Below, piece by piece: positions 1 to 64,000 of a stretch of DNA of 64,000 bases; positions within the stretch are counted from its first letter, which is position 1, and each line of letters starts with the position of its first letter. A program made the translations under genes and the position numbers. The notes below the pieces were generated by a model. It searched no databases, had not been told where the DNA came from, and saw only the letters and a program-made list of their open reading frames with translations. This DNA comes from Sphingomonadaceae bacterium. Lineage in GTDB: Bacteria; Pseudomonadota; Alphaproteobacteria; Sphingomonadales; Sphingomonadaceae. The stretch lies in NCBI GenBank assembly GCA_947477745.1, contig CANJUF010000002.1, positions 1 through 64,000 on the forward strand, in the 5' to 3' direction.

Positions 1-74
1 ACTCCATGCGAAAGTGGGAAATACGGCTCGATCCTGCGCATTTGCGCATCTGTCAGCCAGATCAAGTCACACAT
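1..74 (-). CDS. IS5-family transposase, N-terminal 24 codons (partial)
   Basis: The fragment starts at ATG (72-74) and reads MCDLIWLTDAQMRRIEPYFP, then LSHG, before the window ends. This resembles the conserved opening of IS5/IS1031-group transposases ('LTDEQMARLEPFFP'), the DNA-binding region ahead of the DDE catalytic domain. The rest of the gene is outside the window, so whether it is intact cannot be judged. Confidence 0.7.
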   Translation of the reverse strand, partial: MCDLIWLTDAQMRRIEPYFPLSHG

Positions 75-147
75 GGCAACGCCTCCTCGCGCCGCCATTG
101 AATCAACTGTTCGCCTGTACCGCAAGCAATTTAATGGGTCCTGAGCC
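1..147 (-). mobile_element. End of an IS5-family insertion sequence, running off the window
   Basis: The first bases encode, on the minus strand, the N-terminus of an IS5/IS1031-like transposase. About 70 bp of non-coding terminal sequence separates that start from the neighbouring transporter gene. A likely terminal repeat reads GGCTCAGGACCC on the minus strand (135-146), with TAA next to it as a possible target site. Seen: the coding start and this motif. Inferred: the element boundary near 147, because the other end lies outside the window. Confidence 0.55.
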
Positions 148-173
148 TAATTGATCTGCGCTTTGGCTGCCCG

Positions 174-1613
174 TCAATGAACGATCGCTACCGTTCCGCC
201 ATGCGCTTGGGGTATTTCGCCGCGTTCGAGCAGGCGCAGCAGCGCCCCTCCCAGCAGGAACAGCGCAAGCGCGGCAACGGCGGGCAGCAGCGCCGTTAAA
301 AGGAAATACCGCGACGCGCCCAGCGGCTCGTAAAAGCGCCCGAGCCAGCCGAGCAAGAAAAAACCGAGCGCGCTCGATGCGCTCGACAAGGCGAACATCG
401 TACCGTTCACCGGGGCGGGTGCGTACCGTGCGATCAGCGCCTTGGACGGGGGATCGTAACATGCGTAAGACATTGCCAGCACGAAATAGAACCCGAGCCA
501 GGCGATGGCCGGCACCTTGGGCAAGGCCGCCAACAAGCCGATGATGACGAATGCGGCTGTAACTATCGAAAGGCCGATCGCCATCTTGTGCAAGTCGGCG
601 GGCTCACGCCCATGGCCCGAAAGACGCGCCCAAATCCGGTTTGCGAGCAGCACACCGAGAATTGTCAGCACGCCGTCGGCCGTCAGCACCCAGGTAACCG
701 GGATTTCGAACGCACCGAATTGCCGGTCAACACCAGTGTCCGCCCAGACCACCATGATGCCGTAGGCTTGCTGCGCGGCGGCATTGAACAGCAGCCTGGG
801 CGCGAATGTCAGCATCAGCGCTCCCACGGTGATCCACTGCGCCCGGGTGAGCGGGTCAGGCTTCGCGCCGCGCACTATGCGGTCTGGCGGCAAGTGGCGG
901 CGACCGGCAAGATAAGTCGCAAGGCCGATCAGCATCCCCACCCCCGCAGCGGTGAAGCCCCAGTGGAAGCCGACCTTTCCGCCCAAAGTGCCAACGATCA
1001 GCGGCGAGGCAAGCGCGCCCACATTCAGCGCCATCAAGTAGATTCCGAAGGCGCGCGTCCGACGTGTGTCGGTCGGGGTGTAGAGCCCGCCGATCTGCGC
1101 CGCCAGATTGGCAATGAAACAGCCGCCCCCAAGGATCAGCAGGAGCAGCGCGAGCAGGAACAGCCGCTCGCTCGCCATGGTGACGTGTCCGGCGGCCATC
1201 AACAAGGCCCCGATCGTCACCGTCCTGGCGCGGCCGAGCACCCGGTCGCCCAGCCACGCGCCGATCAGCGGGGTCAGCAGGATCAGCCCGGAATAGAGAC
1301 CGAAGGTCTGCGCCGCGAGCGCAAGGTTCGTCATCGGCCCGAACATTGTTTCCAGCACGGCGCGAAAGGCGCCGAGGCCAGCGACATGGCCGACCCGGCC
1401 GGGCAGCAGTAGTTGCTTGGTCATGTAGAGCATCAGCAGCGCCTGCATCCCGTAAAACGAGAAGCGCTCCCAAAGCTCGGTGCCCGCAAGATAACCGAGG
1501 CCGCGAGGATGGCCGAAAAAGGCGGTGTCGCCGTCCGGAGCCGGGCGCAGCACGCCTTGCGGATCGGCGATCGTTTCGCCGTGAAGGCCGGTCGAGACTT
1601 CGTTGGTGGTCAT
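174..1613 (-). CDS. POT/PTR-family proton-dependent oligopeptide transporter
   Basis: A 479-residue inner-membrane protein with about 12-14 hydrophobic segments. The N-terminal ELWERFSFYG matches the ExxERFxYYG signature of proton-coupled di/tripeptide transporters (MFS superfamily), which import peptides with protons. The next loop, LIGAWLGDRVLGRARTV, fits the usual MFS loop motif. I chose the ATG at 1613 because GGGAA lies about ten bases upstream; ATG 1640 or TTG 1643 would add up to ten unlikely residues. The gene ends only about 25 bp from the IS5 element. The exact substrate is not readable from sequence. Confidence 0.85.
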   Translation of the reverse strand: MTTNEVSTGLHGETIADPQGVLRPAPDGDTAFFGHPRGLGYLAGTELWERFSFYGMQALLMLYMTKQLLLPGRVGHVAGLGAFRAVLETMFGPMTNLALAAQTFGLYSGLILLTPLIGAWLGDRVLGRARTVTIGALLMAAGHVTMASERLFLLALLLLILGGGCFIANLAAQIGGLYTPTDTRRTRAFGIYLMALNVGALASPLIVGTLGGKVGFHWGFTAAGVGMLIGLATYLAGRRHLPPDRIVRGAKPDPLTRAQWITVGALMLTFAPRLLFNAAAQQAYGIMVVWADTGVDRQFGAFEIPVTWVLTADGVLTILGVLLANRIWARLSGHGREPADLHKMAIGLSIVTAAFVIIGLLAALPKVPAIAWLGFYFVLAMSYACYDPPSKALIARYAPAPVNGTMFALSSASSALGFFLLGWLGRFYEPLGASRYFLLTALLPAVAALALFLLGGALLRLLERGEIPQAHGGTVAIVH

Positions 1614-1691
1614 GTCCGGCATTCCCGCCGAGCAAGGCATCAAGGCGCCGGCCTGCGAAGGATTATCGCGAAAGCTTGGTCTCGCAAGCGA

Positions 1692-2318
1692 TTAGTTGGC
1701 CGCCGTATCTTGGGATTGATTGCGCCCGCGCCCGAACAGCGCCCTGATAAAGCGCCGCGCCATCAGCAGAAGCGCGATCACGATTGCCAGCATGACAAGC
1801 GCGACCAGGCCCGCGATCTCGGGATACTGGTAGGCAAGATAAAGCGCGCCGCCGGTCGCCACGTCCTCTACCGTAGAGACAGCTATATTGCTGAACGGCT
1901 CGGGACTGGCATTGACCACGGCGCGCGTTCCCGCCTTGCTGCCGTGCGATAGAAGGGTCGCCCCGCCGCCAAGGATAAAGGCGATCACCTGCGTCGTCGG
2001 ATCGGCGGGATCGACGATCGCGAGGGTCAGCAGGGCGCCGCCGACCGGACGGATGAAGGTATGGACCGCGTCCCAAGCCGAATCGATCCAGGCGACCTTG
2101 TCGGCGAAGAACTCGGCGAGTGTCGCCACAGCGGCGGCGCCCATGATCCACGGGTTGGCCAGGATTTGCAGGCTCTCGAGGTGATCGGGCAAGGGCAGCA
2201 CGCCGAAATGCATCGCGATCCCGGTCGCCAGGATGCACAAGTACAGCCGCCAGCCCGCCAGCAGGCTGAGGCTGCCGGCGAGTCCCAGCACTTCCATCGC
2301 GCCCATGTGCTCGGTCAT
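1692..2318 (-). CDS. DUF4126 family membrane protein
   Basis: A 208-residue hydrophobic protein with a near-N-terminal membrane segment (SLSLLAGWRLYLCILATGIA), several more segments, and a basic tail. The pattern of GWRLY, EFFADKVAWIDSAWD and GGGATLLSHGSKAGTRA matches the DUF4126 family of bacterial integral membrane proteins, whose function is unknown. ATG at 2318 is preceded by GGGAGAG. It lies between a peptide transporter and fatty-acid genes on the same strand and may be co-transcribed with them, but there is no functional link. Confidence 0.8.
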   Translation of the reverse strand: MTEHMGAMEVLGLAGSLSLLAGWRLYLCILATGIAMHFGVLPLPDHLESLQILANPWIMGAAAVATLAEFFADKVAWIDSAWDAVHTFIRPVGGALLTLAIVDPADPTTQVIAFILGGGATLLSHGSKAGTRAVVNASPEPFSNIAVSTVEDVATGGALYLAYQYPEIAGLVALVMLAIVIALLLMARRFIRALFGRGRNQSQDTAAN

Positions 2319-2387
2319 GCCTGCTCTCCCGTTGGGCTTCCCAAGATGCGCCTTGCCGCGCGCCTTCGCAAGCCCGGGCGAGCGGGG

Positions 2388-3563
2388 TCAGAAGATCTCG
2401 AACAGCCCCGCCGCGCCCATGCCGCCGCCCACGCACATCGTCACCACCGCATGCTTGACGCCGCGCCGCTTGCCCTCGAACAGCACGTGCATCGCCGCGC
2501 GCGCGCCGGTCATGCCATAAGGGTGGCCGATCGAGATCGCGCCGCCATCGACGTTGAGCAGCTCGTTGGGAATGCCAAGCTTATCGCGGCAATAGACCAC
2601 CTGCACTGCGAAAGCCTCGTTCAGCTCCCACAGGCCGATGTCGTCCATCTTCATGCCGAAGCGTTCGAGCAGGCGCGGAACCGCGTAGACCGGGCCGATG
2701 CCCATCTCGTCAGGATCGGTGCCCGCAACTGCCATGCCGACGAAGCGGCCAAGCGGCTCGAGCCCGCGCTGCGCGGCAGTCTTGGCTTCCATCATGACCA
2801 GCGCGGCCGATCCGTCAGAAAGCTGGCTCGCGTTGCCCGCGGTGACGATCCCGCCTTCGAGCACAGGCTTGAGGCCGGCGAGGCTTTCCAGCGTGGTGCC
2901 GGGGCGATTGCCCTCGTCCTTGGTCAGCGTGATTTCCTTCATCGAAATCGCGCCGCTCTCCTTGTCGGCAACGCCCATATTGCGGGTGACCGAAACAATC
3001 TCCTTATCGAAGCGCCCGGCCTCCTGCGCGGCGGCGGTGCGCGCCTGCGATTGCACGGCGTATTCGTCGCAGGTCTCGCGGCTGATCCCGTATCGCTGGC
3101 CGACCACCTCCGCGGTCTGCAGCATCGGCATGTAGGCTTGCGGCACCATCGCGATCAGTTCTTCGTCGTTGTCGATGAAGGCTTTCGGCCCCTGGATGGT
3201 CGAAATCGATTCCTGCCCGCCGGCGATCGCGATGTCCTGCCCGTCCATGACGATCTGCTTCGATACGGTCGCCACCGCCATCAGGCCCGAGGCGCACTGG
3301 CGGTTGACGGTCATCGCCGAGACCGAGAACGGCAGGCCCGCGCGCATCGATGCGCTACGAGCGATGCTGAAGGCCTGCGACCCCTGGCCCAGCGCCGCGC
3401 CCCAGACCACGTCTTCGACCTCGCCGCCTTCGAGGCCGGCGCGCTTGACGGCCTCGGCAATCGAAAGCGCGCCGAGCGTCGGCCCCTTGGTGGCATTGAA
3501 GGCGCCCCTGAAGGCCCGGCCGATGGGGGTGCGGGCGGCGGCGACGATAACGGCATCACGCAT
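2388..3563 (-). CDS. Acetyl-CoA C-acyltransferase (thiolase)
   Basis: A 391-residue thiolase, the normal length for a degradative or biosynthetic enzyme that cleaves 3-ketoacyl-CoA with CoA or condenses acyl-CoAs. The nucleophile is Cys90 in VNRQCASGL. The catalytic His lies in [16 protein letters not shown] and the second catalytic Cys in [11 protein letters not shown] near the C-terminus. It overlaps the 3' end of the MaoC gene by 8 bp, so the two are probably translationally coupled and act together in acyl-CoA metabolism. Chain-length preference cannot be read. Confidence 0.92.
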
Positions 3564-4050
3564 GATCTTGTCCTGACTGTTCCTGCTCTTGGGGATGGTG
3601 CGGTTCGATTTCGACGAAGGTCAGCCATTCGGCAACGAGTGCGGGCTTGGCCTCACCCTCGATCTCGACACTGACTTCACTGGTAAGCTGGTAACGATTG
3701 GGCTGCTTTTCCACCATGTCGATCAGGGTGAAATGGCCGCGCACGCGCTTGCCCGATTTGACCGGAGCAAGGAAGCGTACCTTGTTGAAGCCGTAGTTGA
3801 GGCCATAGGAGCGCCGGTCGATCTTGGGATAGCCGCTCTTGTAAAACGGCGCGAGCAGCGAGAGCGAGAGAAAGCCGTGGGCGATGGTCCCGCCGAAGCC
3901 GAGATCGCGCCCTGCCACGGGATCGACATGGATCGGTTCGTGATCGATCGTGGTGTCGGCGAAAGCGTCGATGCGGTCCTGCCCGACCTCGACCCAGTCG
4001 GACGTGCCGATGCGGGTACCTACCCTTGCTTTGAGTTCATCAATATCCAC
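3556..4050 (-). CDS. MaoC-like (R)-specific enoyl-CoA hydratase/dehydratase
   Basis: A 164-residue hot-dog fold protein. The hydratase-2 motif is clear: [12 protein letters not shown] followed by [14 protein letters not shown], giving the Asp and His pair that hydrates the enoyl-CoA double bond. It is upstream of, and overlaps, the thiolase gene, which suggests a two-gene beta-oxidation or acyl-CoA module. The start used is GTG at 4050, reading [11 protein letters not shown], with only a distant purine stretch as ribosome site, so the exact start is moderately certain. Confidence 0.88.
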
Positions 4051-4109
4051 GGCGTGTCCGGCATCCTCTTGCCCGACGTCCTTGGCGCATCTGCATTACT
4101 TTTGGCAAG

Positions 4110-4940
4110 TCACTCTGCTGCGGCGAGCCTTGGTGCATGAGCCCAGCGCGGGCGGCGCGCGTTAAGCCAGGCCTGCGCCGGCTTCTCCACGCCGTGATAA
4201 AGCATCACTGAAGCCGCCGCGACCACCGCGAAATATCCGGCGAGGCCGGTCCAGCCGATCTGCAGGTCCGGGCCGACAAAGGCCATCTTGAAGACAATCC
4301 ACAGCAGGAAGTGCGCGAGGTAAGTCGAATAGCTAATTTCGCCGAGATAAACCGCGACGCGGGCTGAAAAGATACGCGAGACCGCGCCCTGGTCGAGCGA
4401 AAGGGCAAGGATTGCGGTGAAGAACACCGCCGGCACAAACATGGTTTCGGGCAGGCCGAAGCCGAGGCCAGCAGCGAAGATCGCAGCGCAGGCAAGCGCA
4501 GCCCATGCTGCGGCCCGCGGCTTGCCATGCCACTTGCGCCACAGCAGGCAAGCGACGATGCCGAGGCTGAATTCGGCAAGGCAGCGCCACAGGCCGAGGG
4601 TGACGATATGCTCGCCAAGCGATCCGGTCCCGGCCATGGCAAACATCACTGCGATGCCCGCGCACAAGACTGCGGCAATCGCCAGCAGCGCGGCCGCGCT
4701 TACGCGCTCCCACCGGGCGGCGGCGGCAATCACCGGGAACACCAGATAGGCGGCAAATTCGGTGCTGATCGACCATGCCGGATCGTTCCAGCGCAAATGA
4801 TCGGTAAAGCCCCAGTTCTGGATCAGCAAAACGTGCAGCGGCAATTCGGCCAGCGGATAGCGCGGGTTGGGATTGCCGATGGCGACGAGCGCAAGCGCAA
4901 GCGCGACAAACAGCGCCAGCACAAATGCATGCAACGGCCA
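4110..4940 (-). pseudogene. Acyltransferase 3 (OafA/YrhL-like), 5'-truncated remnant
   Basis: The reading frame encodes about 274 residues of membrane-bound O-acyltransferase: PAWSISTEFAAYLVFPVIAA, GEISYSTYLAHFLLW, and a C-terminal VEKPAQAW. Family members add acyl groups to surface sugars and are about 350-400 residues long. They begin with an R-DGLRG-type segment with an essential His, and neither is present here. Recognisable homology begins abruptly at WPLHAFVLALF (about 4940); upstream the open frame is compositionally unlike the family. The only start is TTG at 4934. It abuts another 5'-truncated frame on the opposite strand. Probably inactive. Confidence 0.72.
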
Positions 4941-5437
4941 TCCCCGCCGCGCTGCGCCCGATCGGCCTGGGTGAGGAAGACGATGGCGACCATCTTCCGG
5001 CCTTCGTGCCGCCCCGCCATTTTGGCCAGGGACAAGACCCGATCGTCTCGATGCCCGCTGCGGCTCATGAGTCGGCCGTTCCGGCCCATGTCGAGCCAGA
5101 AGCGCCGCAAGCCGCTGACCCGGTCGATCCCAACGAATCCAGCGATCTTGACGAGGGCTACAGCTCGCTGCTCAGCCTGTCGCGTCCTGGCGCCGGCCAG
5201 CAGCGCTTCGTGCGCATCGAAGAGCCCGAGAATCCCTCAGCCGAGATCGAACCGGTGGTCATTTTCCCCGGCAAGGAGCCGCATTCCGGTGAAGGGCCGT
5301 TTGCGCGCCCCTTTGCTGCGCCCGGCGTTCAGGCGGCCGAGCCGGCTGGCGAACGGGGTGCCCGCGATCCCCAGGAAACCGACCGGGCGCTGCGCACTGC
5401 GCTGGCAAATATCCAGCGGATGAGCGGCGCGGCCTGA
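4925..5437 (+). CDS. Hypothetical acidic/proline-rich protein, probable 5'-truncated remnant
   Basis: A frame of 170 codons with strongly G/C-biased third positions, as in neighbouring real genes. It is rich in Ala, Pro and Glu, has no membrane segment, and ends in a helical stretch ETDRALRTALANIQRMSGAA. I do not recognise a domain. The first 4-5 codons (from ATG 4925) are antisense to the acyltransferase remnant, so the genuine N-terminus is probably lost at a junction near 4938. It ends 186 bp before gltB on the same strand. Confidence 0.5.
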   Translation: MHATAIPAALRPIGLGEEDDGDHLPAFVPPRHFGQGQDPIVSMPAAAHESAVPAHVEPEAPQAADPVDPNESSDLDEGYSSLLSLSRPGAGQQRFVRIEEPENPSAEIEPVVIFPGKEPHSGEGPFARPFAAPGVQAAEPAGERGARDPQETDRALRTALANIQRMSGAA

Positions 5438-5453
5438 CGCATCAATCGGCGCA

Positions 5454-5502
5454 CCGGTTGCAAAAAGCGCCCGGCTGCGTGCCGCCTTCGCGGTTGCAAA
5501 AA
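5454..5502 (+). repeat. Direct repeat CGGTTGCAAAAA (two copies) upstream of gltB
   Basis: The 12-mer CGGTTGCAAAAA occurs at 5455-5466 and again at 5491-5502, a 36-bp period, in the 186-bp gap before gltB. Tandem identical motifs with a near-integral helical spacing could be a regulator site for glutamate synthase. No known consensus was recognised, so this is only a candidate operator. Confidence 0.4.
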
Positions 5503-5623
5503 TCCTAGCCTGTCGCCATTGGGAAGTTTCGGCTTCCCGCGCCGTTTTGCGGCGCGGCGATTCGCGCCGCCCGGCGCGATGGCCGATCGACCGGTGGTCG
5601 GTAACTGACAGGGTGGTTTATCA

Positions 5624-10261
<4,638 letters not shown>

Positions 10262-10281
10262 GACACAGGACAACACAGCGC

Positions 10282-11715
10282 ATGGGCAAGGAAACCGGCT
10301 TCCTCGAACTCGACCGCCATGATCGTTCCTACAGGGACCCGAAAGAGCGGCTGAAGCATTACAAGGAGTTCGTCATTCCGCTGAAGGAAGACGAACTGCG
10401 CGGCCAAGCTTCGCGCTGCATGAATTGCGGCGTGCCACACTGCCACACCGGCTGTCCGGTCAACAACCTGATCCCGGACTGGAACCACCTCGTTTACGAG
10501 GCGGACTGGAAGAATGCGCTAGACATGCTGCATTCGACCAACAATTTCCCCGAATTCACCGGCCGGATCTGCCCCGCTCCGTGCGAGGCGGCCTGCACGC
10601 TCAACATCATGGACCAGCCGGTGACGATCAAGTCTATCGAGTGTCAGATCATCGACAAGGGCTGGGAAAACGGGTGGGTGACGCCGCAGGTACCGGCGCA
10701 GCGGACCGGCAAGTCGGTCGCGGTGGTCGGTTCGGGTCCGGCGGGCATGGCCTGCGCCCAGCAGCTCGCCCGCGCCGGGCATACGGTGGTGCTGTTCGAG
10801 AAGAACGACCGCATCGGCGGCCTGCTGCGCTACGGCATTCCCGACTTCAAGATGGAAAAGCGCCATCTCGACCGGCGCATGAAGCAGATGGAAGCCGAAG
10901 GCGTGGAGTTCCGCCCTTCGACCGAAGTCGGCGTCACCGTGTCGATCGCATCCTTGAAGGACAACTTCGACGCGGTGGTCCTGTCTGGCGGCGCAGAGGA
11001 AGCGCGCAAGCTCGATATTCCGGGCGCGGAACTTCCCGGCGTCGAGCTGGCGATGGATTTCCTGCGCCAGCAGAACAAGCGCAATGCCGGCGACGAGGAG
11101 ATGCGCGCCGCGCCCGACGGGACGATTTCGGCCCGGGGCAAGAACGTCATCGTCATTGGCGGCGGCGACACCGGATCGGACTGCGTCGGCACGTCGAACC
11201 GCCAGGGCGCGCGTTCGGTCACGCAGATCGAGATCATGCCCAAGCCGCCGGTCATGGAAGACAAGGCGATGACCTGGCCGCTATGGCCGCTAAAGCTGCG
11301 CACCTCCTCCAGTCATGAGGAAGGCGCCGAGCGCGACTGGGCGATCCTGACCAAGCGCGTCGTCGGCGAAAATTCGGTGCAGGGCCTCGCCTGCGTCCGG
11401 GTCGAATGGAACGGCGGCAAGATGGAAGAGATCGCGGGCAGCGAATTTACCCTCGATGCCGATCTGATCCTGCTCGCGATGGGCTTTGTCGGACCGCGCA
11501 AGCCCGGCATGCTCGACCAGTCGGGCGTCGAGCTTGACGCGCGTGGCAACGTCAAGGCCGATACGAACAAGTACCAGACCAGCGATGAAAAGATCTGGTC
11601 GTGCGGCGATATGCGGCGCGGCCAGAGCCTTGTGGTCTGGGCGATTCGCGAGGGCCGCCAGTGCGCCCGCTCGGTCGACGAAGCGCTGATGGGGGTCAGC
11701 GACCTGCCGCGTTGA
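10282..11715 (+). CDS. gltD: Glutamate synthase small chain, NAD(P)H-oxidising subunit
   Basis: A 477-residue protein that passes electrons from NAD(P)H via FAD and Fe-S centres to GltB. N-terminal cysteines for two 4Fe-4S clusters are in [17 protein letters not shown] and [12 protein letters not shown]. The FAD dinucleotide fold is [18 protein letters not shown] and the NADPH fold [14 protein letters not shown]. It is full-length and encoded 20 bp after gltB. Confidence 0.97.
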
Positions 11716-11746
11716 GCAGGTCGGGCAATAGAGGGGGGATGCGGAA

Positions 11747-12126
11747 ATGAGAACTTTGGCTGGCTTGGCGCTGGGCGCCGCACTTCTGGCGGCTCCGTTG
11801 ACCGCTGACGCGCAAGAGGTCGGTGACTGGGTGCTGGCGCCTTGGCAGGACAGCGGCAGACCTTTCCCGGCGTGGTCGCCGCGCGGTCTGGCAATGCAGT
11901 CACCGTGCGCTTCGACGACGGCACCACCGAAACACGGCTCGCCAGCGATGTGCGTCCGTTCGACTGGACCACCGGCTCGCCAGTCGAATGCCAGTGGACC
12001 GATGGCAACTGGTATCCTGCGCACATCGTACTGATGGGCAACGACGGGCTGACCATGCTGGTGCGCTACGACGAGGACGGTGTCGAGCAGCGCACCAAGA
12101 CCGGGCGCTGCCGATCGCCCAACTGA
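11747..12126 (+). pseudogene. Small exported protein with Tudor-like domain, interrupted by a frameshift
   Basis: The frame from ATG 11747 gives a clear signal peptide (MRTLAGLALGAALLAAPLTA then DAQEVGDWVLAPW), then turns into a proline/serine-rich sequence with no domain character. From about 11855 the neighbouring frame takes over: TFPGVVAARSGNAVTVRFDD, then SPVECQWTDGNWYPAHIV, a Tudor/agenet-like beta-barrel pattern, ending at 12126. Joining them needs a loss of one base (or gain of two) near 11850-11872. A ribosome site (GGGGGGATG) precedes 11747. Either a true pseudogene or a sequencing error. Function unknown. Confidence 0.65.
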
Positions 12127-12264
12127 TCGAATTGCACCTGCGCGGCCGGAGCGTTCGCCGGTCGGGAACGGTTCAGGTAGCTGCCTCTAGAGCGCGCACG
12201 CGATGAGCGACATTGCCCTCGAACTTCCCGGCTTCACGGCCCGCGTGAAAGACCGCCTGTCGGC

Positions 12265-13350
12265 ATGGCTGGCCGGCCCGAAGACATTGAAAAGCACGGG
12301 AATCTGTCGAAGACCACGTTGCCGCCCGACGATGCGCGCAAACGCAATTCGCACGTCGCGTTCGAGCCGCGCATGGGGGCGATCGCCCGTCCCTTCACCT
12401 TTATCGGTTCCGATCTCGATCGCTCGCGCGCCGTGGAATGTCTTGCTACGGCAGTACTTTACGAGGCCGGAGACGACACGGCGGGCCAGTCCGCAGTGGC
12501 CCAGGTCGTGCTCAACCGGGTGCGTCATCCCGCTTTTCCCGGCACCGTCTGCGGAGTGGTTTATCAAGGCTCGCAGCGCAAGACCGGCTGTCAGTTCTCG
12601 TTTACCTGCGACGGCTCTATGGCACGCCGATCAATGAACCCAGCCGCTTGGCAGCGCGCCCGTGCGGTCGCCGCTAACGCATTGTCCGGACAGGTCAATT
12701 CCGTGGTCGGACTGGCAACTCATTACCACACCGACTGGGTCTATCCCTACTGGAGTCCGAGCCTGCGCAAGCTGGCGCAGGTCGGCACGCACCTGTTCTT
12801 CGGCTGGCCGGGATCGTGGGGCGGGCCGGGCGCTTTTGGCAAGCGTTATCAAGGACATGAGACAGGCGCGCCGAGCATCGCGGCGCTGACTGCACTCGAA
12901 ACCGAAAGCGAGGACGGCATTGGTCCCGCAACTGGTGAAACGCTGATCCTAGGCCTTCCCCAAGCGCCCGCGAAATTGCCTGCGAGCATGGGCAAGGTCC
13001 CGCTTTACGGTAGCAAACTGCGGCTCGTGGGCAGCGACGGCCGCTCTTTCGGCCTGCTCGCTGCGCCGGGCGCCAGCGCCTCCCAGATCGTCAATGCCGC
13101 GCTCGCGCTGTGCGGCCAGCCGGGCCCTTGCCGGGTCAACGCCTGGGAAAACGAAGACGACATTCCCGGCTCATACCCGCTGCCCGCGCTGACCCGTTCG
13201 ACCATGGTGTTCGAATATGTGCGCAGCGGTTCGGGAAGCGGCGCAACCACCAAGTTCGATTGCAAGCGCTTCTCCAACAAGGACCCCAAGGCCTGCCTCG
13301 AATCGTCAGGCGACATGCCGGAAGTCCTTGCCGGCGTTAGATTTAAATGA
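12265..13350 (+). CDS. SleB-family cell wall hydrolase
   Basis: The product carries the Hydrolase_2 (SleB) domain at about residues 55-160: AVLYEAGDDTAGQSAVAQVV with the likely catalytic Glu, VVLNRVRHPAFPGTVCGVV, and THYHTDWVYPYW. Such enzymes cleave peptidoglycan. The C-terminal part is of unknown function. The listed start is ATG 12265, but a more natural N-terminus begins at ATG 12203 (MSDIALELPGFTARVKDRLS, then AWLAG) and would join RPEDIEKHGN if one base were restored near 12273. So the true gene is probably 12203-13350 with a frameshift. No signal peptide is evident. Confidence 0.8.
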   Translation: MAGRPEDIEKHGNLSKTTLPPDDARKRNSHVAFEPRMGAIARPFTFIGSDLDRSRAVECLATAVLYEAGDDTAGQSAVAQVVLNRVRHPAFPGTVCGVVYQGSQRKTGCQFSFTCDGSMARRSMNPAAWQRARAVAANALSGQVNSVVGLATHYHTDWVYPYWSPSLRKLAQVGTHLFFGWPGSWGGPGAFGKRYQGHETGAPSIAALTALETESEDGIGPATGETLILGLPQAPAKLPASMGKVPLYGSKLRLVGSDGRSFGLLAAPGASASQIVNAALALCGQPGPCRVNAWENEDDIPGSYPLPALTRSTMVFEYVRSGSGSGATTKFDCKRFSNKDPKACLESSGDMPEVLAGVRFK

Positions 13351-13368
13351 CTGCGCCGCTCGCCTCGC

Positions 13369-14193
13369 TTACCAGAGCTTGTCAGTGTAGGTGTCGGTGC
13401 CGACGATCGTCTTCTTGAACGGTGCGCAAAGCGAAAGCTTGGCGATTCCCGCCTTTTCAACGGCCTCGGCATAGGCCTTGAGCGTCTCCACTGACTCTTT
13501 CGGATCGGAATCGGTGAACATCAACTGGCAAAAGCGGGTCGGTCCGCCCGGCCCCGCGCCGAGATCCATCGGCGACGCGCGCGGCTCGTCGGGCAAGTTC
13601 GGCGCCCATGTCGCGGCGATCTCGATCTTCGAGCCCTTGAGCATTTCCGGCAGGCATTTCTCGCGCAGCTTCGCCAGGCTTTCCGCCGGTTTTGCGCCGT
13701 CCAGCCCGTCGAACCACATGATGATCATGCCCTGATAATGGCGATCGAGCGCAAGCATGACCGGCACCGGATCGTCATCGCGGTAATCGGCATCGAGGAA
13801 GGTGTAGAGATTGGTGTTGACGTGGCTACGCTCGGGAAATCCGCGACCGTTCGAATATAGCTCGAATACGCGCTTGCCCGACCAGGCAAGCCACTCGTCG
13901 TGATGCCCCGCCAGCACCCAGTAGACCGCAACGTAGGAACCCGAATCGTAGTTCGGCTTGGCCGCGTCGGTCTCCTTGGGGAAGCGCAGGTCCTTGAGGT
14001 CGCGCGTGGCCACCCACCGCGCGCCCGCCATGTTGAATTCGCCTTCCATGCAGCCACCATAGAAGTGATCGCGCTCGTACCAGCGGTTGAAGGCGACCTC
14101 GTATCCCTTGTGCGGCTCGACCAAGGTCAGCAGCATCGATCCGGGATGCACAGGGTAATCGGCGGGTTCGCCCGGCTCGAGCGGGTAGGTCAT
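13369..14193 (-). CDS. Conserved hypothetical protein, EthD-like ferredoxin-fold
   Basis: A 274-residue soluble protein. The N-terminal LTLVEPHKGYEVAFNRWYER and a C-terminal FCQLMFTDSDPKESVETLKA both look like strands and helices of a dimeric alpha-beta barrel (EthD/ABM type), so it may hold two such modules. No catalytic motif is recognisable. Start chosen at ATG 14193 (MTYPLEPGEPADYP) with GAGAGAAA upstream; an extra 50 codons open further 5' look non-coding. It is downstream of ung on the same strand. Function unknown. Confidence 0.65.
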   Translation of the reverse strand: MTYPLEPGEPADYPVHPGSMLLTLVEPHKGYEVAFNRWYERDHFYGGCMEGEFNMAGARWVATRDLKDLRFPKETDAAKPNYDSGSYVAVYWVLAGHHDEWLAWSGKRVFELYSNGRGFPERSHVNTNLYTFLDADYRDDDPVPVMLALDRHYQGMIIMWFDGLDGAKPAESLAKLREKCLPEMLKGSKIEIAATWAPNLPDEPRASPMDLGAGPGGPTRFCQLMFTDSDPKESVETLKAYAEAVEKAGIAKLSLCAPFKKTIVGTDTYTDKLW

Positions 14194-14270
14194 CGGCGTT
14201 TCTCTCCATGTTCGGCGCGGTTTACACGCTCTACCGCCAGCATACCGCCCATTGTTAGCTGCGCAATGGT

Positions 14271-14957
14271 TCAAGTCCGCCAGTCGATCGCGCCGCGACC
14301 GTTCGCTTCCAGAAAGGCGTTCGCCTTGCTGAAATGGCGGCATCCGAAGAAGCCCTTTCGCGCGCCCAGGTTGCTAGGGTGCGAGGTCCTGAGCAACAGG
14401 TGCCTACCGGTTTCGCTGAGGCCGGGCACCCGGGCGATCTTGTTTTGCGCCTTTTTGCCCCACAACAGGAAAACGCAGGGTTCCGCCTGCTCAGCCACGG
14501 CGGCGATGATGGCATCGGTTATTTCCTCCCAGCCGCGCCGCTTGTGGCTCAGCGGTGCGCCGCGTTCCACTGTCAGCAGATCGTTAAGGAGGAGGACGCC
14601 TTGCGCCGCCCAGCGCTCGAGGTTGCCATGTCCCGAAGGCTCGATGCCGAGATCGTCCTTCAGCTCGGTTTGAATGTTCTTCAGGCTTGGCGGGATTCGC
14701 ACGTCCCTCGGCACGGAAAAGGAGAGGCCCTGAGCTTCGCCGGGCTTGAGATAGGGATCTTGGCCGAGAATGACCGCTTTGACCTTTGGGAGCGGAGTAG
14801 CTTCGAGTGCGCGAAAACGCAGTGGCTGCGGGGGGAAAATCTGCTTGCCGGCAGCCTCCTCGTCTCGCAGGAACGCGGCAAGAGCGGCAGTCCGCTCCGT
14901 TGCCAGGACCGATGCCAATGCAGCTTGCCAGCTTGGCGAGATGTCAAAGCCTTGCAC
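14271..14957 (-). CDS. ung: Uracil-DNA glycosylase (family 1)
   Basis: A 228-residue base-excision repair enzyme that removes uracil from DNA. Catalytic Asp67 is in VILGQDPYLKPGEAQGLSFS, the uracil-binding Asn in LLLNDLLTV, and the catalytic His in SHPSNLGARKGFFGCRHFSK. The residue after the conserved DPY is Leu instead of the common His, a tolerated variant. The GTG start at 14957 is preceded by AGGAG at proper spacing. It is divergent from rnd with a 64-bp shared promoter region. Confidence 0.92.
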   Translation of the reverse strand: MQGFDISPSWQAALASVLATERTAALAAFLRDEEAAGKQIFPPQPLRFRALEATPLPKVKAVILGQDPYLKPGEAQGLSFSVPRDVRIPPSLKNIQTELKDDLGIEPSGHGNLERWAAQGVLLLNDLLTVERGAPLSHKRRGWEEITDAIIAAVAEQAEPCVFLLWGKKAQNKIARVPGLSETGRHLLLRTSHPSNLGARKGFFGCRHFSKANAFLEANGRGAIDWRT

Positions 14958-15021
14958 GCAATAACTCCTGCAAGTTGGGGGCTTTCGTTCCAGGCCGGAT
15001 CAGCCTAAGCACTTTGCCAAT

Positions 15022-15645
15022 ATGGCTGTCCATCTCCACGAAGAAGATCTCCCCGAAGGCGTGCTCGCCCTTGGCGCGGTTGCTGTCGACACCGAAACGA
15101 TGGGGCTGGTGACGCCGCGCGACCGGCTCTGCCTGGTGCAGATTTCCGACGGACAGGGCGATGAGCATCTGGTGCGTTTCGGAGCGGGCAGCACCTTCGC
15201 AGCGCCCAATCTCAGGGCCGTGCTTTCCGATCCCGCGCGCGTAAAGATCTATCATTTCGCCCGTTTCGATCTGGCTGCAATCGAACATTACCTTGGCGTC
15301 GTGGCCGCTCCGGTATTCTGCACCAAGATTGCAAGCAAGCTGGTTCGCACTTACACCGACCGGCACGGCCTCAAGGATCTGGTGCGGGAGATTCTGGCCA
15401 AGGAAATTTCCAAGCAGCAGCAATCGAGCGATTGGGGATCGAGCGAGCTCAACGAGGCCCAGCGCGAATATGCAGCGAGCGACGTGCGCTATCTGCATGC
15501 CTTGCGGGACGAACTTATCATTCGGCTCGAGCGCGAGGGCCGCACCGAGCTGGCCCGCGCCTGTTTCGAATTCCTGCCGGCCCGCGCCCGGCTCGACCTT
15601 GCTGGCTGGCCGGTTCACGACATCTTCAGCCACACTTCGGCATGA
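15022..15645 (+). CDS. rnd: Ribonuclease D-like 3'-5' exonuclease (short form)
   Basis: A 207-residue DEDDy exonuclease. Asp23 and Glu25 lie in VDTETMGL, the second acidic motif in YHFARFDLAA, and the third with its Tyr in YAASDVRYL. The C-terminal HRDC domain of classical RNase D is absent, as in the short alphaproteobacterial forms. Its stop overlaps the lptC start (ATGA), so RNA processing and LPS export genes are translationally coupled here. Confidence 0.88.
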   Translation: MAVHLHEEDLPEGVLALGAVAVDTETMGLVTPRDRLCLVQISDGQGDEHLVRFGAGSTFAAPNLRAVLSDPARVKIYHFARFDLAAIEHYLGVVAAPVFCTKIASKLVRTYTDRHGLKDLVREILAKEISKQQQSSDWGSSELNEAQREYAASDVRYLHALRDELIIRLEREGRTELARACFEFLPARARLDLAGWPVHDIFSHTSA

Positions 15646-16289
15646 CCGCCCAAGCAGATCTGGTGCAGGACCGGCGGCGACGATTCGCTGCACCCGGCGG
15701 GTCGCATGACCGGCTGATCGCTTTCCTGTCGAAGGCGCTACCTGCCGCCATCGGGCTCATAGCGGCTATCATGGTCCTCTCGCCGCTCAGTCCGCGCGGC
15801 GAGATCGGCTTTCTGCTCGACCGTAACGAGGTAGCCATCACCAGCGAACGGCTCGCCGTTGATTCGGCAATGTATCGCGGCAAGGATTCGCAGGGCCGCC
15901 CGTTTCGGGTGCTGGCCGGTAGCGCGGCGCAGGAATCTGCGGATGTGCCCGTCGTCGATCTCGATGACCTTCAAGCTCAGCTTCAGATGACCGAAGGGCC
16001 GGCCCGAATTTCGGCCCCAAGCGGCAGCTACGATTACCGCACCGAACAGATTACTGTTGACGGCCCGGTCGTGTTTTCGGCCGCAGACGGGTACCGGATG
16101 GAGACGAAGAACGTGCGGATCGATCTCGATTCCCAAGTCGCGGTCGGCGCGGGCGGTGTCTCGGGCTCAGTGCCCACGGGCTCGTTCTCCGCCGACAGGA
16201 TTTATGCCGACCTTCGCGGACGCAATGTTCGTCTGGAAGGCAACGCGCGGCTGCGCATGGTTCCCGGCAAATTGCGAGTGCCAGAATGA
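15642..16289 (+). CDS. lptC: LPS export protein LptC, periplasmic bridge component
   Basis: A 215-residue single-pass inner-membrane protein with one N-terminal hydrophobic helix (ALPAAIGLIAAIMVLSPLSP) and a periplasmic LptC/OstA-type beta-jellyroll (ITVDGPVVFSAADGYRMETK, FSADRIYADLRGRNVRLEG). It takes LPS from the LptBFG transporter and passes it to LptA. ATG 15642 overlaps the rnd stop and its own stop overlaps lptA by ATGA, so the three genes form one operon. Confidence 0.88.
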   Translation: MTAQADLVQDRRRRFAAPGGSHDRLIAFLSKALPAAIGLIAAIMVLSPLSPRGEIGFLLDRNEVAITSERLAVDSAMYRGKDSQGRPFRVLAGSAAQESADVPVVDLDDLQAQLQMTEGPARISAPSGSYDYRTEQITVDGPVVFSAADGYRMETKNVRIDLDSQVAVGAGGVSGSVPTGSFSADRIYADLRGRNVRLEGNARLRMVPGKLRVPE

Positions 16290-16801
16290 TGTCCAATCTC
16301 CTTCAGACCCGTACTGCACGGCGTGCCGCTTTCGCCGCAGCGGCGCTTGCGATTTGCTTCGGCGGCTTGCAATCGCTCACTGCACAGTCGATCTCAGGAC
16401 ACGATTCGAACGCCCCAGTGAACTATGCGGCAGACCGGATCGAGCTTCAGGGCAAGCAGGACAGGGTCGTGCTATCTGGCAACGTCGATGTCACGCAGGC
16501 CGGCCTGCGTGTGCGCGCAGCCCAGACTGTCGTCGATTTCACCGACGCAGGGTCACTCAAGATCCAGCGCATCACCGCGACAGGCGGTGTCATTGTGACC
16601 CGAAGCGACGAGACCGCACGCGGCGATGTTGCCGTATACGATTTCAACCGCCGGATCATTACGATGGCTGGCAACGCGACGCTGCGACGGGGCAGTGACA
16701 CCTTGCGGGCCAACCGATTTGTGATCGACCTCAACAGCGGCGTTTCTTCGGCTGAGGGCGGGCGAGTTTCGGGCACATTCTCGGCACCCAGGAGCAATTA
16801 G
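16286..16801 (+). CDS. lptA: LPS transport periplasmic protein LptA (OstA-like)
   Basis: A 171-residue exported protein. A signal peptide (AAFAAAALAICFGGLQSLTA then QSISG) is followed by OstA repeats such as YAADRIELQGKQDRVVLSGN and YDFNRRIITMAGNATLRRGS. It forms the periplasmic filament carrying LPS between LptC and the outer membrane. In this order lptB normally follows directly; instead, 64 bp later, an IS1595 element begins and no lptB is found in the window. Confidence 0.88.
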   Translation: MMSNLLQTRTARRAAFAAAALAICFGGLQSLTAQSISGHDSNAPVNYAADRIELQGKQDRVVLSGNVDVTQAGLRVRAAQTVVDFTDAGSLKIQRITATGGVIVTRSDETARGDVAVYDFNRRIITMAGNATLRRGSDTLRANRFVIDLNSGVSSAEGGRVSGTFSAPRSN

Positions 16802-16857
16802 CCTCTTCCGGTTTGGCCATTCTGGTTAAATTTCATATTTTCGTTTTCCTACTTGGA

Positions 16858-16865
16858 AAGCTCTG
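16858..16865. repeat. Target site duplication, left copy (AAGCTCTG)
   Basis: The 8 bp AAGCTCTG immediately before the left terminal repeat of the IS1595 element match 7 of 8 bases of AAACTCTG at 18959-18966 after the right end. Eight-base duplications are typical of IS1595-family insertion; one base has since diverged. Confidence 0.7.
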
Positions 16866-16930
16866 GGCGTTATTATACTTGACATACCCACTCCGATTGG
16901 TATGGTTAGAACCATCAACAGAGCTAACCA

Positions 16931-17854
16931 ATGTCGAACCTTTCCGCCGCCCACTTCCATGATGAAGAAAAAGCTTACGAGTATGTCGAAGCGCGTCTCT
17001 GGGCGCAGGGCGCTGTCTGTCCGCACTGCGGCGCGATGGATCGCGTCGGCAAGCTGAACGGCAAAACCACCCGCATCGGTCTGTGGAAGTGCTACGAGTG
17101 CCGTAAGCCGTTCACCGTCAAGATCGGCACCATCTTTGAGGACAGCAAGGTTCCGATGCGCCTCTGGTTGCAGGCGATGTATCTGATCGCAGGCAGCAAG
17201 AAGGGCATTTCGAGCAACCAGCTTCACCGCGTGCTTGGCGTCACCCTCAAGACCGCTTGGTTCATGTCGCACCGCATCCGCGAAGCGATGCGCGATACCG
17301 ATATGGGCCTGTTTGGCGGCGACGGCGGCGAAGTTCAGGCTGATGAAACCTACATTGGCCGGATCGAAGAGAAGGCCCCTAAGGCTCGCGGCGCGGCCCA
17401 CAAGATGCGGGTCGTCTCTTTGCTCGATAAGCGCACCGGCAAGACCCGTTCGATCTACGCTCCCGGCATGGTCGCAAACGAAATTTCCTCCATTGTCCGC
17501 GAGAATGTCAGCCGCGAAAGCATCCTCGTCACCGACGAAGTCCGCGCTTACCGCAAGGTTGGCAAAGAGATGATCGAACACCGCACCGTGTTCCACGGCG
17601 TCGGCAACTACTTGTCCCCGCAGGGTTCCAGCACCAACGCCCTTGAAGGCTATTTCAGCATCTTCAAGCGCGGGATGCGGGGCGTCTATCAGTTCTGCTC
17701 CGAGAAGCACTTGCACCGCTACCTTGCCGAATTTGACTTCCGCTACAGCAACCGTGCGGCCCTTGGCGTCGAAGACACCGAGCGCGCCGACCGGCTGCTT
17801 TCGGGCGTGATCGGCAAGCGCCTTACCTACGAAACGACTGGTGCGAGGGCCTGA
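16931..17854 (+). CDS. IS1595-family transposase
   Basis: A 307-residue transposase with an N-terminal zinc ribbon (CPHCGAMDRVGKLNG ... CYECRKPF), then a helix-turn-helix-like region (GISSNQLHRVLGVTLKTAWF) and an ISXO2-type DDE core: the first Asp in GEVQADETYIG, the second in SILVTDEVRAY, and HGVGNYLSPQGSSTNALEGY near the last catalytic position. The frame is complete from ATG 16931. Its stop overlaps the next small gene by ATGA. Confidence 0.92.
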   Translation: MSNLSAAHFHDEEKAYEYVEARLWAQGAVCPHCGAMDRVGKLNGKTTRIGLWKCYECRKPFTVKIGTIFEDSKVPMRLWLQAMYLIAGSKKGISSNQLHRVLGVTLKTAWFMSHRIREAMRDTDMGLFGGDGGEVQADETYIGRIEEKAPKARGAAHKMRVVSLLDKRTGKTRSIYAPGMVANEISSIVRENVSRESILVTDEVRAYRKVGKEMIEHRTVFHGVGNYLSPQGSSTNALEGYFSIFKRGMRGVYQFCSEKHLHRYLAEFDFRYSNRAALGVEDTERADRLLSGVIGKRLTYETTGARA

Positions 17855-18021
17855 TGCCAAAAAGCAAAATGCCGAAGGAGACGCCGGCGCAGCAAGCCGC
17901 GAGGTTTCGCGCCGAGGTAGAGCGCCTAATCGCCGCTGGCGAACTAAACCCCACCGAGGCCGAGGCAACACTTAGCGCCTTGACCGAGCGAGCAGCTCGC
18001 GCACATCACGCGCGAAAGTAG
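17854..18021 (+). CDS. 55-residue hypothetical protein in the IS1595 element
   Basis: A short frame of 55 codons beginning MPKSKMPKETPAQQAARFRA and ending in HARK. It is rich in Ala, Glu and Arg, predicted helical, with no recognised domain. Its ATG overlaps the transposase stop (ATGA), which argues for translational coupling. Its last 50 bp are convergent with, and overlap, the DUF3800 gene. It might be a small regulatory or DNA-binding helper; that is a guess. Confidence 0.5.
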   Translation: MPKSKMPKETPAQQAARFRAEVERLIAAGELNPTEAEATLSALTERAARAHHARK

Positions 18022-18913
18022 AGCTAAGGCCCATATCTTTTAAAATCCCCTCGGCAATATCCATGCGCGGCGGCTCGACTGCTGGATTGATAAGGCTCTC
18101 CCCGAAAATTTCATGGGCCCTGGCGTATAGTTGCCGAAGTGCAAGGAGGTGCTGCGGCGAGATAATGGAAAACACATCCTGGACTCTAGTCAGAGCGACA
18201 ACGTCTTTCCGTGGACGTTCGTGCCCATCCAGCATGCGGTCAAAATAATGTCTGGTGTGCCAAGCCATCATATCGGCGGCTTGAAGTGGTAAACTCACCT
18301 TCTTGTCTACGAAAGCATGTGCAGCGTAATGATAAATTCCACTGCCGTCCCCTTCGACCCGCGCCATATGATCCATGAAGGAGTTAGCCTCCTTCGCGCG
18401 GTCATGACCGGCTTCAAAGAAATATGCTACGCGGCCTGAATAGCCTGAATAAGATATAAAATCGGCGACTTTATTGACGCAGACCAATAGCAAAAATGTG
18501 TAAGCTGATGGCGCACCAAGGACACCCTTCATAACGGTTTCATACAGTGCCGGACCCATACAAACTGAAACGCTGAATTTACTGCGGCGTTTTATGTGAG
18601 TCGTTAGCGCTTTCTGAATTTCTACCCGTCGTTGAACGGGCATCCCTTTGTATTCACCAAAACCAAGGGCACAATCCGTCTGGTGTGCAGCCGTCAAACC
18701 GAACTTCGCTAGCTCCTTTGCCCAGTCGCGCGAAAACTTGCGCGCTTGCTCTGCGTCAAACCAATATCCCGACAATCCCATGACGCGCGAGCCATGGTGA
18801 GTCCCGCTCTCGTCGAAGTAGGCATGTGAGAATGCTACCACACCGCCGTCTCCAAACGGCAGCATCGCGGAAACGAGTTGGTCAAAAATATCAAAGCGGT
18901 CACGGGCGCTCAC
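17972..18913 (-). CDS. DUF3800 family protein, IS1595 passenger
   Basis: A 313-residue protein with the DUF3800 hallmarks: HAYFDESGTHHGSRVMGLSG near the N-terminus and LPLQAADMMAWHTRHY in the C-terminal half. The conserved acidic residues (DES, and the Asp in AADMMAW) suggest a nuclease-like metal site, but the biochemical role is not established. The GTG start at 18913 has GGGAGGTG at good spacing. It ends antisense inside the 55-codon gene. Codon use is AT-richer than in neighbours, in line with transfer. Confidence 0.8.
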   Translation of the reverse strand: MSARDRFDIFDQLVSAMLPFGDGGVVAFSHAYFDESGTHHGSRVMGLSGYWFDAEQARKFSRDWAKELAKFGLTAAHQTDCALGFGEYKGMPVQRRVEIQKALTTHIKRRSKFSVSVCMGPALYETVMKGVLGAPSAYTFLLLVCVNKVADFISYSGYSGRVAYFFEAGHDRAKEANSFMDHMARVEGDGSGIYHYAAHAFVDKKVSLPLQAADMMAWHTRHYFDRMLDGHERPRKDVVALTRVQDVFSIISPQHLLALRQLYARAHEIFGESLINPAVEPPRMDIAEGILKDMGLSSTFARDVRELLARSRR

Positions 18914-18958
18914 TTAGCACCTCCCAACCCGGTTGGGTATGCTTTGTATGATAACGCC

Positions 18959-18966
18959 AAACTCTG
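18959..18966. repeat. Target site duplication, right copy (AAACTCTG)
   Basis: Right-hand partner of the duplication at 16858-16865, differing by one base, directly after the right terminal repeat of the IS1595 element. Confidence 0.7.
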
Positions 18967-19009
18967 ACTATCTGCCTGCGGGTTCCACGTTGGTCAAACG
19001 GAGCCCGAC

Positions 19010-19471
19010 ATGCCAATCAACAATCCTATCAAGACGCCCGCCGGCTATGTGCCCGCCTTCGCTCTCGGTTTTTCGGGACCGGAGGGAGAGCTCGAGATCG
19101 TCGAATCGACCAAACCGCTACCCGTTACCCTCGCTTCGAGCGACCCGCTCGCCGTCCTGCCCGGATACGCCCCGGCCCCGGCCCCGATTGAAGGGGCAAG
19201 CGCCGCCAGCCTTGTCGTCGGCCCATTCGTTCCTGTTGCCGGCAGGCCGGTGGTGCTTCCGCTGGCCGGGACTTGGGAAGGCACGGTCCAGCTCATGCGC
19301 TCGACTGACGAAGGCGCCACCCTGCATCCTGTAACAGTCGGCGGCTTCGCTTGGGGCCGCTATACCGCCAACGCCTGCGAACCGGTGTGGGAAGAGCAGG
19401 AGGCGGGCGCCCAGCTCCACATCGACATCGCTCTGACCTCCGGCACGATCAGCTACCGGATTGCGCAATGA
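19010..19471 (+). CDS. Hypothetical phage tail-associated protein
   Basis: A 153-residue protein without signal peptide or membrane segment. It opens MPINNPIKTPAGYVPAFALG and ends in a beta-rich region with GRYTANACEPVWEEQEAGAQ. I do not recognise a named domain. The role is inferred from position: its stop overlaps by ATGA the start of a tail-spike-type gene, so it is probably a phage or phage-like structural or accessory protein. It lies just right of the IS1595 element. Confidence 0.55.
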   Translation: MPINNPIKTPAGYVPAFALGFSGPEGELEIVESTKPLPVTLASSDPLAVLPGYAPAPAPIEGASAASLVVGPFVPVAGRPVVLPLAGTWEGTVQLMRSTDEGATLHPVTVGGFAWGRYTANACEPVWEEQEAGAQLHIDIALTSGTISYRIAQ

Positions 19472-19896
19472 GCGGTGCCGATTTCGCGGCGCGCGGGCTC
19501 GCGCTCGGCGGCTTGGCGCGGCTCGCCTCGACCGAGGAGGGCCTTGGCGGCCAGCTGGTCGGTTATCGCGTAAGCGACCCCGAATCTGTCGGCCGCCGCG
19601 TCAGCGAGCGGTTCAACGATGTAGTGTGCGTTAAGGATTTCGGCGCGGTTGGTGATGGCGTCACCGACGACACGCTGGCAATTCACAACGCCTTGCGGTC
19701 GCTATTCTACCGCAATGCGCTGTTCTACAACTACCGCACGGGCACCGCGCGCCTCTATTTCCCAGAAGGCGTTTACCGAATCACCGAGAATGGAGTGCTG
19801 TCGAACTACCCGGAATGGCAGCGCTCCAATTTCGTGCTGCAAGGCGCGGGTGATCGCGCGCGAGCGCAGCCCGAGCGGGCCGACCGAAACCAGTAG
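19468..19896 (+). pseudogene. Tail-spike/pectate-lyase-fold protein, 3'-truncated
   Basis: Only the N-terminal about 130 residues of a right-handed beta-helix protein remain. The signature VCVKDFGAVGDGVTDDTLAI is typical of phage tail spikes and pectate_lyase_3 proteins, followed by ARLYFPEGVYRITENGVLSN. Homology stops at SNFVLQGAGD (about 19855), after which the frame runs 13 unrelated codons, antisense to a sugar-transferase fragment, to a stop at 19896. Full-length relatives usually exceed 400 residues. Part of a prophage or surface-polysaccharide locus remnant. Confidence 0.75.
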
Positions 19897-20238
19897 CATG
19901 CCCTGATCGCCAATCACCCGCGCGCCCTGCGCGCCAAGCTGGCGCACCTGCTCGTCGAGCACCTCGCCAGCTATGTTCGCGCCTTTCAGCAGCATGGCCC
20001 ATGCGGCGCGGCGTTCGATCGGGCAACTCACCAACACTCGGTCGATATTGCGCAGCACGCTGCCGACCCGGTCGAGCACGCCCGGATCGTCGAGATCGGC
20101 GCGAATGCCAAGCGCGTCCGCCGAAACCTCTATCGCTCCGGGAAGAGAAACGACCGGGCCGCCGTCATTGATGACAAGATCGTTGCGTACACCCCGTGCG
20201 AACCTCCCGCCATAAGGAGCAACGCCTAGTGAGTTTCC
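19850..20238 (-). pseudogene. Polyprenyl glycosylphosphotransferase fragment (WcaJ/GelB type)
   Basis: The minus frame is open from 20238 with coding-type third positions and no proper start. It reads like the middle of an exopolysaccharide-initiating sugar transferase: NDLVINDGG, then VSADALGIRADLDDPGVLDR, IERRAAWAMLLKGANIAGEV, and SVGPLGLRSRAI, which in intact relatives leads into 'KRALD' and the catalytic membrane domain. Here the frame runs instead into sequence antisense to the tail-spike gene. Both the N-terminal membrane region and the C-terminal catalytic domain are missing. Confidence 0.65.
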
Positions 20239-20333
20239 CTATCTCATTCTGCTGACAAGTTCAATTTCGGATTTTCCGCAATTGCTTTGAGTGACCGATT
20301 TCGGGTCAACGCATGCGCTGAAATAATTAAAAA

Positions 20334-21365
20334 TTATTTCTTCGCACTTGCAGCACGGGCGATATCGGCCATGCCCTGCGCCATCAGTATCTCGGCATTT
20401 GAACTGTTCGAAAGCAGCGCGTGATGAAGCCGCGCAAGACGATCAACAAGTCGTTCGAGACGCTTGCCGCGCCAGCGGCCAAGCTGCGCCTTGATCGCTG
20501 CCGCATCCTTGTAGAAGATGCGCCGCGCGTTTCTTTCTGCCTCGACCAGCGAATCGACATCGCCGCGCGGCCCAAGCTTTGCAGCCAGCGCGGCAAGCTG
20601 GGCAGTGCGACGCTCCATCGCCAAAAGGACCGCGACCGGATTGATGCCCAAGTCGCGGAAGCGCCGGATTTCGCCCGCCAGTCGCCGCGTGTCTCCGCCC
20701 AGCACGGTATCGACCAGCACGTTGAAGCTGTCGTCCTCGGAGGCCGCTCCGATCGCATCGAGCGCATCGGCGTTCAGGTCTTTAGGCGAGCGCGGGTCGG
20801 CATCGAGGTAGAGAGCGAGCTTCTCCACTTCCGAACGCGCCAACCTGATATCAAGCCCTGCTGCCGTCGCGATCCGCTGCGCCATGGCGGCGTCCATCTT
20901 GAGGCCAAATTCGCCGCCGAAATCCCGAACCGCCTGCCCGATGGCGGCAAGATCGGGAGGATAGAACATGCCCACCAAGGCATCGCGGCGATCAGCAATC
21001 AACTTCGCGGTCCGTGACTTGTCGGTTGCGCCGCTGGCGACGATCAGCACCGGGCAGATCTCGACATCTGAGGACATCATCAGTTCGAGCGCATCGTGCG
21101 CCTCCTCGCCCGCGGCGCGCACGACAATATGCCGCGAATCTCCGAACAGCGAGTTCGAACGCGCCTCGTCGCCGAGCCTGACAGGATCCCTCTTGAGATC
21201 AGCGCCTGTCAGCTCGATCCGTTCGCCAGGGTCGGCCAGCAGCGAAGCGATGGTGTCAAGCGCGGCCCATGCCCCCGCCTCGTCCGGACCGCAAAAGAAG
21301 AACACCCGGGCATCGCGCGCTGCCTGAGGGGCAAGGCGCGCGAAGTCCTTCTGGGTTGCCTTCAC
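20334..21365 (-). CDS. holA: DNA polymerase III subunit delta
   Basis: A 343-residue clamp-loader subunit that opens the beta clamp. Family features: an N-terminal RVFFFCGPDEAGAWAALDTI in place of a Walker motif, then VLIVASGATDKSRTAKLIAD, and a C-terminal collar region (GINPVAVLLAMERRTAQLAA). It is last in the minus-strand run leuS-lptE-holA, overlapping lptE by 4 bp, a common alphaproteobacterial arrangement. An AT-rich stretch of about 95 bp with no gene separates it from the broken sugar-transferase fragment. Confidence 0.9.
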   Translation of the reverse strand: MKATQKDFARLAPQAARDARVFFFCGPDEAGAWAALDTIASLLADPGERIELTGADLKRDPVRLGDEARSNSLFGDSRHIVVRAAGEEAHDALELMMSSDVEICPVLIVASGATDKSRTAKLIADRRDALVGMFYPPDLAAIGQAVRDFGGEFGLKMDAAMAQRIATAAGLDIRLARSEVEKLALYLDADPRSPKDLNADALDAIGAASEDDSFNVLVDTVLGGDTRRLAGEIRRFRDLGINPVAVLLAMERRTAQLAALAAKLGPRGDVDSLVEAERNARRIFYKDAAAIKAQLGRWRGKRLERLVDRLARLHHALLSNSSNAEILMAQGMADIARAASAKK

Positions 21366-21856
21366 GGTGTGCCCGCGCCGCGCAGCTCCAGCGCGACACT
21401 GGTGACGATGCGGTTGGCGACGTCGGTCGCCAGGTTTTCAAGCGCGGTCTGTTCGGCCGCGATGGTCGCATAATCGGACGAGACGACATCGATGCCCGCG
21501 TCAGAGGCGGCTGAGCCGTCGAGCACGATCCGGCCGCTCGCCAGTTCGACGAGCTGATAGCGCGCGCGCAAGGTGCGCCGCTCGCGCCCGATGGTATCGT
21601 CGGACAGCAGGGCAAAGCCTTCGAGCTTGTCGTCGAGCCGTACGTCGAGCCGGTATTGCGCTGTTTGCTTCGCGCCTCCCGCCTCGAGCCGGTCCGCAAG
21701 GGCATGGCGCACCAGCCACCCGGCACGGCCCTCGATATCAGAGACTTGAACGGAAGCCAGGCCGCGCGCAACCTGCCCGTCGGAGCCGCCCGCGTACATC
21801 GGCTTAAGGCCGCACGCGGCGAGAGCCAGCGGCAGCAGGAGCGCCAGCGCCTTCAT
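21362..21856 (-). CDS. lptE: LPS assembly lipoprotein LptE
   Basis: A 164-residue outer-membrane lipoprotein with lipobox LALAACG (Cys15). The mature part has the LptE alpha/beta pattern ([60 protein letters not shown]). It plugs LptD and helps insert LPS. Its start overlaps the leuS stop by 4 bp and its end overlaps holA by 4 bp. A second LPS-transport component in the window, besides lptCA. Confidence 0.87.
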
Positions 21857-24366
21857 GCGACGATGTTCACCAGCCGGTCGGGCACGACGATCACCTTGCG
21901 GATTGCAGCGTCACCGATCGAACGCTGGACCTTTTCGCTGGCAAGCGCGAGCGCCTTGAGATCGTCGTCCGGAAGGCCCTTGGCGGCGGTGATCGTATCG
22001 CGCAGCTTGCCCATGACCTGCACCGCGATGGTCACCTCGTCCTCGACCAGCAGTGCGGGATCGACCTCAGGCCACGCGGCTTCGGCGACCAGACCCTGCC
22101 CGATCGCCTGCCAGGCTTCCTCGGCAATATGCGGCATCATCGGCGCGACCAGCAGCAGAATCGTGCGGATCGCGGCGGAGCGGCTGGCGCTGGGCGCGGC
22201 CTTCTCGGTGACATTGGTCAGCTCGTATATGCGCGCGACCGCCTTGTTGAACGAAAGCGCCTCGATGTCTTGCGCCACGGCGGCGACGGTCTGGTCGCGT
22301 TTGCGGTCGAGCGCCTTGTCCTCGCCGCTCGCGCCAGCATCGAACTGGCCGAACAGCCGCCAAAGCCGCTGGACGAAGCGGGCGCACCCTTCGATCCCCG
22401 CTTCGGACCAGGGCAGGTCGCGCTCGGGCGGCGAATCGGACAGCATGAACCAGCGGATCGCGTCGGCACCGTGGCTGGCGACGATTTCGTCGGGATCGAC
22501 CACATTCTTCTTAGACTTCGACATCTTGATGACGCGGCCGATTTCGACCGGCTGGCCATCAGTTTTGAGCACGGCTGCTTCAGCGCTGCGCGCAACCTCG
22601 CCGGGGCTGAAATAGACCTCTCGGCCGTCTTGCTCACGCGAATATGTCTCGTGAGTAACCATGCCCTGCGTGAACAAGCTGGCGAAGGGTTCTCTAACCT
22701 CGATCAGCCCGATATGGGAAAGCGCCCGCGTCCAGAACCGGGCATAGAGCAGGTGCAGGATCGCATGCTCGATCCCGCCAATATATTGCTCGACCGGCAG
22801 CCATTTCGCGATCGCCTCGGGATCGAACGGCTTGTCACCCGGCTGGCTGGCGAAGCGCAGGAAATACCAAGAACTGTCGACGAAGGTATCGAGCGTGTCG
22901 GTCTCGCGAGTCGCGGGAATGCCGCACTTGGGGCAGGAAACATGCTTCCAGGTCGCATGGCGGACCAGCGGGTTGCCCGGCGTCTGGAAATCGACATCCT
23001 CGGGAAGCACCACCGGAAGCTGATCCTTGGGTACCGGCACGGCACCACAAGATTCGCAGTGAATGAACGGGATCGGGGTGCCCCAGTAGCGCTGGCGCGA
23101 AACGCCCCAGTCGCGCAGCCGCCAGACGGTCTTGCCCTCGCCCCAGCCCTCGACTTCGGCGCGCGCGATCACTGCGGCCTTGGCCTCGGCAACGCTCATG
23201 CCGGTGATGAAACCGGAATTGACGCAGACACCGTCGCCGGCCTCGGCCTCTCCGGCGAAGGGCCTGTCGGCATCTTCGGCGCTCGCGGCAACCACGCGGA
23301 TTATCGGCAGGCCATATTTGGTGGCGAAATCGAAGTCGCGCTGGTCGTGCCCTGGCACCGCCATGATCGCGCCGGTACCGTAGTCCATCAGCACGAAATT
23401 GGCGATGTAGACCGGCAGGTCCGCGCCGGTGAACGGATGCTTGGCTGTCAGCCCGGTATCGAAGCCCAGCTTCTCGGCGGTTTCCAGTTCCGCCGCAGTC
23501 GTCCCGCCCGCCTTGCACCGTTCGATGAAAGCGTGCGCTTCGGCGTTGCCTTGCGCAGCGACCTGCGCGACCGGATGGTCGGCGGCGACAGCGACGAAGC
23601 TTGCGCCGAAAATCGTATCGGGCCGCGTCGTGTAGACCGCCAGCCTGTCTCCGCTGGAAAGGTCGAACGAGAATTCGAGCCCCTGCGACTTGCCGATCCA
23701 GTTCTCCTGCATCGTGCGGACTTTTTCGGGCCAGCCATCCAGCGTGCCCAGCCCTGCCAGCAGCTCATCGGCGAACTGGGTGATCTTGAGGAACCACTGG
23801 CTGAGCTTGCGCTTTTCGACCAGCGCCCCCGAGCGCCAGCCGCGACCGTCGATCACCTGCTCGTTGGCGAGCACGGTCTGATCGACCGGGTCCCAGTTGA
23901 CCGCCGATTCCTTGCGATAGACGAGGCCCGCCTCATAGAGATCGAGGAACAGCGCCTGTTCGTGGCCGTAATAGTCCGGTTCGCAGGTGGCGAGCTCGCG
24001 GCTCCAGTCAAGCGCGAAACCAAGGCGCTTCAGCTGCGCCTTCATGTTGGCGATGTTCTCGCGGGTCCAGCCGCCGGAATGGACGCCCTTTTCCATCGCC
24101 GCGTTCTCGGCGGGCATGCCGAAGGCGTCCCAGCCCATCGGGTGAAGCACTTCGAAGCCGCGCATGCGCTTGTAGCGCGCCAGGACGTCGCCCATCGTGT
24201 AGTTACGCACGTGGCCAATATGGATGCGCCCCGAAGGATAGGGAAACATCTCAAGCACATAGCTGCGCGGCTTGGCGCTGGCATCGTCGGCACGGAAGCA
24301 TTGCTTCTCGTCCCAGACCTTCTGCCAGTGGCTGTCCGCCCGGTCCGGATCGAACCGCTCGTTCAT
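21853..24366 (-). CDS. leuS: Leucyl-tRNA synthetase
   Basis: An 837-residue class I synthetase, normal length. HIGH motif at residues 49-52 ([13 protein letters not shown]); KMSKSKKN near residue 620; editing domain in between ([20 protein letters not shown]); zinc-type cysteines in [10 protein letters not shown] and [10 protein letters not shown]. Charges tRNA-Leu in the cytoplasm. It follows the DUF3576 lipoprotein gene on the same strand with a 27-bp gap and overlaps lptE by 4 bp. Confidence 0.97.
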
Positions 24367-24393
24367 TTGGATCGCTTTCCTTTGCGGAGGCCG

Positions 24394-24882
24394 TCAGCCG
24401 CCGACAGAATTGCGCCGCAGTTCGCGCGCGCGCGTGAGGATGATGTCTTCCAGCTTCTGCACGGTGGCGGCCTGGACTGGCGCCGCGATCCAGTATCCGC
24501 CCTGTGCAACCTCCCGGCTTGCAGAGACACGCAGCGCGTCGGCGCGCAGGTCCTGATCGAGGATGGCCACGCTGACCTTGACGCGTTCGCCGGGGTTGGA
24601 CGGATTGGTGTACCAGTCGGTAACAACGACCCCGCCTGCGCTGTCGGTCTGCAGCAGAGGCATGAACTGCAGCGTATCGAGGCTGGCGCGCCACAGGTAC
24701 GAATTGACGCCGATCGTGGTGACGCGCGAAGCCGCCATTTCGGGTGCAGCCCGCTCCTTGCCGCCGCAGGCCGAAAGCGCCGCTGTTGCAGCCAGGCACG
24801 CCGCGATGCCAAGCGCCTTGCGGATCGGAAGGCGCAGCGCGCCAGCGGGCGCGGTAAGGCTGGTTCGAAATGTCCCGGTCAT
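24394..24882 (-). CDS. DUF3576 family lipoprotein
   Basis: A 162-residue exported protein with a signal peptide ending in lipobox ALSACGGK (Cys39). The mature region (GVNSYLWRASLDTLQFMPLL, GGVVVTDWYTNPSNPGERVK, VQKLEDIILTRARELR) matches DUF3576, a conserved alphaproteobacterial family usually found just upstream of leuS. Envelope function unknown; the link with LPS assembly genes downstream is suggestive. Start ATG 24882 chosen because the 20 codons upstream do not look like a signal. Confidence 0.82.
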   Translation of the reverse strand: MTGTFRTSLTAPAGALRLPIRKALGIAACLAATAALSACGGKERAAPEMAASRVTTIGVNSYLWRASLDTLQFMPLLQTDSAGGVVVTDWYTNPSNPGERVKVSVAILDQDLRADALRVSASREVAQGGYWIAAPVQAATVQKLEDIILTRARELRRNSVGG

Positions 24883-25118
24883 TGTGGTCTTCGCATCCTG
24901 TCTTGAAAGTGACGACCGGCGTCCCGCGCCAAGCCGCTGCATTGGTCTCTATAACCTTCGCGGGCGTGGCGGCAAGGGGGCGCTGGGTCCGCGCTGCACG
25001 CACGCGATGCGCTTGGCCGTCGCGATAATCCTGTGTTAAGATCGCTGCTGGAAAGATACTGGAGCACACCGCAGCATAGGGTCGCTGCTGTGCTGCAGGA
25101 TGAACGGACCTCGAAACG

Positions 25119-25877
25119 ATGAAACCGCCCAAAGGTAACCCGCCGGCAGGACTGACGACAGGAGCGATGATCGCGGGCGCGGTCGCCCTACTGGCCCTTC
25201 CCAGTGCGGTCCTCGCTTTCACCGCGGGGTTCGAACCTGGCGTAGATCCGGCAGCCCGCGATGATGGCGCTGCCGTGCTTGATCGGGTGGCCAGCGTCCC
25301 CGGGTATTCGCGTAATTTCCCGGCGAGCTCGCTCGCCAGAGGCACACTTTATCCTTTCACTCCGGCCAGTTCGCCGACCAGGCCCGACCGCTCGGTGACG
25401 GTCGCGGTGCGAGTCGACGCGGAGACCGCGCGCGCCCTTACGGTGCGGGCGCCGCGCATCGGTGCGCGTGCACCAAGCGAAGGGCCCGAAGTGCGCATCG
25501 CGCCTACAGGCTTCAGCCTAGGCGTATCGCGCGGCTATGCCAATTTCGCGCAGAACCTGGCCCGCAAGGACGAGCCGCAAAGCCCGGTGATTGCCGATCC
25601 CAGCCGCTATTCGATCGCAAATGGCGTAAGTTCACGCGATGCCCGCTTCAATCCGCGAATCGTGATCGATGAAACGCTCCCGGCCGGTAGGGCGCCGCGG
25701 ACCTTCGCGGGTGACGCCAACGATCAGGTCGATCTGGGCGGTAGTTACCGGGTGACCCGGAACCTCGATGTCACGGCCGGTGTGCGTTATTCGCAGGAGC
25801 GCGAGAGGCTTATCCCGCCGGCCGACGGCAAGCAGGACAATCAGGCCGTCTACGTGGGCACGCAATTCCGCTTCTAG
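25119..25877 (+). CDS. Conserved hypothetical exported/outer-membrane-type protein
   Basis: A 252-residue protein with an N-terminal hydrophobic segment (MIAGAVALLALPSAVLAFTA) acting as signal or anchor. A C-terminal region has alternating polar/hydrophobic strands (DQVDLGGSYRVTRNLDVTAG, VRYSQERERL, AVYVGTQFRF) ending in Phe, as in outer-membrane beta-strands. No named domain was recognised. Divergent from the DUF3576 gene with 236 bp between them, in which I see no gene. Confidence 0.65.
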   Translation: MKPPKGNPPAGLTTGAMIAGAVALLALPSAVLAFTAGFEPGVDPAARDDGAAVLDRVASVPGYSRNFPASSLARGTLYPFTPASSPTRPDRSVTVAVRVDAETARALTVRAPRIGARAPSEGPEVRIAPTGFSLGVSRGYANFAQNLARKDEPQSPVIADPSRYSIANGVSSRDARFNPRIVIDETLPAGRAPRTFAGDANDQVDLGGSYRVTRNLDVTAGVRYSQERERLIPPADGKQDNQAVYVGTQFRF

Positions 25878-26010
25878 TTCGGATTCTTTGGGTTCGTTTA
25901 TTGCGTCTACTGCAACAGGCTGTTCAGCCTTCACAATGCGCTGGCGCTTGTAGGGCAAAACACAACGCCCTAGTTACTGCGACAGGAGAGGGTAACCGAA
26001 AGGAAACCAC

Positions 26011-26733
26011 ATGTCGCGAGTCGCGATCGTAACCGGCGGAACACGGGGCATCGGCAAGGGCATCTGCCTGACGCTGAGGGACAAGGGACTGACCGTGGTT
26101 GCCAACTATGCGGGCAACGACCAGGCAGCGCACGATTTCACCGAGGAAACCGGCATCGCCGCCTACAAGTGGGACGTTGGCGATCACGAGGCTAGCATGG
26201 CGGGCTGCGCCAGGGTGGCCGAAGAGGTCGGCCCCATTGACGTGCTGGTCAATAATGCCGGCATCACCCGCGACGGCACGCTTCACAAGATGACGTTCGA
26301 GGACTGGAACGATGTGATGCGCATCAACCTCGGCGGCTGCTTCAACATGGCCAAGGCGACTTTCCCAGGCATGCGTGAGCGCGGCTGGGGCCGGATCGTC
26401 AACATCGGCTCGGTCAACGGCCAGGCAGGCCAGTACGGTCAGGTCAACTATGCCGCCGCCAAGTCAGGCATTCACGGTTTCACCAAGGCGCTGGCGCAGG
26501 AAGGCGCGAAGTTCGGCGTCACGGTGAACGCGATTGCGCCCGGCTATGTCGATACCGACATGGTTGCCGCCGTTCCCAAGCCGGTTCTGGAAAAGATCAT
26601 TGCGGGCATCCCGGTCGGCCGGCTCGGCCATGCCGACGAGATCGCGCGCGGAGTGGCCTTCTTCGTCTCGGAAAACTCAACCTTCGTGACCGGCTCGACC
26701 ATGTCGATCAACGGAGGCCAGCATATGTATTGA
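26011..26733 (+). CDS. phaB: Acetoacetyl-CoA reductase
   Basis: A 240-residue short-chain dehydrogenase that reduces acetoacetyl-CoA to (R)-3-hydroxybutyryl-CoA with NADPH, the second step of polyhydroxybutyrate synthesis. Cofactor motif VTGGTRGIGKGI, catalytic Tyr and Lys in NYAAAKSGIHGF, and the PhaB-typical opening MSRVAIVTGG and ending GSTMSINGGQHMY. ATG 26011 is preceded by AAAGGAAA. No polymerase or thiolase gene adjoins it, so the pathway partners are elsewhere. Confidence 0.88.
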   Translation: MSRVAIVTGGTRGIGKGICLTLRDKGLTVVANYAGNDQAAHDFTEETGIAAYKWDVGDHEASMAGCARVAEEVGPIDVLVNNAGITRDGTLHKMTFEDWNDVMRINLGGCFNMAKATFPGMRERGWGRIVNIGSVNGQAGQYGQVNYAAAKSGIHGFTKALAQEGAKFGVTVNAIAPGYVDTDMVAAVPKPVLEKIIAGIPVGRLGHADEIARGVAFFVSENSTFVTGSTMSINGGQHMY

Positions 26734-26748
26734 CCTGCCGGCGTCGGG

Positions 26749-27510
26749 TCATCGCAGGTAAGTCAAACCGCCGGTGAGCGCCACAGTCGTTCCGGTGATG
26801 AACCGGCTCTCGTCGCTGGCGAGGAAGGCTATCGGCTGGCCGATGTCCTCGATCGGATCGCCCATCCGGCCAAGCGGGATACCCTTCGCAACCTGTTCGG
26901 CGCGCCCTTCCCCGAGCGCGAAATCCGCATCGGCGGCGGGCGATTCGGACATCGGAAACACAACGTTTACACGTATGCCCTCTTTCGCCCACTCGATCGC
27001 GGCGGCGCGGCTGATTGCCTGGATCGCCGCCTTCACCCCGGCATAGACGCCGTATTGAGCCGGGTTGTGCACCGCGCCGCTGCCGAAATTGATGATGCTG
27101 CCGCCGCCAGCCGCGATCATGCGCGGTCGTACCGCCCGCATCAGCGCCAGCGTGGCAACCGCGCCCGATTCCCACAGTTCACGCACGTCTTCGTCCGAGA
27201 TGTCGGCAATTGGCGCGGTGCGGATAACAGGAGACTGTGCGGCGTTGACCAGTACGTCGATGCGCCCGAAGCGCACCGCAGTCGCCTCGATCATCGCGGC
27301 CATCGCGGCCCGGTCGGTAACGTCGGCGGGATGCGCCAAGGCGACACCTCCCACGTCCTCGATCTCGCGCGCGACTGCTTCCAGCTTCTCGCGCGTGCGG
27401 CTGACGAGCACGACGCTCGCGCCTTCGCGTGCCATTGCGCGCGACGCGCCGTAGCCGCTGCCCTGGCTGGCCCCGGTGACGACCGCGACCTTGCCTTCGA
27501 GTTTGCCCAT
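26749..27510 (-). CDS. SDR family oxidoreductase
   Basis: A 253-residue classical short-chain dehydrogenase. NAD(P)-binding glycine motif VTGASQGSGYGASRAM, NAG-type motif replaced by VNAAQSP, and active-site Tyr and Lys in YGVYAGVKAAIQA. The NNAG-to-VNAA change is a mild departure that does not touch the catalytic residues. Convergent with phaB (15-bp gap) and divergent from the ribbon-helix-helix gene. Substrate unknown. Confidence 0.85.
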   Translation of the reverse strand: MGKLEGKVAVVTGASQGSGYGASRAMAREGASVVLVSRTREKLEAVAREIEDVGGVALAHPADVTDRAAMAAMIEATAVRFGRIDVLVNAAQSPVIRTAPIADISDEDVRELWESGAVATLALMRAVRPRMIAAGGGSIINFGSGAVHNPAQYGVYAGVKAAIQAISRAAAIEWAKEGIRVNVVFPMSESPAADADFALGEGRAEQVAKGIPLGRMGDPIEDIGQPIAFLASDESRFITGTTVALTGGLTYLR

Positions 27511-27579
27511 CGATTACCCTCCCTTGACCGCCAGCAGGCGGGTTGCGCTTGCAACCGACCTGCCGGATATTGGCGAGCC

Positions 27580-27819
27580 ATGGAAGTGTCCTATCACCCT
27601 CCGGTCAAGCGTTCGGTCGAAATCGCCGGTCACAAGACCTCTATCAGCCTCGAGCCGGTGTTCTGGGACATGCTGAAACAGGCCGCCTCCCGCGAAGGCG
27701 TGCCACTTAATGCGCTGGTCGCACGTATCGATGCGCAGCGCCTCGAAGCCGAGCGACCTCCCGGACTGGCGGGAGCCCTGCGAATCTGGCTAGTCGCAGG
27801 GCTCGGCCCGCTGGATTAG
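27580..27819 (+). CDS. Ribbon-helix-helix domain protein
   Basis: A 79-residue protein matching the small alphaproteobacterial RHH_4-like family: PVKRSVEIAGHKTSISLEPV gives the beta strand, and FWDMLKQAASREGVPLNALV the two helices. Such proteins bind DNA as dimers and regulate transcription; some partner toxins, but no toxin gene is beside it. The ATG at 27580 is 69 bp from the divergent SDR start. It is convergent with the next gene (1-bp gap). Confidence 0.75.
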   Translation: MEVSYHPPVKRSVEIAGHKTSISLEPVFWDMLKQAASREGVPLNALVARIDAQRLEAERPPGLAGALRIWLVAGLGPLD

Positions 27820-27820
27820 G

Positions 27821-28063
27821 TCAATAGGTGGCGGGCGGATCGCTGGCGGGAAAGCTCTGGTCGCTCATCTCGTCGGTCTTGCTCCAGTGCTTGGGCTGGT
27901 CGCGCATTGACTCCGCGCCAGCATTGCGCACTTGAGTGGCATTTCCGGGGGCGGTCTCGCCATGTGCGAATGCCGCAGCGGGCTGCTCGCTCGTGCGGCC
28001 CGACATATATTTGTAAAGGCCATAACCGGCTGCACCCAGCAGCCCCAGCTTGATCAAACTCAT
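27821..28063 (-). CDS. Conserved small membrane-anchored hypothetical protein
   Basis: An 80-residue protein with one N-terminal hydrophobic helix (MSLIKLGLLGAAGYGLYKYM) and a hydrophilic tail ending QSFPASDPPATY. The C-terminal 'SFPASDPPA' signature recurs in small alphaproteobacterial proteins of unknown function. ATG 28063 has AGGAGG nearby. It lies downstream of murA on the same strand. Confidence 0.7.
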   Translation of the reverse strand: MSLIKLGLLGAAGYGLYKYMSGRTSEQPAAAFAHGETAPGNATQVRNAGAESMRDQPKHWSKTDEMSDQSFPASDPPATY

Positions 28064-28129
28064 TTCGAACCTCCTTGGTCAATCTCGATGGAGACAGAAC
28101 AGGGGGGAAGCGAAATGGTTTCCTCGCAG

Positions 28130-29413
28130 TCAGTCGCCGCCGACGCGCTCGATGTCCGCGCCGACGCTGGATAGCTTTTCCTCCAGCCGTTCGTAGCCCC
28201 GGTCGAGGTGATAGAGGCGGTGGACCTGGGTTTCGCCCTCTGCGGCAAGCCCGGCGATGACAAGGCTCATCGAGGCGCGCAGATCAGTCGCCATAACTTC
28301 CGCACCAGACAGCTTTTGTACGCCGTGGACGATCGCGGTGCGCCCCGAAGTCTCGATATGCGCGCCCATGCGGTTAAGCTCGGGAACGTGCATGTAGCGG
28401 TTCTCGAAGATCGTCTCGTTGAGCACGCTGGTGCCGTCGGCAAGGCACAGCAGCGCCATGAGTTGCGCCTGCATGTCGGTCGCGAACCCGGGATAAGGCG
28501 CAGTCGAAAGCGTCACCGGGCGCAGCGGGCCATCAGCGGAGACATCGATGCCGCCGCGCACCGGCTCGACATGGACACCGGCATCGCGCAGCGCGCCAAC
28601 CGTCGCATCCATCTCGTCGATCCGCGCCCCGGCAAGATGCACCGAGCCGCCGGTTATCGCGGCCGCGCAGGCATAGGAGCCAGCCTCGATCCGGTCGGGC
28701 ATTACGCGGTATGTGGCACCGTGCAGGCGCGGCACGCCGTGGATGGTGAGATCGCTGGTGCCGATGCCCTCGATCTCGGCCCCCATTGCCGCAAGCAGGT
28801 TGCACAGGTCGACGATTTCCGGCTCGCGCGCTGCATTGTGGAGCGTGCTTTTGCCTGCCGCCGTGGCTGCCGCCATCAGCGCGTTCTCGGTCGCGCCGAC
28901 CGAAACGACCGGAAAGGCATAGCGGCCACCCGGGAGCCCGCTATCGGGAGCAATCGCGCGAACATAGCCCGCAGCAAGTTCGATCTGCGCGCCCAATGCC
29001 TCCAGAACCTTGAGATGCAGGTCGATCGGGCGGTTGCCGATAGCGCAGCCGCCGGGCAGCGAAACGGTCGCCTCGCCCATGCGCGCCAGCATCGGGCCGA
29101 GCACGAGGATCGAGGCGCGCATCTTGCGCACCAGATCGTAGGGCGCAATCGAACTGGTTATGCGGGTCGCCTCCAGCGTCATCACCCTGCCGAAATCCTC
29201 GGGACGCGAGCCGGCAATGGTGGTCGATACGCCGAACTGGTTCATCAGGTGCTGGAACCCGTCGATGTCGGCAAGGCGCGGCAGGTTTCGCAGCGTCAGC
29301 GGCTCATCAGTAAGCAGCGCGCAGGGCAGCAGCGTCAGCGCTGCGTTCTTTGCGCCCGATATCTGAATGGTGCCCGAAAGCGGCTTGCCGCCGCGAATGA
29401 TGATCTTGTCCAT
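28130..29413 (-). CDS. murA: UDP-N-acetylglucosamine 1-carboxyvinyltransferase
   Basis: A 427-residue enzyme for the first committed step of peptidoglycan synthesis, transferring enolpyruvate from PEP to UDP-GlcNAc. The catalytic, fosfomycin-sensitive Cys123 is in [20 protein letters not shown]. The two EPSP-synthase-like lobes are complete. Start taken at ATG 29413 (MDKIIIRGG), because 21 extra codons upstream read through a palindromic repeat. Divergent from galU. Confidence 0.96.
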
Positions 29414-29432
29414 CGGGCCATCTAGAGCATCG

Positions 29433-29461
29433 TGCGCAAAAGTGGATACCGGTTTTGCGCA
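29433..29461. repeat. Dispersed palindrome, copy 1 (murA-galU intergenic)
   Basis: Perfect 9-bp arms TGCGCAAAA/TTTTGCGCA around an 11-base loop GTGGATACCGG. A closely related palindrome (loop GTGGGAAACGG) follows etfA at 44750-44776. It sits 20 bp ahead of the murA start in the divergent spacer. Confidence 0.7.
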
Positions 29462-29601
29462 TTGGCGATCCGGCAATTGGAAAATGCCGAATTCAGACGA
29501 TTGGCAAGCTTGGTCCGCCGCTAAGCGATCCGGGAACAGTTGCGCTGCATATGCGTAACCGCTTTAACTGTACTGCAACAACCGGGGGCCTACCGCACCG
29601 C

Positions 29602-30498
29602 ATGACTACGCAAGATTTGAAAAAGCCCGTTCGCAAAGCGGTTTTTCCGGTTGCCGGGCTGGGCACGCGTTTCTTGCCAGCCACCAAGGCGATCCCCAAG
29701 GAACTGCTGCCTATCGTTGACCGTCCGCTTATCCAGTATGCCGTCGATGAAGCGCGCGAGGCCGGTATCGAGGAATTGATCTTCGTCACCGGGCGCGGAA
29801 AGACTGCGATTGTCGAGCATTTCGACACAGCCTTCGAACTCGAAGCGACCATGGCCGGGCGCGGCAAGGATCTTGATGCGCTTGAGCCGACACGGGTCAA
29901 GCCGGGCAATCTCGTCACCGTGCGCCAGCAAGTGCCGCTGGGACTCGGTCACGCAATCTGGTGCGCGCGCGCTATTGTCGGTGATGAGCCGTTTGCGATC
30001 TTCCTGCCTGACGAATTGATGGTTGGCCAAGCCGATGGCTCGGGCGGCTGCATGAAGCAGATGGTCGAAGCCTACCAGGAGGTTGGCGGCAACCTGATCT
30101 CGGTGCTCGAAGTGCCGCGCGAGGAGGTCTCCAGTTACGGTGTGATCGCACCGGGTGCATCGAATGGCGCGCTCACCGAAGTTACAGGCCTGGTCGAAAA
30201 GCCGAGGGTCGAGGATGCCCCCTCCAACCTCATCATCTCGGGCCGCTATATCCTCCAGCCGCAGGTCATGCGCACGCTGGAAACGCAGGAAGCCGGCGCA
30301 GGCGGCGAAATCCAGCTTACCGACGCAATGGCCCGAATGATCGGCGAGCAGCCGTTCCACGCCGTGACCTTCGCCGGCAGGCGGTTCGATTGCGGCTCGA
30401 AGGTCGGTTTCGTCGAGGCGACTCTGGCGCTGGCGCTGGAACGCGAGGACATTGGCGCCGAAGTGCGCGCCATGGCGATCAAGATGCTGGGCATCTGA
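29602..30498 (+). CDS. galU: UTP-glucose-1-phosphate uridylyltransferase
   Basis: A 298-residue nucleotidyltransferase making UDP-glucose for surface polysaccharides. Signature PVAGLGTRFLPATKAIPKEL near the N-terminus, then VDRPLIQYAVDEA, LEVPREEVSSYGVIA and LVEKPR, with the catalytic Asp/Lys region FDCGSKVGFVEA. Start ATG 29602; an open frame continues 49 codons upstream, but its composition is non-coding and crosses the repeat. Confidence 0.94.
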   Translation: MTTQDLKKPVRKAVFPVAGLGTRFLPATKAIPKELLPIVDRPLIQYAVDEAREAGIEELIFVTGRGKTAIVEHFDTAFELEATMAGRGKDLDALEPTRVKPGNLVTVRQQVPLGLGHAIWCARAIVGDEPFAIFLPDELMVGQADGSGGCMKQMVEAYQEVGGNLISVLEVPREEVSSYGVIAPGASNGALTEVTGLVEKPRVEDAPSNLIISGRYILQPQVMRTLETQEAGAGGEIQLTDAMARMIGEQPFHAVTFAGRRFDCGSKVGFVEATLALALEREDIGAEVRAMAIKMLGI

Positions 30499-30534
30499 AA
30501 GCCTCTGCCACGCTGAGCAGTGCACCATAGAAAA

Positions 30535-30609
30535 TGGTGCTGCTGGGGAGGATTGAACTCCCGACCTCGTCATTACCAATGACGCGCTCTACCGCTGAGC
30601 TACAGCAGC
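30535..30609 (-). tRNA. tRNA-Thr (anticodon GGT), CCA encoded
   Basis: Reading the minus strand, the acceptor arm GCTGCTG (30603-30609) pairs with CAGCAGC (30539-30545), followed by discriminator A and an encoded CCA. D-loop TAGCTCAGCGGTAGAGC, anticodon loop TTGGTAA flanked by a GTCA/TGAC stem, and T-arm GTTCAATC are all present. Length 75 nt. Anticodon GGT reads ACC/ACT Thr codons. It lies between galU and the small gene at 30698, on the opposite strand. Confidence 0.96.
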
Positions 30610-30697
30610 GTTCCGGCAGGCGCGCGCTATTGGCATTGCGCCAGTCAATGTCAAGCGCGACCTTGCCTCGCAGTCAGCCGCACGGCTAGGACGGGGC

Positions 30698-30841
30698 ATG
30701 GACGAGACCGATCCGGGCACAACGCGCGAAGAACGACTTGCTTCAAAGCTGCGCGAGAATTTGCGCCGCCGCAAGGCACAGGCACGCGGGCGGCTGGACA
30801 ATAGCGCGCCGACTCTTCCCAAAGTGCCCCCAAAAAGCTAG
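30698..30841 (+). CDS. 47-residue conserved basic small protein
   Basis: A short frame from ATG 30698 to TAG 30841. It opens MDETDPGTTREERLASKLRE and continues NLRRRKAQARGR, a strongly charged helix rich in Arg/Lys. GGGG precedes the ATG by a few bases. The helical TREERLASKLRENLRRRKAQ pattern looks conserved-type rather than random. Position 52 bp ahead of gpmA suggests it may lead the large operon. Function unknown; a nucleic-acid-binding role is only a guess from charge. Confidence 0.55.
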   Translation: MDETDPGTTREERLASKLRENLRRRKAQARGRLDNSAPTLPKVPPKS

Positions 30842-30892
30842 GGCGTGGCGCTCCCGCAGCAAGGAGCCGCCGCCAGTGCGACGTTTGATCCC

Positions 30893-31579
30893 ATGCCTAA
30901 CCTGATATTGGTTCGCCACGGTCAGAGCCAGTGGAACCTGGAAAACCGCTTCACCGGATGGTGGGACGTCGACCTCACCGAAAAGGGCGAGGCCGAAGCG
31001 CGCGCCGCTGGCGTATTGCTCGCGCAGAAGGGCATGTTACCCGACATGGCCTTCACCTCGTTCCAGACTCGCGCGATCCGCACGCTCCATCTGGCGCTGC
31101 ACGCAGCAGACCGGCTGTGGATCCCCGAAACCAAGGACTGGCGGCTGAACGAGCGCCACTATGGCGGGCTGACCGGGCTCGACAAGGCGCAGACCGCCGC
31201 CAAGCACGGGGACGAGCAAGTGCATATCTGGCGCCGCAGCTTCGACATTCCGCCGCCCGATCTTGAGCCCGGCAGCGAGTTCGATCTATCCAGTGACGCG
31301 CGCTATGCCGGGATCGCGGTGCCGCGCACCGAGAGCCTTAAGGACACGATCGCCCGCGTCCTGCCTTATTACGAGGGCTCAATCGTGCCGCACCTCAAGG
31401 CTGGCGCGACAGTGCTTGTTTCGGCACACGGCAATTCGCTTCGTGCGCTGGTCAAGCACTTGTCGAGCATTTCAGACGCGGAGATAACCGGGCTCGAAAT
31501 CCCGACTGGCCAGCCGATCGTCTACGAGCTCGATTCAGCTCTTGCCGCGACTGACCGCTATTACCTGTCGGAGCGGTGA
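30893..31579 (+). CDS. gpmA: 2,3-bisphosphoglycerate-dependent phosphoglycerate mutase
   Basis: A 228-residue glycolytic enzyme interconverting 3- and 2-phosphoglycerate. The phosphohistidine motif is [20 protein letters not shown], the second His is in [17 protein letters not shown], and [20 protein letters not shown] is family-typical. ATG 30893 chosen over an upstream frame lacking homology. purE begins 1 bp after its stop, so it heads a tight operon. Confidence 0.95.
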
Positions 31580-31580
31580 G

Positions 31581-32069
31581 ATGAGCGGGGGGCAACCGAG
31601 CGTCGCGATCGTGATGGGCAGTCAGTCCGACTGGCCGACGATGCAGAAAGCCGCTGATGCGCTCGATGCGCTCGAAGTGCCATATGATGCACGGATCGTA
31701 TCGGCGCACCGCACTCCGCAGCGGCTGGTGGACTTTGCCGAAGGTGCAGCGGACGAGGGTTTCAAGGTCATCATCGCCGGGGCGGGCGGCGCGGCGCATC
31801 TGCCGGGCATGGTCGCTAGCATGACGCACTTGCCGGTGCTGGGGGTGCCGGTTCAGTCCAAGGCGCTGTCGGGGCAGGACAGTCTGCTCTCGATCGTCCA
31901 GATGCCCGCCGGGATTCCGGTGGGGACGCTGGCCATTGGCGAGGCCGGCGCGACCAATGCCGGGCTGCTCGCCGCCGCGATCCTGGCAACGAGCGACGAG
32001 GCTTTGGCGCAGCGCCTGAAAGCCTACCGCGCGAAACAGACCGCGAGTGTGGCGCAGCGGCCTTCGTGA
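31581..32069 (+). CDS. purE: 5-(carboxyamino)imidazole ribonucleotide mutase
   Basis: A 162-residue class I PurE, which moves the carboxylate of N5-CAIR to make CAIR in purine synthesis. Motifs [35 protein letters not shown], and [20 protein letters not shown] are all typical. ATG 31581 is one base after the gpmA stop and 4 bp separate it from purK, its pathway partner. Confidence 0.96.
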
Positions 32070-32073
32070 AGTG

Positions 32074-33611
<1,538 letters not shown>

Positions 33612-33623
33612 CGCGATGCTGTC

Positions 33624-34559
33624 ATGATTCGCATCGATCATCGAGAACCGTTCCCGGCCGCCATGCACGGCGCGATTCTCGCGCTGGGCAATTTCGATGG
33701 ATTCCATCGCGGCCATCAGGCGGTCGTCAGCGAAGCCGTGCAATGGGCGAAGGCTGAAGGCCGCCCGGCGATTGTCGCGACCTTCGATCCGCATCCGGTC
33801 CGCCATTTCTGGCCCGACACCCCCCCGTTCCGGCTGACCACGCTCGACCAGCGGCAGGAACTGTTCGCGGGCGCCGGAGCCGACGCCATGCTCGTGTTTC
33901 ATTTCGACGATTCGATCGCCGGGATGCTTGCCGAACGCTGGGTGGACGAGTGGCTCTGCGGCAAGTTCCACGTCGCCGGGCTCGTCACCGGCGAGGACTT
34001 CGTGTTCGGCAAGGGCCGCTCGGGCAATTCGGCAAGCCTGCGCGAGCTTGGTGCGCGGTTCGGCTTTGGCACCCGCGCGGTGGCGCCGGTCGACGATGCG
34101 CAAGGCCCGGTCTCGTCGAGCCGCATCCGCGAGGCATTGCAGGCGGGCGACTGCGACGAGGCCGCGCGCCTGCTCACCCGGCCGTTCGCAATCAGGGGGA
34201 CGGTACAGCACGGCGACAAGGTGGGCCGCACCATCGGCTTTCCCACCGCCAACATCGACCTTGGAACTTACCTGCGCCCGCGCTTCGGCATCTATGCCGT
34301 CACCGGAAGGCTGGCAGATGGGCGCCTGCTTCACGGTGCAGCCAACATCGGCATTCGTCCCACCTTCGATCCGCCCAAGGAACTGCTCGAACCGCACTTC
34401 TTCGACTTTTCCGAAGACCTCTACGGCCAGGAGATCGAGATAGCCTTCCACCGCTTCCTGCGGCCCGAGGAAAAGTTCGGCAGCCTCGATGCCTTGGTCG
34501 GGCAGATGGAGCAGGATTGCGATCAGGCGCGCGAAGTCCTAAGCGCCCTCACGCCATGA
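33624..34559 (+). CDS. ribF: Bifunctional riboflavin kinase/FAD synthetase
   Basis: A 311-residue enzyme that converts riboflavin to FMN and then FAD. N-terminal adenylyltransferase motif LALGNFDGFHRGHQAVV; C-terminal flavokinase motif GRTIGFPTANIDLGTYLRP and GAANIGIRPTF. Twelve bases follow folA, and the TGA overlaps the ileS ATG (ATGA), the usual ribF-ileS-lspA order. Confidence 0.95.
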   Translation: MIRIDHREPFPAAMHGAILALGNFDGFHRGHQAVVSEAVQWAKAEGRPAIVATFDPHPVRHFWPDTPPFRLTTLDQRQELFAGAGADAMLVFHFDDSIAGMLAERWVDEWLCGKFHVAGLVTGEDFVFGKGRSGNSASLRELGARFGFGTRAVAPVDDAQGPVSSSRIREALQAGDCDEAARLLTRPFAIRGTVQHGDKVGRTIGFPTANIDLGTYLRPRFGIYAVTGRLADGRLLHGAANIGIRPTFDPPKELLEPHFFDFSEDLYGQEIEIAFHRFLRPEEKFGSLDALVGQMEQDCDQAREVLSALTP

Positions 34560-37500
34560 GCGACCAGCGCGACTATAGAGACACCGTCTTCCTGCCGAAG
34601 ACCGATTTCCCCATGAAGGCCGGCCTTCCGCAGAAGGAACCGCAGATCCTTGCGCGCTGGCAGGAGATGGACCTTTACCGCCGCCTTCGCGATGCGCGCG
34701 CGGGGCGCGAAAAGTTCATCCTCCACGATGGCCCGCCTTATGCCAATGGCGACATGCACATTGGCCATGCGCTCAACCATATCCTCAAGGATATGGTGGT
34801 GCGCACGCGCTCACTTATGGGATACGATGCGCCTTACGTTCCCGGCTGGGATTGCCACGGCCTGCCGATCGAATGGAAGGTCGAGGAAGAATACCGCAAG
34901 AAGAAGCTGGATAAGGATGCGGTCGATCCGGTTGAGTTCCGGGCCGAGTGCCGCGCCTATGCCCAGAAATGGGTCGATGTGCAGCGCGAGCAATTGAAGC
35001 GGCTCGGCATCAATGGCGACTGGGACAATCCCTACCTGACGATGCATTTCGATGCCGAGGCGACCATCGTTGCCGAGCTGATGAAATTTGCCGAGAGCGG
35101 CCAATTGTATCGCGGCGCCAAGCCGGTGATGTGGTCGCCGGTGGAGAAGACCGCGCTGGCCGAAGCCGAGGTCGAATACGAGGATATTACCTCAACTCAG
35201 ATCGACGTGGCGTTTGAGATCGTTTCGTCACCGGTCAAGGAACTGGAAGGCGCATACGCCGTCATATGGACGACGACGCCGTGGACGATCCCGACCAATC
35301 AGGCGTTGGCCTATGGGGCGGATGTTGAGTATTTGCTGGTCGAATTGAAGGGCCTCGCACGCGATGGTGCGCAAATGTCGCCACACATCGGCAAACGAGT
35401 GTTGGTCGCTGAAGCACTTTTTTCCGATTTCTCGAAGCGCATTGGAAATATTGAGTTCGACGATGGCAATGCCCTCCGTCGGAGATTCAAAGGCTCCGAC
35501 CTCGCCGGAACCATGGTCCGTCACCCGATGGCCGCCGCTTTTCCTGACAGCCCGTTCTACACCCGCCTGCGCCCGATGCTCGACGGCTCCGCCTTCGTCA
35601 CTACCGAAAGCGGCACCGGCCTCGTCCACATGGCCCCCGACCACGGCGAGGACGATTTCGCGCTGTGCAAGGCGCACCGCATCGACCCGGTCTTCGCGGT
35701 CGGGCCGGACGGCGTCTACCGCGACGACTGGCCGTGGCTCGGCGCGCACGACGAGCGCCGCCGCGCGGTCATCAATCCCAATTTCAACGCACCCGACGGG
35801 CCGATCTGCACAGACCTCAAGTCCGCTGGAGCTTTGCTCAGCGCGTCCGCAGATTATCGCCACAGTTATCCACATAGCTGGCGCTCGAAGAAGAAGGTGA
35901 TCTTCCGCTGCACGCCGCAGTGGTTCGTGCCGATGGACAAGGAACTCCCCTCCCGCTTGCGGGAGGGGCCGGGGGTGGGTGCGTCCGAAGACATCCCCCT
36001 TTGCCAGCATGAAATTGCCGCGCGGGCCGAATCCAGCCCACCCCTAACCCCTCCCGCAAGCGGGAGGGGAACTACCCTGCGCGAAACCGCGCTCAAGGCC
36101 ATCGCCGAAACCCGCTGGGTGCCTGAAAAGGGCCGCAACCGCATCGGCTCGATGGTCGAGGGGAGGCCAGACTGGGTGCTCTCCCGCCAGCGCGCCTGGG
36201 GCGTGCCGATCACGCTGTTCGTGAACCGCAAGTCCGGGCAATACCTGTGCGATCCTGCGGTCAACGCGCGGATCGTCACGGCAATCCGCGAGCAGGGAGT
36301 CGATGCCTGGTCCGACGCGCGTGCGCAGGAATATCTCGGGCCGGATTACAAGGCCGAGGATTACGAGCGCATCGCCGACATTCTCGACGTCTGGTTCGAT
36401 TCGGGCTCGACCCATGCCTTTGTACTCGAAAGCGGCAAGTGGCCCGACCTGATGCGGCCCGAAGGCTATACCGGCCCGATCGCCGATCTCTATCTCGAAG
36501 GCTCCGACCAGCATCGCGGCTGGTTCCAGTCATCGCTGCTCGAATCATGCGCGACGCGTGGGCGCGCGCCTTACAAGGCGGTGCTGACTCACGGTTTCAC
36601 CATGGACGCTTCGGGCAAGAAGATGTCGAAGAGCCTGGGCAACACGGTCGATCCGATAAAGGTGATGGAGACCAACGGGGCCGACATCATCCGGCTGTGG
36701 GCGCTGTCGGTCGATTACACCGAGGATCACCGCATCGGCGACGAGATCCTCAAGGGCGTGGCCGACCAGTACCGCAAGATCCGCAACACCTTCCGCTACC
36801 TGCTGGGCGCGCTCGAAGGTTTTGGCGAAAGCGAGCGGGTGGCGGTGGCCGACATGCCCGAGCTTGAGCGCTATGTGCTGGCGCTGCTTGCCGGGCTGGA
36901 TGCGCGGCTGCGACAGGCCGCGCTCGATTACGATTTCAACACTTACACGCGCGAGATCGCGGATTTCTGCAACGAGGATCTGTCGGCGTTCTTCTTCGAT
37001 GTGCGCAAGGACAGCCTCTATTGCGATGCGCCTTCGGACCCGAAACGCCGCGCTTATCGCACGGTGCTCGACACGCTGTTCCATGCCCTGGTGCGCTATG
37101 CCGCGCCGGTGCTGGTGTTCACCGCCGAGGAAGTGTGGGGCACGCGCTATCCGGACAGCGGCAGCGTGCATCTGCTGGAATGGCGGGAACTTGAGCGAAT
37201 GACGCTGGTCGAAGATGCGGCGTCGTTCGACAACCCTAAACTTATGCAAGGCGTCGCTGAGCTGCATTGGAATGCAGTCCGGAGACTTCGGGACAGCGTT
37301 TTGGCTGAGATTGAACCACTTCGCCGAGATAAGGTCGTTAGGTCCGGCTTGGAAGCTGAGGTATCGATACCTTTTGGGTCATTGGACGTTACTTCCGAGC
37401 AATTGACTGAGTGGTTTATTGTTGCGTCAGTTCAGAATTCAGATCGGCCTAGTGTCACCCGCACCACTCACCACAAATGCGGGCGCTGCTGGCGGCACCT

Positions 37501-37576
37501 GCCCGAAGTGACCGAGGACGGCGCGCTGTGTTCACGCTGCGATCAGGTCGTCGCCGCCATGGACGCCCAGGCATGA
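34556..37576 (+). CDS. ileS: Isoleucyl-tRNA synthetase with an in-frame repeat insertion
   Basis: A 1006-residue class I synthetase. HIGH at residues 68-71 (ANGDMHIGHALNH), KMSKS in SGKKMSKSLGNTVDP, editing domain WTTTPWTIPTNQALAYGADV, and C-terminal zinc ligands CGRCWRH and CSRCD. About 42 residues (464-505, from LPSRLREGPGVGAS to PPASGRG) are extra: they are the translation of a palindromic repeat placed between PQWFVPMDK and TLRETALKAI. Removing them gives a normal 964-residue enzyme. Two stretches (about 35340-35470 and 37220-37440) have lower third-position GC than the rest. It overlaps ribF and lspA by ATGA. Confidence 0.95.
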   Translation: MSDQRDYRDTVFLPKTDFPMKAGLPQKEPQILARWQEMDLYRRLRDARAGREKFILHDGPPYANGDMHIGHALNHILKDMVVRTRSLMGYDAPYVPGWDCHGLPIEWKVEEEYRKKKLDKDAVDPVEFRAECRAYAQKWVDVQREQLKRLGINGDWDNPYLTMHFDAEATIVAELMKFAESGQLYRGAKPVMWSPVEKTALAEAEVEYEDITSTQIDVAFEIVSSPVKELEGAYAVIWTTTPWTIPTNQALAYGADVEYLLVELKGLARDGAQMSPHIGKRVLVAEALFSDFSKRIGNIEFDDGNALRRRFKGSDLAGTMVRHPMAAAFPDSPFYTRLRPMLDGSAFVTTESGTGLVHMAPDHGEDDFALCKAHRIDPVFAVGPDGVYRDDWPWLGAHDERRRAVINPNFNAPDGPICTDLKSAGALLSASADYRHSYPHSWRSKKKVIFRCTPQWFVPMDKELPSRLREGPGVGASEDIPLCQHEIAARAESSPPLTPPASGRGTTLRETALKAIAETRWVPEKGRNRIGSMVEGRPDWVLSRQRAWGVPITLFVNRKSGQYLCDPAVNARIVTAIREQGVDAWSDARAQEYLGPDYKAEDYERIADILDVWFDSGSTHAFVLESGKWPDLMRPEGYTGPIADLYLEGSDQHRGWFQSSLLESCATRGRAPYKAVLTHGFTMDASGKKMSKSLGNTVDPIKVMETNGADIIRLWALSVDYTEDHRIGDEILKGVADQYRKIRNTFRYLLGALEGFGESERVAVADMPELERYVLALLAGLDARLRQAALDYDFNTYTREIADFCNEDLSAFFFDVRKDSLYCDAPSDPKRRAYRTVLDTLFHALVRYAAPVLVFTAEEVWGTRYPDSGSVHLLEWRELERMTLVEDAASFDNPKLMQGVAELHWNAVRRLRDSVLAEIEPLRRDKVVRSGLEAEVSIPFGSLDVTSEQLTEWFIVASVQNSDRPSVTRTTHHKCGRCWRHLPEVTEDGALCSRCDQVVAAMDAQA
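35945..36070. repeat. Palindromic repeat inserted in frame within ileS
   Basis: About 126 bp with two inverted arms of about 35 bp. Each arm holds a perfect small hairpin: CCCCTCCCGC, a TT (or AA) centre, GCGGGAGGGG (35947-35968 and 36048-36069). Outside these, a GGGGTGGG block also pairs. Between the arms is about 60 bp of unrelated sequence. The length is a multiple of three and no stop is created, so ileS stays open. Confidence 0.88.
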
Positions 37577-38097
37577 GCTTCCTCACCCGCAACCGCCTGA
37601 CCGGACTGCTGATCGCGGCCGTCATTTTCGTCGCTGACCAGTTGGTCAAGCGCTGGGTGGTCGTCGATCTCGGCCTCAGGGAGCGGGGCGACCAGATCGT
37701 CGTCACGCCGTTTTTCAACCTGACGCGCGAGAACAATTACGGCGTCTCGCTCGGCATGTTCTCCGCCGATTCGATGGAAATGCGCTGGGCGCTGGTCGCG
37801 CTCACCGGCGGCATCGCGCTGTTCGTCCTGATATGGATGATGCGCGAGAAGGCCATGGCCGACATCGTCGCGCTGGCGCTGATCCTCGGCGGAGCCTTGG
37901 GCAACATCCGCGACCGCTTCTATCACGGCTTCGTGATCGACTATGCCGACCTGCATTTCGGCGGGTTTCGGCCCTTCCTGATCTTCAATGTTGCCGATGC
38001 CGCGATCACCATCGGCGTCGTCATAATCCTTGCCCGCACGCTGCTTTCGCGCGAAAAGCCCGAAACAGAAGCTGACACCATCGCTTCGGAGAGCTGA
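37573..38097 (+). CDS. lspA: Lipoprotein signal peptidase (signal peptidase II)
   Basis: A 174-residue inner-membrane aspartyl protease with four hydrophobic segments that removes lipoprotein signal peptides. Catalytic Asp residues lie in YHGFVIDYADLHFGG and FLIFNVADAAITIG; GGALGNIRDRF precedes them. Overlaps the ileS stop by ATGA and is followed after 3 bp by a lipoprotein gene, a natural substrate. Confidence 0.95.
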   Translation: MSFLTRNRLTGLLIAAVIFVADQLVKRWVVVDLGLRERGDQIVVTPFFNLTRENNYGVSLGMFSADSMEMRWALVALTGGIALFVLIWMMREKAMADIVALALILGGALGNIRDRFYHGFVIDYADLHFGGFRPFLIFNVADAAITIGVVIILARTLLSREKPETEADTIASES

Positions 38098-38100
38098 ATC

Positions 38101-38526
38101 ATGCGCACACCTATCTCGACCAGGGCACGCGCCCTCCTTCTCGTCGGCGCCTGCGCCGCGCTGCTCGGCGGCTGCGGCGGAGGCGGGCTGTTCAACCGCG
38201 AACGCCCCGACGAATTTGCCGTGCAGCGCCAGACGCCGCTGGTGGTGCCGCCCGATTTCGCGCTGACCCCGCCGCGCGAGGGTGAGCCCCGGCCAACCGG
38301 GTCCACGCTTCAGGAAGAAACGCTCGACGCCCTGTTCGGCGGTTCCGCGCCGCGCAGCGCAGCAGAACGCGATACGCTGAGCCGCGCGGGCACAGCGGCT
38401 CCGGGAATTCGCTCTTCAGTGGGCGACACGGAAACGCACACTGTCGCCAAGGGCCGTGTCACCCGCGATATCCTGCTGGCGCCCGAAGCCGACGGCGAAG
38501 CGGCCCGCACCGCCGCTGGCAGTTAA
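38101..38526 (+). CDS. DUF3035 family lipoprotein
   Basis: A 141-residue exported protein with signal and lipobox ALLGGCGGG (Cys25). The mature part carries the DUF3035 pattern PDEFAVQRQTPLVVPPDFAL followed by proline-rich PPREGEPRP. Unknown envelope function. It is the last gene of the gpmA-to-lspA run, 3 bp after lspA, and ends convergently with the CorC-like gene (4-bp overlap). Confidence 0.85.
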   Translation: MRTPISTRARALLLVGACAALLGGCGGGGLFNRERPDEFAVQRQTPLVVPPDFALTPPREGEPRPTGSTLQEETLDALFGGSAPRSAAERDTLSRAGTAAPGIRSSVGDTETHTVAKGRVTRDILLAPEADGEAARTAAGS

Positions 38527-39851
38527 TCGGAAGGCGCTGCGTCGGCCTCGGCCAGCGGTTCGATCCGCGCCACCAGCAGCTTGTCGATCCTGAGGCCGTC
38601 CATGTCGATGACCTCAATGCGCCAGCCATCTGCATCGAAAAACAGGCCCTCGTGCGGGACCTGCTTGATTACCGCGAGTACATAGCCCGCGGCGGTGGCA
38701 AATTCGCGCGGCTCGGGCAGTTCAATGTCGAGACGTGCCGCCATGGCATCGGCAGGCATCGCGCCTGAAACCAGCAGCGAGCCGTCCGCCCGCTCGACGA
38801 CCATCGGCTCGTCGCCTTCGTCCTGGTCGCTGACGAAATTGCCCGCGATCGCGGTCAGGAGATCGGTCGGCGTGACGATCCCGTCGAGATGTCCGTATTC
38901 GTCGTGAACCATGGCCATGGCCACTTCGGCGCGTTGCAGCACGCGCATGGCGTCGAGCGCATCGACCTGGTCGGGGATGACTTCGGGACGGCGCATCAGC
39001 GCGGCGAGCGAGACTGGCTCGCCCGCAACCAGCGCCGAGAGGATCTCGCGCACCTTGACCACGCCGACCACCTCATCGGGCGATCCGTCCACCACCGGCA
39101 GCAGCGAATGCGGCGAGGTGGCGATACGCTCGCGAATCTCGTCCTCGCTAGCGCCGATGTCGATTGAATCGATTTCGGTGCGCGGAGTCATCACTTCGCG
39201 CACCGGCCGCTCGGCGAGCTTCATCACCTCGGACATGATCGCGCGTTCGCTCTCCTCGATGACGCCCGAGTGAGTCGCCTCATAGAAGATCATGTGGAGC
39301 TCCTCGGCTGTGAGTTGCCCGTCCTTGGCGCCCCTCACCGAGAATATTCGCAGGATCAGAGCCGAAGTTCGATCGAGCAGCCAAACAAAAGGCGCCATCG
39401 CGCGCGCCAGCAGCGCCATCGGCCGCACCATGACCAGGGCTATCGGCTCGGCGGCACGCAGTGCGAGCTGCTTGGGCACGAGTTCACCCACGATCACGCT
39501 GAGGAACGTTACGACAATGATGACGAGCGCGAAGCCGGTCTCCTGAGCATATCTTTCCGGAAGCCCCAGAGCGGCCAGGCGATCGCCGACCGGACCGCCG
39601 AGACTCGAGCCCGAATAGGCACCCGCGAGGATGCCGATCAGGGTGATGCCGATCTGCACGGTCGATAGAAATCTGCCTGGATCGGACGCGATTTCGAGAA
39701 CCAGTCGCGCAGACCTGCTTCCCTTGGTTTCCGCCATCTTCATGCGCGCCGCACGCGCCGAGACAATCGCAAGTTCGGACATGGCGAACAGCCCGTTGAT
39801 CAGGATCAGGCAAAGGATGATGACCAGATCGGTCCACGGGAACGGTGTCAC
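38523..39851 (-). CDS. Hemolysin/CorC-family (CNNM + CBS domain) membrane protein
   Basis: A 442-residue protein. N-terminal CNNM/DUF21 membrane domain (VIILCLILINGLFAMSELAI, GITLIGILAGAYSGSSLGGP), two CBS domains (about residues 200-320, VREVMTPRTEIDSID and LVAGEPVSLAALMRRPEVIP), and the CorC-C domain (GDEPMVVERADGSLLVSGAM). Family members act in Mg/Co ion transport or efflux. GTG 39851 (VTPFPWTDL) is preferred because GGGAG precedes it at good spacing; ATG 39875 and 39929 would add 8 or 26 unconvincing residues. Confidence 0.88.
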   Translation of the reverse strand: MTPFPWTDLVIILCLILINGLFAMSELAIVSARAARMKMAETKGSRSARLVLEIASDPGRFLSTVQIGITLIGILAGAYSGSSLGGPVGDRLAALGLPERYAQETGFALVIIVVTFLSVIVGELVPKQLALRAAEPIALVMVRPMALLARAMAPFVWLLDRTSALILRIFSVRGAKDGQLTAEELHMIFYEATHSGVIEESERAIMSEVMKLAERPVREVMTPRTEIDSIDIGASEDEIRERIATSPHSLLPVVDGSPDEVVGVVKVREILSALVAGEPVSLAALMRRPEVIPDQVDALDAMRVLQRAEVAMAMVHDEYGHLDGIVTPTDLLTAIAGNFVSDQDEGDEPMVVERADGSLLVSGAMPADAMAARLDIELPEPREFATAAGYVLAVIKQVPHEGLFFDADGWRIEVIDMDGLRIDKLLVARIEPLAEADAAPSD

Positions 39852-40031
39852 AGTACTCCCGGTTCTAGCAGGCATTGGGCGAAACGCGAAACCGCGTGTT
39901 GCGTTCCCGCCAGCGGGCGTGCGATGCAACCAGTCCGCCTCCCGCTCGTTGACACAGGTTCAATCAAGCGCGCATTCATGTTCACCAGTGCACATTCGCG
40001 GTGCTTGAATGCTTCAGGAGAGGGTCTGCCC

Positions 40032-40727
40032 ATGAAAAAGTCACGTCTCGTCGTATCGAGCCTCGCAGCCATGTCGCTGGTCACGATGTCGGCCTGCGTC
40101 ACCGACCCCAACACCGGCGAGAGGAAGGTATCGCGCACCGTGCTCGGTGCCGGCGGCGGCACGATCCTGGGCGCCGTACTCGGTGGACTGATCGGCGGCG
40201 GCACCGGACGGATCATCGGCGCAGGTGTCGGCGGCGTTGCCGGCGGCGTAGTCGGTTACAAGATGGATCAGCAGATCAAGGAACTAAAGGAGCAGACCGC
40301 CGGTTCGGGCGTCGATGTCACCGAGGTCGACAATGGCCAGGCGATCCTCGTCAATCTGCCCGACGGCGTGACCTTTGACGTCGATTCCTCCACGCTCAAG
40401 CCGCAGTTCCGCTCCACGCTCGATCGGATCGCGCAGAGCCTGCAGACATATCCGGACAGCCTGATCGACGTCTATGGCCACACCGATTCGACCGGATCGG
40501 ACCAGTATAACCAGGCGCTTTCGCAGCGCCGCGCCCAGACCGTCGCCGATTACCTGACGATGCGCGGCGTCTCGGGCGCGCGTATCCGCAGCCAGGGTTA
40601 CGGCGAGACCATGCCGGTCGCCACCAATGATACCGACGCGGGCCGCGCGCTCAACCGCCGGGTGGAGATCAAGATCGTGCCGGTCAGCCGCGAACAGGTC
40701 GAGGCGGCGCGCGCGCAGGGGAATTAA
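40032..40727 (+). CDS. OmpA-family lipoprotein with glycine-zipper domain
   Basis: A 231-residue outer-membrane-type lipoprotein. Lipobox MSAC (Cys22), then a glycine-zipper region (GAGGGTILGAVLGGLIGGGT), then the C-terminal OmpA peptidoglycan-binding domain (VTFDVDSSTLKPQFRSTLDR, YGHTDSTGSDQYNQALSQRR, NRRVEIKIVP). It probably tethers the outer membrane to peptidoglycan, like YiaD. ATG 40032 has AGGAGAGGG upstream. Convergent with the next gene after a 3-bp gap. Confidence 0.9.
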   Translation: MKKSRLVVSSLAAMSLVTMSACVTDPNTGERKVSRTVLGAGGGTILGAVLGGLIGGGTGRIIGAGVGGVAGGVVGYKMDQQIKELKEQTAGSGVDVTEVDNGQAILVNLPDGVTFDVDSSTLKPQFRSTLDRIAQSLQTYPDSLIDVYGHTDSTGSDQYNQALSQRRAQTVADYLTMRGVSGARIRSQGYGETMPVATNDTDAGRALNRRVEIKIVPVSREQVEAARAQGN

Positions 40728-40730
40728 GCG

Positions 40731-41534
40731 CTAGGCTTCAGGCCGTGCGAGCGCCTCTGCCCTCCCGGCGAGGCGCTCCACCGCCGCGGCGTGAATGCCC
40801 GGCGCGCAGACCAGCACGCCAAACGCCTTCGGATCGCGCTTGTTGTAATTGAGCGGCTCGCCGAATGCATTGGTCACCGCCGCACCTGCCTCGCGCGCGA
40901 TCAGCCCGGCGGCGGCGATGTCCCATTCATAGCCCCAGCGCAGCGAGGCGACCAGATCGGCGTCACCCGAGGCCACCATCGCCATGCGCAGCGCGATGCT
41001 GTTGGGCTGCGTAACAGCGACCAGATCGGCATCTTCCTCGTGCAGCTTCCAGGCCGGTACCCTCGCGCCCGGAAGCTCGACCCGCTTGCTGGCGACAAGC
41101 CGCTCGCCGTTGCGCCAGCTGCCCTTGCCCGCCTCGCCGTGCCACATCTCGCCGCCAAGTTCGCGCGCGCGCGCCGGAGCGAACAGGTAGCCAAATAGGG
41201 GGCGCGAGGTGTTGACGAGTGCCACCGACACCGCCCAGCCGTCGCGGCCATGGATGAACGAACGCGTGCCGTCGATCGGATCGACCAGCCAGACCAGATC
41301 GCCGCCTAGCCGGTGCGGCGCATCGGCGGTCTCTTCCGACAGCCATCCGGCGGCGGGCAGCAGCGCGCGCAGTTCGCGCTTGAGGAATTCATCGACCGCG
41401 AGGTCGATCGCGGAGACGGGATTATCGGGCGACTTGTCCCATACATCGAGGGCATGCCCGTCGCCCGGCCAGCCCGCCAGCGCGATCCGCCCCGCTTCGC
41501 GGACGATGGCTTCAAGGCGCTCACGATCGATCAA
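40731..41534 (-). CDS. Inositol monophosphatase-family phosphatase (CysQ-like)
   Basis: A 267-residue Mg-dependent phosphatase of the IMPase superfamily. Metal motif VWLVDPIDGTRSFIHGRDGW, second motif WDIAAAGLIAREAGAA, and the N-terminal AIDLAVDEFL with GWLSEETADAP. The closest role is 3'(2'),5'-bisphosphate nucleotidase (CysQ), which clears PAP from sulfate assimilation, but inositol or histidinol phosphatase is possible. The start is TTG 41534 with TAAGGA about 7 bases upstream; no closer ATG exists. Confidence 0.83.
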   Translation of the reverse strand: MIDRERLEAIVREAGRIALAGWPGDGHALDVWDKSPDNPVSAIDLAVDEFLKRELRALLPAAGWLSEETADAPHRLGGDLVWLVDPIDGTRSFIHGRDGWAVSVALVNTSRPLFGYLFAPARARELGGEMWHGEAGKGSWRNGERLVASKRVELPGARVPAWKLHEEDADLVAVTQPNSIALRMAMVASGDADLVASLRWGYEWDIAAAGLIAREAGAAVTNAFGEPLNYNKRDPKAFGVLVCAPGIHAAAVERLAGRAEALARPEA

Positions 41535-41702
41535 GTTTGTTCCTTAGCTGGCCAACTATTCAATGGTTTGCCGATCGCGGCGGCAAATAAGCCCTTGCGC
41601 CTCTTTTCAAGGGCCATGCGATATGCTTATGCGGCGGCGCACAAAAGCCCTGTCTTGCCTCCTGCGCGAGCGCATCCTTGTTTCGGCGGAAAGTGATTTG
41701 CA

Positions 41703-42899
41703 ATGAATATCCATGAATACCAGGCCAAGGAATTGCTGGCGAAGTTCGGTGTTCCGGTTCCCGCCGGGATTGCAGCGCTTTCGGTGGAAGAAGCCGTTGC
41801 CGCCGCGAAGCAGCTTCCCGGACCGCTTTACGTGGTGAAATCGCAAATTCACGCGGGCGGGCGCGGCAAGGGCAAGTTCAAGGAACTGGGTCCGGACGCC
41901 AAGGGCGGCGTGCGGCTGTCCAAGTCGATCGAGGAAGTCGAAGCTAACGCGCGCGAGATGCTCGGCAACAAGTTGGTGACGATCCAGACCGGCGAGGCGG
42001 GCAAGCAGGTCAATCGCCTCTACATCACCGACGGCGTCGACATCGGCAAGGAATACTATCTGTCGATGCTGGTCGATCGCAAGACCGGGCGGATAGCGAT
42101 GATCGCCTCGACCGAAGGCGGCATGTCGATCGAAGACGTCGCACATGAAACGCCTGAGAAGATCGTCACCATCACGATCGATCCGGCGCAGGGCTTCCAG
42201 CCGCATCACGCCCGCGCGGTAGCCTTCGGGCTCAAGCTGTCGGGCGATCTCGCCAAGCAGGCGCAGAAGCTCGCCAAGCAGCTTTACGACGCGTTCGTCG
42301 CGCTCGACTGCGCGATGATCGAGATCAACCCGCTGGCCGAAAGCGGCGACAAGCTGCTGGTGCTCGATGCCAAGATGAGCTTCGATTCGAATGCGCTGTT
42401 CCGCCATCCCGATATCGAGGCGCTGCGCGACGAGACCGAGGAAGACCCCGCCGAGGTCGAGGCCAGCAAGCACGATCTCGCCTACATCAAGCTCGACGGC
42501 AACATCGGCTGCATGGTCAACGGCGCGGGCCTTGCCATGGCGACCATGGACATCATCAAGCTGAACGGGGCCTTCCCGGCCAACTTCCTCGACGTTGGCG
42601 GCGGCGCCTCGAAGGAAAAGGTGACCGAGGCCTTCAAGATCATCCTGTCCGACCCGGCGGTCGAGGGCATCCTCGTCAACATCTTCGGCGGGATCATGAA
42701 ATGCGACGTCATTGCAGATGGCATCGTCGCCGCCGCCAAGGAAGTGAACCTGTCGGTTCCGCTGGTCGTGCGCCTCGAAGGCACCAACGTCGAGCAGGGC
42801 AAGGCGATCCTTGCCAATTCCGGCCTCGCCATCGTTCCCGCCGACGACCTTGGCGATGCGGCACGGAAAATCGTGGCGGAAGTCAAGCAGGCGGCCTGA
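41703..42899 (+). CDS. sucC: Succinyl-CoA synthetase (ADP-forming) beta subunit
   Basis: A 398-residue TCA-cycle subunit, standard length. N-terminal [23 protein letters not shown]-grasp fold with [14 protein letters not shown], and [20 protein letters not shown] near the CoA/phosphate loop [13 protein letters not shown]. The alpha subunit gene sucD normally adjoins it, yet it is not next to it here; the following gene is etfB 142 bp later. Confidence 0.96.
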
Positions 42900-43041
42900 T
42901 CGCGATTGCCACCTTCCCTTTGGGAGGGGTTGACGGGCCGTTCGCGTGGCGCAATGGCGTTGCGCGCGATACATACCGGATGAAAGAGCGAAATTGCGCC
43001 GGTTTCGGCGCGCGAACGAAGACAAAGAGAAGGGTTGATCC

Positions 43042-43788
43042 ATGAAGATCCTCGTGCCCGTCAAGCGGGTGATCGATTACAACGTCAAGCCGCGCGTCAA
43101 GAGCGACGGGACCGGCGTCGACCTTGCCAACGTCAAGATGAGCATGAACCCGTTCGACGAGATTTCCGTCGAGGAAGCCATCCGTCTCAAGGAAGCGGGC
43201 AAGGCCGAGGAAATCATCGCTGTTTCGGTCGGCCCGGCCAAGGCGCAGGAAACGCTGCGCACCGCGCTCGCCATGGGAGCTGACCGCGCGATCCTGGTCG
43301 AGACCGACGACGAGGTCGAACCGCTGGCCGTCGCCAAGATCCTCAAGGCCATCGCCGACGAAGAGCAGCCCGGACTGGTGATCCTCGGCAAGCAGGCGAT
43401 CGACGACGATTCGAACCAGACCGGCCAGATGCTCGCCGCGCTGATGGGTCGCCCGCAAGGCACCTTCGCCAACGAGCTGACTATCGATGGCGATTCGGTC
43501 ACCGTGAAGCGCGAAGTCGATGGCGGCCTCGAGACAGTCAAGCTGTCGCTGCCCGCGGTTATCACCACCGACCTGCGCCTTAACGAGCCGCGCTATGCCT
43601 CGCTGCCCAACATCATGAAGGCCAAGAAGAAGCAGCTCGATGTGAAGTCGCCCGGCGATTACGGCGTCGATACCGCGCCGCGCCTCAAGACTCACAAGGT
43701 CTCCGAGCCGCCGGTCCGCCAGGCGGGCATCAAGGTCGCGGACGTCGATGCGCTCGTCGCCAAGCTCAAGGACATGGGCATCGCCTGA
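43042..43788 (+). CDS. etfB: Electron transfer flavoprotein beta subunit
   Basis: A 248-residue ETF subunit that with EtfA carries electrons from acyl-CoA and other dehydrogenases to ETF:quinone oxidoreductase. [20 protein letters not shown] is the canonical start; [20 protein letters not shown] and [20 protein letters not shown] bind [23 protein letters not shown] is typical. GAGAAGGG precedes the ATG. etfA follows after 24 bp, forming an operon. Confidence 0.97.
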
Positions 43789-43812
43789 GGCGCGCCCGGA
43801 AGGACAACGGAC

Positions 43813-44742
43813 ATGAACACTCTCGTTTGGGTTGAACACGACAATGCCACGGTCAAGGACGCGACGCTCGCCGCCGTGACTGCCGCCGGCAAGCTGGGCG
43901 ATGTCACCGCGCTGGTCGCCGGTTCAGGCTGCGACGGTGCGGCCAATGCCGCCGCGAAGATCGCGGGCGTCTCCAAGGTGCTGAAGGCCGACGACGCTGC
44001 CTATGCCAATGCGCTGGCCGAAAACGTCGCGCCGCTGATCGCCGCGCTGATGGACAGCTATGACGCCTTCGTCGCGCCTTCGACGACCACCGGCAAGAAC
44101 GTCGCGCCGCGTGTCGCCGCGCTGCTCGACGTGATGCAGATTTCCGACATCCTCTCGGTGGAAGGCGGCAAGACCTTCACTCGCCCGATCTATGCGGGCA
44201 ACGCCATCGCCACGGTCGAATCGAGCGATGCCAAGCTGGTCATCACCGTGCGCGGCACGGCCTTCGAGAAAGCCGCGAGCGAAGGCGGCTCGGCTTCGGT
44301 CGAGGCAGTTTCCGGTCCCGGCGATTCGGGCCTCTCCAGCTTCGTCAGCTCGGAGCTCGCGAAGAGCGAGCGCCCCGAACTGACCAGCGCCAAGATCATT
44401 GTTTCGGGTGGCCGCGCGCTGAAGGACGCGGCGACCTTTGCCGAAGTGATCATGCCGCTTGCCGACAAGCTCGGCGCGGGCGTGGGCGCATCGCGCGCCG
44501 CGGTCGACGCGGGCTATGTGCCCAACGACTATCAGGTCGGCCAGACCGGCAAGATCGTCGCACCCGAAGTCTACATCGCGGTCGGCATCTCGGGCGCGAT
44601 CCAGCACCTTGCCGGCATGAAGGACAGCAAGACCATCATCGCCATCAACAAGGACGAGGAAGCGCCGATCTTCCAGGTGGCCGACATCGGCCTCGTCGGC
44701 GACCTGTTCAAGCTGGTTCCGGAGCTTACCGGGAAGCTTTGA
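43813..44742 (+). CDS. etfA: Electron transfer flavoprotein alpha subunit
   Basis: A 309-residue FAD-binding ETF subunit. The C-terminal FAD motif reads [40 protein letters not shown] and [20 protein letters not shown]. Pairs with EtfB, encoded 24 bp upstream. A palindromic repeat and a stem-loop terminator follow its stop. Confidence 0.97.
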
Positions 44743-44749
44743 ACATCGC

Positions 44750-44776
44750 GCGAAAAAGTGGGAAACGGTTTTTCGC
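44750..44776. repeat. Dispersed palindrome, copy 2 (after etfA)
   Basis: Arms GCGAAAAA/TTTTTCGC around the loop GTGGGAAACGG. It matches the palindrome in the murA-galU spacer (29433-29461; loop GTGGATACCGG) in layout and most loop bases. It lies 8 bp after the etfA stop and may be transcribed as a hairpin. Confidence 0.7.
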
Positions 44777-44831
44777 ATTAAGCGATGCGACAACAAGGTC
44801 TCATCGCCGTTCAGAAATGAAATTCAGAAAG

Positions 44832-44858
44832 CCCCGGCTGGAAACGGCCGGGGTTTTT
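44832..44858 (+). terminator. Intrinsic terminator after etfBA
   Basis: A 7-bp stem CCCCGGC/GCCGGGG with loop TGGAAACG followed by five T and a further T-rich run. It is a rho-independent terminator placed 90 bp after etfA, closing the etfBA operon. Confidence 0.8.
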
Positions 44859-44917
44859 GTTTTCACTGGCCGGCATGTTGTATGATACGCTTTGCTGGTC
44901 GGTCGGGAGGTCCTTGG

Positions 44918-45802
44918 ATGAATGCCTTTCGCGCTCTGAGAGCAGCGACGTTATTACCGTTGATATTGCCGCAAGTGGCAGCGGCCGTTGAACCCATCGT
45001 GCTTACGCCTGCCAGCAAATGGTCGATCCGATACGATGAAAATCAGTGTGTTTTAAGCCGCAGCTTCGGAAGCGGCGAACAGGGCATTGTTTTGGAATTC
45101 GTTCGTGTTGAGCCAGGCGACCGTTTCAACTTTCGGGGGTTTGGAAAGGTTTTTGATGGGGCCGCGAGTGCCAAACGAACCTTTGAGGTTGCATTCGGAG
45201 ATTCCCCTGCTCACGAAGTTCAAGCCACTACGCTTAAGGCAACGCTCGGCGCCGAAACATTGCCTGGGCTAGATTTCGGATATTTCACACTGGCCGGTCC
45301 GTGGATTTACAGCGACGTACCCACTTGGGCGCCGATTGCGCCCGAACAGGAAGGTGCGGTTCGCACTCTCGTTCTGTCTCCGTTGCCGAGCCAGAAATTT
45401 CGAGTCGAACTTGGCGCGATGGGGCCGCCAATGGCCGAGATGCGCAAATGCACCGACAGCTTGATCCGGCACTGGGGATATGACCCGGCAGCATTCGCCG
45501 GACTAAAGCGAAGAGCTCAAGTTGTAGGAAACAAGGGCAGATGGGTCACCACTGCCGATATACCAAGGGAACTGTTAAACTACGGCTTTCTTGCGACAGT
45601 TAGGCTTCGGCTAGACATTGATGGTAGCGGCGGCGTGATGAACTGCACGCCTTTGGATATCCTTGGAAACGGTGCATTTGGTCCGTTGACTTGCGAGCTT
45701 GTGATGCGGCGCGCGCGATTCTCTCCGGCTTCCGATTTAAATGGGATGCCAGTCAACGATTTCTACATTGAAAGAGTTCGGTGGGTCGGACCGCCGGGGT
45801 GA
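44918..45802 (+). CDS. Hypothetical exported protein with TonB C-terminal-like end
   Basis: A 294-residue protein: signal peptide (AATLLPLILPQVAAAVEP), then a beta-rich region with few known motifs, then a C-terminal stretch (YGFLATVRLRLDIDGSGGVM ... CELVMRRARFSPASDLNGMP) that resembles the TonB C-terminal fold. GGGAGG lies 7 bases before ATG 44918. Codon use is noticeably AT-richer than in flanking genes (such as gaa, agc, ttt and cga codons), pointing to recent acquisition or weak selection. Convergent with the DUF445 gene. Function unknown. Confidence 0.68.
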   Translation: MNAFRALRAATLLPLILPQVAAAVEPIVLTPASKWSIRYDENQCVLSRSFGSGEQGIVLEFVRVEPGDRFNFRGFGKVFDGAASAKRTFEVAFGDSPAHEVQATTLKATLGAETLPGLDFGYFTLAGPWIYSDVPTWAPIAPEQEGAVRTLVLSPLPSQKFRVELGAMGPPMAEMRKCTDSLIRHWGYDPAAFAGLKRRAQVVGNKGRWVTTADIPRELLNYGFLATVRLRLDIDGSGGVMNCTPLDILGNGAFGPLTCELVMRRARFSPASDLNGMPVNDFYIERVRWVGPPG

Positions 45803-45847
45803 AATTGCTACACCGGTTAAACGCCCGCATTTCGGAAGATAATCCCC

Positions 45848-47098
45848 TCAAAGCCACCCATCAACCGCGTGAATCGCCACGCCGAACAGTCCGCCAACCA
45901 GCGTGCCGTTGATGCGGATGAACTGCAAGTCGCGGCCCACTGCCCCTTCGACCCGGTCGGTCACGGTGCGCGCATCCCAGCGCTTGACCGTTTCGGAGAC
46001 CAGCCGCACGATCTCGTCGCCGTAGCGCGACACCGCGCCCACCAGCGTGCGCCGGGCAAAGCGGTTGATCTGCACCTGCAGCGCCGGATCATCGCGCAGC
46101 GCCGCGCCCAGTTCGGCAAGCGCGCTGCCGATCTGCCCTGCCAGCGCGGCATCGGGATCGCGCGCCGCCTTGATCAGCCCGGTGCGGATGCGTTCCCACA
46201 CCTGCTGCCACCAATCGCCGAACGCCGGGTTCTCCAGCAGCTCAAGCTTCACGCGCTCGACCCGCGCCCGCATGGCCGGATCGCTCACCAGATCGCGCGC
46301 GAGGTCTTCGAGCCCCTCCTCGATCTTGAGCCGCACCGGATGATCGGGGATCACGGTCATTTCGGCGAGCAGCTTGTAAAGCCCGTCGAGCACCTTGTTG
46401 GCGATCCGCTCGTCGATACCCGTCAGGCGCAGCAGCGTGCCCGAACGCTCGCGGATCATGCCTCGCACCATCGCCTCGTTGTCTTCGAGCACATGGCCGA
46501 TCTTGGCGATCACCGCCTCCATCAGCGGCAGGTGCTTGCGGTCGGCAATCGCGGCGTCGATCATCCGGCCGAGCAGCGGCGCCACCTCGAGCCGCGCCAG
46601 CTGCGCCCACAGGCCCGCACGCACCTGCTTGCCCAGCCGCTCGGGATCGAGCGCTTCGAGCATGTCGGCGAGCAGGTTCGCCGCGCCGCCGCGCAGCCTG
46701 CCTTCGACCCCCGCGCCGGGCGCGAGCAGGAAGCCGCCTGCCGCGCCGGCAAAATTGAAAGCGCCGATGCGCCGCGCTACGACTTGCGGGGTGAGGAAAT
46801 TGGCGCGCAGGAAGCTGGCCATGGTGTCGGCGATGCGGTCCTTGTTGACCGGGATGATCGCGGTATGCGGGATCGGCAGGCCAAGCGGGCGGCGAAACAG
46901 CGCGGTCACCGCGAACCAGTCAGCCAGCCCGCCGACCATCGCCGCCTCGGTGAAGGCCAGCGCATAGCCCCAGGCCGGGTGCGGCCCTTCGAAGCGGCGC
47001 AGCAGGATGAAGCATGCCGCCATGACGAGCAGCAATCCGGTGGCGATCAGGCGCATCCGCCGGGCCGGGTCTGGCAGGGAAGTGCGCGCGGAAAACAT
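45848..47098 (-). CDS. DUF445 family membrane protein
   Basis: A 416-residue protein. One or two N-terminal hydrophobic segments (RLIATGLLLVMAACFILL, then YALAFTEAAMVGGLADWFAV), followed by a long helical body with the DUF445 motifs ALFRRPLGLPIPHTAIIPVN and VNKDRIADTMASFLRANFLT. Conserved in bacteria, function unknown, probably envelope-associated. The ATG 47098 start is 13 bp after the RND permease stop, so it is co-transcribed with the efflux genes. Confidence 0.85.
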   Translation of the reverse strand: MFSARTSLPDPARRMRLIATGLLLVMAACFILLRRFEGPHPAWGYALAFTEAAMVGGLADWFAVTALFRRPLGLPIPHTAIIPVNKDRIADTMASFLRANFLTPQVVARRIGAFNFAGAAGGFLLAPGAGVEGRLRGGAANLLADMLEALDPERLGKQVRAGLWAQLARLEVAPLLGRMIDAAIADRKHLPLMEAVIAKIGHVLEDNEAMVRGMIRERSGTLLRLTGIDERIANKVLDGLYKLLAEMTVIPDHPVRLKIEEGLEDLARDLVSDPAMRARVERVKLELLENPAFGDWWQQVWERIRTGLIKAARDPDAALAGQIGSALAELGAALRDDPALQVQINRFARRTLVGAVSRYGDEIVRLVSETVKRWDARTVTDRVEGAVGRDLQFIRINGTLVGGLFGVAIHAVDGWL

Positions 47099-47111
47099 CG
47101 CGCGCCTTGGC

Positions 47112-50100
47112 TTATTCGGCGGGAAACTCACCGTAATCTTCCTTGCGCCGGCCCCGTTCCGCAGCGGCATGCTCTGGCTCGAAGGTCAGCAACTTGCGGC
47201 GCAGAATCGGGCCGATGCGCTTTTCGAAACCATCGGCAAGGCTAAAGGCTGCAGGCACGATCAGCAGCGTCAGGGCGGTCGACATGATCAGGCCGCCGAT
47301 CACCATTGTGCCCATCGGCGCGCGCCAGGCGCCGTCGCCGTTCAGCGCGAGCGCGGTTGGCAGCATTCCCGCGGTCATCGCCACGGTGGTCATGACGATC
47401 GGCTGCGCGCGCTTGCGGCCCGCGTCGATGATCGCCTCGAACTTGGGCACGCCGCGCGCCATCTCCTCGATCGCAAAGTCGATCAGCAAGATCGAGTTCT
47501 TGCCGACGATGCCGAGCAGCATCAGGATGCCGATAAACACCGGCATCGACAGCGACTGGCCGGTGATGATCAGCGCAATCAGCCCGCCGAGCGGCGCGAG
47601 CAGCAACGAAGCCATGTTGACCAGCGGCGATATCACCCGGTGATACAGCAGCACCATCACGGCAAACACCAGCAGGATGCCGGTGGGCACCGCCACCAGC
47701 AGGTTGTCGAGCATTTCCTGCTGCCATTCGTCCTGCCCGAACGGCTTGTTGCTGATCCCGGTCGGCAGGTTCTTCATGATAGGCAGTTCGTTGATCGCCT
47801 CGGTCGCCTCGCTTTTGACCACGCCCGGAGCGAGATCGGCACCGACGAATACCCGCCGCTCCTGGTTCTGGCGCTGGATCTTGGTGGGGCCGGAGCCGAA
47901 CGAGATCTCGGCCACCCGCGAAAGCGGCACCGAACCGCCAGTGGCAGTGGGAACGGGCAGGTTCTCAATGTTGCTGATGTCGCGCCGGTCATCCTCGGAA
48001 AGGCGGACCCGGATCGGCACCTGCCGGTCCTTGAGCGAGAATTTGGCCGCGTTCTGATCGATTTCGCCAAGCGTGGCGATGCGGATCGCCTGGCTCAGCG
48101 ACGCTGTCGAGACGCCGAGCTTGGAGGCGAGGTCGAGGCGCGGACGTATGACGATTTCCGGACGGCGCATGTCTGCCGAGATGCGCGGCGCGACGACCAG
48201 ATCGCCGAGACCGCCCATTTGCTGAACCAGCTTGGCCGCCGTGGCGTTGAGCAGGTCCGAATCGCTGCCCGACAGCATGACCGAGATGTCGCGCCCGGTC
48301 CCGCTTCCGTTGCCCTGGTTCATGTTGACGAACGACACGCGGGCATCGGCAATCTGCTGGAGCTGCAGATTCATAGCATTTTCGAGTTCGCCGCTGGTCT
48401 TTTCCCGGTCCTCGCGCAGAGTCACCATGACCCGGCCATTGCCTTCGAGCACGCGCTGGAAAACGTGCGTGACGTCGGGATCCTTTTCGAGCAGGCGGCG
48501 AACCTCGTCGGAGACCTGCTCGGTCTGCCTCAGCGTCGTTCCGGGCGTCATCTCGATCTGCACGCCGACGAAATCGTTGTTCTGCTGCGGGAAAAACTCC
48601 ATCGGCAGCACCGTGCTGGCCAGTCCGGTCAAGGCCAGCGCGCCGCCGCCCACGCCGAGCATCCAGATCCGGTGATCGCGCAAGCGGGCCTTGAAGCGGG
48701 TCACCAGCGAAAGCCTGCCATCGTGACCGGCATGTTCGCGGCGATATGCCGCCGCGTCAGAGCGGTCGAGCGACCACCTGAGGATCGACATGTAGCGCTG
48801 CATCATCGCGCCGCCGGCATGATCGGCTTCGCCATGCGACTGCAGGAAATAGGCGGCCATCATCGGCGTGATCATGCGCGCCACGGCAAGGCTCATCAGC
48901 ACGGCGACGACGATGGTAAGCCCGAAGGCACGGAAGATCTCGCCCGAAACGCCGGGCATGATGCCGACCGGGAGGAACACCGCGACAATCGAAAAGGTCG
49001 TTGCGACGACCGCCAGGCCGATCTCGTCGGCCGCGTCGATCGATGCCTGATAGGCGGTCTTGCCCATGCGCATGTGTCTGACGATGTTTTCGATCTCGAC
49101 GATCGCATCGTCGACCAGCACCCCCGCGACCAGGCTGAGCGCAAGCAGCGACTGCATGTTGAGCGAGAAGCCCAGCAGATCCATGAACCAGAAGGTCGGG
49201 ATCGCCGAGAGCGGGATCGCCACTGCCGAAATGATCGTCGCCCGCCAGTCGCGCAGGAACAGGAACACCACGACAACCGCCAGGATCGCACCTTCGACCA
49301 GCGCCTCCATCGAGCTGGTGTAGGACGAGCGCGTGTATTTCACCGTGGTGAACATCAGCTGGAACGACACGCCCGGATGCTCTTTTTCGAGCGCCTCAAG
49401 CTCGGCTATCGCCGAATCGTAAACGGATACGTCCGAAGCGCCGCGCGCACGGGCGATGTCGAAGGTCACGACCTGCTTGCCGTTGAACTTGGCGATGCTT
49501 TCGACTTCGCCGTAAGCATCGGTGACACGCGCGATATCGGCGAGCTTGATGGTTCTCCCGCCACCTAGGGCAATGTCGGTCTGCGACAAGGCGAAAGCGG
49601 TATCGGCGCTGCCGAGCACACGCACCGACTGGCGCGAACCGCCGATTTCGGCCTTGCCGCCCGCCGCATCGACGTTGAGCTGGCGCAGCACGGCGTTGAC
49701 CTGCGTCGCGGTCGCGCCCAGCGCCTGCATCCGCGCCGGATCGAGCGTCACGAGGATTTCCCGGTCGACACCGCCTTGCCGGCTCACCTGTGCCATGCCG
49801 TCGATCGCCAGCAAGCGCTTGGCTACCGTATCGTCAATGAACCAGGAAAGCTGCTCCATGGTCATGTCGTCGCTCGAAGCGGCAAAATAGGCGATCGGAT
49901 CAGAGGTCGTCGTCGCCTTGAAAATCTGCGGCTCGAGAATCCCGTCGGGCAATTCGCTGCGGACCTGATCGACTGCGTTCTTCACCTCGTTGACCGCGGT
50001 GTTGATGTCCTGCCCGATCGCGAACTCGATGAACGAGCTGCTGCTGCCTTCGCTCGCGGTTGACCCGATCGTCTTGACCCCGCTGATCGAGCGGACCGCC

Positions 50101-50315
50101 GCTTCGACTCGCTGGGTTATCTGGGTCTCGATCTCGGTCGGCGCCGCGCCGGGCTGCGCGATCTGGACGATCACCACCGGAAACTCGATATCCGGCTGTT
50201 GCTGGATATCCATGCGCATGAAGCTGACTATGCCGGCGATGACCAAGCCCGCGAACAACACTATCGGGATGACCGGGTTGCGGATCGACCAGGCGGAGAT
50301 GTTCCTCAGGTCCAT
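47112..50315 (-). CDS. RND efflux transporter, inner-membrane permease
   Basis: A 1067-residue RND permease driven by protons. The N-terminus (IRNPVIPIVLFAGLVIAGIV, MDIQQQPDIEFPVVIVQIAQ) and the transmembrane proton-relay aspartates in VAGVLVDDAIVEIENIVRHM are HAE-1/multidrug-type. Two duplicated halves each hold a periplasmic loop and six membrane helices. It works with the periplasmic adaptor encoded 11 bp upstream; an outer-membrane channel gene is not in the window. Substrate unknown. Confidence 0.94.
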   Translation of the reverse strand: MDLRNISAWSIRNPVIPIVLFAGLVIAGIVSFMRMDIQQQPDIEFPVVIVQIAQPGAAPTEIETQITQRVEAAVRSISGVKTIGSTASEGSSSSFIEFAIGQDINTAVNEVKNAVDQVRSELPDGILEPQIFKATTTSDPIAYFAASSDDMTMEQLSWFIDDTVAKRLLAIDGMAQVSRQGGVDREILVTLDPARMQALGATATQVNAVLRQLNVDAAGGKAEIGGSRQSVRVLGSADTAFALSQTDIALGGGRTIKLADIARVTDAYGEVESIAKFNGKQVVTFDIARARGASDVSVYDSAIAELEALEKEHPGVSFQLMFTTVKYTRSSYTSSMEALVEGAILAVVVVFLFLRDWRATIISAVAIPLSAIPTFWFMDLLGFSLNMQSLLALSLVAGVLVDDAIVEIENIVRHMRMGKTAYQASIDAADEIGLAVVATTFSIVAVFLPVGIMPGVSGEIFRAFGLTIVVAVLMSLAVARMITPMMAAYFLQSHGEADHAGGAMMQRYMSILRWSLDRSDAAAYRREHAGHDGRLSLVTRFKARLRDHRIWMLGVGGGALALTGLASTVLPMEFFPQQNNDFVGVQIEMTPGTTLRQTEQVSDEVRRLLEKDPDVTHVFQRVLEGNGRVMVTLREDREKTSGELENAMNLQLQQIADARVSFVNMNQGNGSGTGRDISVMLSGSDSDLLNATAAKLVQQMGGLGDLVVAPRISADMRRPEIVIRPRLDLASKLGVSTASLSQAIRIATLGEIDQNAAKFSLKDRQVPIRVRLSEDDRRDISNIENLPVPTATGGSVPLSRVAEISFGSGPTKIQRQNQERRVFVGADLAPGVVKSEATEAINELPIMKNLPTGISNKPFGQDEWQQEMLDNLLVAVPTGILLVFAVMVLLYHRVISPLVNMASLLLAPLGGLIALIITGQSLSMPVFIGILMLLGIVGKNSILLIDFAIEEMARGVPKFEAIIDAGRKRAQPIVMTTVAMTAGMLPTALALNGDGAWRAPMGTMVIGGLIMSTALTLLIVPAAFSLADGFEKRIGPILRRKLLTFEPEHAAAERGRRKEDYGEFPAE

Positions 50316-50326
50316 GACTGGCCCTG

Positions 50327-51535
50327 TCAGCGCGCTTTGGCGCGTTGCGGCTTGACCGTGTCGCCCGGCGAAAGGAAGGCGCCAGCGCGCAGCACCACTC
50401 GCTCGCTCCCGTTCAGGCCTTCGATGACGGCGATGCTGTCGGCGGTGACCATGCCGGTCTTGACATTGCGCCGCACAATCCGGCTGTCCTTGCCGACGAT
50501 GTAGACATAGCTGCCTTTGTCATCGGCCAGGATCGCCGATTCGGGGAGCTTGGGCGCGACCACCGATCCCGCGGTAATCACCGCTTCGGCAAAGCCGCCG
50601 GGGCGCAGTTCGGGCGCATAGGCAAGCGCGATCCGCGCGGTGCCCTGGCGCTTTTCGGGATCGATTACCGGCGAGATCTGCCAGACTTCGCCCGCAAACG
50701 ACTTGGTGCTGCCCACGGGCGTAACCGTGGCGCGAACGCCCGCTGAGATTTTCGCCAGCGATTCCTCGGTCAGGTCGGCCTTGAGTTCCATCTCGCCGCC
50801 CTTGGCGATGCGGAACATCACGCCGCTGCCCGGGCTCACGATCTGCGCCGGTTCGACCTGCCGGTCGAGTACAAGGCCGGCGGCGGGAGCGATGATGTTG
50901 AGACGGCTGTTGCGCGCGCGCGTTTCGCGCAATTGCGCCTGAGCGACGCGCACGCGCGCTGCGGCAACATCGCGGTTGGCGGTCAGCCGGTCGACGTCGG
51001 CCTTCGATATGAAGCCGCGCTCGACAAGCCTGAGCGCGCGGTCGAGGTTGGCCTGCGCCAGCCGGGCATCGGCCTGGGCCACGCCGATCTGCGCTTCGAG
51101 CCCGGCGGCCTGCTGCACCTGCACCGACCGGTCGATGATCGCCAGCACCTGGCCCGCGCCGACCCAGTCGCCCGGCTCGACCAGCACGCGCTCGACGCGT
51201 CCGCCTTCGCCAGCAACGCCGACTGGCAGTTCGCGCCGCGCGCCAAGCGTTCCGGTGGTCTTGATGTCGCCCGCGACAGTCGCGCGGCCGGGCTGGATCA
51301 CGGTCACGACAGGAACTTGGGGACCGGCGTTCTCCGCGAGATCTCCCGGAGTGGCCATGCGGTTGATGAACCAAAGGCCGATCAGAACGGCGACGACAGC
51401 CAGCCCAATCAGCACCATGCGCCGCGTCAGCAGGCTCTCGCCGGTCCCGGACAGGCCATCGCCTTCGGAATCCAGCTGGCCCGCCAGCGCCTCGTCGGCG
51501 TCGATCTTGGCGTCGTAATTCATGCCATTCACCAT
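50327..51535 (-). CDS. RND efflux periplasmic adaptor (membrane fusion protein)
   Basis: A 402-residue protein with an N-terminal anchor (RRMVLIGLAVVAVLIGLWFI), then a lipoyl half-motif (GRVERVLVEPGDWVGAGQVL), a coiled-coil hairpin (LEAQIGVAQADARLAQANLD, AAARVRVAQAQLRETRARNS), and a beta-barrel (AGVRATVTPVGSTKSFAGEV). It bridges the permease and the outer-membrane channel. The permease gene follows 11 bp later. ATG 51535 or 51523 could be the start. Confidence 0.93.
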   Translation of the reverse strand: MVNGMNYDAKIDADEALAGQLDSEGDGLSGTGESLLTRRMVLIGLAVVAVLIGLWFINRMATPGDLAENAGPQVPVVTVIQPGRATVAGDIKTTGTLGARRELPVGVAGEGGRVERVLVEPGDWVGAGQVLAIIDRSVQVQQAAGLEAQIGVAQADARLAQANLDRALRLVERGFISKADVDRLTANRDVAAARVRVAQAQLRETRARNSRLNIIAPAAGLVLDRQVEPAQIVSPGSGVMFRIAKGGEMELKADLTEESLAKISAGVRATVTPVGSTKSFAGEVWQISPVIDPEKRQGTARIALAYAPELRPGGFAEAVITAGSVVAPKLPESAILADDKGSYVYIVGKDSRIVRRNVKTGMVTADSIAVIEGLNGSERVVLRAGAFLSPGDTVKPQRAKAR

Positions 51536-51751
51536 TGGGCCGGCTCAAACGCCATGCGTGCGAAGCCGGCTTGATCGTCCGAACGAAGCGAGTGCCACCT
51601 CGCAGCAAAATCGCCTCACGGTAAGCCGTGAAGGTCGGAAACAGCCTTTATACAGGCGGCGAGAAAGTGGCAATGTGAACTTGCTGCACCGCGTCAAGAC
51701 CTGCACGCCCGCATTAACGGCCATGCGCCCGGCAAGTTTCGCGAAATTCAG

Positions 51752-51778
51752 GCGGACCGGCGGTTAAGGCCGGTCCGC
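51752..51778. terminator. Strong inverted repeat between glsB-like and efflux genes
   Basis: Perfect 10-bp arms GCGGACCGGC/GCCGGTCCGC with a 7-base loop GGTTAAG. It lies 17 bp beyond the stop of the GlsB-like gene (minus strand) and within the 260-bp gap ahead of the adaptor. No T-run follows on either strand, so it may be a hairpin aiding termination or RNA stability rather than a classical terminator. I see nothing else in that gap. Confidence 0.5.
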
Positions 51779-51795
51779 AGATTGGGCACGGCGGT

Positions 51796-52059
51796 TTAGC
51801 GCACCCGGCCGCGCTGGACGAGGTTGACGACCGCCAGTAAGACCACCGCGCCGATCAAGGCAATGATCAGGCCCTGGAGCGAAAACTCCTTGACCGAGCC
51901 GGCATAGCCGAACTGATTGGCGATCAGATTGCCGACGACCGAGCCGACACAGCCGACCACGATGTTCCAGAAAATTCCCATCGAGGCGTCACGGTTCATC
52001 ACCAGACTGGCCAGCCAACCGGCCACGCCGCCCACGATAAGCGCAATAATCCAACCCAT
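51796..52059 (-). CDS. GlsB/YeaQ/YmgE-family stress-related membrane protein
   Basis: An 87-residue inner-membrane protein with three hydrophobic segments (MGWIIALIVGGVAGWLASLV; GIFWNIVVGCVGSVVGNLIA; LQGLIIALIGAVVLLAVVNL) and the family motif RDASMGIFWNIVVGCVG. Members are induced in stress and of unclear function. ATG 52059 is preceded by AGGAGGATGAG. It is 124 bp downstream of sciP on the same strand. Confidence 0.88.
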   Translation of the reverse strand: MGWIIALIVGGVAGWLASLVMNRDASMGIFWNIVVGCVGSVVGNLIANQFGYAGSVKEFSLQGLIIALIGAVVLLAVVNLVQRGRVR

Positions 52060-52183
52060 CTCATCCTCCTGTCCTGCGCGGCGCACTCATGAATGCGCCC
52101 GACACGAAGGTTTAGAGCAAAAGGTCGGTGATGTCTTGAAACAATGAACGGCTAGCCGACACACGGCCGCCGCAGTGCAAAAG

Positions 52184-52483
52184 TCAGTACTTCTGCTGCC
52201 GCTCGTAGAGATCGCGGTAGTGCTGGATCCGCGTGACCCTGAGGCCCTGCATGCCCGAGCGGTCCACAGCGCGCTGCCACGATGCGAATTCCTCGAGCGT
52301 GAGCTGGTAGCGCTCGCACACCTCTTCGACGGTGAGCAGGCCACCGTTCACCGCAGCCACGACCTCGGCCTTGCGCCTCACGACCCAGCGAGTCGTCTCC
52401 GGCGGGGGAAGCGACGCCAGGGTCAGCGGCTCGCCTAGCGGGCCGATTACCTGAGCGGGGCGAATTTTCTGATTCTCGATCAT
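52184..52483 (-). CDS. sciP: SciP-like CtrA inhibitor (DUF1153)
   Basis: A 99-residue cell-cycle regulator. In Caulobacter SciP binds CtrA and blocks activation of CtrA-dependent promoters. The fold is recognisable: MIENQKIRPAQVIGPLGEPL, a winged-type helix-turn-helix (LTVEEVCERYQLTLEEFASW), and the conserved SGMQGLRVTRIQHYRD. The ATG at 52483 is 2 bp after the stop of the upstream small gene, so the two are probably co-transcribed. Confidence 0.9.
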   Translation of the reverse strand: MIENQKIRPAQVIGPLGEPLTLASLPPPETTRWVVRRKAEVVAAVNGGLLTVEEVCERYQLTLEEFASWQRAVDRSGMQGLRVTRIQHYRDLYERQQKY

Positions 52484-52485
52484 CG

Positions 52486-52806
52486 TTACCCTCGTTCGCC
52501 GATAGCGCTCATGCCGACGACCTGGGGGATGATGCATCCACCACGTTTTCGATTGGCTGAACTGGTCTGGTTAACAAGATCACATTGCTCGGTAATACGT
52601 TGAAGTGACACCGACGTGCGGCGACTGAAGCTTCCGAACATCTTTACAGGGCAAGCGTTGCGGCCTTCGCCGAGCGCGGACCATGTCTGGATCCCGGCAT
52701 GCAGGCGCGCACGCAGCGCGTGCCAGTCGGGATGCGCGCAGCCTGATGCTGCGCTATCGTCCGGGCTCGCGATTATCCATTCGCGGGGATCAAAGGCAAT
52801 GTTCAT
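52486..52806 (-). CDS. Small hypothetical protein directly upstream of sciP
   Basis: A 106-residue protein opening MNIAFDPREWIIASPDDSAA and containing ACPVKMFGSFSRRTSVSLQR. No domain, signal or membrane segment was recognised. Third-position GC is moderate, and the start, reading frame and 2-bp spacing to sciP support a real gene. Position suggests a cell-cycle or CtrA-linked role, but that rests only on neighbourhood. Confidence 0.6.
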   Translation of the reverse strand: MNIAFDPREWIIASPDDSAASGCAHPDWHALRARLHAGIQTWSALGEGRNACPVKMFGSFSRRTSVSLQRITEQCDLVNQTSSANRKRGGCIIPQVVGMSAIGERG

Positions 52807-52955
52807 GAAGGGGCCTATAGACCCGCTTTGGTCAAGGCGAGGTAAAGGGGCGCTTTACTCCTCGTTGATGTTGGTTAACCCCGCCTCACCCCTTGAAGTG
52901 GGTCTGGACGCACGGGTTCACGCGGGGCGGCCAAGGCTCTATAGGACCCGAGGTC

Positions 52956-54116
52956 ATGACCTCTCCCGCCTCCCTATCGGCCGCTGAACGGCCTTGCCCT
53001 GCGCAGCTTTTCCAGCTTGCCGGCCCGATCGCGGGCAAGCGGATCGTAGTCGCCATGTCGGGCGGGGTCGATAGCTCGGTGGTCGCCGCGCTCGCCGCGC
53101 AGAGCGGCGCCGAGGTGATCGGCGTGACCTTGCAGCTTTACGATTACGGCGCAGCGACGGGCCGAAAGGGGGCCTGCTGCGCGGGTGACGATATCCGCGA
53201 TGCGCGCGCAGTTGCCGACCGACTCGGCATTGCGCACTACGTCTTCGATCACGAAACCCGCTTTCGCGAAGAAGTGGTCGAGGCTTTTGCTGACGACTAC
53301 CTCGCCGGCAAGACCCCGATCCCGTGCATCCGCTGCAACATGGGTCCGAAGTTCACAGACCTGCTCGCCATGGCGCGCGAGCTTGGCGCGGACTGCCTCG
53401 CCACCGGCCACTATGTGCGCCGCGTGGCCGGTCCGAACGGCGCCGAGCTTCACCGCGCGCTCGATCCGGCGCGCGATCAAAGTTACTTTCTTTACGGCAC
53501 CAGCGAATCGCAGCTCGATTTTCTTCGCTTCCCGCTCGGCGGCCTGCCCAAAATCGAAACCCGGGCAATCGCCGATTCGTTTGGCCTCGCCGTCGCCGCC
53601 AAGCCCGACAGTCAGGACATCTGCTTCGTGCCCGATGGCGACTATGCCAGGGTGGTGAGCGCGGTCCGGCCCGAGGGCGTGCTGCCCGGCGAGATCGTTC
53701 ACGCCCAGAGCGGCGAAGTGCTGGGCGAGCATCGCGGCGTGATCCACTTTACCGTCGGCCAGCGCCGCGGGCTTGAAATCGGCGGCCAGCCCGAGCCGCT
53801 TTATGTCACCGCGATCGACGCGCCCTCGCGCCGCGTGCTGGTCGGCCCGCGCGCGATGCTGGCGGTGGCCTCGGCCCGGATCGTGGAGACCAACCGGATC
53901 GGGCCGATGCCCGGCATGCCGCTGACGGCAAAAGTGCGCTCGCTCGCCAAGCCGGTGCCGGTGAGGCTCGAAGGCGCGCTTGGCCACGGCGCGGCAGTAA
54001 CGCTGCAATTCGATCAGCCGGAATACGGCGTCGCGCCGGGGCAGGCGGCGGTGATCTATGCCGGTGAGCGCGTGGTCGGCGGCGGCTGGATCGATTCGAC
54101 GGTAAGCGCCTTCTAG
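52956..54116 (+). CDS. mnmA: tRNA-specific 2-thiouridylase
   Basis: A 386-residue enzyme that thiolates U34 of tRNAs for Lys, Glu and Gln. PP-loop motif [20 protein letters not shown] binds ATP; catalytic cysteines are in [17 protein letters not shown] and [33 protein letters not shown] is characteristic. ATG 52956 chosen; an upstream extension of 21 codons has no family counterpart. Convergent with the next gene (4-bp overlap). Confidence 0.95.
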
Positions 54117-54460
54117 TTCTCGCGCGGCGCGAACATGCAGCCCTGACCCTTGCGGTAGCGTACGGTCTCGCTTGCGACCGGGAAAACGCGCGCGGTGACG
54201 CTCTTGTCCTCCTCGTCCTCCGACAGCATGACCAGCGACATGCCGGGCATGAAATCGTCGCGGCACTGGCCAAGGTCGCGCCCGGCAACATAGCGGCACG
54301 AGCAGGCGATTCGCGCGCCGTAAGCAGCGCCGGCCCGCGCCTGGGCGGTCAGCGGGCCCCAGAACCATGCCAGCAGCGCGAGCGCAGCCAGCACGGCAAG
54401 CAGGATCAGGCGGCGCTTGCCCGAGCGACCCGAACCCCGCGCTGCAGCTGTCTGTGTCAT
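54113..54460 (-). CDS. Membrane-anchored conserved hypothetical protein
   Basis: A 115-residue protein with one N-terminal hydrophobic helix ([20 protein letters not shown]) and a short periplasmic-type domain with three cysteines ([16 protein letters not shown]). It ends [15 protein letters not shown]. No named family was recognised. Start ATG 54460; an upstream in-frame extension crosses the divergent serine-hydrolase gene and looks non-coding. The starts of these two genes are 47 bp apart. Confidence 0.65.
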
Positions 54461-54506
54461 CGCACCTGTTGCCTTCCCCGGCGTGCCCGCGCATGGACTT
54501 TGCGCC

Positions 54507-55640
54507 ATGCGAATACGCCATCTGCCCCTTATCCTGACGCTGCTCGCGCTGCCAACCCTTGCTGGATGCGGCAGCGGCAATAAGGCGCCCGACCCTCCGC
54601 CGCCGCCCAGCGCCTTGTCGCTCGCTGCGATCGTCGGCGAGCCGCCCGCCGACAAGACCAGGCTAGCGCGCAGCATCGACCGCCTGTTCGATGCAGACGC
54701 CGTGGGAGAGACGCGCGCGCTGCTCGTGCTTCATGGCGGCCGCCCGGTGGCCGAACGCTACGGCGAGGGTTACGGGGCGAAAACGCGGCACATCGGCTGG
54801 TCGATGACCAAATGCGTCACCGGCCTGATGATCGGCCTGCTGGTCAGCGACGGGCGGCTGCGCCGAGACGAATCGGCGCCGGTCGAAGCCTGGGCAAGGC
54901 CGGGCGACCCGCGCGGCGAAATCACGCTTCGCCAGCTCCTCCAGATGCGCAGCGGATTGCGCCATACCGAAAACGCCGATCCGATCTATGAAGCGGATCC
55001 TTCGCGCATGCTGTTCCTCGAGGGCCGCGATGACATGGCGCGCTATGCCGAAGCGCAGCCGCTCGAGGACGAGCCGGGGGCGCGCTTCGAGTATTCCTCG
55101 GCGTCGAGCGTGATCCTCTCGGACATTGCGGCGCGGGCATTGACCCGCAGCAAGGACCCGGCACGGCGGCGGCAGGCAGTCGCCGCCTTCCTGCGCACCC
55201 GCCTGTTCGATCCCGCCGGCATGGATTCGATGGCGCCAGAATTTGACGCCGCCGGCACCTTCATCGGATCGTCGATGCTGCACGGTACGGCGCGCGACTG
55301 GGGCAAGCTTGGCGAGTTCCTGCGCCACGGCGGATCGGTGCGGGGCGCGCAGACCATACCGCGCCGCTGGATCGAATTCATGCGCGCGCCATCGCCCAAG
55401 AACCCCGGCTTCGGCGCGCACTTGTGGCTTAACCGCCGCTATCCCGACGGCAGCGCGCAGCTGTTTCCCGACAGCGCGCCGCGATCCGCCTTCGCCTGCA
55501 TCGGTCACCTCGGCCAATATGTCATCAGCTCGCCAGAGCAAAAGCTGACCGTAGTGCGGCTGGGCCAAACGCAAAGCGAACAGCGCGATGAACTGCGCCG
55601 CAGGCTGGGCGATCTCATGGCGCTATTTCCCGCAAGCTAA
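54507..55640 (+). CDS. Serine hydrolase, beta-lactamase/penicillin-binding family lipoprotein
   Basis: A 377-residue exported protein with lipobox TLAGC (Cys21). The serine acyl-enzyme motif SMTK (Ser99) is in HIGWSMTKCVTGLMIGLLVS; the YxS motif is FEYSSASSVILSD, with Tyr as general base; and HLG near the C-terminus is the third motif. This is the class C/esterase fold; a hydrolase of beta-lactams or esters is possible, but the substrate is unknown. The 4-bp overlap with phzF is convergent. Confidence 0.87.
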   Translation: MRIRHLPLILTLLALPTLAGCGSGNKAPDPPPPPSALSLAAIVGEPPADKTRLARSIDRLFDADAVGETRALLVLHGGRPVAERYGEGYGAKTRHIGWSMTKCVTGLMIGLLVSDGRLRRDESAPVEAWARPGDPRGEITLRQLLQMRSGLRHTENADPIYEADPSRMLFLEGRDDMARYAEAQPLEDEPGARFEYSSASSVILSDIAARALTRSKDPARRRQAVAAFLRTRLFDPAGMDSMAPEFDAAGTFIGSSMLHGTARDWGKLGEFLRHGGSVRGAQTIPRRWIEFMRAPSPKNPGFGAHLWLNRRYPDGSAQLFPDSAPRSAFACIGHLGQYVISSPEQKLTVVRLGQTQSEQRDELRRRLGDLMALFPAS

Positions 55641-56434
55641 AGGAAAAATTGCCCCTCGACGACGGTAACGCAGTGGCCTTCGAGCCAGACGCGCGCGCCA
55701 TCGAGCCGGCAGGTGAGATAGCCGCCGCGCGCTGAAGCCTGATAGGCAGTGAAGCTTTCGCGGCCCAATCGGGCGGCCCAGAACGGCGCGAGCACGGCAT
55801 GCGCCGAGCCGGTGACCGCATCCTCGTCGACCCCCGAACCGGGAACGAATACGCGGCTGACCACGTCGGTTTCGCTGCCCGACGCGGTTGCGATGAAGCT
55901 GTCGAAGCCCAGACTTGCAAGCGCCCGGCAATCCGGCCGCAAGCCCGTTACATCGGCTTCGCTGGCATAGAGGAACACGTTGTAGGCATCGGGATGCCGC
56001 CAGACCTCCAGCGGCGCACCGCCGAGCGCGGCAACCGCCTCGGGATAGTCCCCCCGCTGGGCTACAATGGCTGGCAGACCGACCGCATATCCGCCCGGCG
56101 CGCGGCGCACTTCGAGCACGCCTGCCTTGCGGGTGCGGAAGCGGACATTTTGAAGCGCCGCGTCCTGCGTGAGCAGCACATGCCCCGCCGCCAGAGTTGC
56201 ATGGCCGCACAGCCTGATCTCGACCGTCGGCGTGAACCAGCGCAGCTCCCAGTCTGCCTCGCCCGACCGGTCGCGAACCAGAAAGGCGGTCTCGGCGAAA
56301 TTGTTTTCCGCGCCGATTGCCTGGAGCACCGAATCGTCCAGCCAGTCCTCCAGCAACATCACCGCCGCCTGGTTTCCGGTGAACGGCCGGTCGGCAAATG
56401 CATCGACGTGCCAGTAGGGAACCGCGAGCGCCAC
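55637..56434 (-). CDS. PhzF-family isomerase-like protein
   Basis: A 265-residue protein with the DAP-epimerase-like PhzF fold: WHVDAFADRPFTGNQAAVML at the start (the substrate-binding GNQA loop), RWFTPTVEIRLCGHATLAAG, and DAVTGSAHAVLAPFWA. In phenazine producers PhzF isomerises DHHA; most homologues have unknown substrates. GTG start at 56434. It follows the CDF transporter gene after 3 bp, last of the pdxH-CDF-phzF run. Confidence 0.88.
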   Translation of the reverse strand: MALAVPYWHVDAFADRPFTGNQAAVMLLEDWLDDSVLQAIGAENNFAETAFLVRDRSGEADWELRWFTPTVEIRLCGHATLAAGHVLLTQDAALQNVRFRTRKAGVLEVRRAPGGYAVGLPAIVAQRGDYPEAVAALGGAPLEVWRHPDAYNVFLYASEADVTGLRPDCRALASLGFDSFIATASGSETDVVSRVFVPGSGVDEDAVTGSAHAVLAPFWAARLGRESFTAYQASARGGYLTCRLDGARVWLEGHCVTVVEGQFFL

Positions 56435-56437
56435 CGC

Positions 56438-57367
56438 TCAGCCCGAGACCGGCGATCCCGGCAACACATCGCGCGCGGCGATCCCGACCTCGTCGACAAG
56501 ACCCTCGGGATCGGGATGGATCAGGATCTCGACATCGGGAAACTCGGCGTGCAGGCGCCGCTCGATGTCGTCCATCACTTTGTGGGCCTCGCGCACGGTC
56601 ATCGACGGATCGATCCAGACGTGGAACTGGACGAAATCGCGGTTGCCCGAAGTGCGCGTGCGCAGATCGTGCACGCCGCGCAGGTCCGGCTGGCGCGCCA
56701 TAACTTCGAGGAAGCGCTCGCGCTTGTTGGCCGGCCACTCATGGTCCATCAATTGCTGGATCGCCTTTTGCGAGGCCTGCCACGCATTCCAGCCCAGCCA
56801 GCCTGCGATCAGCAGGCCGAACAGCGGATCGGCCCCTGCCACGCCGCTATATTGATCGAGCACGAGCGCGGCGATTACGGCCATGTTGAGCAGCAAGTCG
56901 GACTGGTAATGGACGTGATCGGTCTCGATCGCGATGCTGGCGGTTCTGGCGATGACGTAACGCTGCCAGGCGAGCAGGGCGAAGGTCGCGGCGATGGCGA
57001 CCAGCGATACGCCGATGCCTTCGGCGGCAGCCTCGGTGCGCGAACCGGCCATGAACTGTTCGACACTGCGCGCGGCGATGGCCAGCGCGGAGATCGAGAT
57101 CAGCACGACCTGGAACATTGCGGCAATCGCCTCGGCCTTGCCATGCCCGAAGCGGTGCCGTTCATCGTCGGGCTGCGAGGCGACCCAGACCCCGGCGAGC
57201 GTCGCCAGGCTGGCGACCAGATCCAGCAGCGTATCGGCAAGACTTCCGACCATTGCGGTCGAGCCGGTGCGCCAGGCCGCCCAGCCTTTCAGCGCAAGCA
57301 GGAACACCGCCATGGCAATGCTGGCAAGCGCGGCGCTGCGGCGCAGGCTCTGCTGGTCGAGGCTCAT
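56438..57367 (-). CDS. Cation diffusion facilitator (FieF-like)
   Basis: A 309-residue inner-membrane metal exporter. The metal-site residues are ADTLLD in the second helix (Asp-x3-Asp) and [11 protein letters not shown] in the fifth (His-x3-Asp), the FieF Zn/Fe/Cd type. A C-terminal cytoplasmic domain ([32 protein letters not shown]) completes it. The start overlaps the pdxH stop (ATGA); phzF follows. The metal preference is not certain. Confidence 0.92.
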
Positions 57368-57972
57368 GGATAGAGCTGCGTGCTGGACCAGCCCGCATCG
57401 CTTTTTTCGAAACGATGCCGCTCGTGCAGCCGGTGGGGGCGATCAAGCCAGAACTCGATTGCCGTGGGCGCAAGGCGAAAGCCGGTCCAGTGCGGCGGAC
57501 GCTCGACCGGCCCGCCAGCAAACCGCGCCTCGGCCGCTTCGTGGCGGGCGATGAATGTCCCCCTCTCATTGAGCGGAGCCGACTGGTCCGAGGCGACCGC
57601 GCCGAGCTGCGAATCGCGGGTGCGGCTGGCGAAATAGGCGTCGGCTTCTGCATCGTCGACCTGGCTCAGCGGGCCTTCGATGCGCACTTGCCTGCGGAGG
57701 CTTTTCCAGTGAAACAGCAGCGCGGCCTGGGGATTGGCGGCGATCTCGCGCCCCTTGCGGCTGCGGGCATTGGTGTAGAATACGAAGCCGTCGGGGCCGT
57801 GGCCCTTGAGCAGCACCATGCGCACCGAGGGCGCTGCATCGGCAGTCGCCGTCGCCAGCGCCATGGCGTTGGCGTCGTTCGGTTCGCTCGCCCATGCCTC
57901 GGCGAACCAGCGTTCGAACACCGCCAGGGGATCCCCGTCATGGATCAGCTCGATCTGGTCAGATTGCAGCAC
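57364..57972 (-). CDS. pdxH: Pyridoxamine 5'-phosphate oxidase
   Basis: A 202-residue FMN enzyme making pyridoxal 5'-phosphate. Motifs [40 protein letters not shown] and [16 protein letters not shown], then the C-terminal [17 protein letters not shown] are diagnostic. GTG 57972 ([17 protein letters not shown]) chosen because GGAAAG sits about 9 bases upstream and the length suits the family; a longer frame upstream lacks homology. It leads the pdxH-CDF-phzF operon. Confidence 0.93.
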
Positions 57973-58149
57973 TATAAGTGTCTTTCCGGCCGGTCGGCCA
58001 AGTTCGCCTTGCGCACACGCCGAACCGGATTTTCGGTTTTCGCGCAACCCCCTTTGGCGGTCGCTGCCTTGCAAGCACATTGATCCAAGGCAATTTCCCG
58101 GACGAGGTGCGTCTTGTCCTAACGTATGCAAGCTCCTAGCTACCGCAAC

Positions 58150-59085
58150 ATGGCCAAAGATCCATATTCCATTCTGGGGGTTGCGCGCGGGGCGAGCGAG
58201 AAGGACATCAAATCGGCCTATCGCAAGCTCGCCAAGGAGCTTCATCCCGACGCAAACAAGGACAATCCCAAGGCGACCGACCGCTTCAGCGAGGTGACGC
58301 ACGCCTATGACCTGTTGTCCGACAAGGAAAAGCGCGCCCAGTTCGACCGCGGCGAGATCGACATCGACGGCAATCCGGCGGGCGGCTTCGGCTATGGCGG
58401 CGGTCCGGGCGGCGCGCGCGGCGGTTTCCGTTCAGACGGTTTCGGCGGGGGCGAGGCGGTCGATCTCGGCGATATCTTCGAAGGCCTGTTCGGCGGACGC
58501 GCCGGGATGGGCGGAATGGGCGGCGCGCGCGGCGGTCCGCGTGGGGCCCGCCCGCAAGCCGCGCCCAAGGGCGCAAGCGTTCAATATCGTCTCAAGGTTT
58601 CGCTGACTGACGCGGCCGCGCTGGCCGACCAGCGCATCACCCTGTCTGACGGCAAGACCATCGACCTCAAGCTGCCGAAAGGAGTTGAGGACGGCACCCA
58701 GATGCGCCTTCCCGGCAAGGGCGAGCCGGGCCCGGGCGGGCCGGGCGATGCCTTGGTCACGATCCAGATTGCCGCGCATCCGTTCTTCTCGCGGCAAGGC
58801 GACGACCTGCGGATCGAATTGCCGGTCACGCTCGACGAGGCGCTGCACGGCGCCAAGGTCAAGGTGCCGACAGCCGAAGGCGCGGTCATGCTGTCGGTTC
58901 CAGCCGGGAGCAGTTCGGGCAAGGTGCTGCGGCTCAAGGGCAAGGGCTTCACGCGCAAGGACGGAACACGGGGCGACCAGTTGGTGACCGTGGCCATCAT
59001 GCTTCCCGAAAACGACGCCGATCTTGCCGCCCGGCTCGAAGGCTGGCGCGATACGCGCGCGGTTCGCGCGAAGTTCGGCGTCTGA
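58150..59085 (+). CDS. DnaJ-family co-chaperone (CbpA/DnaJ C-terminal type, no zinc domain)
   Basis: A 311-residue protein. J domain at residues 1-65 with HPD in [12 protein letters not shown] and the [20 protein letters not shown] start; a Gly-rich linker ([16 protein letters not shown]); then two C-terminal substrate-binding domains ([36 protein letters not shown]). The CxxCxGxG zinc domain is absent, so it is of CbpA/type II. ATG 58150 chosen over 58126. brkB follows 4 bp later. Confidence 0.9.
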
Positions 59086-59089
59086 AGCC

Positions 59090-60109
59090 GTGCCCGATGC
59101 CGACAGCGGCCCGAAGCCCGACGCTGTAGCAGGCGAAGGCGAAGAGGCTCCCGGCGGCATCCCAGACCTGTCCCCCGAGGCGCGGCGGCGCCGGGCGCGA
59201 TCGGTTCGCGGCAGGATCGAAAACGAGATCATGCGCAAGGCGGGGCCGGGCACGCGGGCTTTCATGATCGCCAAGCGCATCTGGTCAGGCGTATATAATG
59301 ACGGTTTCGTCCATGCCGGCAATTTCGCCTACATGGCGCTGCTTTCGTTGTTTCCGTTCTTCATCGCGGCGGCGGCGATCGTCTCAATCATGGGCGAGCA
59401 AAGCCAGCGCGAAGAACTGATCGACGCGATTCTGATCGCGCTCCCCAAGGCGGTCGGCACGGTCGTGGGTCCGGTGGCGCGCGATGTCGTCGCCGCGCGC
59501 GAAGGCTGGCTGCTGTGGATTGGCGGCGCGTTCGGGCTGTGGACCGCGAGCAGCCTGATCGAGACCGTCCGCGACATCCTCCACCGGTCTTATGGCACGG
59601 TGCCGGCAAGGGCGTTCTGGCAATACCGGATTGATTCGATCGGAGTGATCTTCGTCTCGGTGATCCTGCTGATGCTCGCGCTTGGCGCGCAGTTCGCGAT
59701 CACTGCAGCCGAGCATTTTCTCTACGCCTTCTTCCCCCGGCTCGACGGCGTGCTGAACGGCCTGTTCGTCAGCCGGCTGGTTTCGGCCGGCGTGCTGTTC
59801 CTGGCGATGCTTGCGCTGTTCCGCGCATTGACCCCCGGGCGCTACCAGGGGAAGGGCTGTCCCAAATGGCCGGGGCCGCTGTTCATCGCCGCGTGGTGGA
59901 CCGTGCTTATCGAGGCGCTGCCCTTTGTGCTTGCCCGCTTCTTCAGTTACGACTTGACCTACGGAAGCCTGGCGGGCGTGATGATCGCGCTTTTCTTTTT
60001 CTGGCTGGTGGGCTTTGGAGTTGTCGTCGGCGCTGCGCTGAATGCTGCCCTTGCAGTCGTGCCCGGTGAACAGGTGCGGGCCGAAGAGCAGGGCGACGGC
60101 GAACAATGA
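59090..60109 (+). CDS. YihY/BrkB-family inner-membrane protein
   Basis: A 339-residue protein with six hydrophobic segments and the BrkB motif AYMALLSLFPFFIAAAAIVS, plus FGLWTASSLIETVRDILH and LIEALPFVLARFFSYDLTYG. Often annotated as ribonuclease BN, an assignment now considered wrong; the true role is unknown. GTG 59090 start lies 4 bp after the dnaJ-type gene. Basic N-terminal cytoplasmic extension of about 55 residues. fabI follows after 20 bp. Confidence 0.87.
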   Translation: MPDADSGPKPDAVAGEGEEAPGGIPDLSPEARRRRARSVRGRIENEIMRKAGPGTRAFMIAKRIWSGVYNDGFVHAGNFAYMALLSLFPFFIAAAAIVSIMGEQSQREELIDAILIALPKAVGTVVGPVARDVVAAREGWLLWIGGAFGLWTASSLIETVRDILHRSYGTVPARAFWQYRIDSIGVIFVSVILLMLALGAQFAITAAEHFLYAFFPRLDGVLNGLFVSRLVSAGVLFLAMLALFRALTPGRYQGKGCPKWPGPLFIAAWWTVLIEALPFVLARFFSYDLTYGSLAGVMIALFFFWLVGFGVVVGAALNAALAVVPGEQVRAEEQGDGEQ

Positions 60110-60129
60110 ACGTAGATGGGTAGGTGCGA

Positions 60130-60933
60130 ATGAGCGGAGTGATGAAAGGCAAGCGGGGTCTCGTGATGGGCCTAGCCAATGACAAGTCGCTTGCCTGGGG
60201 CATTGCCCGGAAATTGCACGAGCACGGGGCCGAGCTGGCCTTCTCCTATCAGGGCGAGGCGCTGGAAAAGCGGGTGAGGCCGCTGGCCGAAAGCCTCGGC
60301 AGCGACTTCCTGATCGAATGCGACGTGGCCGACATGGCCGCGCTCGACACCGCTTTCGCGACCCTGGCCGCGACCTGGCCGACGATCGACTTCATCGTCC
60401 ACGCCATCGGCTTTTCCGACAAGAACGAGCTGCGCGGCCGGTTCGTCGACACCAGCCTCGAAAATTTCCTCACGACCATGAACATCTCGGCCTACAGCTT
60501 GGTCGCGGTGGCGCAGCGCGCGGCGCGGATGATGGGCCCGGGCGGCTCGATCCTGACGCTCACCTATTACGGTGCCGAGAAGGTCGTGCCGCATTACAAC
60601 GTGATGGGAGTCGCCAAGGCCGCGCTCGAATCGAGCGTGCGCTACCTCGCGAACGATCTCGGCCCCGACGGGATCAGGGTCAACGGCTTGTCCGCCGGGC
60701 CGATCAAGACGCTGGCGGCGAGCGGGATCGGCGATTTCCGCTATATCCTGCGCTGGAACGAGCTCAACGCGCCGCTCAGGCGCAACGTGACGATCGACGA
60801 TGTCGGCGGCAGCGGGCTTTATCTATTGTCCGACCTTGCCTCCGGCGTGACGGGAGAGATCCTCCACGTCGACGCCGGATACCACGTTGTGGGCATGAAG
60901 CAGGAAGACGCGCCCGACATTGCGCTGGGTTAA
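60130..60933 (+). CDS. fabI: Enoyl-[acyl-carrier-protein] reductase (NADH)
   Basis: A 267-residue enzyme for the last reduction of fatty-acid elongation, the triclosan target. N-terminal GLVMGLANDKSLAWGIARKL, catalytic Tyr and Lys in PHYNVMGVAKAALESSVRYL, and VRVNGLSAGPIKTLAASGI-type substrate loop (GIRVNGLSAGPIKTLAASGI) are typical. ATG 60130 preferred to GTG 60124. It is the last gene of the dnaJ-brkB-fabI run and convergent with the next SDR gene. Confidence 0.95.
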   Translation: MSGVMKGKRGLVMGLANDKSLAWGIARKLHEHGAELAFSYQGEALEKRVRPLAESLGSDFLIECDVADMAALDTAFATLAATWPTIDFIVHAIGFSDKNELRGRFVDTSLENFLTTMNISAYSLVAVAQRAARMMGPGGSILTLTYYGAEKVVPHYNVMGVAKAALESSVRYLANDLGPDGIRVNGLSAGPIKTLAASGIGDFRYILRWNELNAPLRRNVTIDDVGGSGLYLLSDLASGVTGEILHVDAGYHVVGMKQEDAPDIALG

Positions 60934-60939
60934 TTCAGG

Positions 60940-61731
60940 CTACTTCCCCGCCGAAACCCCGCCGTCGACCGGCACATTGATGCCGGTGATATTCTTCGCC
61001 AGGTCCGATGCGAGGAACAGCGCCACCTGCGCCGGCTCCGACGGATCGAGAATGCGGCCCAGCGGCTGCAGCGAGGCCATCGAATCGAGTGCGGCCTGCG
61101 GCAGCTCGACGCCGAGGCCGCCGATCCCGAAATTGGTGACCATCGATCCGGGACACACATTGTTGACGCGGATGTCTTCCGGGCCAAGTTCGAACGCCAG
61201 CCTGCGCGCGAGGTTGACCACCGCGCCCTTGGTCGCCCCGTAAAGCGCGCCGCCCCAACCGATCATCCCGGCAACCGAGGCGGTGTTGACGATCACCCCG
61301 CCGCCGCCCTGCGCGCGGAACTGCAGGATCGCGGCCTGGCAGCCATAAAGCACGCCCTTGACGTTGATCGCCAGCAAGCGGTCGATGTCCTCTTCGCTCG
61401 CCTCGACGAAAGTCTTCATCGCGCCCTGGGGCGTCATCGGCGAGGCGACCCCGGCATTGTTGTAGATAATGTCGAGCCGCCCGTAAGCCGAAACCGCCTT
61501 GGCGACGGCGGCATCGATATCGGCGCGCTTGGTGACATCGCAGTGCACCGCCTCGGCCTCGCTGCCGGCAGCGCGGATCTGCGCTGCGACTTCCTCGTTC
61601 CAGTCGTCGCGGACGTCTGCGCAGACCACCTTGGCCCCGTTTTCAGCAAACAGCAGCGCCGCTGCCTTGCCTACGCCCGATCCTGACCCGGTTATGACGG
61701 CGCTCTTGCCGTCCAGAAGACGCGTGTTCAT
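60940..61731 (-). CDS. SDR family oxidoreductase
   Basis: A 263-residue short-chain dehydrogenase with VITGSGSGVGKAAALLFAEN, DIIYNNAGVASPMTPQGAM and catalytic YGATKGAVVNLARRLAFEL. Complete and well conserved; substrate unknown. ATG 61731 follows GGGAGAGAGGA. Upstream lies a scar of an integrative element. Confidence 0.88.
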   Translation of the reverse strand: MNTRLLDGKSAVITGSGSGVGKAAALLFAENGAKVVCADVRDDWNEEVAAQIRAAGSEAEAVHCDVTKRADIDAAVAKAVSAYGRLDIIYNNAGVASPMTPQGAMKTFVEASEEDIDRLLAINVKGVLYGCQAAILQFRAQGGGGVIVNTASVAGMIGWGGALYGATKGAVVNLARRLAFELGPEDIRVNNVCPGSMVTNFGIGGLGVELPQAALDSMASLQPLGRILDPSEPAQVALFLASDLAKNITGINVPVDGGVSAGK

Positions 61732-61752
61732 TCCTCTCTCCCGTGAATGCTG

Positions 61753-62167
61753 TTTTCAGGCGCAGACCATTGCCGGGATTCGCCCGGACCGCAATCCGCA
61801 AAGGAGGAGGAACCCCTTTGCGAAGCGTCGCGATTTCGTCAGGGGTCCAGTTGGCCGGGTTGTCGGCGGGCCTATCGTCATCCCTCTCCGCAATTTTGGC
61901 ATCCAAAGCCGCAATCTGGCGAGCAAGATCGGCCCGTTCCTCAATGTTCCGGCGATACTTGGGGGAGCCGGAGAGGAACTTGCGCCCCTTTTCCTCCAAC
62001 CCTTCCAGCATCCCCGCCAGCAAATCGCGCTCGATGTCGAGTTTGCCATAGGGTCTGGCGGTGTCGCATGTGATGGGCGCGGAAGCGGGCGGGGGCACGT
62101 CAACAACCGGCGTCATCGGCAACTTCGCTGCTGCGAGCTTGCGAAGAATAGGCGATGCTTTTGGCAA
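61753..62167 (-). pseudogene. Uncharacterised coiled-coil-like ORF remnant next to the recombinase
   Basis: The minus frame is open from upstream of 62167 (the first start is TTG at 62167) and has mild coding bias. It reads PKASPILRKLAAAKLPMTPV near the start and IEERADLARQIAALDAKIAE in a helical segment. I do not recognise it. Both ends look cut: the frame runs on upstream into sequence antisense to the recombinase, and downstream into the SDR start region. Probably a cargo gene remnant of the integrative element; it could be a chance frame. Confidence 0.3.
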
Positions 62168-62169
62168 CT

Positions 62170-62733
<564 letters not shown>

Positions 62734-62867
62734 CCTGAGCCTGTTGGGCAGGCGTGCGGTTAGCAGAGCATATCCGCGCTTACCAGCCCATATTGGCACG
62801 CGCGCTGGCTTGCCGCGCCGCTTCTGGGTTAGCGATTTGGCAAGACCGCCCTGCTATCGCCTGCGCA

Positions 62868-63296
62868 ATGGACGCCAATTCCTCCAGCGAACGACCTGCT
62901 CCAAGCGGCGGAGCTTTTACCGGCTCGGGCCGCGCGCGCTTCGGTCAGGGCGCCGCCAATGCGCTGTCGATGAAGTGGGCGGCGCTGCACGATGCCGCCG
63001 CGACCGTCGCGCTTATCGCCGGGATCGAGGCCCAAGCCATGACTCAAGAGGTCAGGGCTTTCCCGGTTACGCTGCGCGACGCGCCAGCCGCCGCGCGCGA
63101 ACTGGCCGAGAACGGCGTGGCCGATATTGCCGCAGTCATGGAGCCTGGGCTTTCGGCACTGATTGCTGCTCACGCGCGGGGCGCAAGCCCGCATGCCGCC
63201 GCCGCCGCGCTTTGGGAGGAATTCCTGTCCACGCGCGACGCGCTGATGGCACTGGCGGCAAGCCGGATACCGCCGGCGAAGCTGCGCAGCACCTGA
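62868..63296 (+). CDS. Conserved hypothetical protein
   Basis: A 142-residue soluble, alanine-rich helical protein: RFGQGAANALSMKWAALHDA, TQEVRAFPVTLRDAPAAARE, and a C-terminal ALWEEFLSTRDALMALAASR. No domain was recognised. ATG 62868 selected; a longer frame back to 62754 reads through low-similarity sequence. It is 51 bp upstream of mmcB on the same strand, so the two may be co-transcribed. Confidence 0.65.
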   Translation: MDANSSSERPAPSGGAFTGSGRARFGQGAANALSMKWAALHDAAATVALIAGIEAQAMTQEVRAFPVTLRDAPAAARELAENGVADIAAVMEPGLSALIAAHARGASPHAAAAALWEEFLSTRDALMALAASRIPPAKLRST

Positions 63297-63346
63297 CCTG
63301 ATCGCCGCCCCTTCACAAGTTCTTCATATGTTCCTAGACGGGGCGC

Positions 63347-63868
63347 ATGGCCGCAAGCGATTCGCCCCTTATCGATAGCTCCGACAGTGCCGCCGCAGCC
63401 GCGGAAGCAGGCGCCGCCCGCGTGCGGCGCGGGATATGCCGCTTGTTCGCGCGCAACGACGTGTGGTGCCTTGCCGAAATGCCCTTGCGCGGCGGCAGGC
63501 GGGCCGACCTGATGGGGATCGATGCCAAGGGCCATGTCGTCATCGTCGAGATCAAGGTCTCGCGCGCGGACCTGCTGGGAGACGCCAAGTGGACTGACTA
63601 TCTCCAGTTTTGCGACCGTTTCTACTGGGGCCTTGCCCCCGAGCTTGACCGTGCCTGCCTCGACCTTGGCGAATTTCTGCCGGATCGCTGCGGCGTTATC
63701 GTCGCCGATGGCTACGATGCGGAGATCCTTCGCCCCGCTCCGCTGTTGCAGATGGCGGCGGCCCGGCGCAAGGTGGAGGTCGAACGGCTGGCGCGCGCGG
63801 CGCTGCGCCGCATGATCACGTCGGCAGATCCGCACACCGTGCAATGGGGCGCGGATAGCGCAAGTTAA
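63347..63868 (+). CDS. mmcB: MmcB-family DNA repair protein
   Basis: A 173-residue protein of the MmcB (DUF1052) family, linked in Caulobacter to mitomycin C damage repair. A PD-(D/E)XK-like nuclease core is visible: MPLRGGRRADLMGIDAKGHV (Asp) and VIVEIKVSRADLLGD (Glu-x-Lys). The rest, DYLQFCDRFYWGLAPEL, is family-typical. Full length. Preceded by a conserved small gene and followed by a PPOX-type gene. Confidence 0.85.
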   Translation: MAASDSPLIDSSDSAAAAAEAGAARVRRGICRLFARNDVWCLAEMPLRGGRRADLMGIDAKGHVVIVEIKVSRADLLGDAKWTDYLQFCDRFYWGLAPELDRACLDLGEFLPDRCGVIVADGYDAEILRPAPLLQMAAARRKVEVERLARAALRRMITSADPHTVQWGADSAS

Positions 63869-63901
63869 TTGAGCTGGAAGGCCAGCAAAGGGGGACAGGA
63901 C

Positions 63902-64000
63902 ATGCCGTCACGGCGCGAAACGATCGAAATGACACCGGATGAAGTGCGCGACTATCTCAAGGAGCAGAAGCGCATCATCCTCGTCACCAATGGCGCGAAC
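63902..64000 (+). CDS. Pyridoxamine 5'-phosphate oxidase-like protein, 5' part (partial)
   Basis: The first 33 codons of a gene: MPSRRETIEMTPDEVRDYLK, then EQKRIILVTNGAN, cut by the window end. This matches the opening of PPOX/flavin-binding split-barrel proteins ('DEVRAFLAEQ ... LATNGPDG'). It begins 33 bp after mmcB; the RBS AGGGGGACAGG precedes it. The rest cannot be judged. Confidence 0.55.
   Translation, partial: MPSRRETIEMTPDEVRDYLKEQKRIILVTNGAN

Follow-up and report, generated by a model that had tools for sequence, protein, structure and literature searches.

In-frame palindromic repeat doublet in ileS of a Sphingomonadaceae bacterium, at a loop carrying several repeat classes in Sphingomonadales

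The window, by which we mean the entire 64,000-nucleotide stretch of DNA that was analyzed, contains an ileS gene whose reading frame is interrupted, but not closed, by a GC-rich palindromic repeat. The relevant features are as follows, with the evidence for each in parentheses:

33624-34559: open reading frame that we take to be ribF; its stop overlaps the ileS start
34556..37576, plus strand: ileS, isoleucyl-tRNA synthetase (IleRS), 1006 aa (open reading frame; Pfam tRNA-synt_1 and Anticodon_1; IleRS chains in PDB)
34757..34768, plus strand: intact catalytic motif, presumably HIGH (protein sequence)
35945..36070, plus strand: palindromic doublet in frame (REPIN-like), codons 464-505 (sequence, copy count, fold, stem test)
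35947..35979, plus strand: left REP unit, CCCCTCCCGCTTGCGGGAGGGGCCGGGGGTGGG
35980..36036, plus strand: spacer separating the two REP units (genome BLAST matches to the insert)
36037..36069, minus strand: right REP unit, an inverted copy of the left unit
36620..36634, plus strand: intact catalytic motif, presumably KMSKS (protein sequence)

The insert is 126 bp long and free of stops in frame, and has therefore become exactly 42 extra residues (464-505) of the ileS product. Its two 33-base units are inverted around a 57-base spacer, the arrangement of two short inverted palindromes and a spacer that characterizes a REPIN/REP doublet. These observations bear out the initial annotation, which had described a palindromic repeat inserted in frame at this position. 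The predicted RNA fold of the insert has an energy of -90.9 kcal/mol (z -6.1) that is equaled by 0 of 200 shuffled sequences, and the longest stem, with one mismatch permitted, comprises 23 pairs compared with at most 9 in 20 shuffles. An Rfam search returned 13 weak matches, all under the gathering score and 11 of them to microRNA hairpin models, which we read as chance hairpin likeness. Elsewhere in the gene, positions 35241-35480 and 37161-37520 have a GC content of about 0.55, compared with 0.58-0.70 in the other GC windows, and the first of these stretches falls in the variable CP1 region.

The repeat is dispersed in its own genome, as is typical of REPIN/REP elements. The unit's exact 20-mer is present in 19 copies (9 forward and 10 reverse) on 10 contigs of the 3.03 Mb genome (control: 0), in agreement with the earlier view of the insert as a GC-rich repeat of intergenic type. 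An 18-base pattern searched with up to two mismatches yields 42 matches per strand (control: 1 per strand), every site being scored on both strands because the pattern is palindromic. BLAST matches of the insert outside the ileS locus (E < 0.01) fall on the REP units; some extend slightly into the spacer, the longest such overrun being about 17 bases. When the insert region of IleRS is compared with the own genome, there is one strong match, and the two further weak matches are copies of the repeat. A degenerate relative had also been proposed near position 42920; the string CTTTGGGAGGGG is indeed present, yet BLAST of the insert listed no match there up to an E value of 10, and the proposed relative is not supported. 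The assembly is a draft of 63 contigs, a state that could in principle point to an assembly or annotation artefact, but the open reading frame is intact and the same kind of insert is found at the same loop in other assemblies, including isolates by title, which leaves this explanation with practically no probability.

Genomic repeat sites, single and degenerate units included, were examined at 22 places. Three of them, in ileS and in the two genes listed below, are in frame within genes with Pfam domains on either side, three more (L056, L057 and L070) have a Pfam domain on one side only, and the remaining 16 are not placed within genes by a scan of 20 reading frames, which covers 18 of the 26 candidates having at least 30 residues on both sides. 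The names of the two additional genes are assigned from Pfam domain content:

G000:C1:152433-152515: repeat doublet in the linker between ABC_tran and ABC_tran_CTD of an ABC-F (uup-type) gene (L066; Pfam)
G000:C4:122512-122637: repeat in a DNA polymerase III alpha (dnaE2-type) gene, between PHP and DNA_pol3_alpha (L069; Pfam)

In the protein, the insert site aligns between residues 418 and 419 of the Staphylococcus aureus IleRS, and the alignment to the solved IleRS breaks at this site. We take the break to be a domain boundary, with the site located just after the stretch in which the chain leaves the presumed CP1 editing domain and re-enters the catalytic core. An AlphaFold model based on 57 sequences has a mean pLDDT of 74.4 with values below 50 for residues 471-503; other stretches are low too, and low confidence alone is no proof of disorder, but the prediction fits a disordered loop that is probably flexible. 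The model is likewise compatible with the tolerated surface loop that the initial annotation had envisaged.

Relatives of ileS were collected as the best 80 named loci plus 30 loci from genus genomes (the own locus included), and all 110 are open across the loop. Within the genus, 54 of 59 genomes, again counting the own genome, have an ileS match. The closest relative found, Novosphingobium sp. Chol11 (L074), lacks the insert, as the alignment of relatives had been expected to reveal, and has 6 residues between MD and TLR compared with 45 in the own IleRS. Among the loci, the stretch between the TPQWF and RNRI motifs is 41 to 87 residues long, with palindromic DNA making up many of the longer versions. 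The segment is thus not conserved as protein while similar repeats do occur elsewhere, and the original reading, in which a surface loop tolerates a palindrome of intergenic type, is supported.

Of 97 unique Sphingomonadales IleRS proteins, a set from which the truncated row L161 was left out, 20 have palindromic repeats at the insert site, termed loop B. Using motifs and stems, we labeled the repeat classes F1 (6 carriers), F1b (1), F2 (5), F4 (2), F5 (3), F6 (2) and F7 (1), with F1 and F1b probably related. The longest loop B stem has 12-27 pairs in 19 of the carriers versus at most 9 in the other loop B rows, and the one remaining carrier, L088, contains just one REP, with a stem of 8. Palindrome-bearing inserts have matches elsewhere in the 786 kb of collected loci, in which, rather than in whole genomes, the dispersed copies of F4, F6, F7 and F1b were sought; native loops have none or just a small number of short ones. 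No match elsewhere in the 786 kb was obtained for L110, which is a weak F2 member. Mapped on the gene tree, the presence of loop B repeats needs at least 17 changes between insert and no insert, or 20 with class labels, on a tree that was built without the variable loops by a quick search, with 36 of 94 inner branches open, and from which gain and loss are not distinguishable by these counts. The sisters of several carriers possess another native loop with an RWENEGG-like stretch that is missing in the carriers, and some events therefore look like replacement instead of plain insertion. Loop B of non-carriers (e.g. L102, L104 and L119 versus L115, L124 and L125) itself falls into several unlike native classes that are scattered over the tree and may be decayed old insertions.

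The explanation that we favor, and consider highly probable, is that ileS received a REPIN-like doublet from the repeat family of its own genome and that near-neutral inserts of this kind survive in a permissive loop. It draws directly on the repeat nature of the insert, its frame, its absence from the nearest relative found, the low model confidence and the recurrence of other classes; that the inserts are near-neutral and persist where the protein tolerates them is the most likely reading. Alternatively, the insert could be useful, either through an mRNA hairpin that delays translation where two domains meet or through a peptide that alters IleRS activity or editing, with selection keeping it in place. 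The strong hairpin predicted for the insert in the window, the long stems in 19 carriers of differing sequence and the position at the break of the alignment, which we assume to be a domain boundary, would all agree with such a role. However, 77 of the 97 IleRS proteins have no loop B palindrome, carriers adjoin non-carriers on the tree and the spacers between the arms are mostly unlike within one class, and we regard usefulness as quite improbable.

Repeats also occur in two further IleRS loops, A near residues 321-328 and C near residues 877-884, with 7 rows each, and at least one insert in loop A, B or C is present in 28 of the 97 proteins. Loop A rows L081, L083 and L174 are assigned by motif, their longest stems not exceeding those of shuffles, and in loop C row L126 the stem merely equals shuffles. 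A motif-list search of 98 loci found 66 repeat clusters, 33 in ileS and 33 outside. Among the latter, those inspected one at a time are 11 clusters just upstream of ileS, of which 8 are intergenic after the ribF stop and 3 (L125, L162 and L172) are unplaceable, and a loose motif match inside a conserved open reading frame of L127 that is probably due to chance. At the level of the class, 88 of 105 genomes matched at an E value of 1e-8, and 40 of these 88, chiefly genomes having one matched piece, were fetched. Loop B could be parsed in 37 of the 40, where it is usually minimal: 34 loops are short, one (L260) is middle-sized and two are palindromic inserts, in L244 (G067, from the window's own family) and L245 (G066, from another family of the class). 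The insert of L245 is long and forms an almost perfect palindrome.

Copy numbers of the repeat classes were determined in whole genomes with both strands added. For the F1 20-mer with at most one mismatch, 12 genomes gave between 1 and 97 matches each (control: 0), self-complementary variants counting twice; one carrier has 5 matches. Matches to the F5 arm number 80, 39 and 39 in the three F5 carriers (control: 0) and zero in 2 of 12 genomes. F2, counted as a 36-position pattern with at most three mismatches, is matched 2-7 times in each of its five carriers and not at all in the window's genome. Two genomes run against the favored explanation, in that they are rich in a class that is missing at their loop B: G172, with 97 F1 matches, has no insert there, and G027, with 178 F5 arm matches, carries another class.

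A target-site preference, whereby the mobilizing enzyme favors the DNA sequence or structure at the ileS site and recurrence would tell where repeats arrive instead of what IleRS can accommodate, would be compatible with the favored explanation. The F1 inserts of five species (L154, L076, L087 from the isolate Novosphingobium hassiacum, L126 and L105) share their first nucleotide position, with GAAC, GATC or CAAC preceding TCCCC, suggesting a preference beyond tolerance, and CGTC-type inserts in loop A start directly after TTC (L122, L088), CTT (L100, L174) or TTT (L083). Classes with different ends nevertheless enter loop B at slightly different codons, and what the sites in other genes have in common is an interdomain position, making a target preference possible but rather doubtful.

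Recurrence at one loop might also reflect few insertions followed by horizontal exchange of ileS loop segments among species. L076 and L087, which are distant on the tree, share similar spacers, and the flanks of the own ileS and L076 are mutually best or tied best at 90%, compared with 77% for the gene, although L074 also reaches 90% for the own flanks. The observed value is equaled in 25 of 2000 permutations when only the left flank is considered, and in 80 of 2000 for 8+8 codons. With strict 30-codon flanks, however, same-class pairs have no clear excess (465 of 2000 permutations; 1154 of 2000 for the right side), and a third-position scan of distant pairs peaks away from loop B, within the variable part of CP1, with one scan window starting 41 codons upstream having two pairs above z 4. 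We therefore judge exchange unlikely. An apparent co-conversion, in which the insert would travel between species together with its flanks, was rejected as an artefact of 7 flank columns that lie inside the loop and are partly repeat arms; under strict flanks this signal is mostly gone and the left side stays weakly positive.

Other genes are hot spots as well. The uup-type linker has an F1-type peptide in 4 of 30 loci, the own locus included, and the dnaE2-type linker, parsed in 16 of 30 loci, is short in 8 and long in 8, the own locus being among the latter. The long dnaE2-type loops are of at least three kinds, some of them assigned from the peptide alone. A further inverted repeat, of the CTCACGCGAAGGCGCGAAGGCGCAAAGA type, is found in the dnaE2-type linker of L217, L219 and L222. 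For F5, the matches listed for two genomes form 42 clusters in 40 stretches, not counting the ileS copies, and 2 of these 42 sit within genes with Pfam domains on either side (uvrA and 2-oxoacid dehydrogenase E2); two additional candidate frames give no clear call. The elements in the uup-type, dnaE2-type, uvrA and 2-oxoacid dehydrogenase E2 genes all lie between Pfam domains. Insertions of repeats into genes look rare, which makes the recurrence in ileS striking.

The Y1 transposase (PF01797) has no match in the own genome, which is 98.69% complete, and the same search was positive in 5 of 14 control genomes; the cognate Y1 (RAYT) enzyme of a REPIN/REP doublet was thus not found there. PF01797 is present in 17 of the 59 genus genomes, including two of the three F5 carriers (G033, G049) and the F2 carrier G018, and has no match in 42, including the own genome and G036, which has 39 F5 arm matches. 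Mobility is therefore deduced from the distribution of the repeats, and we assume that they depend on a transposase, either one that acts in trans or one that the genome no longer has.

According to the favored explanation, a palindromic doublet that is mobile and belongs to the repeat family of this genome would have entered ileS after the CP1 exit, where its stop-free 126 bp would add 42 loop residues and leave the gene open and the catalytic motifs intact. Repeats would land in many places, and because in-frame copies in permissive loops would survive as near-neutral decoration, a handful of loops, namely three in IleRS and one each in the uup-type and dnaE2-type proteins, would be refilled time and again, mostly in independent events. 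The ileS loop can be seen as a natural landing pad, since other repeats have inserted there repeatedly in related bacteria. A broader proposal, that a few interdomain loops of core proteins, foremost the IleRS CP1 exit, are standing landing pads on which several unrelated classes converge and where the stable mRNA hairpin at a domain boundary is retained for pacing translation, strikes us as very improbable. Repeated in-frame landing of unlike mobile palindromes at a loop of an essential enzyme constitutes a natural insertion-tolerance experiment that maps permissive loops and provides examples of new protein segments derived from selfish DNA. It also allows the hypothesis of loop building by mobile repeats to be tested on a single gene throughout an entire order.

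REPINs, reportedly described by Bertels and Rainey in 2011, are said to be mobile doublets of two inverted REPs. The ileS insert resembles them in having two inverted REPs and differs in that no RAYT-type transposase was found in its own genome and its copy number is modest. Rickettsia palindromic elements, as the accessible portions of two sources describe them, are palindromic repeats in frame in protein genes (PMC3733652, PMC10969869). The parallel with these elements that the initial annotation had drawn holds for in-frame insertion inside protein genes and fails for the host, which is not Rickettsia; the comparison is by description, not sequence, and in the same portions no repeated insertion of several classes at one site is described for them. 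The closest precedent is the study of GTAG/CGTC REPs by Di Nocera et al. (2013; PMC3733652), whose accessible portion reports that these repeats are mostly intergenic and in some cases in frame within genes, among them tRNA synthetases of X. oryzae, E. litoralis and S. alaskensis, uvrA and dnaE2, with flexible linkers or loops proposed as tolerant places. The synthetase listed there may be ileS. The repeats described here are similar in being palindromic and in frame within tRNA synthetase, uvrA and dnaE2 genes, but the F1 unit, read by eye, has no unpaired GTAG or CGTC tag at its end and thus does not fit those super-families, whereas some loop A and C inserts of other species begin with CGTC. 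As far as that portion of the paper goes, different REPs occupy about the same site in recB alone, in two Xanthomonas, the other genes of that category having them at different sites; here, one ileS loop holds seven classes. Use of one loop by so many repeat classes was not found described in the literature searched, which excluded most subscription journals. In-frame REPs, those in Sphingomonadales tRNA synthetases included, and same-site insertion in Xanthomonas recB are therefore already known from the accessible portion of PMC3733652, and the present data extend this work to a single loop with seven classes, F1 and F1b being perhaps related, and to other genes with shared hot spots.
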